Position numbers and translations under genes: made by a program
Assembly: GCA_017526445.1 (NCBI GenBank)
Contig: JAFXRI010000071.1
Coordinates: forward strand, 1-34,707
Reading direction: 5' to 3'
Source: Ruminococcus sp.
Lineage (GTDB): Bacteria; Bacillota; Clostridia; Oscillospirales; Ruminococcaceae
Length of the DNA stretch: 34,707 nt
Shown: positions 1-34,707 of the stretch, piece by piece
Layout of the letters: every line of letters starts with the position of its first letter
Numbering within the stretch: the first letter of the stretch is position 1
Notes under the pieces: model-generated
What the model was told of the DNA's origin: nothing
The model's input: only the letters and a program-made list of their open reading frames with translations
The model's database searches: none

Positions 1-201
1 CACAACCCCTGTGCGTCAGATCACGCGCAAGCTCAATAAAGTTGAGCTGAGATTTTTCGTCAGAGTGCATAAATTTGACGCAGGCGGGCGAGCGAAGACC
101 AATTCGCTTTTTGCCCGGCAAGGAAAATTTGTGTGCTATGACGGAAAATATGCAAGCAGATGACGTGCAGAGGCGCAAGCCGCGGGTTGTGCGGTGTTGC
201 C
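1..201 (+). mobile_element. Long palindromic MITE-like element, left end cut by the window
   Basis: The segment folds almost entirely on itself. The stretch at 51-61 (ATTTTTCGTCA) pairs over 11 bp with TGACGGAAAAT at 139-149. The next inner arms AGTGCATAAATTT and AAATTTGTGTGCT pair over 13 positions with wobbles, and the GCGGGC/GCCCGGC arms close a central hairpin. The right terminus reads GGGTTGTGCGGTGTTGCC, which is the complement of the left terminus seen whole in the 61-bp copy at 29087. About 10 bases of the left terminus are missing, so a complete copy would be near 211 bp. No transposase is encoded, so it would be non-autonomous. It ends 57 bp before the mannanase gene. Confidence 0.8.
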
Positions 202-258
202 TTTATACGGCACAGCATGGGGCAGTGCTATGAGATCATAATAAGGAGATAAGAAAAG

Positions 259-1998
259 ATGAAAGGATTAATGAAAAAAGCCCTGTCGCTTTGTGCGGCA
301 GCAGCGCTGACCTTGTCCCTGGCAGGATGCGGCGACAGCGGGGAAAGCTCTTCTGCGGCAGAGAGCGCGGCTCCGGCTTCCTCGGCGGAAAGCGATCCCG
401 GAGGAGAGCAGGGCGGCGAGTCGAAAAGTGCCGATGCCGGCAGCGGCATCGAAAGAGAGCCTCTCGTGACCGAGCCGGTCGTCGAAAAACTGGAGAACTT
501 CGATCTTTCCGATGTACAGAACGAAACTGCGGTGTCAGCTGATTTCTCGTTGGAACTTGAAGCTGAAAAAGCCTCTCTCGAGGGCAAGGCCGCCGTCCTG
601 AAGAAGTCTTCTATGGGCGACTACAGCGGCGAAGGCTATGTGATAATCACCGAGAAGAACGGAGAGGCCGTGTTCGATGTCAAGCTGGATGTCGAGGGGA
701 ATTACGATCTGGGGATAATCAGTGCCCGTGCCTCCGAGGATTCGGTGGGAGTCATAACCCTTGACGGAAGCGAGCTGATGACCTTCAACGTGGCCAGCAA
801 GAAATTCCAGGACAACGGGCCGAAGAATATCACTCTCCCTGCCGGCGAGCATAAGCTGGGCATCAAGAGCAGCAAGAGCAACTGCTTCGTTGACAGGATA
901 ACCCTCTCGGGTGCGGCAACGGTGGACCTTGAACAGTACAAGGTCAAGAAAGAGCTTGCCAACCCAAATGCCTCCGAAGAGACCAGGAGACTTTACAGCT
1001 TCCTCACCGACATTTACGGCAAGTACACTCTGTCGGGCCAGTATTCGGGAGACAATATGGGTTCGTCCAGCGCCGAGTTCTATGTTATCGAGCAGACCAC
1101 GGGAAAGAAACCCGCGATCCTCGGCCTTGACCTTATCGAGCTTTCTCCCAGCCGCCTTGCCCACGGTTCTTCCGGCGGTGAGATGGTCCCCCAGCAGGCA
1201 ATAGAGTGGTGGAGAGATAACGGCGGCATAGTTACCCTTTGCTGGCACTGGAACGCACCGGAGCCTTATCTGGAACAGGACTCTGAATCTCCCTGGTGGA
1301 AGGGCTTTTATTCGGCAAACACCAATTTCAGTCTGAAAAAGGCTCTTGACAAGGAGGACGAGGAGGGCTACAATTACCTCATCCGCGACATCGACGCAAT
1401 AGCCAAGACACTTGCCTACCTTGACGATCAGCACGTTCCCGTGCTTTGGAGACCTCTCCATGAGGGAGGCGGAGATCCGAAGTGGCATAATCCCTGGTTC
1501 TGGTGGGGTTCATCCGGCGCTGATGCTTACATCGGGCTGTGGAAGCTTATGTATGACCGCCTCACCAACGTACACCATATCAACAATCTGATCTGGGTCT
1601 GGAACGGTCAGGATCCGACCTACTATCCGGGAGATGAGTATGTTGACATCATCGGATATGATATCTATGCAGAAAAGGGAGACACCTCCTCGCAGAAAGA
1701 GATCTTCGATCTTATGAAGAGCGTTACGGATGAAAAGAAGATCATCGTCCTCAGCGAGAACGGCGTTATCCCCGATCCTGACGAGTGCTTCTCCGACGGC
1801 TCACGCTGGGGCTGGTTCGCCACCTGGAACGGTGAGTTTATGATAGACGGCGGCGAGATGAAGATCTCGGACTACACGGGAGAAGAAAAGGCCAAGAAGA
1901 TCTACAACAGCGAGCGTGTGCTCACTCTTGACGAGCTGCCTGACCTGAAATGCTATCCTCTTGACTCGGCAAAATACCTTTCCGAAAATGCGGGATAA
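259..1998 (+). CDS. Lipoprotein GH26 endo-beta-mannanase with N-terminal carbohydrate-binding module
   Basis: This 579-residue protein should hydrolyse internal beta-1,4-mannosidic bonds of mannans outside the cell. Residues 1-24 form a lipoprotein signal ending in LSLAGC, so the enzyme is anchored at the membrane surface. A Ser/Glu/Ala-rich linker follows to about residue 75. Residues 90-225 look like a CBM35/CBM6-type beta-sandwich (motif LPAGEHKLGI, ending FVDRITLSG). The GH26 barrel spans about 235-560. RPLHEGGG holds the probable acid/base Glu402 and is followed by the typical WFWWG; LSENG holds the probable nucleophile Glu500. The start has AAGGAG upstream; an in-frame ATG at 271 is also possible. 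It is a single gene with a terminator directly after it. I could not recognise its promoter between the palindromic element and the start. The GH26 call is firm; the mannan specificity is inferred from the family. Confidence 0.93.
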   Translation: MKGLMKKALSLCAAAALTLSLAGCGDSGESSSAAESAAPASSAESDPGGEQGGESKSADAGSGIEREPLVTEPVVEKLENFDLSDVQNETAVSADFSLELEAEKASLEGKAAVLKKSSMGDYSGEGYVIITEKNGEAVFDVKLDVEGNYDLGIISARASEDSVGVITLDGSELMTFNVASKKFQDNGPKNITLPAGEHKLGIKSSKSNCFVDRITLSGAATVDLEQYKVKKELANPNASEETRRLYSFLTDIYGKYTLSGQYSGDNMGSSSAEFYVIEQTTGKKPAILGLDLIELSPSRLAHGSSGGEMVPQQAIEWWRDNGGIVTLCWHWNAPEPYLEQDSESPWWKGFYSANTNFSLKKALDKEDEEGYNYLIRDIDAIAKTLAYLDDQHVPVLWRPLHEGGGDPKWHNPWFWWGSSGADAYIGLWKLMYDRLTNVHHINNLIWVWNGQDPTYYPGDEYVDIIGYDIYAEKGDTSSQKEIFDLMKSVTDEKKIIVLSENGVIPDPDECFSDGSRWGWFATWNGEFMIDGGEMKISDYTGEEKAKKIYNSERVLTLDELPDLKCYPLDSAKYLSENAG

Positions 1999-2008
1999 AA
2001 ATAATACA

Positions 2009-2036
2009 GGCCCCGGAATCTCTCCGGGGCCTTGCT
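2009..2036. terminator. Rho-independent terminator between converging genes
   Basis: GGCCCCGG (2009-2016) pairs with CCGGGGCC (2024-2031) around a 7-nt loop, followed by TTGCTGTTT. It sits 10 bp after the mannanase stop and just before the stop of the converging minus-strand gene. It clearly serves the plus strand; the minus-strand side has a weaker U tract. Confidence 0.85.
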
Positions 2037-2038
2037 GT

Positions 2039-2908
2039 TTATTCGTCATAGTATGCCGATATGCTCTCTCCGTTGCACTTTGCCACCACAGGGGCGGTGC
2101 GTGTAAGATAGACAACGGCACCGGTCTCGCTGAGGAGCTTCATCGTGCGGCTGTCCTCCGGTTCTTCGTCGGAGCTGGTTATGACCGCGATCTGAGGGGA
2201 CACGGCCTGCAGGAACATCCCCAGTCTTGTCTGGTAATGTCCGTGATACGGAACTTTCAGGTAGTCGCAGGTGATATGCTCGGTCCTTACGAAATCGCTG
2301 AGCCTTGCGTCCTCCGCATCAGCAGCGAAAAGCAGCGTTTTTTTGCCGTAGCGCACTGAGGTCATAAGAGATGAATTGTTGCTGGAATCCTCCTTATAGA
2401 CCTCCTGCATCGGCGGATACACGGTGATCTCGGCATTGCCGAGACGTGTACTCAGTCTAACGCGGGGAGTCTCCGGTGAGATACCCAGTTCGCTGAGCTG
2501 GCGGACATAGCTGCTGTACTCATCAGACTCTTTTATGAAGCTGCCCTGTACCACCCTTTTGACGGGCACCTCTTTGAGCAGCTTGGCGGCTCCCCCCACA
2601 TGGTCCTTATCGAAATGGGTGATGATGAGCATATCCAGTTCCTTTATGCCGTGGGATTCGAGGTATGAAACGATCTCCTTCCCGAAGCCCTTTTCACCGC
2701 AGTCGATAAGCACGGCGAAGTCGGAGCAGCTGATAAGGTGCGAATCGGCCTTTCCGGCCTTGAAGCTATATACAGTAAGCTCTCCCAGCTCGCCCTCCGG
2801 CGGGACATAGGGAGGCTTGCTTTCCTCAGGCTGCGGCCGGCTGTTGCTGTTTATGGAGCAGCCGCACATCAGAAGAAGGCTTATCAGGATACAGAACACT
2901 CTTCGCAC
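2039..2908 (-). CDS. ComEC/Rec2-like metallo-beta-lactamase-fold lipoprotein
   Basis: The 289-residue protein starts at a GTG placed 3 nt after the ribosome site AGAGGTGAGG; the upstream ATG at 2938 has none. Residues 1-20 form a lipoprotein signal with Cys in LLMCGCS. The remainder is a metallo-beta-lactamase fold of the ComEC C-terminal type. It has the metal motif THFDKDHVGG, an early DSHLISC strand, a LLFAADAED segment and the late PYHGH motif. Extracellular members of this family are probable nucleases or phosphoesterases; a role here in nutrient nucleic-acid breakdown is inference only. It is the last gene of the ilvA-ridA operon, 59 bp after ridA, and may be only loosely linked to it in function. 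Confidence 0.85.
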   Translation of the reverse strand: MRRVFCILISLLLMCGCSINSNSRPQPEESKPPYVPPEGELGELTVYSFKAGKADSHLISCSDFAVLIDCGEKGFGKEIVSYLESHGIKELDMLIITHFDKDHVGGAAKLLKEVPVKRVVQGSFIKESDEYSSYVRQLSELGISPETPRVRLSTRLGNAEITVYPPMQEVYKEDSSNNSSLMTSVRYGKKTLLFAADAEDARLSDFVRTEHITCDYLKVPYHGHYQTRLGMFLQAVSPQIAVITSSDEEPEDSRTMKLLSETGAVVYLTRTAPVVAKCNGESISAYYDE

Positions 2909-2967
2909 TATCCTCACCTCTTTTACGGACAGGAACAACGGGACGAGCTTGTTTCGGGAGCAGACTC

Positions 2968-3342
2968 TCAGAGCTCAGCTACGACCTCGACCTCAACGAG
3001 CACATCCTTGGGGAGTGCTGCTGCCGCTACACAGGAGCGGGCAGGCTTCGAGGTGAAATACTCGCCGTAGATGCCGTTGAAAGCGGCAAAGTCGCTCATA
3101 TTTTTCAGAAAGCAGACTGTCTTGACTGCCTTATCGAGAGAGGAACCGGCCTCCTCGAGGACTGCCTTGAGGTTCTTGCAGACCTGATGAGTCTGCTCCT
3201 CGATAGTAGTTGCCTCTACATTTCCGGTAGCGGGGTTTATTGCGATCTGGCCGGAAGTGAATACAAGTCCTCCTGCGATCTTTGCCTGTGAATAAGGGCC
3301 GATAGCGTCGGGTGCGTTCTTGGTGTAAACTGTTTTTGCCAT
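2968..3342 (-). CDS. ridA: RidA family enamine/imine deaminase
   Basis: The 124-residue length is typical of the family. RidA hydrolyses the reactive 2-aminoacrylate and 2-aminocrotonate released by PLP-dependent dehydratases such as IlvA, giving 2-ketoacids and ammonia. The family signature is plain: GPYSQA near the N-terminus, FTSGQI, and a C-terminal block with the substrate-binding arginine (Arg102 in KPARSC) followed by VEVEVVAEL. AAGGAGGAAATC precedes the ATG. It lies two genes after ilvA on the same strand with a 17-bp gap to the gene before it, so the IlvA by-product and its detoxifier appear to be made together. Confidence 0.95.
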   Translation of the reverse strand: MAKTVYTKNAPDAIGPYSQAKIAGGLVFTSGQIAINPATGNVEATTIEEQTHQVCKNLKAVLEEAGSSLDKAVKTVCFLKNMSDFAAFNGIYGEYFTSKPARSCVAAAALPKDVLVEVEVVAEL

Positions 3343-3359
3343 TTTGATTTCCTCCTTGA

Positions 3360-3725
3360 CTATGATAAATGATCTTCAATAAATGTGTTCATAATGTATT
3401 CGAGGGCGGATCTTCTGTCCGCAAAGTCCTTTCTGCGGGGCCAGCCCTCTTTCTCGCGGCAGTGGGAAAAGGTGAGATGATATATCCTCCAGAGCTCGCC
3501 GCCGGCGCTGTCAGCCGAACAAAACAGCATATCGTCGCAGGATTCGCATTTCAATGCGTTATATACCTTCCTGCCCCGGATGAACTCGTCGTCCTCACCG
3601 AGCTCGGTGATAAGCTCCCTGACGAACATATCAGGCTCCACGGCCCACCAGTCGAACTCATCGCCGTATTCTTCTTCCATAAGCCGGGCGAACTCGGCTG
3701 TGGTCATTTCATCGGTGACGTTCAT
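3360..3725 (-). CDS. Small acidic protein of unknown function
   Basis: This gives a 121-residue soluble, acidic protein rich in Trp, with no signal peptide or membrane segment. I do not recognise the family. Its ATG overlaps the ilvA stop codon (ATGA), a sign of translational coupling. It contains two cysteines spaced CESC and two more further on, which could bind metal, but the spacing is not a recognised finger. The position between ilvA and ridA in a T-box operon suggests coordinate expression, not a known catalytic job. Confidence 0.8.
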   Translation of the reverse strand: MNVTDEMTTAEFARLMEEEYGDEFDWWAVEPDMFVRELITELGEDDEFIRGRKVYNALKCESCDDMLFCSADSAGGELWRIYHLTFSHCREKEGWPRRKDFADRRSALEYIMNTFIEDHLS

Positions 3726-4921
3726 TTCTTAACTATCTTGAAGCCTGCGTCGGCAAGAGCCTGTCTGATTTTCCTGATATGATCGTAGTCTCTTGTCTCC
3801 ATAACTATGCGAAGGATGCAGTCGGTGATGTCGCTGTCCTCGCTGGCACGCTCGTGGTGGATAGATACGACATTGCCGCCCAGCTGAGCAATGATCTTGG
3901 ATACGCCCAGGAGCTGGCCGGGCTTGTCCTCGAGCTGGATAGCCATTGTGTCGCTGCGGCCGGACTTGAGCAGACCTCTCTTGATAACGCGGGAGAGTAT
4001 AGTCACGTCAATATTACCGCCCGAAACGAGGCAGACCACGTTCTTGCCTTCTACGGGGACCTTGCCGAACATCACGGCTGCGACGGAAACTGCACCTGCA
4101 CCCTCGGAGATGAGCTTGTGCTGTTCGATGAGGGCAAGTATAGCCGAAGAGACTTCGTCGTCGGTCACTGTGACTATATCGTCAACGTATTTGCGGCAGT
4201 ACTCGAAGGTGTGCACACCGGGCTCCTTGACCTTGATGCCGTCGGCGATAGTAGCTACAGATTCAAGGCATTTGATCTTATCCTCGGCAAGGGATTCCAC
4301 CATTGAGGGGGCGCCGCTTGCCTGTACGCCGTAGACCTTTATATTAGGATTGAGGGACTTGAGTGCGAAGGCCACGCCGGAGATCAGTCCGCCGCCGCCA
4401 ACCGGTACGACGACTGCGTCCAGGTCGGGGAGCTGGTCGAGAAGCTCAAGGCCGATAGTGCCCTGTCCTGCGATGACGTTTTCGTCGTCAAAGGGATGGA
4501 TGAAGGTGTAGCCGTGCTCATCACGGAGCTGGAGAGCCTTGTTGTATGCGTCGTCGTAAACTCCCTCCACAAGGCATACATCTGCGCCGTAGCCCTTGGT
4601 GGCTTCGACCTTGGAGATGGGTGCGCCGTCGGGCAGGCATATCAGAGATTTGATGCCGTGCTTGGTAGCTGCCAGAGCAACGCCCTGAGCGTGGTTGCCG
4701 GCCGAGCAGGCGATAACTCCCTTAGCCTTTTCCTCGTCTGAGAGCTGAGAGATCTTATAGTATGCGCCTCTCACCTTGAAGGAACCGGTGATCTGGAGAT
4801 TTTCCGTTTTAAGGAATACATTGGCCTTCGGGTTGATCTTGGGAGCCTTGATGACCTCTGTCTCCCTTATCACCTCTTTGAGGATGTGTCTTGCGTGATA
4901 GACTTTGTCAAGTGTAAGCAT
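3722..4921 (-). CDS. ilvA: Threonine ammonia-lyase with one ACT domain
   Basis: The 399-residue PLP enzyme converts threonine to 2-oxobutanoate and ammonia, the entry step to isoleucine. The PLP lysine is Lys49 in SFKVRGA, the phosphate-binding loop is [11 protein letters not shown], and SAGNHAQG lies between. Residues from about 325 form one ACT-type domain ([13 protein letters not shown]), so the protein is the shorter, single-ACT kind common in Clostridia and not the 500-residue E. coli biosynthetic form. The start at 4921 is chosen because AGAAAGGACAG lies just before it; the longer frame upstream runs into the T-box RNA. The T-box leader with a probable isoleucine specifier argues for a biosynthetic role. 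The next two or three genes follow on the same strand. Confidence 0.95.
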
Positions 4922-4979
4922 AACTATCTGTCCTTTCTCAGATAATGATCGTTCGTATCCATTTGTCCTTGCGGGGACT

Positions 4980-5316
4980 TTGATAAAAAGCGTCCGCTTC
5001 CGGTCAGTGAAACAAAAAGCGCCCGCCTCCGGCTCGTGCCGGCAGAGGCGAAGCGCTGTACTCCGTGTTACCACTCTGCTTGCGTCCGCAGATGCGAACG
5101 CCGCTTAACCGCATCTTGCCAGGCATCCCCGAAAAATGCGACCTCATATAACGGTGAGCACCGTGCCGTACTACTTGCCTTGCAGGCTTTCGGCGGCAGG
5201 CTCGGGAATGATCCAGCTCCGGCTGCTCTCCTCCCGATTTTCAGCTGCCTCGGGCTCTCTTTGGGGGAACATTCTGCCAGGCACGTTTCCGTCAACGCCT
5301 TTGATATATCCGTGTA
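4980..5316 (-). ncRNA. T-box riboswitch leader of ilvA, probable isoleucine specifier
   Basis: The transcript from the promoter at 5323-5352 carries the T-box hallmark AGAGTGGTAACACGG (5078-5063), whose first part can pair with the later CCTCTG. The Stem I element AGAGAGCCCG is near 5244-5235. A very strong terminator follows: GCGC-TT-CGCCT pairs with AGGCG-GGCGC around a GCCGG stem (5056-5019), then TTTTTG. The likely specifier codon is ATC at 5212-5210, followed by A; a shifted reading gives ATT, which is also isoleucine. By established T-box behaviour, uncharged tRNA would favour the antiterminator and switch ilvA on. The specifier placement is by eye. Confidence 0.88.
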
Positions 5317-5322
5317 ACAAAT

Positions 5323-5352
5323 ATTATACCACCGGTCATATAAATTTGTCAA
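5323..5352 (-). promoter_or_regulatory. Promoter of the ilvA operon
   Basis: TTGACA (5352-5347) and TATAAT (5328-5323) are separated by 18 bp. Transcription would start near 5316, exactly upstream of the T-box RNA. Confidence 0.85.
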
Positions 5353-5394
5353 GAGGTCGTATATTGGCATTTCTTATAAAATAATTAAGTTTTC

Positions 5395-5423
5395 TTGACT
5401 TTTTTGACAAAATACTATATAAT
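5395..5423 (+). promoter_or_regulatory. Promoter of the CmpB-like membrane protein gene
   Basis: TTGACT (5395-5400) and TATAAT (5418-5423) lie 17 bp apart, divergent from the ilvA promoter. It implies a leader of about 145 nt before the start at 5576. Confidence 0.8.
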
Positions 5424-5429
5424 CATAGT

Positions 5430-5575
5430 GTATGTTTATTTGCCGTACCGAAAGCCGGAGCTGCCTCTGCTTAATCGTGAGGATGCCGGGGAATGATAAC
5501 GGTACACAGACCTTGCAGGGAAAAACCGTCCGCAGAAGCAGTGCTTTATCTGCCGGGCGGATGGAAGGGGTTCTT
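5430..5575 (+). promoter_or_regulatory. Structured 5' leader, possible cis-acting RNA
   Basis: The leader has three nested stems: GTACCG (5445-5450) with CGGTAC (5500-5505), CCGG (5455-5458) with CCGG (5486-5489), and CCTC (5464-5467) with GAGG (5479-5482). A second hairpin, CCGTCCGC (5526-5533) with GCGGATGG (5557-5564), runs into the ribosome site GGAAGGGG. I match it to no riboswitch class I know. Pairing is by eye and function is unproven. Confidence 0.45.
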
Positions 5576-7489
5576 ATGGACACGAACTGGACTGTAAAAG
5601 GAGTGCTGAAGAGCGCTGCCCTTAGTCTTAGACATAACTATATAGCCTGTCTTGCCGTTATCTTCGTAATGGTCATCATAGCGGGGCAGTACGGCGGTTC
5701 TACACAGTTCATCGCGAGCTATGATATGCTGAACGTAGCAAATCTCCGTGTGGATGCCGCAGACAAAAGACTTGTGGCTGATGCCGTGGTGAACGGCGGG
5801 ATGACTCCCGAACAGGCTTCGGACAAGTTCAACATCGGGGATGCTGAGGCTGTAAAGAACTGGGCGGATATTTACAGAGAGTACGGTGAGAATGCGCTCA
5901 ATGCCAAGGAGCTCACCTTTTTCCATTCGGGAAACGAAAGCTCCAACTGGGCGATAATCGACGATACGGTCAGCCTTATCTCGGGACGCAATCGCCCCAT
6001 CACCGCATTTGTCAGCGACAGAACGCTCAGACACGAGCAGCAGGTATCCGATTCCTTTGATATGCTGACAAAGGAATACTCGCCGCATTTCCAGGTGCTG
6101 GCGGCGTTTCTGGCTTTCTTCTCGGATAAGTCGCCCTGGGACATAACGGTGACTTGCGTGACATCGCTGTTCTCGGTGCTTGTGGCTATATTCGTCAGCG
6201 ACACCCTCATCATCGGTGAACGGAGATTTTTCCTCGAGAACAGATATTACCGCCGCACCCATATAGGGCGAATGGGATTTATGATAAAGGAGCGTTTCTT
6301 CAAGCCGCTGAAGACTATCGTGCTGATGCACGTTTTCAGGGGGCTTTGGTTCCTGACGGTCATCGGGGGATTCTATAAGACCTTTGAGTACTATATGATA
6401 CCTTTCATCCTGGCCGAGAACCCCAATATCGGGACAAAAAAGGCCTTTGCGCTGTCAAAGGCGATGATGAAGGGCAGCAAGCGCAAGGCTTTGCTGCTGA
6501 ACGCATCTTTCCTGCTGATAGAGATACCTATAATCGTGGTAGCCACGCTGATCGCTCTTTTCATGATGGGAGAGGACTACAAGTTCATCAGCGGCATATT
6601 TGCTTTTGTATGTCTCGGTGTGGCAAGGATATTTTTCCTGAACGCTTTCAGGACTGCTGCCGATACCGAGCTGTATATACAGCTGAGGAGAAAGCTTATT
6701 GCAGAGGGACACGAGCTTTGCACGGAGTTTACTGACGAGCTGATCGATCCGGAGATACTTGAGGATGAAAAGGACTATACCACCAATATAGGCGGGATGA
6801 CGGGTGCCGCGATCAAGGGCCTGACACGTTATCCCGGTGCCGATCAGCAGGGAGAGAAGTATATCGGCATCACCAAGAAGCAGATACTCATAAAACACGA
6901 TTATCACAGGAATTATCTGGTCACATCCTTCGGGCTGATGTTCTTCGTCTTCTCCACGGTGGGCTGGTTCTGGGAGGTAGTCATCCACATCATCGAGGAC
7001 GGTGAGCTGGTCAACCGCGGGACTCTTCACGGCCCCTGGCTGCCGATCTACGGCGTGGGCGGCATAGCGGGAGTGCTCCTGCTGAAAAAATTCCGTGACA
7101 ATCCGGCGGCGGCCTTCACGCTGATGGTCATAGGCAGCGGTATCTTTGAATACCTGGTGAGCCTGTATTTCGACAAGGCGAAGGGGCTGCAGTACTGGAA
7201 CTACAACGGATATTTCCTCAATATCAACGGGCGGGTATGCTTTGAGGGGCTCATTGTTTTCGGCTTTGCCGGGATGCTGTGCCTTTACATCCTCGGGCCG
7301 GTGATAGACGACATAAACCGGAAGCTCCCCAGAAAACTGGTGACGGGAGTGCTGATAGTGCTGTTCACTATACTGGCAGCGGACGTGGTATATTCCTTCA
7401 TCGTGCCGAACAAGGGCAAGGGCATCACCGACTATGCCGCTCAGGTTGTGGATATTACACAAATCAGCAGCGGGAATTTTATAGGATAG
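5576..7489 (+). CDS. DUF975-like / CmpB-type (ABC transporter type IV) multi-pass membrane protein
   Basis: The 637-residue protein joins two membrane modules. Residues about 1-400 resemble DUF975 proteins, with hydrophobic segments and the characteristic ILAENPNIGTKKAFALSK helix. Residues about 450-610 match the putative ABC-transporter type IV (CmpB-like) family: GPWLPIYGVGG, GSGIFEYLVSLYFDKAKG and the YWNYNGYFLNINGR segment. The substrate is unknown, and no ATPase lies beside it. The start at 5576 follows GGAAGGGG; the frame is open 48 codons further upstream but that part lies in the structured leader. I infer a role at the envelope, not a defined transport reaction. Confidence 0.85.
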   Translation: MDTNWTVKGVLKSAALSLRHNYIACLAVIFVMVIIAGQYGGSTQFIASYDMLNVANLRVDAADKRLVADAVVNGGMTPEQASDKFNIGDAEAVKNWADIYREYGENALNAKELTFFHSGNESSNWAIIDDTVSLISGRNRPITAFVSDRTLRHEQQVSDSFDMLTKEYSPHFQVLAAFLAFFSDKSPWDITVTCVTSLFSVLVAIFVSDTLIIGERRFFLENRYYRRTHIGRMGFMIKERFFKPLKTIVLMHVFRGLWFLTVIGGFYKTFEYYMIPFILAENPNIGTKKAFALSKAMMKGSKRKALLLNASFLLIEIPIIVVATLIALFMMGEDYKFISGIFAFVCLGVARIFFLNAFRTAADTELYIQLRRKLIAEGHELCTEFTDELIDPEILEDEKDYTTNIGGMTGAAIKGLTRYPGADQQGEKYIGITKKQILIKHDYHRNYLVTSFGLMFFVFSTVGWFWEVVIHIIEDGELVNRGTLHGPWLPIYGVGGIAGVLLLKKFRDNPAAAFTLMVIGSGIFEYLVSLYFDKAKGLQYWNYNGYFLNINGRVCFEGLIVFGFAGMLCLYILGPVIDDINRKLPRKLVTGVLIVLFTILAADVVYSFIVPNKGKGITDYAAQVVDITQISSGNFIG

Positions 7490-7493
7490 ACAC

Positions 7494-7522
7494 TTGTAAT
7501 TTTTAATAAAGTGTGATATAAT
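7494..7522 (+). promoter_or_regulatory. Promoter of the phosphoribosyltransferase-like gene
   Basis: TTGTAA (7494-7499) and TATAAT (7517-7522), spacer 17 bp, start 5 bp after the upstream stop codon. A TG lies one base before the -10 box. Confidence 0.8.
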
Positions 7523-7572
7523 CTATAGTATGTTAATACTATCGCGTATCTTTTTCTCAGGAGGTATAATTT

Positions 7573-8202
7573 ATGGAGAACAGAATACAGACTATCGAGT
7601 GCCCGAAAAACCGCCGCATCAAGATCGATATCATTCCCGGACATTTTGCGACCAACCATTCCCACGTAAATTTCTATGTGGATATGACCTCGATCAAGAC
7701 CAGCCACAAGATGGCGAGAGAGGCTGCGGCAGAACTGGCGGCAAACTATATGACCACCCATGTGGATACGATCATCTGTCTTGAAGGCACCGAGATGCTC
7801 GGAGCATTCCTGGCTGAGAGCCTGGCCGAGCAGGGGATCAATTCCGGTTCGGACATCGCAGTGGTGACACCCGAGCTTAATATGAACAATCAGATGATCT
7901 TCAGAGACAATACTCAGAAGAAGATCTGGGGCAAGCAGGTGCTGCTGCTCATCTCGTCGGCTTCCACCGGCAAGAGCATTGGCCGCGCAGTTGACTGCCT
8001 GCAGTATTACAACGGCAGCCTTGCAGCTATCGGGGCTATATTCTCGGCGATCAAGGAATCGCACGGCATTCCCGTACAGGCGATCTTCTATGACGACAAT
8101 CTGCCCAAGTACGACAGCTACAGCACTACGGCCTGCCCGATGTGCCGCAGCGGGCAGAAGGTCGATGCGCTTATCAACAGCTTCGGCTATTCCAAGATCT
8201 GA
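7573..8202 (+). CDS. Phosphoribosyltransferase-like protein with altered PRPP loop
   Basis: The 209-residue protein has the layout of type I phosphoribosyltransferases and is the sort often labelled orotate phosphoribosyltransferase in Clostridia. The strand-loop that normally reads as hydrophobics, two acidic residues, then TTG appears here as VLLLISSASTGKS: both acidic residues are replaced by serine while TG is kept. A CLEGTEMLGAFLA segment fits the earlier pyrophosphate-binding region. The C-terminus ends in CPMCRSGQKVDALI, a CxxC that could bind metal. AGGAGG precedes the ATG. Its own promoter and a terminator make it a single-gene unit. Given the missing acidic pair, true OPRT activity is doubtful; a PRTase-fold regulator is the alternative. 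Confidence 0.75.
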   Translation: MENRIQTIECPKNRRIKIDIIPGHFATNHSHVNFYVDMTSIKTSHKMAREAAAELAANYMTTHVDTIICLEGTEMLGAFLAESLAEQGINSGSDIAVVTPELNMNNQMIFRDNTQKKIWGKQVLLLISSASTGKSIGRAVDCLQYYNGSLAAIGAIFSAIKESHGIPVQAIFYDDNLPKYDSYSTTACPMCRSGQKVDALINSFGYSKI

Positions 8203-8212
8203 CACATTCAGG

Positions 8213-8240
8213 GGCGCACCGGGGCGTGCGCCTTATTTAT
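8213..8240 (+). terminator. Rho-independent terminator
   Basis: GGCGCAC (8213-8219) pairs with GTGCGCC (8226-8232), loop of 6, followed by TTATTTAT. It lies 10 bp after the phosphoribosyltransferase-like gene. Confidence 0.8.
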
Positions 8241-8322
8241 GCATCCGCCCGGGCCGGACAGCGGCAGCGGGGGGGGTGTGATACCCGTTTATATTGAAAA
8301 AACTGTTTCGGAGGAAATATTT

Positions 8323-9093
8323 ATGAGTGAAAACAAAGAGAAAAAGCTTTCCACGGTGCTGGGATTCGTCCTGCTGACCGATGCCAATCTTGACTGGCCC
8401 CGCTTCCGCCATAATCTGAAAGAGGACTGGGACATCTCCTTTGGCGATGAGATAAAGGACGGTGCCGTAGTATTCAGCGCTGACGGCTTTAACTGCGCCT
8501 GCTCGCTGCTGCCGAACCCGGTGCCCAACAATGAGGCGGTGGAGTGTGCGAAGAACAATATGCTCTGGAAGGATGCCGCAGCCGAGACTGCAAAGCACGC
8601 GGCTCATGTTATGATAGCTGTTATGGGCAGCGAGGATGAGGGCTATGACTCACTTGAAGCCAACAAGCTTTTCTGCAAGCTGGCAAGCGCGATGCTCAAG
8701 CTGAAAAATACCATAGGCATCTACAAGAACCCCACGGTCTTTGAGAAACAGTTCTATATCGATGTGGCGGAGAACCTTAAAAACGGAGATCTGCCGGTGC
8801 CGATAATGCTCCATGTGGGTATGTACCTGAATTCCGACAGCCTGCTGTGCGGGTTCACCTATGGTCTGAGGGCTTTTGGTTTCGAGGAGATCGAGGTCAT
8901 CGGATCCAGGGCACAGCCGCCCCAGCTGTTCAATTTCCTGCTGGCCATCAGCGATTATGTGATCTCGGGGGATGTGGTACTCAGGGACGGTGAGACTGTG
9001 GGCTTTACCGATGAGCAGAAGCTGCCGATCACTCATTCCAAGGCTGTGAGCTTTGACGGCGACAGCCTGAAGATCGGGTTTATGACAGAATAA
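8323..9093 (+). CDS. DUF4261 domain protein
   Basis: The 256-residue soluble protein starts at 8323 behind CGGAGGAAATA; the longer upstream frame would begin inside the preceding terminator. The C-terminal half has the features of DUF4261: HVGMYLNSDSLLCGFTYGL, ALEEIEV-like FEEIEVIGS, FLLAISDYVI, then RDGETVGFTDEQKLPI. No function is established for the family. No catalytic pattern or membrane segment is visible. It stands alone between two terminators. Confidence 0.8.
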   Translation: MSENKEKKLSTVLGFVLLTDANLDWPRFRHNLKEDWDISFGDEIKDGAVVFSADGFNCACSLLPNPVPNNEAVECAKNNMLWKDAAAETAKHAAHVMIAVMGSEDEGYDSLEANKLFCKLASAMLKLKNTIGIYKNPTVFEKQFYIDVAENLKNGDLPVPIMLHVGMYLNSDSLLCGFTYGLRAFGFEEIEVIGSRAQPPQLFNFLLAISDYVISGDVVLRDGETVGFTDEQKLPITHSKAVSFDGDSLKIGFMTE

Positions 9094-9104
9094 TGTATCA
9101 GATG

Positions 9105-9150
9105 CAGGTCTTGCTGCGCCGTGCGCGTGGTAAGACCTACTATTTATTTG
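9105..9150 (+). terminator. Terminator after the DUF4261 gene
   Basis: AGGTCTT (9106-9112) pairs with AAGACCT (9132-9138) around a GC-rich inner hairpin, followed by ACTATTTATTTG. Confidence 0.75.
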
Positions 9151-9185
9151 TGGGAGCATACAGTATATTTTGTGAAAAAAAGACC

Positions 9186-9214
9186 TTGTAAAATCATTGG
9201 ATATGTGATATTAT
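9186..9214 (+). promoter_or_regulatory. Promoter of the small membrane protein gene
   Basis: TTGTAA (9186-9191) and TATTAT (9209-9214) with a 17-bp spacer; TG one base before the -10 box. Confidence 0.75.
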
Positions 9215-9268
9215 TAATATGTGTAATCTCACGGCGGAAATGCCGCAAATGAAATGGAGGACAAGGAT

Positions 9269-9679
9269 ATGCCTATGTATATGGTAACCGACACGGGTGA
9301 AAAGATGCAGAACGTCTATACCCCTCTGTCGCTGACCGTTCACATCATTTTCTGTGTTATAGCTACGGCCCTGTACCTGACACTGTACTACCGCAGAGGA
9401 TCTGTTCACTATCTGCTGCTGATGTTCGCTATCGACGCTACGATCATCACCCAGTACTGGACGACCACACTGTCGATCACTCTGCTCGGTATATCGGAGA
9501 TAGTACTGGTGGGAACGGCGATATTCTTCTATGTGAAGTATTCAAGGAAGCTGAAAGCCGAGAACGCTGCCAAAGAGGCAGCTGCCAAGGAAGCCGAGGA
9601 ACGGGCCAGGGCCGCCGAGAAGGCTGAGTCTGACAAGGATCAGAAGCTGGTCGATAACGCCTTTGATGACGACTTTTGA
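9269..9679 (+). CDS. Small membrane protein with charged coiled-coil tail
   Basis: The 136-residue protein is not recognised. I place the start at 9269 because GGAGG (9256-9260) sits 8 nt before it; the ATG at 9254 would overlap that ribosome site. Three hydrophobic segments (about residues 19-37, 46-62 and 68-88) are followed by an Ala/Lys/Glu heptad-like tail (about 93-125) that should be cytoplasmic and helical, ending in acidic NAFDDDF. Its own promoter precedes it, and the dehydrogenase gene follows after 17 bp, so the two are probably co-transcribed. Confidence 0.75.
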   Translation: MPMYMVTDTGEKMQNVYTPLSLTVHIIFCVIATALYLTLYYRRGSVHYLLLMFAIDATIITQYWTTTLSITLLGISEIVLVGTAIFFYVKYSRKLKAENAAKEAAAKEAEERARAAEKAESDKDQKLVDNAFDDDF

Positions 9680-9696
9680 TAATGGGGAATACTGAT

Positions 9697-10650
9697 ATGA
9701 AGATCGTTATTCTTGACTCGGAGACTGTCTCGCGCAATGACGTGTCGCTTGACAGCATAACTTCCCTTGGCGAGGCGGAGGTCTATGGCTATACCCCTAA
9801 CAGCGAGGTTGCCGGAAGGATCGGCGACGCTGACGCAGTCATATGCAACAAGTGCCTGATAACCCGGGATGTGTTCGACGCCTGCCCGAACCTGAAATAT
9901 GTGGGGCTGTTTGCCACAGGCTACAATAATGTTGATACTGCGGCTGCAAAGGATCACGGCGCTGTGGTCTGCAACGTGCCCAACTATTCCACGGATGCGG
10001 TAGCACAGCATACCTTTGCGCTGATACTCGGATACTACAACAAAACCGCGGAATATACCGCATCTGTCGCAAACGGCGATTGGGTGAACTACAAGCTGTT
10101 TACTTATTTCGGCATACCTACCTATGAGCTTGCAGGCAAGACGCTGGGTATCGTGGGATACGGCGCTATCGGCCGGAAAACGGCGGAGATAGCAAGAGCC
10201 TTCGGGATGAAGACGGTCACTCATACAAGGAGCCCGCAGAAGGTCGCAGACGGTACCCCCTGCCTGAGCCTGGAAGAGCTGCTGGCGGTGAGCGATATAG
10301 TTTCTCTCCACTGCCCGCTGACCTCCGATAACACAAAGATGATAAATGAGCGGACGCTCTCGCTGATGAAGTCCTCCGCTCTGCTGATAAATACGGCCCG
10401 GGGCGGCCTTGTGGACGAGCAGGCACTGGCGGATGCGCTCAACTCCGGGAAGATAGCCGGTGCGGGTATTGATACCCTGACCTTAGAGCCGATGCGTGAG
10501 GACTGTCCTTTGCGCGGGGCTAAGAACTGTTTCATCACTCCCCACGTTGCCTGGGCACCAAGGGAGACCCGGATAAGGCTGCTTGAAAAGGTGGCAGAGA
10601 ACCTGAAAGCCTGGCGGGACGGCAGCCCGATAAACGTGGTGGACCAATAG
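9697..10650 (+). CDS. D-2-hydroxyacid dehydrogenase (NAD-dependent)
   Basis: The 317-residue enzyme belongs to the family of glycerate/hydroxypyruvate reductases, D-lactate dehydrogenase and SerA. It interconverts a D-2-hydroxyacid and a 2-ketoacid. The Rossmann loop is GIVGYGAIGRKTAE. The catalytic triad is Arg235 (TARGGLVDE), Glu264 and His283 (ITPHVAWAPRE). The length rules out the ACT/ASB-bearing SerA. The start at 9697 follows GGGGA; a TTG frame extension upstream overlaps the previous stop. Glycerate dehydrogenase (hprA-like) is the closest guess from the LEPMREDCPL region, but the substrate is unproven. Confidence 0.9.
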   Translation: MKIVILDSETVSRNDVSLDSITSLGEAEVYGYTPNSEVAGRIGDADAVICNKCLITRDVFDACPNLKYVGLFATGYNNVDTAAAKDHGAVVCNVPNYSTDAVAQHTFALILGYYNKTAEYTASVANGDWVNYKLFTYFGIPTYELAGKTLGIVGYGAIGRKTAEIARAFGMKTVTHTRSPQKVADGTPCLSLEELLAVSDIVSLHCPLTSDNTKMINERTLSLMKSSALLINTARGGLVDEQALADALNSGKIAGAGIDTLTLEPMREDCPLRGAKNCFITPHVAWAPRETRIRLLEKVAENLKAWRDGSPINVVDQ

Positions 10651-10660
10651 GAGAGGAGAG

Positions 10661-10990
10661 ATGGATATGGCATCGGGTAAGGGGTATCTTGAATTTGTAC
10701 TTGAACAGCTATCCTGTCCTGAAGATGTATCCTATCGGGCGATGATGGGTGAATACATCCTCTACTTCCGCGGGAAGGTGGTCGGAGGGATATATGACGA
10801 CCGCTTGCTGGTGAAGCCCACCGTATCTGCCGTAAGGCTGATGCCCGAAGCTCCCCGTGAATTGCCCTATGAGGGCGCAAAGGAGATGCTCCTGGTAGAG
10901 AATGTGGATGACAGAGAGTTTCTGAGCGGGCTTTTTGCCGCTGTGGCGGATGACCTGCCGGAGCCAAAAAAGAAGAAAAAACGGGAGTGA
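10661..10990 (+). CDS. TfoX N-terminal domain protein
   Basis: The 109-residue protein consists only of the TfoX/Sxy N-terminal domain: FVLEQLSCPEDVSYRAMMGEY, YFRGKVVGGIYDDRLLVK and LPYEGAKEMLLVENVDD. It ends in a run of lysines. In gammaproteobacteria TfoX regulates competence, but single-domain clostridial versions have no known role. GGAGAGGAG precedes the ATG. It lies 10 bp after the dehydrogenase gene and 4 bp before the Nudix gene, so it is inside an operon. Confidence 0.88.
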   Translation: MDMASGKGYLEFVLEQLSCPEDVSYRAMMGEYILYFRGKVVGGIYDDRLLVKPTVSAVRLMPEAPRELPYEGAKEMLLVENVDDREFLSGLFAAVADDLPEPKKKKKRE

Positions 10991-10994
10991 GCAT

Positions 10995-11516
10995 ATGCCA
11001 GAGATGTTTGATCTTTATGACAAGGATCTCCAGCCGCTGGGAGAGATCTGCGAGCGGGGAGATCCGATACCGAGTGGAAAGTTCCACATAGTGGTGACGG
11101 TACTTCCGGTGAATTTTGAGAATAAAGTGCTTATCACCAAGCGCGCTTTCGGCAAGCCCTACGGCGGTATGTGGGAGATAACCGGCGGTGCAGTCATCGC
11201 GGGGGAGACTCCGTTGCAGGGCGCTGTGAGAGAGCTTCGGGAGGAAACAGGGCTGCGTGCCTTGCCCGAGGCGCTGGAATACCGCGGACAGATCCTTTTC
11301 AGGATGAGCGGTCACAGCCACATCGTGATGTTTTACGCATTCCGTGCGGATTTTCACGAGGATGATATAATCCTGCAGCCGGGAGAGACCGAAGCGGCGA
11401 GATTCGTTTATCCCTCTGAGATAGAACAGATGGCCAAGAACGGGGAATTTCTCTCGTTCGGGTATCAGAGGGCAAAGGCTGTATATCCTGATATATTCGG
11501 AGAAGAAATGCCGTAA
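10995..11516 (+). CDS. Nudix hydrolase
   Basis: The 173-residue protein has a complete Nudix box: GAVIAGE, seven residues, then RELREETGL, which binds the divalent metal. The opening FDLYDKDLQPLGEICERG resembles Nudix proteins of the isopentenyl-diphosphate isomerase-like/MutT group in Firmicutes. The substrate is a nucleoside diphosphate derivative by family rule; which one cannot be told. The start at 10995 follows GGGAGTGAG. It closes the run of genes that begins with the small membrane protein. Confidence 0.9.
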   Translation: MPEMFDLYDKDLQPLGEICERGDPIPSGKFHIVVTVLPVNFENKVLITKRAFGKPYGGMWEITGGAVIAGETPLQGAVRELREETGLRALPEALEYRGQILFRMSGHSHIVMFYAFRADFHEDDIILQPGETEAARFVYPSEIEQMAKNGEFLSFGYQRAKAVYPDIFGEEMP

Positions 11517-11521
11517 AAGGT

Positions 11522-11549
11522 GATCCGCAGCGCCGCTTGCTGCGGGATC
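11522..11549 (+). other. Stem-loop between the Nudix gene and proB
   Basis: GATC-CGCAGC (11522-11531) pairs with GCTGCG-GGATC (11539-11549) around a 7-nt loop. No U tract follows, so it is not a normal terminator; mRNA processing or protection of an end is possible. Confidence 0.5.
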
Positions 11550-11609
11550 TGAGCATATACCCGAGCCGTGCAGGCGGTGAGGGAATAAACAAGAAGGAAA
11601 GTATGACTT

Positions 11610-12386
11610 ATGGAAAGAAAAAGGATAGTAGTAAAGCTTGGCACCTCGACGCTGACGCATAAGACAGGAAAGCTGAACATCAGACGCATCGAGAAGATAG
11701 TAAAGAATCTGGCCGACCTGCATAACGCAGGGAATGAGCTGCTGATCGTTTCCAGCGGAGCAGTCGGGCTCGGGATGGCTAAGCTCAATCTTATGCAGAG
11801 ACCGAAGGAGACTCCCCTGAAGCAGGCCTGCGCCGCTATCGGCCAGTGCGAGCTTATGTATTTCTACGACAAGCTGTTCTCCGATTACAGCCTGAATGTT
11901 GCTCAGGTGCTGCTGACAAAGTATGTTCTGCTGGAGGACAGGCGCATAAACGTCCAGAACGCCCTGGAGGAACTGCTGGCGCACAACGTAATACCCGTCG
12001 TGAACGAGAATGACACGGTGGCTATCGACGAGCTGGAACTTGAGGTAGGCGAAAACGACTCGCTGGCAGCTACGGTGGCAACGCTTGTAAACGCTGATCT
12101 GCTCATTATTATGTCGGATATTGACGGACTGTATGACTCGGATCCAAGGAGCAGCGAGAACGCCAAGCTCATCCCTGTTGTTGACGAGATAACCGATGAG
12201 ATAAGGGAACTTGCGGGAGGTGCCGGCTCAAAGCTGGGTACCGGCGGGATGAGGACCAAGATCGCTGCCGCCGAGATCGCCAACGCCCACGGCATAGATA
12301 TGGTCATAGTAAACGGCAGGAATCCCGATAATCTTTACAACGTGTTGGAAAAGGGCGCAGGAACGTTGTTCAGGGCCAGAAAATAA
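11610..12386 (+). CDS. proB: Glutamate 5-kinase without PUA domain
   Basis: The 258-residue kinase phosphorylates glutamate to glutamyl-5-phosphate, the first step of proline synthesis. Amino-acid kinase motifs are clear: KLGTSTLTHKTG, IVSSGAVGLGM, NENDTVAIDE, SDIDGLYDSDPR and GTGGMRTKIAAA. E. coli ProB has about 367 residues because of a C-terminal PUA domain; this copy stops right after the kinase, a form known in several Firmicutes. AAGGAAAG lies upstream. proA is not next to it, so the pathway is split; L-lactate dehydrogenase follows after 67 bp. Confidence 0.93.
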   Translation: MERKRIVVKLGTSTLTHKTGKLNIRRIEKIVKNLADLHNAGNELLIVSSGAVGLGMAKLNLMQRPKETPLKQACAAIGQCELMYFYDKLFSDYSLNVAQVLLTKYVLLEDRRINVQNALEELLAHNVIPVVNENDTVAIDELELEVGENDSLAATVATLVNADLLIIMSDIDGLYDSDPRSSENAKLIPVVDEITDEIRELAGGAGSKLGTGGMRTKIAAAEIANAHGIDMVIVNGRNPDNLYNVLEKGAGTLFRARK

Positions 12387-12453
12387 ATGCCGGAAGTATG
12401 AGCAAACATAAACAGATCATAATATAAGCAATATGAAAAAAGGAGGAAGATAT

Positions 12454-13407
12454 ATGAACAATGACAGCAGAAAAGTCGTACTTATCGGTACGGGCATGGT
12501 GGGTATGAGCTTTGCTTATTCTCTCGTCAATCAGGGAGGGATATGCAGGGAGCTGGTGCTTATCGACGTGAATAAGGCACGGGCCGACGGTGAAGCTATG
12601 GATCTCAATCACGGACTGGCCTTCGGCAAATCGAATATGAAGATCTATGCCGGGGAGTATTCCGACTGCAAGGATGCGGACATCGTGGTGATCGCGGCAG
12701 GCGTTGCCCAGAAGGAGGGTGAGAGCCGTCTTGATCTGCTGCAGCGCAATGTTGAGGTGTTCAGATCGATAATCACTCCTGTTATAAAGTCCGGCTTTGA
12801 CGGGATATTCCTTGTAGCCACCAACCCCGTGGATATAATGACGAGGGTGACATATGAGCTTTCCCGCTTCGGAGCATCCCGTGTCATCGGAACCGGCACC
12901 TCGCTGGATACCGCAAGGCTCCGCTATCTGCTCGGCGAATACTTCACGGTGGATCCCAAGAACATACACGCCTATGTCATCGGTGAACACGGCGACAGCG
13001 AGTTTGTGCCGCTTTCTCAGGTCATGCTGGCCACCAAGCCGGTGCTCTCGATCCTTTCCGATGACCGGAACAGCTACTGCCTGAAGGATATGGAGCAGAT
13101 CGAGGATCAGGTCCGTACTGCGGCATATAAGATAATTGAGGCAAAGCGTGCCACCTATTACGGTATAGGTATGGCTCTCACCCGTATCGTGAGGGCGATA
13201 CTTGGCGATGAGAACAGTGTTCTGACTGTCTCGGCGAAGATGTGCGGCGAGTACGGTGAGCGCAATGTTTTCATCGGTGTGCCTTCGATCATCGGCCGCA
13301 ACTGTATCAAGGAGATAATCGAGCTTGATCTTACCGAGGATGAGATGAAGAAGTTCCGTGCTTCTGCTGAGGTGCTGAACGATAATTTCAACGGCCTTAA
13401 CCTGTAA
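12454..13407 (+). CDS. ldh: L-lactate dehydrogenase
   Basis: The 317-residue enzyme reduces pyruvate to L-lactate with NADH, regenerating NAD+ in fermentation. The NAD-binding loop is LIGTGMVGMSFAYS. The active-site histidine is His179 in GEHGDSEFVP, and NPVDIMTRVTYELS is conserved. The substrate-specificity loop (AGVAQKEGESRLDL) has Gln before the catalytic loop, as in LDH and unlike malate dehydrogenase, which has Arg there. The start at 12454 follows AAAGGAGGAAG. A bidirectional terminator ends it. Confidence 0.95.
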   Translation: MNNDSRKVVLIGTGMVGMSFAYSLVNQGGICRELVLIDVNKARADGEAMDLNHGLAFGKSNMKIYAGEYSDCKDADIVVIAAGVAQKEGESRLDLLQRNVEVFRSIITPVIKSGFDGIFLVATNPVDIMTRVTYELSRFGASRVIGTGTSLDTARLRYLLGEYFTVDPKNIHAYVIGEHGDSEFVPLSQVMLATKPVLSILSDDRNSYCLKDMEQIEDQVRTAAYKIIEAKRATYYGIGMALTRIVRAILGDENSVLTVSAKMCGEYGERNVFIGVPSIIGRNCIKEIIELDLTEDEMKKFRASAEVLNDNFNGLNL

Positions 13408-13421
13408 GCTCACAAACACAA

Positions 13422-13468
13422 AGCGGGTGCCCCTGCTGCGGCAGGAAAGCACCCGCTGTTTTATTTTT
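13422..13468. terminator. Terminator between ldh and the converging Ecf ATPase gene
   Basis: AGCGGGTGC (13422-13430) pairs with GCACCCGCT (13449-13457), and an inner CCTGC/GCAGG stem extends it; GTTTTATTTTT follows on the plus strand. On the minus strand the tail is TTTGTGTTTG, so it may work both ways. Confidence 0.85.
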
Positions 13469-14330
13469 CATCCGTTTTTTTAAGAAGCAGACCGGCGAGG
13501 GCTTCAACGCACTCGTCTTCTGTGATTATCTCGGTGGAGAGGGGATAGCCCTCTTTTTTCAACTCCCAGATAAGCTCGGTCACCTGGGGAACGTCAAGGC
13601 CGAGGTTCTTCATCGTGTCTACCTGAGAAAAGACTTTCTTTGGAACATTGTCGAGGACTATCTCGCCGCTGTCGATGACGACGATGCGATCGGCCTGGGC
13701 TGCTTCCTCCATATAATGGGTTATCAGTACGATAGTGACGCCGTGCTCGCGGTTGAGCATCCTTATGGTCTTCATTACCTCTTTGCGGCCCTTGGGATCC
13801 AGCATCGCCGTGGGCTCGTCAAGAAGTATGCAGTCCGGCTGCATGGCTATTATCCCGGCGATAGCGACGCGCTGCTTCTGTCCTCCCGAGAGCTTATGGG
13901 GAGCGTGCATACGGTACTCGTACATCCCGACAGTCTTTAGTGCCTCATCCACGCGGCGGCGTATCTCGGCAGGTTCGACTCCCATATTCTCCAAAGCGAA
14001 GGCCACGTCCTCCTCCACTATGGTCGCAACTATCTGGTTGTCGGGGTTCTGGAATACCATACCCACCCGTTGGCGTATGGGCAGCAGGTTGGCTTCCTCG
14101 GCCGTATCCATACCGTCAACGGTCACCTTGCCGCTTTCCGGAAGGTTTATAGCGTTGAAGCACTTGGCAAGAGTGCTCTTGCCCGAGCCGTTATGCCCCA
14201 GCACTGCCACGAACTCGCCCCGCTGTATATCAAGATCGATATGCTTCAGCACTTCGTTTCTGACCGGCGGATCCTCCAGGTCATTTATGTAGGAAAAGCA
14301 CAGATCCTCTGCATGTAAAAATGAACTCAT
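13461..14330 (-). CDS. ecfA1: Energy-coupling factor (ECF) transporter ATPase, EcfA1/CbiO type
   Basis: The 289-residue ATPase should power ECF vitamin or metal uptake together with EcfA2, EcfT and an S component. It has Walker [10 protein letters not shown], the Q loop FQNPDNQ that is typical of Ecf ATPases, the signature LSGGQKQR, Walker B CILLDEP and the switch histidine in [11 protein letters not shown]-terminal extension (about residues 240-289) fits EcfA proteins. AAGGGGATCGGG precedes the ATG. In most Firmicutes ecfA1, ecfA2 and ecfT lie together; here the gene stands alone with its own promoter and terminator, so its partners must be elsewhere. Confidence 0.92.
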
Positions 14331-14402
14331 TATCCCGATCCCCTTGACAATTCTGTTAACAATCCGATCAGGCAGCTGTCATACAGCCGCTCTGCACATA
14401 TG

Positions 14403-14431
14403 AGTATATCACAAACGGCCTGCTTTGTCAA
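14403..14431 (-). promoter_or_regulatory. Promoter of the ecfA1 gene
   Basis: TTGACA (14431-14426) and TATACT (14408-14403), spacer 17 bp. The -35 box lies in the U-tract region of the terminator of the gene upstream. Confidence 0.8.
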
Positions 14432-14462
14432 ACAAAAGAGGCAGGGGAGCTTCCCTGCCTCT
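14431..14462 (-). terminator. Terminator of the small charged protein gene
   Basis: AGAGGCAGGG (14462-14453) pairs with CCCTGCCTCT (14446-14437), 10 bp with a 6-nt loop, followed on the minus strand by TTTGTTT. Confidence 0.85.
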
Positions 14463-14472
14463 GAAGAGTATA

Positions 14473-14703
14473 TTATTCTCCGTCCTTCTTCTCGTCGTCT
14501 TTTTTCTCTTCATCGTCCTTCTTATCGTCTTTCTTGCCGAACTTATCGCCGATGAAGTCGGTCACCTTGCCGGTCACCATTTCGATATTCTCCTTGGTAG
14601 CCAGCTCCTTGGCCTTATCCTTGACCTCGGAAGGCACCTTGTCGGGTATCTTGTCGATAACGCTGTCCACAGTCTGCTTGATGTCGTCAAAATTAAGATC
14701 CAT
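14473..14703 (-). CDS. Small charged protein of unknown function
   Basis: The 76-residue protein is not recognised. The first 55 residues look helical and amphipathic (DDIKQTVDSVIDKIPDKV), and the tail is an alternating Lys/Asp/Glu run with almost no other residue. CGGAGGTAATC precedes the ATG. A near-consensus promoter and a strong terminator enclose it as a one-gene unit, which supports it being a real, well-expressed gene. A nucleoid, stress or antitoxin-like role would be a guess. Confidence 0.8.
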   Translation of the reverse strand: MDLNFDDIKQTVDSVIDKIPDKVPSEVKDKAKELATKENIEMVTGKVTDFIGDKFGKKDDKKDDEEKKDDEKKDGE

Positions 14704-14731
14704 ATTTGATTACCTCCGTTTTATATTTTGC

Positions 14732-14752
14732 TCCGGCGGATGCGCCGCCGGA
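14732..14752 (-). other. GC-rich leader hairpin of the small charged protein gene
   Basis: CCGGCGG and CCGCCGG pair around ATGCG in the 5' leader, about 20 nt before the ribosome site. There is no U tract, so it is not a terminator in this direction. It may stabilise the message. Confidence 0.5.
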
Positions 14753-14799
14753 TACAGGATATTTACAGCCGGGGGACCTGCACGCGGCCCCGCAATATG

Positions 14800-14828
14800 A
14801 TTATACCATATTTGTCGGCGGGTGTCAA
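14800..14828 (-). promoter_or_regulatory. Promoter of the small charged protein gene
   Basis: TTGACA (14828-14823) and TATAAT (14805-14800), spacer 17 bp: both hexamers match consensus exactly. Confidence 0.88.
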
Positions 14829-14891
14829 TCACTTTTGCGGCCTGATCTCTGCTGAATGTCATTCTTTTTCGCTGACCTGCCGCAGCTGCAT

Positions 14892-14920
14892 TTGACTTTT
14901 TCAGGCGGGTAATGTATAAT
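14892..14920 (+). promoter_or_regulatory. Promoter of the metallophosphoesterase gene
   Basis: TTGACT (14892-14897) and TATAAT (14915-14920), spacer 17 bp. Because the -10 box overlaps the ATG at 14919, the protein must start further down, at 14964. Confidence 0.85.
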
Positions 14921-14963
14921 GTATAGAGTGTTTACCGCTTATGGTCTTATACTGAGGTGCTGT

Positions 14964-16169
14964 ATGATCTTTTTATTTTTGCTTCCCGGATACCTTATGG
15001 TCAATCTGTATATATCGTTCAGGATCACTTACTGGTTCCGAAATCTTTGGAAAAAGCTGGACAGACGCGGCTTCACCGTTACGGTCAGCGTGCTTTATTT
15101 TGCGCTGGCGCTTTCTCCGATATTCGCGTTCCTGCTGCCGAAGTCCGGATTTTCGATCGCTGTAAGGAGACTGTCGGCTTACTGGATGGGCATAATGCTT
15201 TACTTTGTGTCGATGCTGCTCATAGCGGAGCTCGCAAGGCTTATATTGCTCAGGACGAAATTCAGGAACTCGAAGCTGTTTTCCCGCGCCGGTGCGGTGC
15301 TGGTCGGAGCGGCTGTGTTCGTCAGTGCGGGAGCAGTCTGCCTTTACGGGGCTTATAACGCCCGTCAGATCAAGACAACAAAATATGAGCTCACTGTGGA
15401 AAAGGAGGCGGATGGACTGGATAAGCTCAGGGCAGTCCTTATCGCGGATACTCATATGGGCTATGCCATCGGAAGGGACCATATCCGGGAAATGGTGGAG
15501 AAGATAAATGCTGAGGAGCCGGATATTGTGATCTTCGCAGGGGATATATTCGACAATTCCACTGAGGGACTGGATTATCCGGACGAGACGGCGGAGCTTT
15601 TCAGAAGTATAAAGACCAGGTACGGAGTTTGGGCTACTTACGGCAATCACGATATCGACGAGCAGATACTTATGGGCTTTACCTTCAACTGGTCGGACAG
15701 CCCTCCCAACGACAGCAGAATGCGGAGCTTCTGCGAAAAGGCGGGGATAAATCTGCTTTGTGACGAGACGGTACTGATAGACGGGAAGTTCTATCTCGTG
15801 GGCAGGCGCGACGGGATGAAGCCCGGGACCGACGACGGGAGCAGGCTCTCTCCTGCAGAGCTGACAAAGGACCTCGATCTGAGCAAGCCGGTGTTTTTTA
15901 TCGCTCACGAGCCGGGAGAGCTTCAGGAGACCGCCGATGCGGGAGCTGATATAGATTTCTCCGGCCACACCCATGACGGGCAGCTTTTCCCTCTGACGAT
16001 AATAACGGATATAACCTGGGAGAATGCCTGCGGAGTCATCAGGAAGGATGATATGTATTCCGTGGTGACTTCGGGAGTAGGCGTATTCGGGCCGTTTATG
16101 CGTGTGGGCACCGACGCCGAGATAGTCAGTGCGGACATCCGGTTCAGCGGAAAGGGCTCTGACGATTAG
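14964..16169 (+). CDS. Membrane-anchored metallophosphoesterase
   Basis: The 401-residue protein has four hydrophobic segments in its first 150 residues, then a calcineurin-like phosphoesterase domain. Metal-site motifs appear in order: ADTHMG, FAGDIFDN, YGNHDID, IAHEP and GHTHDGQLFP. This is the YkuE/YaeI-like group, whose better studied members act on lipid phosphates such as UDP-diacylglucosamine or phosphatidate; the substrate here is unknown. The start at 14964 follows TGAGGTG. The GHTHDGQ end of the active site is complete, so the enzyme should be active. It is a single gene. Confidence 0.9.
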   Translation: MIFLFLLPGYLMVNLYISFRITYWFRNLWKKLDRRGFTVTVSVLYFALALSPIFAFLLPKSGFSIAVRRLSAYWMGIMLYFVSMLLIAELARLILLRTKFRNSKLFSRAGAVLVGAAVFVSAGAVCLYGAYNARQIKTTKYELTVEKEADGLDKLRAVLIADTHMGYAIGRDHIREMVEKINAEEPDIVIFAGDIFDNSTEGLDYPDETAELFRSIKTRYGVWATYGNHDIDEQILMGFTFNWSDSPPNDSRMRSFCEKAGINLLCDETVLIDGKFYLVGRRDGMKPGTDDGSRLSPAELTKDLDLSKPVFFIAHEPGELQETADAGADIDFSGHTHDGQLFPLTIITDITWENACGVIRKDDMYSVVTSGVGVFGPFMRVGTDAEIVSADIRFSGKGSDD

Positions 16170-16170
16170 T

Positions 16171-16187
16171 TTGTGCAGGTTGCACAA
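16171..16187. promoter_or_regulatory. Inverted repeat upstream of the Ap4A-type Nudix gene
   Basis: TTGTGCA-GGT-TGCACAA is a perfect 17-bp inverted repeat 26 bp upstream of the -35 box and right after the previous stop codon. No U tract follows. It could be an operator; it resembles but does not match the Rex site TTGTGAA-N4-TTCACAA. Confidence 0.45.
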
Positions 16188-16213
16188 AATTGAGGCATAT
16201 TTCTTTTGGGGTA

Positions 16214-16242
16214 TAGACAAACTCCGTTTGGTGTGATATAAT
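16214..16242 (+). promoter_or_regulatory. Promoter of the Ap4A-type Nudix gene
   Basis: TAGACA (16214-16219) and TATAAT (16237-16242), spacer 17 bp, with TG one base before the -10 box. Confidence 0.8.
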
Positions 16243-16278
16243 GTAGAAGATAAGTAAACTACAGAAAGGAACCTGACA

Positions 16279-16683
16279 ATGCTGCACGAAAAGTCCTGTG
16301 GAGCTATCGTGTACAGAAAGTACCATGGCAACACGGAGATATTGCTGATAAAGCATATCAACAGCGGGCATTGGTCATTCCCGAAAGGGCACGTCGAGGG
16401 GGACGAGACAGAAGTAGAAACTGCCAAACGTGAGATCCTCGAGGAGACGGGGATCGATGTTAATCTTGATCCTACTTTCCGAGAGACCGTTACATATTCA
16501 CCCCGTAAGGATACCGTCAAGGTCGTGGTGTATTTCATTGCGAGAGCGAAGAATACCGATTTCGTTCCTCAGGAGGATGAGATATCCGAGATCAAATGGG
16601 TTGAGATCGACCGCGCCGGACAGGTGCTTGCCTACGAGAACGACCGAAGCATAGTGAACAAGGCCAAGAAGTTCATAAATTAA
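16279..16683 (+). CDS. Bis(5'-nucleosyl)-tetraphosphatase-type Nudix hydrolase
   Basis: The 134-residue protein opens with EKSCGAIVYRK and has GHWSFPKGHVEGDE leading into the Nudix box, which ends REILEETGI. This pattern is that of asymmetric diadenosine tetraphosphate hydrolases, which clear Ap4A made by aminoacyl-tRNA synthetases. AGAAAGGA precedes the ATG. It has its own promoter and terminator. Assignment to Ap4A is by family resemblance; other dinucleoside polyphosphates or mRNA caps are possible substrates. Confidence 0.9.
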   Translation: MLHEKSCGAIVYRKYHGNTEILLIKHINSGHWSFPKGHVEGDETEVETAKREILEETGIDVNLDPTFRETVTYSPRKDTVKVVVYFIARAKNTDFVPQEDEISEIKWVEIDRAGQVLAYENDRSIVNKAKKFIN

Positions 16684-16693
16684 GTCCCGATAA

Positions 16694-16728
16694 GGGCGCT
16701 CTGCATTTTATTGTGGAGCGTCTTTTTT
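16694..16728 (+). terminator. Rho-independent terminator
   Basis: GGCGCTC (16695-16701) pairs with GAGCGTC (16716-16722, one G-U pair), followed by six T. It lies 10 bp after the Nudix gene. Confidence 0.85.
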
Positions 16729-16801
16729 CTTGTGTGCCGGGGGAAGGGCGTAAATGTCGAAAAATGCGGGATTTTTGGGTGCAAAATTATTGAAAATACC
16801 C

Positions 16802-16830
16802 TTGCAAAAATACTGCCTGTATGATATAAT
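16802..16830 (+). promoter_or_regulatory. Promoter of the surface acylation operon
   Basis: TTGCAA (16802-16807) and TATAAT (16825-16830), spacer 17 bp, with TG one base before the -10 box. No other clear promoter or terminator lies between here and 22845, so it may drive everything through rsmI. Confidence 0.82.
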
Positions 16831-16884
16831 AGCTATGTATGTTTGTTATGGTATGATATGCAGTCAAACAGGAAAGGACAGTGT

Positions 16885-17889
16885 ATGGAACGTAAAAAAA
16901 GCAAGGTCAAAAGGCGGTCAAAGACACTGCAGGGGATAATAGGCGTATTTTGCCTGGCAGCATTGGGATTTGTGGGAGTGTGGGCCTTCAACAATGCTAT
17001 GGAGGGCTTCAATGCTTCAAAGGCTGACCCCATATCCGCCGTGTCTCAGGTGACGAGCCGGAATGACTCAGCAGATACCGGCGCAGAGAATGCTTCGTCT
17101 CTGACGGATGACACGAGCGTTGTGCCCGATGAAAGCAAGAGTGAAGAGAGTAAGGCTGATGTGAGCGGGGATGGTTCGGAGGCAGAGTCCGAGGCCGGGA
17201 GCACTCCTGAGGAAACGGAAGACAGTTCCTCCGCTGCCGGCGAGGAAGACAGCTCTTCCGAAAGCGAGGCTGATGTTCCCGGAGATACGAACGCAGGCAA
17301 GTTCCCGACCGCCGCAGAGATAAAGGACGATTTCGCCGACGCCGTTTTTATAGGCAACTCGAGAACGGTGGGACTGGGTATGAACTGCGGCAAGCCGCTG
17401 GCTACCTTCTATGCTTCCACAGGCCTTAATGTGAATACGATCTGGGATTCTGCCACGATAACGCTGGATAACGGATCCTACGGCACTGTGTTCGATGCGC
17501 TGGCACAGAAACAGTTCAGCAGAGTGTATGTGATGTTCGGCATAAACGAGGTGGGCTGGCCCTACTGGGATTCTTTCCAGTCGCAGTATGAGGATGTAGT
17601 GAACAAGATCAAGGAGCTGCAGCCTGATGCCCGTGTATATATCCAGTCGGTGCTGCCGGTATCTTCGCTGGCAATAAACACAAATGCCGTGTTTACCACC
17701 GAGAATATCGACGGGCTCAACGAGTTCATCAAAAACGCAGCTGCGAATACAGGCTGCACCTATCTCGATGTGAACTCCGCTCTCAGGCAGGAGGACGGCT
17801 CGCTGCCTCTGGAGGCTTCGACGGACGGCATACACCTTATGAAGGATTACTGTATGGTATGGCTGAAATATCTTGCTGATAACAGCTGA
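16885..17889 (+). CDS. Membrane-anchored SGNH/GDSL-type hydrolase
   Basis: The 334-residue protein has a basic start (ERKKSKVKRRSK), one membrane helix at about residues 17-36, and an acidic Ser/Glu/Asp-rich linker (about 50-145) that should span the cell wall. The SGNH domain follows. Ser159 lies in FIGNSRT, with Asn for the usual Asp of GDS; Asn221 lies in FGINE; Asp314 and His317 form DGIH. Such enzymes add or remove acyl groups on glycans. The ATG at 16885 follows GGAAAGGACAG. As first gene of an operon with MBOAT and DHHW genes, it probably acts on the same surface polymer. Whether it is an esterase or a transferase cannot be read from sequence. Confidence 0.85.
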   Translation: MERKKSKVKRRSKTLQGIIGVFCLAALGFVGVWAFNNAMEGFNASKADPISAVSQVTSRNDSADTGAENASSLTDDTSVVPDESKSEESKADVSGDGSEAESEAGSTPEETEDSSSAAGEEDSSSESEADVPGDTNAGKFPTAAEIKDDFADAVFIGNSRTVGLGMNCGKPLATFYASTGLNVNTIWDSATITLDNGSYGTVFDALAQKQFSRVYVMFGINEVGWPYWDSFQSQYEDVVNKIKELQPDARVYIQSVLPVSSLAINTNAVFTTENIDGLNEFIKNAAANTGCTYLDVNSALRQEDGSLPLEASTDGIHLMKDYCMVWLKYLADNS

Positions 17890-17913
17890 TGACAAAAGAA
17901 AGGAAGAATAATT

Positions 17914-18429
17914 ATGAAGAAACAGTTTATCGCAGCAGCCGCTGCACTCGTACTTTGTGTGGGAGGTCTTGCCTCCTGCGGAGGATCGGACAGCTCGTCC
18001 AAGAGCGATGCTCCCGCAGCCAGCTCTGCTGCTGAGGCTCAGGCCGATGTCACAAAGGATGCGGCTGCAATCGCCGACAAGCTCAAGAGCGATGTTGTCT
18101 GGAAGGATCAGCTCAATGAGCTGGAGAGCGCTATGGTCGAGAAGATAATCGGCGTAAAGCCTGACCTCTATACCGCAGGGAAGGTATATATCGGTGCCGG
18201 CGGAGCCACCGCTGAGGAGATCGCTTGCTTCGAGGGCAAGGACGAGGCCGCTGCCGACAGCATTATGGAGGCTCTTAATAAGCGTATCGAGGCTCAGAAG
18301 AAGGCCTTCGAGAACTATGTTCCCGGTGAGCTGGACAAGCTGGGCTCGGCTGTTCTGGTAAAGCAGGGCAAGTATGTGTTTATGTGCATCTCTGATGAAA
18401 ACGACAAGGCAAAGGAAATAATCGGATAA
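17914..18429 (+). CDS. DUF4358 lipoprotein
   Basis: The 171-residue protein has a lipoprotein signal ending GGLASC at residue 22 or so, a Ser/Ala-rich stretch, then a DUF4358 domain (IADKLKSDVVW, YVFMCISDEN). No function is known for the domain. AAGGAAG precedes the ATG. It lies 24 bp after the SGNH gene and 17 bp before the MBOAT gene; DUF4358 proteins often travel with MBOAT genes in Clostridia, which suggests a helper role in acyl transfer at the membrane, an inference from context. Confidence 0.82.
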   Translation: MKKQFIAAAAALVLCVGGLASCGGSDSSSKSDAPAASSAAEAQADVTKDAAAIADKLKSDVVWKDQLNELESAMVEKIIGVKPDLYTAGKVYIGAGGATAEEIACFEGKDEAAADSIMEALNKRIEAQKKAFENYVPGELDKLGSAVLVKQGKYVFMCISDENDKAKEIIG

Positions 18430-18446
18430 GGGCGGATCGGTAATAA

Positions 18447-19859
18447 ATGCTTTTCAGTAGTACGACCTTTTTGTTCGCATTCCTGTCGCTTGTGCTGATA
18501 TGCTACTATGCAGTGCCGCGTATCGCGAAGAACGCGGTGCTGCTCGTATTCAGCCTTGTATTCTATGCGTGGGGCGAGCCCAAATATGTTTTCCTGATGC
18601 TCGGTTCGATCGTGGTGGCCTACATCACCGGTCTGCTGTGCGACAGGAACAAATACAAAAGTAAGCTGCCGCTTGTTTCGATGATCCTGGCGATCGTCTG
18701 GAACATGGGGCTTTTGCTGTTTTTTAAGTACACAAATTTCTTTATCACGAATGCGAACAATCTGTTCGATCTGAATATAACGCCCCTTGGCCTGACGCTG
18801 CCGATAGGCATTTCCTTCTACAGCTTCCAGACGCTTTCCTATGTTATCGACGTTTACAGGGGCGAGGTGAAGCCGCAGAGGAATTTCCTTAATCTGGCCA
18901 CATATGTCACACTTTTCCCACAGCTCATCGCCGGACCGATCGTGCGCTATCAGACTATCGAGGACCAGCTGGGCTCCCGCAAGGAGAGCTTAGACAAGTT
19001 CGCCCGCGGAGTAAAGCGGTTCGCTGTCGGCCTTGGCAAGAAGGTGATACTGGCCAATAACATCGGTGCGCTGTTTGAGGAGATCTCCTCGGCCGATCAG
19101 TCACAGCTGAGCGTGGCGGGGGTATGGCTGGGTATAATCGCCTATACGTTCCAGATATACTTCGACTTCTCGGGATACTCGGATATGGCTATCGGCCTGG
19201 GCAAGATGTTCGGCTTTGAGTTCCTGGAAAACTTCAATTATCCCTATGTCTCCGATTCGATCACCGAGTTCTGGAGAAGATGGCATATCTCCCTTTCGAC
19301 ATGGTTCCGCGACTATGTGTATATCCCGCTGGGCGGAAACCGCAAGGGCAAGGTGAGACAGTGCGTGAATATTATGCTGGTATGGTTCCTTACCGGATTC
19401 TGGCACGGTGCTAACTGGAACTTTATGATCTGGGGAGTGTATTTCGGCATTATACTGCTGTGTGAGAAGCTGTTCCTGCTCAGAGCGCTGGGTAAGCTGC
19501 CCAGGGTGATAAGACACATATACGCTCTGCTGCTGATAGTCATAGGGTGGGGGATATTCGCCTTTGAGGATACCGACAAACTGATCCGGAACTTCAAGAA
19601 TATGTTCGGCTTCGGCGGTCTGCCTCTGTGGAACGGAAAGAGCGACCTGTTCTGGCTGACACAGAATGTCATACTGCTCGTGATACTCGTTATCGCATCG
19701 GTGCCGCTCTTTAAAAAGCTGGGGGAGATGCTCCGGACAAAGTTCACCGTACCCTACGGATGCGTTGTGGAGCCGATATGTACGGCAGGGATACTGCTCA
19801 TCTCCACCGCATATCTTGCAAGCAACTCGTTCAATCCGTTCTTGTATTTCAGGTTCTGA
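18447..19859 (+). CDS. MBOAT family O-acyltransferase (AlgI/DltB-like)
   Basis: The 470-residue multi-pass membrane enzyme should pass acyl groups, usually acetyl, across the membrane to a surface polymer. The AlgI-like pattern is strong: YSFQTLSYVIDVYRGE, FPQLIAGPIVRY, YFDFSGYSDMAIGLGKMFG, and RRWHISLSTWFRDYVYIPLGG with His280. The catalytic MBOAT histidine is His320 in FWHGANWNF. Full length for the family. It is followed after 15 bp by the DHHW gene, the same pairing as AlgI with AlgJ/AlgX in alginate acetylation. The polymer acylated here is not identified. Confidence 0.93.
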   Translation: MLFSSTTFLFAFLSLVLICYYAVPRIAKNAVLLVFSLVFYAWGEPKYVFLMLGSIVVAYITGLLCDRNKYKSKLPLVSMILAIVWNMGLLLFFKYTNFFITNANNLFDLNITPLGLTLPIGISFYSFQTLSYVIDVYRGEVKPQRNFLNLATYVTLFPQLIAGPIVRYQTIEDQLGSRKESLDKFARGVKRFAVGLGKKVILANNIGALFEEISSADQSQLSVAGVWLGIIAYTFQIYFDFSGYSDMAIGLGKMFGFEFLENFNYPYVSDSITEFWRRWHISLSTWFRDYVYIPLGGNRKGKVRQCVNIMLVWFLTGFWHGANWNFMIWGVYFGIILLCEKLFLLRALGKLPRVIRHIYALLLIVIGWGIFAFEDTDKLIRNFKNMFGFGGLPLWNGKSDLFWLTQNVILLVILVIASVPLFKKLGEMLRTKFTVPYGCVVEPICTAGILLISTAYLASNSFNPFLYFRF

Positions 19860-19874
19860 GGAGGTGCGCTGAGT

Positions 19875-21020
19875 ATGGAAAAGAAGCATCGGCGCATCGC
19901 CGATATCATAATGGCAGCTGTTTTCGTGATCTTCGTGTTCGGGTTCGGGATAGCACTGCTGGTAAAGAACGACAGAGAGTTCTCGGAAATGGAGAACAGA
20001 AATCTTGCGAAAAAGCCGGAGCTAAGCTGGGATAACATAATGGAGGGCAAGTTCACCTCTGAACTGGAGAGTTATATCTCCGACCAGCTGTTCGCTAAGG
20101 ATGCACTCGTATCTGCAAAGACAGATCTTGACCGTCTGCTGGGCAAGACCTATATGAACGGGGTGTATCTGATAAAGGACAGCGACGGCAGGCTCAGGTA
20201 TGTGCAGAAATATACAGAAAACCGTGAACAGCTGGCGGCGAATGCGGCAAGCCTCAACGAGTTCGCTGAAAAAGTGAATGTGCCTGTTGACTTCATGCTG
20301 GTGCCGAATGTTTCAGCGTATATGCTGGATAAGCTCCCTGCGGGCGCCGACTGCGATGACCAGAGCGAGAGCCTTGACTATGTGAAGACGCTTGTGGGGG
20401 ATAAGATAAACTTCTACCCGATGCTGGACAAGGACGGTTTCTCGGAGAACCTGTACTTCCGCACCGATCATCACTGGAGCTTCAGGGGAGCACAGAAGGC
20501 TGTGGGCGATTACCTGGTCAAAAGCGGTCAGATCTCTGATGCCGGAAAGCTTGACATCCCCTTCGGAAAGACACACGAGGGCTTTCTGGGAACGCTCTAC
20601 TCCAAGGCGCCTTCCTCGTTTGCCGAGCCTGATGAATTTGAGTTCTGCACCGCAGAGGATGCGGCAGCAGAAGTTGAGTGGGTAAACGAGGGTAAAAAAT
20701 CGGACAGTATTATCGACAGCAGCTTTCTTGACAAGAAGGATAAGTATGCGGCGCTTTTCGGAGGCAACTTCGGCCAGGTCCGTATAAAGACCGGCCGCGA
20801 GGGTGGGAAGGTCCTCGTGCTGAAGGACAGCTATGCTAATGCAGCGATGCAGTTCTTGATGCAGCAGTACAGCGAGATCACGATGATCGACCTGCGGTAC
20901 TACCATATGCAGGAGAAGGACGTGTCAGAGCTGTGCAGCGAGTACGGGGTGGACAGAGTCATAATGCTCTATAACCTTGACTTCCTAAACGAGGACCGCA
21001 ACTTCGTGTGGCTGACCTGA
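19875..21020 (+). CDS. DHHW family protein (AlgJ/AlgX/DltD-like acylation partner)
   Basis: The 381-residue protein has one N-terminal membrane helix (about residues 10-30) and an extracellular domain. The family name motif is present as TDHHWSF, Asp198-His199-His200. A second block, LKDSYANAA, supplies the probable serine. Together they give the SGNH-like active site seen in AlgJ and AlgX, which finish transfer of acetyl groups to alginate. AGGAGGTG overlaps the MBOAT stop, so the two are translated in step. This is the last gene of the surface acylation set; dus follows after 22 bp. Confidence 0.9.
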   Translation: MEKKHRRIADIIMAAVFVIFVFGFGIALLVKNDREFSEMENRNLAKKPELSWDNIMEGKFTSELESYISDQLFAKDALVSAKTDLDRLLGKTYMNGVYLIKDSDGRLRYVQKYTENREQLAANAASLNEFAEKVNVPVDFMLVPNVSAYMLDKLPAGADCDDQSESLDYVKTLVGDKINFYPMLDKDGFSENLYFRTDHHWSFRGAQKAVGDYLVKSGQISDAGKLDIPFGKTHEGFLGTLYSKAPSSFAEPDEFEFCTAEDAAAEVEWVNEGKKSDSIIDSSFLDKKDKYAALFGGNFGQVRIKTGREGGKVLVLKDSYANAAMQFLMQQYSEITMIDLRYYHMQEKDVSELCSEYGVDRVIMLYNLDFLNEDRNFVWLT

Positions 21021-21042
21021 CGAATACGGAAATGAGCTTTGT

Positions 21043-22026
21043 ATGACAGACAGTATTAAGATCGGAAATGTGGATATCGAGCGCACTGCAGCGCTGGCTC
21101 CTATGGCATCGGTGGCTGACAGGGCTTACAGGCTGATGTGCAGAAGGTTCGGGGCAAGTTATCTTGTCAGCGAGATGATCTCGGCAAAGGGACTTGTTTA
21201 CGGGGACAAGAATACAGCAGAGCTTTGTACCGTCGATGACGGCGAGAGGCCGATGGCCTTGCAGCTGTTCGGTGAGGAGTCGGCATACGTCGGCAAAGCA
21301 GCATATCTTCTCGGTAAATACTCTCCGGATATAATCGACATAAATATGGGCTGTCCTGTACCCAAGATCGTAGGGAACGGCAGCGGCTCGGCACTGATGA
21401 AGGACCCGCTGCGGGCGGAGGAGATCGTCAGGGAGACTGTGAAAAACGCCTGCTGTCCGGTAACTGTGAAGATGCGCATAGGCTGGGACAGAGAGCATAT
21501 CAACGCTGTGGAATTTGCCAGACGCATCGAGCAGGCAGGGGCCTCAGCGATAACCGTTCACGGACGGACGAGAAATGAATTCTATTCAGGGACCGCTGAC
21601 TGGGAAACGATAGCGAAGGTCAAGCAGGCAGTGAGCGTGCCTGTTATCGGCAACGGCGATGTCAGCACAGCAGAGCAGTGCGAAAAGATGTACGAAGTGA
21701 CCGGATGCGATCTGGTCATGATAGGCCGCGGAAGCTATGGCAGGCCCTGGGTGTTTGAACAGGTCAGGCATTATCTCCGCACCGGAGAGATACTCCCCGA
21801 GCCGAAGGTCGAAGAAAAAATGCAGATAATGCTGGAGCATGCGGAGCTGGTATGCAGTTTCAAGGGCGAACGTCAGGGCATCAAGGAGATGCGCCACAAT
21901 TTCGCCTGGTACATAAAGGGACTGCATGGCGCGGCTAAGATGAGAGGACAGTCGGGAGAGCTTGAAACACTTGACGATCTGAGAGCTGCGGCGGAAAAGA
22001 TCGTCGCTGCAAACAGGGGTGAATGA
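21043..22026 (+). CDS. dusB: tRNA-dihydrouridine synthase (DusB type)
   Basis: The 327-residue flavoenzyme reduces specific uridines in the tRNA D-loop to dihydrouridine. The TIM barrel carries LAPMASVADRAYR, the catalytic cysteine in NMGCPVPKIV, NGSGSALMKDP, VKMRIGWD and the FMN phosphate loop GNGDV with GRGSYGRPW. Length is normal. The ribosome site is weak. The stop is separated from the rsmI start by one base, so the two RNA-modifying enzymes are coupled. Confidence 0.93.
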   Translation: MTDSIKIGNVDIERTAALAPMASVADRAYRLMCRRFGASYLVSEMISAKGLVYGDKNTAELCTVDDGERPMALQLFGEESAYVGKAAYLLGKYSPDIIDINMGCPVPKIVGNGSGSALMKDPLRAEEIVRETVKNACCPVTVKMRIGWDREHINAVEFARRIEQAGASAITVHGRTRNEFYSGTADWETIAKVKQAVSVPVIGNGDVSTAEQCEKMYEVTGCDLVMIGRGSYGRPWVFEQVRHYLRTGEILPEPKVEEKMQIMLEHAELVCSFKGERQGIKEMRHNFAWYIKGLHGAAKMRGQSGELETLDDLRAAAEKIVAANRGE

Positions 22027-22027
22027 A

Positions 22028-22858
22028 ATGGGCAAGCTGTACGTTGTGGGCACACCGATAGGAAACCTGGGGGATATGACCTACCGGGCGGTGGAAACAC
22101 TGAAAAGCGTGGACTTTATCTGTGCCGAGGACACACGGGTGAGTGCCGGACTGCTCAACCATTTTGAGATCAGAAAGCCACTTATCAGCTATCACGAACA
22201 CAATGCCCGTCAGGCTGGTGACGGTATATGCGAGCGGATCCTTGCGGGAGAGAATGCGGCGATAATCACCGATGCGGGTATGCCGTGCATTTCCGATCCC
22301 GGGGAGGATCTTGTGAAGCTCTGTGCGCTGAGAGGGATAGACGTGGAGGTTGTCCCGGGGCCGACGGCAGCGATGTCGGCCGTGGCGGTGAGCGGACTGT
22401 CCACAGCGAGATTTCAGTTTGAGGGCTTTCTGTCGGTAACAAAAAAGCAGAGGATGGAACGTCTGGCTCTTGTCAAGGACAGTACTGCAACGCTGATATT
22501 CTATGAGGCGCCCCATAAACTGCTGGCTACACTTGAGGATATGCTGGAGTTTTTTGGAGACAGACGTATCTCGCTGTGCAGGGAACTGACAAAGATTCAC
22601 GAGGAAGTGATCCGCACAACTCTTTCCGAGGCAGTTGAGTACTACCGCTCCAACAAGCCCAAGGGCGAATTTGTACTGGTCATTGAGGGTGCGGAGAAGA
22701 CTGCCGCAGCCGAGACCGTTGAGGAAGCTTTTGCTCAGGTAGAGGCACTGGTCGAAAAGGGTATGCGGGGAGCAGATGCCTGCAAGCAGATCGCAAAGGC
22801 TACGGGCTTTTCCAAAGGAGAATTGTATAGTATGCTCCTTGGCAAAAATACATTATAA
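22028..22858 (+). CDS. rsmI: 16S rRNA 2'-O-ribose C1402 methyltransferase
   Basis: The 276-residue methyltransferase modifies the ribose of C1402 in 16S rRNA, in the ribosomal P site. The tetrapyrrole-methylase fold motifs are VVGTPIGNLGDMTYRA, AEDTRVSAGLL, SYHEHN, IITDAGMPCISDPG and VPGPTAAMSA. The start at 22028 follows AGGGGTGA; the in-frame GTG at 22019 lies inside that ribosome site. Its stop codon TAA falls within the first palindrome of the paired-repeat region that precedes rimI. Confidence 0.95.
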   Translation: MGKLYVVGTPIGNLGDMTYRAVETLKSVDFICAEDTRVSAGLLNHFEIRKPLISYHEHNARQAGDGICERILAGENAAIITDAGMPCISDPGEDLVKLCALRGIDVEVVPGPTAAMSAVAVSGLSTARFQFEGFLSVTKKQRMERLALVKDSTATLIFYEAPHKLLATLEDMLEFFGDRRISLCRELTKIHEEVIRTTLSEAVEYYRSNKPKGEFVLVIEGAEKTAAAETVEEAFAQVEALVEKGMRGADACKQIAKATGFSKGELYSMLLGKNTL

Positions 22859-22897
22859 GGTATTAGGCTGAAATGAAAAATACCGTATATGGTATTT
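22846..22897. promoter_or_regulatory. Paired inverted repeats upstream of rimI
   Basis: Two copies of ATACM-N6-GGTAT: ATACATTATAAGGTAT (22848-22863) and ATACCGTATATGGTAT (22880-22895), centres 22855.5 and 22887.5, exactly 32 bp apart. The second is AAATACC...GGTATTT over 20 bp and ends 10 bp before the rimI ATG. The spacer differs from the other two pairs. Possible cooperative operator pair or tandem RNA hairpins. Confidence 0.8.
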
Positions 22898-22907
22898 GGT
22901 GATATTT

Positions 22908-23354
22908 ATGACTGTATTAAGAGATATGCAGCTCGCGGACTGTGCCGCTGTTGCTGAGATAGACAAGAGCTGTTTTTCGATACCGCTTTCAAAAGAGGGC
23001 TATGAACGGGAGTACACAAATCCCAACTCGACGACCATTGTTGCAGAGCGTGACGGCAGGATCATAGGCTTTGCAAATGTATGGAATATCTGCGGCGATG
23101 TGACTCTCAACAACATAGCTGTCATTGAGGAAGAGCGTTCAAACGGCGTAGGTTCGATGCTCCTGCGGGAAGTTCTTGCCAGATATGCGGGCTGTGATTT
23201 TGTCACGCTTGAGGTCAGGAGATCCAACGAGGGTGCGATAAAGCTCTACAAGAGCTTCGGCTTCAGACAGGTCGGGATCAGAAAGGATTTTTACGATCTG
23301 CCAAAAGAGGATGCTCTGCTGATGACTGTCTTTCTTGAAGACGCGCGGAGGTGA
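22908..23354 (+). CDS. rimI: Ribosomal-protein-alanine N-acetyltransferase-type GNAT
   Basis: The 148-residue GNAT enzyme would acetylate the N-terminal alanine of ribosomal protein S18 in the RimI family. It has NNIAVIEEERSNGVGSMLL (acetyl-CoA loop; the usual RGxG is SNGVG) and the late LEVRRSNEGAIKLYKSFGF block typical of RimI. I place the start at the ATG at 22908; a frame open from 22896 includes the palindrome. The ribosome site is poor (GGTGAT). In Firmicutes rimI often sits with tsaB, tsaE and tsaD; here tsaD is two genes on, while tsaB and tsaE are not in the window. Confidence 0.88.
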   Translation: MTVLRDMQLADCAAVAEIDKSCFSIPLSKEGYEREYTNPNSTTIVAERDGRIIGFANVWNICGDVTLNNIAVIEEERSNGVGSMLLREVLARYAGCDFVTLEVRRSNEGAIKLYKSFGFRQVGIRKDFYDLPKEDALLMTVFLEDARR

Positions 23355-23358
23355 GCAG

Positions 23359-24072
23359 ATGAAATACGATGACTTTACAGTCGAGAAGCTGCACGACGGG
23401 ATCGAGATCGTGATCTCCACCGAGCACCGCTTCGGAACAGATGCTTTTCTTTTAGCCGACTTTGCTGCACCGAGACACAAGGATACAGTATGTGACTTCT
23501 GCACCGGCAGCGGTATAATCGCGCTGCTGATGTACCAGAATTTTAAACCCAGGCACATAGATGCTGTCGAGATACAGGAGAAGGCTCACGAGCAGCTCAG
23601 GCTTTCCCTCGAAAGAACGGGAATCGACTGTATAACGCCTATACTCGGCGATCTGAAGTATTACCGCCCTGAAAAGGAGCTTGATCTTATCACCTGTAAT
23701 CCGCCCTACAAGATCAGCGGTACAGGAGCAAAAAATGAAACCGAGGCTGTTACGATAGCGAGACATGAAGAGCTTTGCACTATCAATGATGTGTGTGCTG
23801 CCGCCAAGCGCTCGCTCAGGTTCGGAGGAAGACTGTGCATCTGCAACCGCCCCGAGAGACTTTGTGATATAATGGTCGCTATGCGGTCAAACGGCATTGA
23901 GCCGAAACGGGTGAGATTTGTCAGCAAGGATCCGCAGTCTGCGCCCTGGCTCGTTCTTGTGGATGGACGAAAGGGAGGCAGCAGCTTCCTGAAAGTGGAG
24001 CCTCAGCTTTATACACAGAACCCTGACGGAAGTTTCACAGAAGAGATGCGAAAGATATACAGACAGATATGA
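23359..24072 (+). CDS. tRNA1(Val) A37 N6-methyltransferase-like (TrmN6/YfiC family)
   Basis: The 237-residue SAM-dependent enzyme has FGTDAFLLADF near the start, motif I DFCTGSGIIALL, the acidic VEIQE at the end of the second strand and the N6-adenine motif CNPPY. This is the TrmN6/YfiC pattern; members methylate A37 of tRNA1(Val) in E. coli, but clostridial members have not all been tested. GGAGGTGAG precedes the ATG, 4 bp after the rimI stop. It is co-transcribed with rimI and lies between two paired-repeat regions. Confidence 0.9.
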   Translation: MKYDDFTVEKLHDGIEIVISTEHRFGTDAFLLADFAAPRHKDTVCDFCTGSGIIALLMYQNFKPRHIDAVEIQEKAHEQLRLSLERTGIDCITPILGDLKYYRPEKELDLITCNPPYKISGTGAKNETEAVTIARHEELCTINDVCAAAKRSLRFGGRLCICNRPERLCDIMVAMRSNGIEPKRVRFVSKDPQSAPWLVLVDGRKGGSSFLKVEPQLYTQNPDGSFTEEMRKIYRQI

Positions 24073-24123
24073 TATACCATATACGGTATTTTGCATATGT
24101 GATAAATACCTCATATGGTATTT
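24072..24123. promoter_or_regulatory. Paired inverted repeats upstream of tsaD
   Basis: ATACCATATACGGTAT (24074-24089) and ATACCTCATATGGTAT (24106-24121), centres 24081.5 and 24113.5, again 32 bp apart. The first begins at the stop codon of the methyltransferase gene; the second ends directly before the tsaD ribosome site GGAGATGAG. Confidence 0.83.
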
Positions 24124-24135
24124 GGAGATGAGACT

Positions 24136-25152
24136 ATGAAGATACTTGCTATTGAGTCCTCCTGTGATGAGACAGCCTGTGCTGTCGTAGAGGACGGAGT
24201 GAATGTGCTTTCAAATATTGTTGCGACACAGATAGCCGAGCATCGGCTGTACGGCGGTGTTGTGCCGGAGATCGCTTCACGGAGACACGCTGAATCCATC
24301 AGCCAGGTCGTGAGCAAAGCCCTTGCTGATGCTTCCTGCACGCTCGATGACGTGGATGCCATAGCGGTGACATATGCCCCCGGTCTGATCGGGGCTCTGC
24401 TTGTGGGGATCAGCTTTGCAAAAGGGCTGGCGCTCTCTTCCGGCAAGCCGCTGATACCGGTGCATCACATCGCAGGTCACATCGCGGCGAATTATATTTC
24501 GCACCCGGACCTGGAGCCGCCGTATCTCTGTCTTGTTGTGAGCGGGGGACATTCCCATATCGTTGAGGTGCTTGACAGGACACGCTACCGTGTTGTGGGG
24601 AGAACTCACGACGATGCGGCGGGAGAGTGCTTTGACAAGGTCGCCAGAACGCTGGGGTATGAATATCCCGGAGGGAAATTCATAGACAAGGCCTCGAAGA
24701 TCGGAAACGCAAATGCCTTTAGATTTCCTCACCCGAAGGTGGACGGCTGCGAGTACGATTTCTCGTTCTCGGGACTGAAAACCGCAGTCATAAACCTTGT
24801 ACACAATTCGGTGCAGAAGGGGACCGAGCTTGTCAGAGAGGATGTAGCTGCATCCTTCCAGCGCACTGTCTGCGAGATTCTGGTGGGAAAGACTATGAAA
24901 GCTGCCGAGGATCTCGGATATAAAACTATCGCCCTCGCCGGAGGTGTCTCCGCCAACACGGGAGTGCGTGATGCTTTGCAGTCGGCCTGTGACGACAGAC
25001 GTCTGACACTGTATATGCCGGAGCTCAGATACTGCGGCGACAATGCAGCGATGATCGGCTGCCAGGGCTATTTCGATTATCTTGCCGGAAAACGTGCCGA
25101 TCAGTCGCTGAACGGCATTGCAACGCTTTCGTTGGAGAAGATCTCGGAGTGA
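24136..25152 (+). CDS. tsaD: tRNA N6-adenosine threonylcarbamoyltransferase
   Basis: The 338-residue ASKHA-fold enzyme transfers the threonylcarbamoyl group to A37 of ANN-decoding tRNAs, together with TsaB and TsaE. Motifs: IESSCDETACAVV, GGVVPEIASRRH, the iron-binding histidines in HHIAGHIAAN, VSGGHSHIVE, the phosphate loop GGVSANTGVR, and the late DNAAMIG. The start at 24136 follows GGAGATGAG; the ATG at 24115 lies inside the second palindrome. Full length for the family. Confidence 0.96.
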   Translation: MKILAIESSCDETACAVVEDGVNVLSNIVATQIAEHRLYGGVVPEIASRRHAESISQVVSKALADASCTLDDVDAIAVTYAPGLIGALLVGISFAKGLALSSGKPLIPVHHIAGHIAANYISHPDLEPPYLCLVVSGGHSHIVEVLDRTRYRVVGRTHDDAAGECFDKVARTLGYEYPGGKFIDKASKIGNANAFRFPHPKVDGCEYDFSFSGLKTAVINLVHNSVQKGTELVREDVAASFQRTVCEILVGKTMKAAEDLGYKTIALAGGVSANTGVRDALQSACDDRRLTLYMPELRYCGDNAAMIGCQGYFDYLAGKRADQSLNGIATLSLEKISE

Positions 25153-25157
25153 TATTT

Positions 25158-25209
25158 AAATACCGTATGCGGTATTTTTACTAACAAATAAATACACTAT
25201 ATGGTATTC
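25158..25209. promoter_or_regulatory. Paired inverted repeats upstream of polA
   Basis: ATACCGTATGCGGTAT (25160-25175) and ATACACTATATGGTAT (25192-25207), centres 25167.5 and 25199.5, 32 bp apart. The second ends just before the polA ribosome site AGGAGGTG. Confidence 0.83.
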
Positions 25210-25221
25210 AGGAGGTGCGGT

Positions 25222-27765
25222 ATGAAACTGCTTGCCATTGACGGGAACAGTATAATGAACAGGGCCTTTTACGGAGTGAAGGGACTTACTAACTCAAAGG
25301 GTATCCCGACTAATGCACTTACAGGCTTTATGAACATATATCTTAAAGAGATAGGAGAGGTGGAGCCTGACTGCGTCGCTGTGGCCTTTGATCTGCGTGC
25401 GCCGACGTTCAGACACAAAGCTGACGCGTCCTACAAGGCTAACCGCAAGGGAATGCCCGATGAACTTGCACAGCAGATGCCGCTTATCAAAAAGCTGCTG
25501 ACGCTGCTCGGCATAAAGATCGTTGAGTGTGAGGGATACGAGGCTGATGATATGCTCGGAACGCTTTCAAAAGCTGCATCCGACAGCGGCAATGAGTGTT
25601 ATATCCTTACCGGGGACCGCGACAGCTTTCAGCTTGTTTCGGAGAAGGTGACGGTGCGCCTTGCCGGTACAAAGGAAACGAAGATCTATACTCCTGCACG
25701 TATCAATGAGGAGTACGGCGTTTCACCGAGACAGATGATCGAGGTCAAGGCCCTTATGGGTGACAGCTCGGACAACATCTCGGGCGTTAAGGGTATCGGT
25801 GAAAAGACTGCGCTCTCGTTGATCCAGCAGTGCGGCTCTGTTGACGAACTGTACGAAAAGTTGGACAAGATCAGTCTGTCTGCTTCGGTCCGCACAAAGC
25901 TTGAGAACGGCCATGAAGATGCGCTCAACAGCCGTTTCCTGGCGGAGATATGCCTTGAAGCACCCATAGACACCGAGATCGGTGACTACGTGCCGGGATC
26001 AGCGGATGCGGATGCAGTAAAGGAGCTTCTCGTTGATTTGGAAATGCTGAAACTGCTTGACCGTTTGAAGCTGGGCAGCGGTGCCGATGTGCCTGCCGAG
26101 CCGGAACAGAAGCTCAGAACGGAAGACCTGGTAAAGTATGAGATCTGCGATCTTGACGGGGATACTATCAAAAGCTTTGCCGGGGAGAAGAGCTTTTTCA
26201 TTTTTGCTGACGGTGTACTGTCAGTTGCCTGCGGACAGAAGCTTTACCGCACCGGGGATGACTCGCTGATATTAGCGTACCTGACCTCTGAGGGCGAAAA
26301 GCAGTGCTTTGAGGGGAAGGCAGCCCATAAGGCCGCTATGGAAGCCGGAAAAGAGCTTCTGCATCTCACCTTTGCCTGTGACCTGGCAGGGTATCTGCTC
26401 AACTCCCAGTCCAGCGAATACACTCCGGAGAGCCTGGCCCTCACATATAAGACCGTTTACCGCTCGGATATGGGTGAATATGCTGACATAGCAACGCTTC
26501 CCGCGCTTTGCACCTGCCTGCTTTCTCAGCTGGAGACAACGGGGATGATGAAGCTGTATAATGACATCGAGCTGCCGCTGTGCGAGGTGCTGGCTTCTAT
26601 GGAAGTATGCGGAGTCAGAGCCGATGCCGACGGTATCAGGCAGTTCGGGAAAATGCTCGAAGGAGATATCGAGGATATAAGCCGCAGGATATACGAGTAT
26701 GCTGGCAGGGAGTTCAATATACTCTCACCCAAGCAGCTTGGAGTTGTGCTGTTTGAAGATCTGAAGCTCCCCAACAAAAAGAAGACCAAGACCGGATACT
26801 CCACTAATGCTGAGGTCCTGGAAGCCATTGCCGACAAGCATCCTGTCGTCCCGCTGGTGCTGGAATACCGCACGCTCACGAAACTGCAGTCCACTTATGT
26901 TGAGGGACTGCTCAAAGAGATCAGGAGCGATGGGAGGGTACACAGCATATTCAAGCAGACCGAAACAAGGACAGGCCGTATCTCGTCGGCCGAGCCGAAT
27001 ATGCAGAACATTCCCGTCCGTAAGGAACTGGGGAGGAATATGCGCAAGTTTTTCATCGCCGAAGAGGGCAATACCCTGGTCGATGCCGATTACAGTCAGA
27101 TCGAGCTGAGAGTCCTGGCTTCCGTCTGCGGCGACGGGAATATGCAGGCGGCCTTCAAAGAGGGCCGGGACATCCACCGCTCCACCGCGGCTCAGGTGTT
27201 CGACCTTCCCGAGGATTTTGTCACCCCGGAGATGCGCTCGGCGGCAAAGGCCGTCAACTTCGGTATCATCTACGGCATCGGTGCATTCTCACTCTCAAAG
27301 GACATCGGTGTATCAGTGGCCGAGGCGAAGAGATATATACAGAATTACCTGGACAACTTCTCGAAAGTGTCCGAATTTATGGACAAGACAGTCGAGGACG
27401 GGATCAGGAACGGGTATGTTACTACGATCTTCGGACGAAGAAGGATGATACCGGAGCTCAGATCCTCCAACAAAGTTATGCAGGCCTTCGGAAAGCGTGC
27501 CGCAATGAATGCTCCCATTCAGGGCGCAGCTGCCGACATTATCAAACTGGCAATGGTGGCTGTTTACAGGAGACTTAAAGCTGAAAAGCTCGATGCGAGA
27601 CTTATTTTGCAGGTACACGACGAGCTTATAATCGAATGCCGTGAGGAGCTGGCGGAGCAGGTCTCGGCACTGCTCAAAGAAGAAATGGAAAATGCCGTAA
27701 AACTGGCTGTTCCCATGACCGCCGATGTTCACAGCGGAAAAAGCTGGTATATAGCCAAGGGCTGA
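25222..27765 (+). CDS. polA: DNA polymerase I
   Basis: The 847-residue polymerase fills gaps and removes RNA primers. Residues 1-290 are the 5' nuclease domain (IDGNSIMNRAFYG, EGYEADDMLGTL, GDRDSFQL, GDSSDNISGVKGIGEKTA). The middle (about 300-470) has the fold of the 3'-5' exonuclease, but I see none of its acidic catalytic motifs, so proofreading is probably absent, as in Bacillus and Taq enzymes. The polymerase part has motif A VDADYSQIELR (Asp623), the O helix KAVNFGIIYG and motif C QVHDELIIE (Asp800). The start at 25222 follows AGGAGGTG. Confidence 0.97.
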   Translation: MKLLAIDGNSIMNRAFYGVKGLTNSKGIPTNALTGFMNIYLKEIGEVEPDCVAVAFDLRAPTFRHKADASYKANRKGMPDELAQQMPLIKKLLTLLGIKIVECEGYEADDMLGTLSKAASDSGNECYILTGDRDSFQLVSEKVTVRLAGTKETKIYTPARINEEYGVSPRQMIEVKALMGDSSDNISGVKGIGEKTALSLIQQCGSVDELYEKLDKISLSASVRTKLENGHEDALNSRFLAEICLEAPIDTEIGDYVPGSADADAVKELLVDLEMLKLLDRLKLGSGADVPAEPEQKLRTEDLVKYEICDLDGDTIKSFAGEKSFFIFADGVLSVACGQKLYRTGDDSLILAYLTSEGEKQCFEGKAAHKAAMEAGKELLHLTFACDLAGYLLNSQSSEYTPESLALTYKTVYRSDMGEYADIATLPALCTCLLSQLETTGMMKLYNDIELPLCEVLASMEVCGVRADADGIRQFGKMLEGDIEDISRRIYEYAGREFNILSPKQLGVVLFEDLKLPNKKKTKTGYSTNAEVLEAIADKHPVVPLVLEYRTLTKLQSTYVEGLLKEIRSDGRVHSIFKQTETRTGRISSAEPNMQNIPVRKELGRNMRKFFIAEEGNTLVDADYSQIELRVLASVCGDGNMQAAFKEGRDIHRSTAAQVFDLPEDFVTPEMRSAAKAVNFGIIYGIGAFSLSKDIGVSVAEAKRYIQNYLDNFSKVSEFMDKTVEDGIRNGYVTTIFGRRRMIPELRSSNKVMQAFGKRAAMNAPIQGAAADIIKLAMVAVYRRLKAEKLDARLILQVHDELIIECREELAEQVSALLKEEMENAVKLAVPMTADVHSGKSWYIAKG

Positions 27766-27784
27766 CAGAGAGCGGGGGAAAAAA

Positions 27785-28288
27785 GTGAGACTGATACCTT
27801 TTATTGCCGGGCGCGATTTTGATATAATAAAATACTGGATAACCGATGAACGCACCCACGCTTTCTGGAGCGGCAACAGGATACCTTATCCAATGGAGCG
27901 GGAGAGCTTTGAAAAGTTCTTCGCCGGTCTTTCGCAGCAGTGGGGAGATACACCCTTTATTGCCGCCGACGATAATGGCAGAGCCGTGGGCTTCCTGTCG
28001 ATGGCCCTTGATCTTGCCTCCGGGGAGATGATGCTCAAATTCATCGTTGTTGATCCGCAGCTCAGGGGGAAAGGCATTGCACAGCAGATGCTTGCTCTCG
28101 CTGTAAAATATGCATTTGAGATCGCCGATGCCGGGGCAGTACAGCTTATGGTATTCCCCGAGAATGTAAGGGCAATGAAATGCTATGAGAAGGCGGGCTT
28201 CTCTGTTCGCCGTACCGACCGCGATGCGTTCAGGTTCGGGGACGAGCTGTGGAGCAGATGCAATATGATCTTGAAACGGAACAGGTGA
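27785..28288 (+). CDS. GNAT family acetyltransferase
   Basis: The 167-residue protein starts at GTG after GCGGGGGAAAA. It has the RimJ/RimL-like opening (WITDERTHAFWSGN) and the acetyl-CoA loop VVDPQLRGKGIAQQML, then FPENVRAMKCYEKAGF. The substrate is unknown. It follows polA by 19 bp and precedes the ABC gene by 5 bp, so it is probably read from the polA transcript. Confidence 0.85.
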   Translation: MRLIPFIAGRDFDIIKYWITDERTHAFWSGNRIPYPMERESFEKFFAGLSQQWGDTPFIAADDNGRAVGFLSMALDLASGEMMLKFIVVDPQLRGKGIAQQMLALAVKYAFEIADAGAVQLMVFPENVRAMKCYEKAGFSVRRTDRDAFRFGDELWSRCNMILKRNR

Positions 28289-28293
28289 GAAAT

Positions 28294-28995
28294 ATGCCAT
28301 TTGTTGAATTCAAAAATGTATATAAACGCTATAAAATGGGCGAGGTCATCATAAACGCCAGCGACGGCGTTGACTTCGGGATCGAGAAGGGTGAGTTCGT
28401 CGTGATAGTCGGAGCTTCCGGCGCAGGCAAGACCACTATCCTCAATATGCTGGGCGGTATGGACACCTGCGACGAAGGGGAGATAATCGTTGACGGAAAA
28501 AACATCGCTGCTTACTCAAAGAAGGAGCTGACAGCATACAGACGCTACGATATTGGTTTCGTGTTCCAGTTCTACAACCTTGTCGGGAACCTGACAGCCA
28601 AGGAGAACGTGGAGCTGGCGGCACAGATAACCAAGGATGCGGCGGATGCGGCGGAGGTGCTCAAAAGCGTGGGCCTTGAAGACAGGATGAACAACTTCCC
28701 CTCCCAGCTTTCCGGCGGTGAACAGCAGCGTGTATCCATAGCGAGAGCACTTGCCAAGAACCCCAAACTCCTCCTGTGTGACGAGCCTACAGGAGCACTG
28801 GATTACAACACCGGCAAGACGATCTTAAAGCTCCTTCAGGACACCTGCCGTCAGGATAAGATGACAGTTATCGTTATCACCCACAATATGGCCATAGCCC
28901 CGATGGCAGACCGAATAATCCACATCAAGAACAGCAAGGTCAGCAGCGTGAAGCTCAATCCCTCACCGGTGAGCGTCGAGACCATAGAGTGGTGA
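28294..28995 (+). CDS. ABC transporter ATPase, MacB/LolD-like, without adjacent permease
   Basis: The 233-residue ATPase has Walker [10 protein letters not shown], the Q loop [19 protein letters not shown], signature [16 protein letters not shown], Walker [13 protein letters not shown] and the switch histidine in VITHN. The Q-loop wording is that of ATPases serving FtsX-like permeases (antimicrobial-peptide or lipoprotein export). No permease follows: a strong terminator starts 16 bp after the stop. The ATG at 28294 follows GGTGAG. Its partner is either elsewhere or lost. Confidence 0.9.
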
Positions 28996-29010
28996 TCTTC
29001 CGCGAAAGCA

Positions 29011-29081
29011 ACGGCTGCTGCAAGACTGACAGAACAGAGCATCACAGCCCTGATCTGCATCTTGCAGCAGCCGTTTTTTTT
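29011..29081 (+). terminator. Strong long-stem terminator
   Basis: ACGGCTGCTGCAAGA (29011-29025) pairs perfectly over 15 bp with TCTTGCAGCAGCCGT (29060-29074), loop of about 34 nt, followed by eight T. It ends the polA-GNAT-ABC transcript. Confidence 0.88.
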
Positions 29082-29086
29082 CTTTA

Positions 29087-29147
29087 GGGCAATACCGCAC
29101 AACCCCTGTGCGTCAGAGGCGCAAGCCGCGGGTTGTGCGGTGTTGCC
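29087..29147. mobile_element. 61-bp deleted copy of the palindromic element, flanked by TTA
   Basis: The arms GGCAATACCGCACAACCC (29088-29105) and GGGTTGTGCGGTGTTGCC (29130-29147) match over 17 of 18 positions. The sequence between joins the left arm of the long copy (ending CGTCAG) to its right arm (AGGCGCAAG), as if the core had been lost between two CAG repeats. TTA stands on each side (29084-29086 and 29148-29150), a possible 3-bp target duplication. Confidence 0.8.
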
Positions 29148-29195
29148 TTAGCATTATTCTGAAATAGCATCCGCTTTACGGATTGCTACAATTTG

Positions 29196-29223
29196 ATTAT
29201 AGCATACAGGGAAAAAAAGTCAA
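29196..29223 (-). promoter_or_regulatory. Minus-strand promoter reading into the 61-bp element
   Basis: TTGACT (29223-29218) and TATAAT (29201-29196), spacer 16 bp. No gene lies downstream on this strand; the transcript would cross the element and run antisense to the ABC gene end. Confidence 0.6.
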
Positions 29224-29239
29224 GTACCATTCTGGTACT
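29223..29239. promoter_or_regulatory. Inverted repeat between divergent promoters
   Basis: AGTACC-ATTCT-GGTACT is a perfect 17-bp inverted repeat that touches the -35 box of the minus-strand promoter and lies 23 bp upstream of the plus-strand -35 box. Possible operator. Confidence 0.5.
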
Positions 29240-29261
29240 CTCGGTTTGGATCTTTATATGC

Positions 29262-29290
29262 TTGCAATTATCGCCAAGCTGTGATATTAT
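29262..29290 (+). promoter_or_regulatory. Promoter of the adenylyltransferase fusion gene
   Basis: TTGCAA (29262-29267) and TATTAT (29285-29290), spacer 17 bp, with TG one base before the -10 box. Confidence 0.78.
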
Positions 29291-29357
29291 AAAATACAGG
29301 GGAGCAAGTCTTCGGAAAGCTCCGCCCGTATCAGGACGATGAAAGGAGAGCTTTGCA

Positions 29358-30905
29358 ATGAACGGCAGCACTGACCGCTATGCGGACATAAAAAACAGGA
29401 TATGCGAACTCGCCGGATCGGATGACAGCATACTTGCAGTGGCAGTCATCGGTTCCTCGACGAGAAAGGATACTCCTGCCGACGAGTATTCAGATCTTGA
29501 TCTTATCATCATGACAGACGAGCCTGAAAGGTGGTATTCCGGGGAATACCCGGAAATGCTCGGAGAGGTAAGCATATCATTTATCGAGCCGACGCTGGGC
29601 GGAGGCAGAGAAAGACGCTGTATATACAGCGGAGCCCGGGATGTCGATATGCTGATCTTTACTCACGGACAGTTCGTCGAAGCTCTTGAAAAGGGCGTTG
29701 CCGGCTGGGTGATGAACCGCGGATACAGGTTCCTCTATGATTCCCGGGGATATGAGGCGCTGGCGGAAAAACATGTGGATATGACGGTGAAACGGCCTTC
29801 CATGACCGAGGAGGAGTTTCAGAATATCACCGGGGATTTCTATTTCCATAACATCTGGGCATACAAAAAGCTGCTCCGCGGAGAGCTGTGGTCGGCTAAG
29901 ATGTGCATAGACGCTTATCTGAAAGTCCGCCTGCTCACAATGATCGAGCAGTATCAGCTGTCAGCAGGGAATACCGATGTCTGGCACGACGGCAGGTTCC
30001 TCGACCGCTGGGCAGATACTTCGGTCCTCGGGGAGCTGGAGCATTGTTTCGCTCACTACAGTACCGATGACTGCAAACAGGCTCTTTATGCCACCCACAG
30101 GCTTTTTGCAAGGCTTGCATCTGCCGTCGCCCGTAAGCGGTCGTTCAGCTATCCGGCCGGTGCCGAAAAGTGTGCGGCAGAGTTCATAGGCATATCTGCG
30201 CCGGAGGAGGTATTTGAAAGCGGCTTTGCAAGATGTGAATACATCGGAAAGGACAACGCCGTTTTGCACGTCTGGAAAAAGGAAGCCCATTTCAGCGACT
30301 ACCGCCTTCCCGTGACGGCATCGCTGGATATGCTGAGAAAGCACAAGGGCAGCATCTTCATAGTGGATGCGAGAAACGGCTTTGAGGACGTCAGGGAGGA
30401 TGTGGATTGGGGCTTTGAGTATTTCCTGCCGGAGCTTAAAAAGACCGGCTGTGAGGTATGGGGTTTCATCCTGCCGGAGGTGTCAAACATCGAGGGAGAG
30501 ATCGACCTCTGGACGCGAGAGATCGAGAAGAACTTTTTTGTCATCAGAGCTGAGAGCTATGAGCAGATACTCCGTGCTGCCGCCGAACGCTTCGGCTGTC
30601 TTGAATACACCGGCAGCGCAGATGCGACGCTTTACTACACCTATAAGGGATGCAGATACAGGTTGGCTTCGCAGCCATATGAGCCTTGCCTGTACATAAT
30701 TGACGGAGAAAGGATCGTCTGCACTCTGCACAATGCCTTCAATACGTCGGAGCTGATCGGTGCTTTCTCTGAGGGAAAAACTGTCAGAGCCATTGACGGC
30801 AGGATATATGACGAGAGGACATTTTGCAGACTTCTGGCATCGGCTGTGGACAGCGGCCGGTCGGATATGGATGTGACCTTTGCCGCCAGGCAGGCTGGGA
30901 TATGA
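29358..30905 (+). CDS. AadE-like nucleotidyltransferase fused to an uncharacterised C-terminal module
   Basis: The 515-residue protein begins with an aminoglycoside 6-adenylyltransferase-like domain (about 1-275): AVIGSSTRKD, then DEYSDLDLIIM with the metal-binding aspartates, and GARDVDMLIFT, where a further acidic residue sits. From about 285 to 400 comes a different domain (IVDARNGFEDVREDVDWGFEYFLPEL), similar in feel to STAS/SEC14-like proteins that exist singly in Clostridia. A third part (about 420-500) is unrecognised. AAGGAGAG precedes the ATG. Family knowledge allows antibiotic adenylylation, but most chromosomal relatives have no proven resistance role, and the fusion argues for another job. 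Confidence 0.75.
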   Translation: MNGSTDRYADIKNRICELAGSDDSILAVAVIGSSTRKDTPADEYSDLDLIIMTDEPERWYSGEYPEMLGEVSISFIEPTLGGGRERRCIYSGARDVDMLIFTHGQFVEALEKGVAGWVMNRGYRFLYDSRGYEALAEKHVDMTVKRPSMTEEEFQNITGDFYFHNIWAYKKLLRGELWSAKMCIDAYLKVRLLTMIEQYQLSAGNTDVWHDGRFLDRWADTSVLGELEHCFAHYSTDDCKQALYATHRLFARLASAVARKRSFSYPAGAEKCAAEFIGISAPEEVFESGFARCEYIGKDNAVLHVWKKEAHFSDYRLPVTASLDMLRKHKGSIFIVDARNGFEDVREDVDWGFEYFLPELKKTGCEVWGFILPEVSNIEGEIDLWTREIEKNFFVIRAESYEQILRAAAERFGCLEYTGSADATLYYTYKGCRYRLASQPYEPCLYIIDGERIVCTLHNAFNTSELIGAFSEGKTVRAIDGRIYDERTFCRLLASAVDSGRSDMDVTFAARQAGI

Positions 30906-30948
30906 GAATTGCAGAAGATAATAAAGCTATGGTAAGGAGTTGTTGACT

Positions 30949-32103
30949 ATGCCAAGGATCACAAGCTTTCACTTCGGAACGAGTGGGACATATATGGGAT
31001 CGGGATTCGATTATGACTATGACTGTGACACTGCGGACGGCAGGGGAGTCATAAGTATCCGGATAGAAGGTGTGCGGGAAGAAGATGCTCTGAAACTTGA
31101 TGCAGATGAGGGCTTTGCAGAGGAGCTGGAGCGCATCATCGCGGAGTACGGGCTGCGCAAGTGGGACGGATTCAGCAAGAGCGATCAGAACGTCCTGGAC
31201 GGCAGCTCCTTCGGTTTCAGCGTAAGATACGATGACAAGAGCAGCATCAGTGCTCACGGATATATGCGGTATCCGAAAAATTATGCTGAAGTAAACAGCG
31301 CCTTCGACGGGCTGTTCCTTCCCCTTTATGAGGCGGTGCGCCCCGACAAACGGAAGGTCATGGCCAGATACTTTGATGAGGTCATCCTCAAAGACAGACC
31401 GGCTATGGAGCGTCAGGAGGTAAGATATCCCTATATTTCCGACGGAGGGAATATGTACTGCCTCGGCGTGTGCGAGTGTACCGGCGGTGCGGCGATGTAC
31501 ACGGTCTATGACTGCGATGACGAGCCTTCGTATATGCTTGTTGTGGCTCTTGACAGAAAGGACAACAGATGGGAGCTCTCCTGCGAGATGTACCGCATCA
31601 CCGGAAAAGGCGAGGTCCTGCCCTGGGGAAGTACGCTGATAGACGGCAGCTTTTTCAGCAGCGAGCGCCTTTACGGACACATCTTTACCAGAGAGTACAA
31701 CGGGCAGCTGCAGCTCGGATGCTTTATACAGAAAGGCTTTTCTGCCAGCGGGCGGGATACAAAATACTATATCGACCTCTATGATATCGGTGAAAAGCTG
31801 AAACCTCTTGCCAGCGAAAAGATCGAGGGACCGGCTAACAATAAAGAGTGGTGGACACCCGACAAGCTCGCAAGATTCAACGAAACAGCAGATAAGTACG
31901 GATTCGTCCAGTCGAAACAGCACTGGACAGAGATGCCGAACGATCCGGTGTTCGCAGGCGGGATGAGAGACAATGCCAATAAGCGTTTCAACTTTTTGCT
32001 GACAAACAATCACGACAGCAGGTTTTATAATACTCTGCTTGAAACTCCCAAAGGCGAGCGCGTGGGTGAATACCTCGTCAAGGGTACACTGTATGTACAC
32101 TGA
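30949..32103 (+). CDS. Uncharacterised 384-residue protein
   Basis: I do not recognise the family. The N-terminus (residues about 1-130) repeats Gly/Asp/Tyr-rich strands (GSGFDYDYDCDTADG, KSDQNVLDGSSFGFSV) and looks beta-rich. A second part has CLGVCECTGG and long beta stretches. No signal peptide or membrane segment is seen, so it should be cytoplasmic. GGTAAGGAG precedes the ATG at 30949. It lies 43 bp after the adenylyltransferase fusion and 27 bp before the YjbR-like gene on the same strand, so the three probably form one transcript. Confidence 0.8.
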   Translation: MPRITSFHFGTSGTYMGSGFDYDYDCDTADGRGVISIRIEGVREEDALKLDADEGFAEELERIIAEYGLRKWDGFSKSDQNVLDGSSFGFSVRYDDKSSISAHGYMRYPKNYAEVNSAFDGLFLPLYEAVRPDKRKVMARYFDEVILKDRPAMERQEVRYPYISDGGNMYCLGVCECTGGAAMYTVYDCDDEPSYMLVVALDRKDNRWELSCEMYRITGKGEVLPWGSTLIDGSFFSSERLYGHIFTREYNGQLQLGCFIQKGFSASGRDTKYYIDLYDIGEKLKPLASEKIEGPANNKEWWTPDKLARFNETADKYGFVQSKQHWTEMPNDPVFAGGMRDNANKRFNFLLTNNHDSRFYNTLLETPKGERVGEYLVKGTLYVH

Positions 32104-32130
32104 GATGATAATACCGAAAGGAGCCTTGCT

Positions 32131-32880
32131 ATGACTGACTCATTCCGCGCTGATGTGTTCAGATACGCCGCACAAAAATATGGAGCCGAGCCCGAATATC
32201 TCTGGGCCAGGTTCCCGGATTATGCTGTTTTCCGTCATTCGGATAACCGGAAATGGTTCGGCATCGTTATGGATATATCCCTTGATAAGCTTGACAGCAG
32301 CAGGAGCGGTACGGCAGATGTACTCAACATCAAGGTAGATGACCTTCTGCTGAGAGATATGCTGGTGCAGCAGGAGGGCTATTATTACGGATACCACATA
32401 GCCCGCGGCAGGTGGGTGTCGGTCCTGCTGGACGGGACCGTTCCTCTTGACGAGATCAAAGATCTTATCGACCTGAGTTTCAGGGCCACAGCATCCGGAA
32501 AAAAGAAACAGGAATTCCGCCCGCCCAAGGACTGGCTCATTCCCTCAAATCCTAAGTATTATGACATAATCCACGCCTTCGATGATACCGATACCATTGA
32601 CTGGAAACAGGGCAGCGGCATCAAAAAAGGCGATGTAGTGTATCTCTATGTGGGAGCACCTGTTTCGGCCATAATGTATAAATGCATAGTCACCGCCGTT
32701 GACATACCGTACGACTATCAGAGCGGCGGCCTTACTATCAAAGCGCTTATGACGATCAGGCTCCTGAAACGTTACCCGCCGGAGCAGTTTACCTTTGAGC
32801 GCCTCGGAGCAGAGTTCGGCATCTTTGCGGTCAGAGGACCGAGAGGCATCCCGAACAGTCTGCGCGAGGCGCTTGGATAA
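32131..32880 (+). CDS. MmcQ/YjbR-like protein fused to an EVE/PUA-like domain
   Basis: The 249-residue protein starts with an MmcQ/YjbR domain (about 1-115): YGAEPEYLWARFPDYAVFRH, KWFGIVMDI, and LNIKVDDLLLRDML. These have a MecA/TfoX-like double-wing fold proposed to bind DNA. The rest (about 128-249) resembles EVE/PUA-like domains: WLIPSNPKYYDIIHAF, KKGDVVYLYVGAPVSAIMYKC and FGIFAVRGPRGIP; such domains bind modified bases. Joined, they suggest a nucleic-acid sensor, which is inference. AAAGGAG precedes the ATG. Confidence 0.82.
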   Translation: MTDSFRADVFRYAAQKYGAEPEYLWARFPDYAVFRHSDNRKWFGIVMDISLDKLDSSRSGTADVLNIKVDDLLLRDMLVQQEGYYYGYHIARGRWVSVLLDGTVPLDEIKDLIDLSFRATASGKKKQEFRPPKDWLIPSNPKYYDIIHAFDDTDTIDWKQGSGIKKGDVVYLYVGAPVSAIMYKCIVTAVDIPYDYQSGGLTIKALMTIRLLKRYPPEQFTFERLGAEFGIFAVRGPRGIPNSLREALG

Positions 32881-32883
32881 CAG

Positions 32884-32980
32884 TTGAGTTTTATGAAAAT
32901 AGTCTTCCCGAAGTAAAGCTGATACCGTTCACAGTTCCTGCCGCACCGGAAGGAGCAAACGATCTTAAGGCCTTGGAAAG
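32884..32980 (+). pseudogene. Possible short coding remnant
   Basis: The frame from 32884 reads like protein (LPEVKLIPFTVPAAPEGAN, then LKALERAFYFL) but has no start codon of its own with a ribosome site and runs into the tail of the minus-strand fragment. It could be the end of a lost gene. Support is only that composition looks coding. Confidence 0.25.
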
Positions 32981-32986
32981 AGCTTT

Positions 32987-33241
32987 CTATTTCTTGGGGA
33001 ACTCTATCTTCGGGAGCAGCCTTGTTTTTATTTTCGTAGCCTTGTAGGGCAGCTTTTCCGTTTCAAGAAGTTTGCAGAACAGATCGAACGGAGTGCTGTC
33101 CTTGTTTATGAGCTGGAAGGAAATGCAGAAAACATCTTTAAGGGCTGTCACTTCGAGCATGATATCGCCGTCGGTAAGAATGAATATATCCTTTATGTAA
33201 GGGCTCATGCCGCCCCAGTCCTGGGGCTTGGCGTAGCTCAG
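32987..33241 (-). pseudogene. C-terminal gene fragment next to a half element
   Basis: About 84 residues read as good protein (SYAKPQDWGGMSPYIKDI, then DGDIMLEVTALKDVFCISF and a basic end RLLPKIEFPKK), with no ribosome site and no proper start. The frame continues upstream only through a GC hairpin at 33276-33300 and the half palindromic element. It looks like the 3' end of a larger gene cut off by deletion or insertion. I do not recognise the parent family; a late segment of an acyltransferase/condensation-like protein is a weak guess. Confidence 0.45.
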
Positions 33242-33274
33242 ACTGCAGGTGTCTGTCAATAAATACCCCGGAGC

Positions 33275-33301
33275 AGCGCTGATATATGCACCGCTCCGGG
33301 G
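33275..33301. other. GC-rich hairpin, possible terminator relic
   Basis: CCCCGGAGC pairs with GCTCCGGGG around 9 bp. The flanks carry only weak U tracts on either strand (TATTTATTG on the minus strand). Confidence 0.5.
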
Positions 33302-33330
33302 CTTGTGTGATCCATTCAGCAAAATATTAA

Positions 33331-33411
33331 GGCAACACCGCATAACCCACGGCTAACGTCTCTGCACGTCATCTCTTGCCAGCTTTTCGTCATATTACCC
33401 AAATTCTTTTA
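33331..33411 (-). mobile_element. Degenerate half copy of the palindromic element
   Basis: Starts with GGCAACACCGCATAACCC and follows the right arm of the full element (TCTGCACGTCATCT, TTTTCGTCAT, CCAAATT) to about 33411, then stops before the centre. TTA flanks the intact end. It is more diverged than the other copies, so it is probably older. Confidence 0.72.
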
Positions 33412-33415
33412 ACCT

Positions 33416-33444
33416 ATTATACCATAAATGGAAGAAAAAGTCAA
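33416..33444 (-). promoter_or_regulatory. Minus-strand promoter reading into the half element and gene fragment
   Basis: TTGACT (33444-33439) and TATAAT (33421-33416), spacer 17 bp. It would transcribe the half element and the fragment at 32987-33241, so it may be the promoter of the gene that was lost. Confidence 0.65.
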
Positions 33445-33492
33445 GAAAAGAGCGGGGATAATTCAGAAATAAATGATCTCAGTCCGATAATC

Positions 33493-33530
33493 AAAAAGCC
33501 TCCGGCAATAAAAGCGCCGGAGGCTTTTTT
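33493..33530. terminator. Bidirectional terminator after the VOC pair
   Basis: GCCTCCGGC (33498-33506) pairs with GCCGGAGGC (33516-33524). Five A precede it and six T follow, so it can end transcription on both strands; its clear client is the minus-strand VOC pair. Confidence 0.85.
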
Positions 33531-33578
33531 CAGTTATTTGCTGATGATCTCGTCTATATTTTGGTTTCCTGCGGTATA

Positions 33579-33959
33579 TCATTTCTTGATATGCTGGGTG
33601 ATATTGATCGGGAATCCGGAGGGAGAGATCATCATTGTCGATCTTGAAGAACCGGTCTCTGTGATCTTTTCACCCTGTGAATTCTTGAAGCCCTTCTCGG
33701 TCAGCATATTGTATGCCTCGTCGAAATTGTCGATATTCATACGCATAGTGGTGATATCCTGCGGTACGGAAGCCTCAGCAACGTCAACGTGGAACACCTT
33801 GCCGTCCTCGCCGGTGTATCTCATACGGACGCTGGTGATATCCTTGTCGTTGATGCCGGTCTTCATGTGGCGGCGCTCAAAGCCAAGTTCCTCAAAAAGC
33901 TTGATAACACTCTCGGCGTCCTTTGTTACGATCATAGGGTTGAATGTTGTGATCTTCAT
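33579..33959 (-). CDS. VOC (glyoxalase/bleomycin resistance fold) protein, copy 2
   Basis: The 126-residue single-domain protein has the paired beta-alpha-beta-beta-beta modules of the vicinal oxygen chelate family (MKITTFNPMIVTKDAESVIKLFEELGF; second half RMNIDNFDEAYNMLTEKGF; end SPSGFPINITQHIKK). It is a paralogue of the gene directly upstream, 2 bp away. AAGGAGGAGTAAC precedes the ATG. The substrate is unknown and the usual His/Glu metal ligands are not obvious to me. Confidence 0.85.
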   Translation of the reverse strand: MKITTFNPMIVTKDAESVIKLFEELGFERRHMKTGINDKDITSVRMRYTGEDGKVFHVDVAEASVPQDITTMRMNIDNFDEAYNMLTEKGFKNSQGEKITETGSSRSTMMISPSGFPINITQHIKK

Positions 33960-33961
33960 TG

Positions 33962-34336
33962 TTACTCCTCCTTGATATGTTGTGATACACTCAGGATATA
34001 ACCTGAGGGTGATACCATAATATTGATTTTTGAAGAACCTGTATCAACAGTTTCCTTGGCTGCTTCGTGTCTTGCCATTCTGAACCCACGTGCGGTGAGG
34101 AATTCAAAGGCCTCATCAAGATCGCTCACGTTCATTCTGATGAGCGTGCGTTCCTCTTCGGACTTGGCAACATCCACATAGAAACCGTTGTCGTCCTTCA
34201 TGCGGACATTAGTGGCACCGTACATACCGATTCCCTCTTTGGTGTGGCGTCTCCTGAAGCCCAGCTCCTCAAACAGTTTGATGGTGCTCTCGGGATCTTT
34301 TGTCAGAATGAGCGGATTGAACGATGTTATTTTCAA
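33962..34336 (-). CDS. VOC (glyoxalase/bleomycin resistance fold) protein, copy 1
   Basis: The 124-residue protein starts at TTG, with AGGAGG 7 nt upstream. It shares KITxFNPxIxTKDxES and KLFEELGFxRRH with its neighbour, and the same C-terminal SPSGYILSVSQHIK end, so the pair arose by tandem duplication. The two differ more in the middle, which may mean different ligands. It is the first gene of a two-gene unit with a clear promoter at 34497-34525. Confidence 0.85.
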   Translation of the reverse strand: MKITSFNPLILTKDPESTIKLFEELGFRRRHTKEGIGMYGATNVRMKDDNGFYVDVAKSEEERTLIRMNVSDLDEAFEFLTARGFRMARHEAAKETVDTGSSKINIMVSPSGYILSVSQHIKEE

Positions 34337-34360
34337 TTTGTTTTCCTCCTTAGTTTTTCC

Positions 34361-34381
34361 ACTGTCTGAATCTGACAGTGT
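34361..34381. other. Hairpin in the VOC leader
   Basis: CACTGTC-TGAATCT-GACAGTG lies in the 5' leader of the VOC pair just upstream of the ribosome site. On the plus strand it is followed by TTTCTTTTT and so looks like a terminator, but no plus-strand gene needs one. Confidence 0.5.
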
Positions 34382-34496
34382 TTCTTTTTCTGCGAGCTTT
34401 CAGTATTTCCGACAAGACGTTTTTGGCGAAATATTAAGATAGTACGTCAAAAATATTTTGTTTTGTAAATTTGTTATTACCTTGGCTTTGATTTAC

Positions 34497-34525
34497 ATAA
34501 TATCACATTTTGACGAAAATGTCAA
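34497..34525 (-). promoter_or_regulatory. Promoter of the VOC pair
   Basis: TTGACA (34525-34520) and TATTAT (34502-34497), spacer 17 bp, with TG one base before the -10 box. It implies a leader of about 155 nt. Confidence 0.85.
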
Positions 34526-34571
34526 GTATTTTTTGAAAATTTATTATATTATGTGCATTTTATACATTTAA

Positions 34572-34707
34572 GGCAACACCGCACAACCCGCGGCTTGCGC
34601 CTCTGCACGTCATCTGCTTGCATATTTTCCGTCATAGCACACAAATTTTCCTTGCCGGGCGTCAGCCCGCCTGCGTCAAATTTATGCACTCTGACGAAAA
34701 ATCTGAC
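34572..34707 (-). mobile_element. Copy of the palindromic element, cut by the window end
   Basis: Read on the minus strand, 34707-34572 is nearly identical to 50-201 of the left copy. It differs mainly in the centre, where GGGCTGACGCCC replaces the longer GAGCGAA/TTCGCTT hairpin. Orientation is opposite to the left copy. TTA flanks its complete end. Confidence 0.82.

What the first reader, a model, noticed from the sequence alone, without database searches (positions are those of the whole stretch)
22846..25209. Three pairs of ATACC-N6-GGTAT palindromes, each pair spaced exactly 32 bp, before rimI, tsaD and polA
All three non-coding gaps in this stretch hold two copies of the inverted repeat. 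Centres are 22855.5/22887.5, 24081.5/24113.5 and 25167.5/25199.5. The spacing is 32 bp each time, about three helical turns, and the second copy always stops just short of the ribosome site. The DNA between the two copies is different in each gap, so the spacing is not the trace of a recent duplication. A shared regulator binding as two dimers on one face of the helix would fit; so would a tandem hairpin acting on the mRNA. I know no named regulator with this site. If real, it would link tRNA/ribosome modification (RimI, TrmN6-like, TsaD) with DNA polymerase I.
Basis: partly seen in the sequence, partly recalled or inferred. Interest (0 to 1): 0.82.

Follow-up and report, generated by a model that had tools for sequence, protein, structure and literature searches.

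The report
NrdR-type operators before rimI, tsaD, polA
In this genome of a likely Ruminococcus, three close-set genes for ribosome modification, tRNA modification and DNA polymerase I each carry a paired palindromic DNA site, and the pairs are probably operators of NrdR, the repressor known for sensing the cell's DNA building blocks, so translation upkeep would be tied to DNA-precursor supply.

Summary
In detail: six 16-bp palindromes form three pairs, centres exactly 32 bp apart, before rimI, tsaD and polA. Four boxes fit ATACC-N6-GGTAT exactly; two have one mismatch. No other such pair was found in the own genome (78% complete). In 16 same-genus genomes a blind pattern finds 24 pairs, all before these genes. 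Spacers are 15-17 bp in 31 of 32 tabulated pairs, their sequence not conserved. That is the architecture of an NrdR-box pair. The genus's nrdR and nrdD promoters carry pairs of the same spacing. A matrix from other genomes' nrdR boxes ranks the window pairs 1-3 in 321 kb of the own genome. Against: nrdD-only matrices rank them 5-7, or 47-61 with second nrdD boxes alone, and positions 5-6 differ from nrd boxes. RNA hairpins are disfavoured: no covariation. CsoR/CstR-type operators share the ends and the 32 bp but have G/C-rich cores. Best reading: the NrdR regulon extends to rimI, tsaD and polA. Binding is untested.

The parts
22848..22863 (.). box 1 of the rimI pair, ATACATTATAAGGTAT (overlaps the end of rsmI)
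22880..22895 (.). box 2 of the rimI pair, ATACCGTATATGGTAT
24074..24089 (.). box 1 of the tsaD pair, ATACCATATACGGTAT
24106..24121 (.). box 2 of the tsaD pair, ATACCTCATATGGTAT
25160..25175 (.). box 1 of the polA pair, ATACCGTATGCGGTAT
25192..25207 (.). box 2 of the polA pair, ATACACTATATGGTAT
22019..22858 (+). rsmI (16S rRNA cytidine-1402 2'-O-methyltransferase), gene before the first pair; start as in the ORF list
   Evidence: TIGR00096, 266.7 bits over cut-off 167.9
22908..23354 (+). rimI, probable target
   Evidence: TIGR01575, 111.3 bits over cut-off 86.4
23335..24072 (+). TrmN-like methyltransferase abutting rimI, no pair of its own; start as in the ORF list, a later ATG at 23359 is more likely
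   Evidence: weak NF047853 hit, 54 bits under its cut-off of 350
24136..25152 (+). tsaD, probable target
   Evidence: TIGR03723, 426.4 bits over cut-off 296.1 (given with the longer ORF from 24115)
25222..27765 (+). polA, probable target
   Evidence: TIGR00593, 901.7 bits over cut-off 600 (given with the longer ORF from 25201)

Best explanation
The three 32-bp-spaced palindrome pairs are most likely NrdR operators that would let the dATP-sensing repressor NrdR restrain rimI-trmN, tsaD and polA together with the ribonucleotide reductase gene nrdD and its own gene nrdR. Shown here: the pairs, their 31-33 bp spacing in relatives, their restriction to these three genes in the genomes searched, and same-spaced pairs of related sequence at nrdR and nrdD promoters of the same genus. 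Inferred from the solved S. coelicolor complex: when dATP is plentiful, an ATP/dATP-loaded NrdR tetramer puts one Zn-ribbon dimer on each box, its D15/R17 read the C4/G13 pairs, and each box is kinked by about 90 degrees. Inferred and weaker: since the gaps hold no clear promoter and box 2 ends just before the ribosome-binding site, the bound tetramer would either block a weak promoter inside the gap or stall RNA polymerase arriving from the gene upstream. When dATP falls, NrdR would oligomerise differently, leave the DNA, and let all targets be expressed.
For: (1) Architecture. Published NrdR sites are mostly two boxes with 15-16 bp between them, and four NrdRs bind best at 15-17 bp (PMC12051234). 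Here 21 of 32 tabulated genus pairs have a 16-bp spacer, 6 have 15, 4 have 17 and one has 3. Some rows came from searches limited to spacings near 32; where spacing was left free from 18 to 45 bp, 17 of 18 box-bearing rimI and polA upstreams had their best pair at 31-33 bp. (2) Base pairs 9 apart that NrdR D15/R17 read (PMC9110341) correspond to C4/G13, present in 64 of 64 boxes (partly built in, because the search patterns contain them). (3) The own genome has one NrdR that keeps D15, R17 and RRRR and is 46% identical to a solved NrdR; each of 16 genus genomes has one match, 15 over cut-off and one a fragment. (4) nrdD promoters: 15 of 15 examined (of 16 genomes) have ATACTATATACTTG over the -10, and a [CA][CT]AC...TTGTG box exactly 32 bp on in 14, 31 bp on in G004. 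(5) nrdR promoters: anchored on GGTATA[AC]T alone, found in 13 of 16, a second [TC]AC[ACT]A half-site lies at +31 or +32 in 11 of 13. (6) A matrix from nrdR boxes of other genomes ranks the three window pairs 1, 2, 3 in 321 kb of the own genome, ahead of its own nrdR site at rank 4. (7) Other genera: 18 of 292 family genomes outside the genus match the blind ATAC pair (reversed control: 13 matches), and in 6 of the 18 an nrdD-like ORF (5; two at 70-74% identity, three at 23-25%) or nrdR (1; 80%) starts 34-172 bp after the pair. (8) A passage of PMC4898720 names polA among genes clustered with nrdR in some bacteria.
Against: No binding or expression data. A matrix from nrdD boxes alone ranks the pairs 5-7, below one background site and just above another; one from second nrdD boxes alone (5 distinct boxes) ranks them 47, 51 and 61. 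Cluster boxes prefer C at position 5 (47 of 64) and G, A or T at 6, whereas nrd boxes prefer A or T at 5 and A at 6. The ATAC half-site is not the textbook ACAC half-site (recalled). The nrdR boxes were first picked by an AYAC pattern, which favours ATAC; one search is the check least touched by that. Three nrdR promoters (G010, G014, G015) have no such site and were left out of the matrix. In the other family loci with a readable nrdR start (47 of them, G000 and G009 apart) the AYAC scan found no convincing pair. In Proteobacteria NrdR was never found autoregulated (PMC5343134, passage). 3 of 14 genomes with tsaD, all with NrdR, lack the tsaD pair, and 5 of 14 readable polA upstreams have no pair. 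G009 polA has two boxes only 19 bp apart. 32-bp pairing is not unique to NrdR: CsoR/CstR-type sites show it too.
Confidence: 0.66

Rival explanations
1. A different, undescribed transcription factor dedicated to this cluster binds as two dimers; its site merely resembles NrdR boxes.
For: Positions 5-6 of the cluster boxes differ from those of nrd boxes; nrdD-only matrices rank the pairs 5-7 or 47-61; full ATAC pairs found by pattern in 16 genomes all stand at these three genes; some genomes with NrdR lack them. Paired 32-bp sites exist for other regulators.
Against: The nrdR-trained matrix ranks the pairs 1-3; 31-33 bp spacing and C4/G13 are those of NrdR sites; none of the 10 ORFs given from window 19875-30905 looks like a regulator, though the rest of the window was not annotated.
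Confidence: 0.24
2. The palindromes are tandem RNA hairpins (or one box1-box2 hairpin) acting on translation or mRNA stability.
For: The gaps fold somewhat better than shuffles (z -1.27 to -4.87 over six folds, five at -2.19 or lower), with box1-box2 stems, and box 2 ends just before the ribosome site.
Against: Mirrored variable positions do not covary within boxes (complementary at both 5/12 and 6/11 in 9 of 64). Cross-box stems pair no better than with shuffled partners (2917 and 2927 of 3000 shuffles reach the observed Watson-Crick count for the outer and inner stem). The best fold z is on the minus strand. No Rfam match at gathering score.
Confidence: 0.05
3. CsoR/CstR-type (copper or persulfide sensor) operators.
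For: A scan of one genome per species in GTDB for exact ATACC-N6-GGTAT pairs at 32 bp found 78 stretches, 59 of them in records that I place by name in Actinomycetota; 47 of the 78 share one ORF cluster that I name by eye as disulfide-reductase or rhodanese-like.
Against: Those sites have G/C-rich cores (70 of 80 pairs with at least 5 of 12 core bases G or C), as CsoR operators have G-tracts (abstract of PMC3902906); the five pairs of this genus in the scan have 1-4 of 12, and rimI, tsaD and polA are no sulfur or copper genes.
Confidence: 0.03
4. Repeat family or recent duplication without regulatory function.
For: Three similar pairs in one stretch of 2.4 kb.
Against: Spacer sequences are unrelated while their length is kept; pairs persist in 11 genomes, and at polA even where some 0.5 kb, apparently another gene, lies between tsaD and polA (G005, G011).
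Confidence: 0.02

Closest known systems
NrdR-box pair of ribonucleotide reductase operons (S. coelicolor nrdRJ, E. coli nrdHIEF, L. monocytogenes nrdDG)
   Same: Two 16-bp imperfect palindromes, 15-17 bp spacer, C4/G13, AT-rich centre; pairs of this kind at nrdR and nrdD in the same genus.
   Different: Sits before rimI, tsaD and polA, not before RNR genes; half-site ATACC rather than the ACAC type (recalled); no clear promoter at the site; box 2 ends just before the ribosome site.
NrdR link to polA and other replication genes (passage in PMC4898720)
   Same: polA is named among genes clustered with nrdR in some bacteria.
   Different: Here polA carries its own box pair on another contig than nrdR, and tsaD and rimI join it; no paper listed names tsaD or rimI as NrdR targets as far as titles and abstract starts show.
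CsoR/CstR operators
   Same: Paired pseudo-palindromes with ATACC...GGTAT ends at 32 bp (the family name is my reading).
   Different: G/C-rich core, different target genes.

Membership tests
NrdR operator (NrdR-box pair) | Two 16-bp palindromic boxes | tested here: met
NrdR operator (NrdR-box pair) | Spacer of 15-17 bp between boxes (three helical turns centre to centre) | tested here: met
   16 bp in the window; 31 of 32 genus pairs have 15-17 bp, 17 of 18 with spacing left free; rule
NrdR operator (NrdR-box pair) | Conserved G-C base pairs 9 apart, read by D15/R17 | tested here: met
   C4/G13 in the six window boxes and in 64 of 64 genus boxes (partly built into the search); rule
NrdR operator (NrdR-box pair) | Genome encodes NrdR with D15, R17 and RRRR | tested here: met
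NrdR operator (NrdR-box pair) | Same motif as the genome's own nrd promoters | tested here: inconclusive
   nrdR-trained matrix: ranks 1-3; nrdD-trained: 5-7; second nrdD box only: 47-61
NrdR operator (NrdR-box pair) | Usual (not defining) place: before ribonucleotide reductase genes or nrdR | tested here: not met
   The pairs precede rimI, tsaD and polA; nrdD and nrdR have their own pairs elsewhere
NrdR operator (NrdR-box pair) | dATP-dependent NrdR binding and repression | not testable with these tools
   needs protein and DNA
CsoR/CstR operator | G-tract (G/C-rich) core between the half-sites | tested here: not met
   this genus's cores 1-4 G/C of 12 against at least 5 in 70 of 80 pairs of the collection scan
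Structured cis-acting RNA | Compensatory changes in stems | tested here: not met
   no Rfam match at gathering score

The most novel reading that the evidence does not exclude
In rumen Ruminococcus the dNTP sensor NrdR has left its RNR-only role and, through promoter-less operator pairs placed between co-directional genes, acts as a kinked-DNA roadblock that ties tRNA t6A synthesis, ribosomal S18 acetylation and DNA polymerase I to the dATP pool, so that one sensor coordinates translation upkeep and DNA synthesis.
Probability: 0.3. Interest if true: 0.75.

Novelty: new variant of a known kind. Interest (0 to 1): 0.56.

Why it matters
NrdR is described as an RNR-specific repressor in the structural papers whose abstracts and passages I read. 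A conserved extension to tsaD, rimI and polA would mean that a dATP sensor sets tRNA and ribosome modification along with DNA synthesis, and it gives defined DNA probes for a direct binding test. It would also show that NrdR pairs may work inside gene runs, away from obvious promoters.

Tried and rejected
RNA hairpin reading: rejected for lack of covariation. CsoR/CstR reading: considered after the collection scan, rejected on core composition and gene context. Canonical sigma-70 promoter in the gaps: the scan of 18400-29400 shows no + strand site in the three gaps; it shows one minus-strand site (TTTTCA-16-TATAAT, 10 of 12) across the rimI pair. With looser rules one 9-of-12 + strand candidate, TTGGCA-16-TATTAG at 22839, has its -10 at the end of rimI box 1; the best tsaD candidate ends before the pair; polA reaches 8 of 12. 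Class I/II RNR (PF02867) in the own genome: none found in the 78% complete assembly. PolA tree of 14 genomes: pair-bearing genomes (11, by their rimI/tsaD pairs) lie on both sides of the midpoint root, two changes needed, 72 of 500 shuffles as low, so gain or loss history is not resolved. nrdR upstreams of 50 fetched loci (one unreadable; G000 and G009 among them) scanned with an AYAC pair: best mismatch counts 1 (G009) and 3 (G000); one other locus (L058) also scored 3 but its first box is not a palindrome; the other 46 scored 4 or worse. The other 12 of the 18 family matches outside the genus do not precede an nrd gene by BLAST, about as many as the reversed control gives; two of them have ATACC-like boxes (G172 before a NifH-like ORF, G226 near a CotJC-like ORF, both named by eye). 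The gapped pattern covered spacers of 14-16 bp only, so 17-bp spacers (G004; G009 tsaD) come. rimI upstreams were not examined in G002, G003, G007, G014 and G015. Rows left out or odd in the matrices: nrdD of G014 (71 bp of upstream), nrdR of G010, G014 and G015 (no pair), the one-base-shifted G004 nrdD second box (in one search, left out of the nrdD-only set), and a G007 second nrdR box that lies 28 bp, not 31-32, from the first but has the same letters as that of G002. The -35 column printed is a script error and was not used.
Full report
Observation. Six 16-bp palindromes sit at the stated places and form three pairs, each with a 16-bp spacer and centres 32 bp apart. Four are exact ATACC-N6-GGTAT; the first box before rimI and the second before polA have one mismatch each. 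With up to two mismatches the window has 32 matches against 9.15 +/- 2.51 in 100 shuffles. The first box overlaps the end of rsmI. The genes are dusB, rsmI, rimI, a TrmN-like methyltransferase (weak, under cut-off), tsaD and polA. Two corrections: the spacing is 31-33 bp in relatives, not always 32, and the first gap is not wholly non-coding.

Specificity. In the own genome (2.14 Mb, 78% complete) the ATAC-N8-GTAT pair at 32 bp, up to two mismatches, occurs only at these three places; the reversed-pattern control gives 3 at two mismatches and 0 at one. In 16 same-genus genomes a pattern allowing spacers of 14-16 bp finds 24 pairs in 10 genomes (reversed control 2). All 24 stand before rimI, tsaD or polA: most by BLAST of the next ORF, the G013 and G008 tsaD pairs by reading the TsaD start, and the G013 and G009 rimI pairs by reading the RimI start.

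Conservation. Direct reading adds pairs with 15- and 17-bp spacers and one-mismatch pairs. tsaD: 11 of the 14 genomes with a TsaD over cut-off have a pair at 31-33 bp; G002, G007 and G015 do not; G003 and G014 had no tsaD over cut-off. polA: of 14 readable upstreams 8 have a 31-33 bp pair, G009 has two boxes 19 bp apart, and 5 have none (G002, G007, G008, G010, G014, the last with only 51 bp of upstream); G003 and G015 could not be read. rimI: pairs in 11 genomes, two pairs in G009; five genomes not examined. Of the 32 pairs tabulated, spacers are 16 (21), 15 (6), 17 (4) and 3 (1) bp. The tsaD rows came from a search limited to 31-33 bp and some rimI rows from patterns; where spacing was left free from 18 to 45 bp, 17 of 18 box-bearing rimI and polA upstreams had the best pair at 31-33 bp. 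Spacer sequences are unrelated between genes and genomes. The polA pair stays with polA where about 0.5 kb, apparently another gene, lies between tsaD and polA (G005, G011).

Protein or RNA. Across 64 boxes positions 1-4 and 13-16 are nearly fixed and C4 and G13 are invariant, in part because the searches contain them. The variable mirrored positions 5/12, 6/11 and 7/10 do not covary, nor do the strands of a box1-box2 stem. Six folds of the gaps score z -1.27 to -4.87, the lowest on the minus strand. Rfam gives nothing at gathering score. The halves vary one by one, as expected of a protein dimer on DNA.

Which regulator. The usual published NrdR site is two boxes with 15-16 bp between them; four NrdRs bind best at 15-17 bp (abstract and Discussion of PMC12051234). 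In the S. coelicolor complex D15 and R17 read G-C pairs nine apart in each box, and each box is kinked by close to 90 degrees (passages of PMC9110341). The own genome has one NrdR with D15, R17 and RRRR; the 16 same-genus genomes have one match each, 15 over cut-off and one a fragment. Their nrdD promoters, 15 examined of 16, have ATACTATATACTTG over the -10; in 14 a box of the CCAC/ACAC/ATAC...TTGTG type stands exactly 32 bp on, in G004 31 bp. Their nrdR promoters have a GGTATA[AC]T anchor in 13 of 16, and a second [TC]AC[ACT]A half-site at +31 or +32 in 11 of those 13, five other offsets once each.

Matrix test. A symmetrised matrix from nrdR and nrdD boxes (33 distinct) puts the three window pairs at 29.3, 27.9 and 26.1 bits against 14.2 for the next window site and a simulated maximum of 11.9 +/- 2.2 (largest 20.7 of 60). 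In 321 kb of the own genome the list runs: tsaD pair, nrdR, polA pair, rimI pair, nrdD, then 21.5 and 20.2. With nrdR boxes only and G000 left out, the window pairs rank 1-3; with nrdD boxes only they rank 5-7, among background scores; with second nrdD boxes only they rank 47, 51 and 61. So they resemble nrdR-type boxes and not the CCACAA type. The nrdR boxes were first chosen with an AYAC pattern, a bias that largely avoids.

Other genera. In 297 family genomes the blind ATAC pair (up to one mismatch) matches in 21, 18 of them outside the genus (of 292 such); the reversed control has 13 matches. In 6 of the 18 an nrd ORF starts 34-172 bp after the pair: nrdD-like in 5 (two at 70-74% identity, three at 23-25%) and nrdR in 1. 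Hence ATAC-type pairs do mark nrd genes elsewhere; the other 12 are about what the control gives. Against generality, nrdR upstreams of 47 other family loci show no convincing AYAC pair.

Look-alikes. A scan of one genome for each of 84,980 species for exact ATACC-N6-GGTAT pairs found 78 stretches (80 pairs). Placing the records by name, 59 are Actinomycetota, 17 Bacillota and 2 unplaced; 47 of the 78 share an ORF cluster within 3.5 kb that I name by eye as disulfide-reductase or rhodanese-like; 70 of 80 pairs have at least 5 of 12 core bases G or C, as in CsoR-type operators (abstract of PMC3902906). Ten pairs have fewer: five of this genus's type in three records (L137 and L192, labelled Ruminococcus sp. 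from goat and sheep rumen, and L145, labelled uncultured Clostridia), and five in Paenibacillus, Clostridium (2), Natroniella and Bacillus records with other cores. The letters of L137, L145 and L192 recur in same-genus genomes G001, G013 and G005, which is why I call the genus likely Ruminococcus. The window's own record may be left out of that scan. So 32-bp pairing by itself does not name the regulator.

Mechanism. Shown: sites, spacing, gene set, sequence kinship with nrdR sites. Inferred: NrdR binding with dATP. Weakly inferred: how it acts. The gaps hold no clear + strand promoter and lie between co-directional genes, box 2 ending just before the ribosome site, so a roadblock or repression of a weak gap promoter are both open.

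Novelty. Searches of the held library for NrdR with Ruminococcus, NrdR with tsaD or rimI and NrdR with regulon or polA terms listed no paper on this, judged from titles and abstract starts of the papers shown. I read passages of PMC5343134, PMC3616900, PMC12176259 and PMC4898720. The 2005 phylogenetic-profiling paper on NrdR was not seen; I recall that it named a few non-RNR targets. Files as a new variant of a known kind.

Noticed in passing
L006:11531-11601 (G000 contig C33, nrdD promoter): The nrdD promoter of the own genome has a third box, a second CCACAAGATGTTGTGT copy 23 bp after the first; by eye the 14 other same-genus nrdD promoters printed with enough upstream lack it.
   Followed up: partly
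L006:11066-11112: A further NrdR-like pair (TCGCTATATATAGTGT and ATACACTATTTTGTTG, 31 bp apart) scores 21.5 bits about 580 bp upstream of nrdD, with no obvious gene start of its own.
   Followed up: partly
L010 (G009:C174:27037-27171) and L257: One relative has two complete pairs in tandem before rimI, 87 bp apart, and at polA two identical boxes only 19 bp apart.
   Followed up: partly
L115-L192 (collection scan): Exact ATACC-N6-GGTAT pairs at 32 bp with G/C-rich cores recur in Actinomycetota (59 of 78 stretches by record name), many near oxidoreductase-type ORFs; they look like a widespread CsoR/CstR-type double operator with fixed spacing.
   Followed up: partly
family genomes: NrdR scores against TIGR00244 spread from 220 down to 150 bits across the family; the own genus (about 161-169 bits for full-length copies) is near the low end and has two residues fewer before RRRR than a solved NrdR.
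   Followed up: no
window 29358-30905: ORF weakly similar to aminoglycoside 6-adenylyltransferase models, far below their cut-offs.
   Followed up: no
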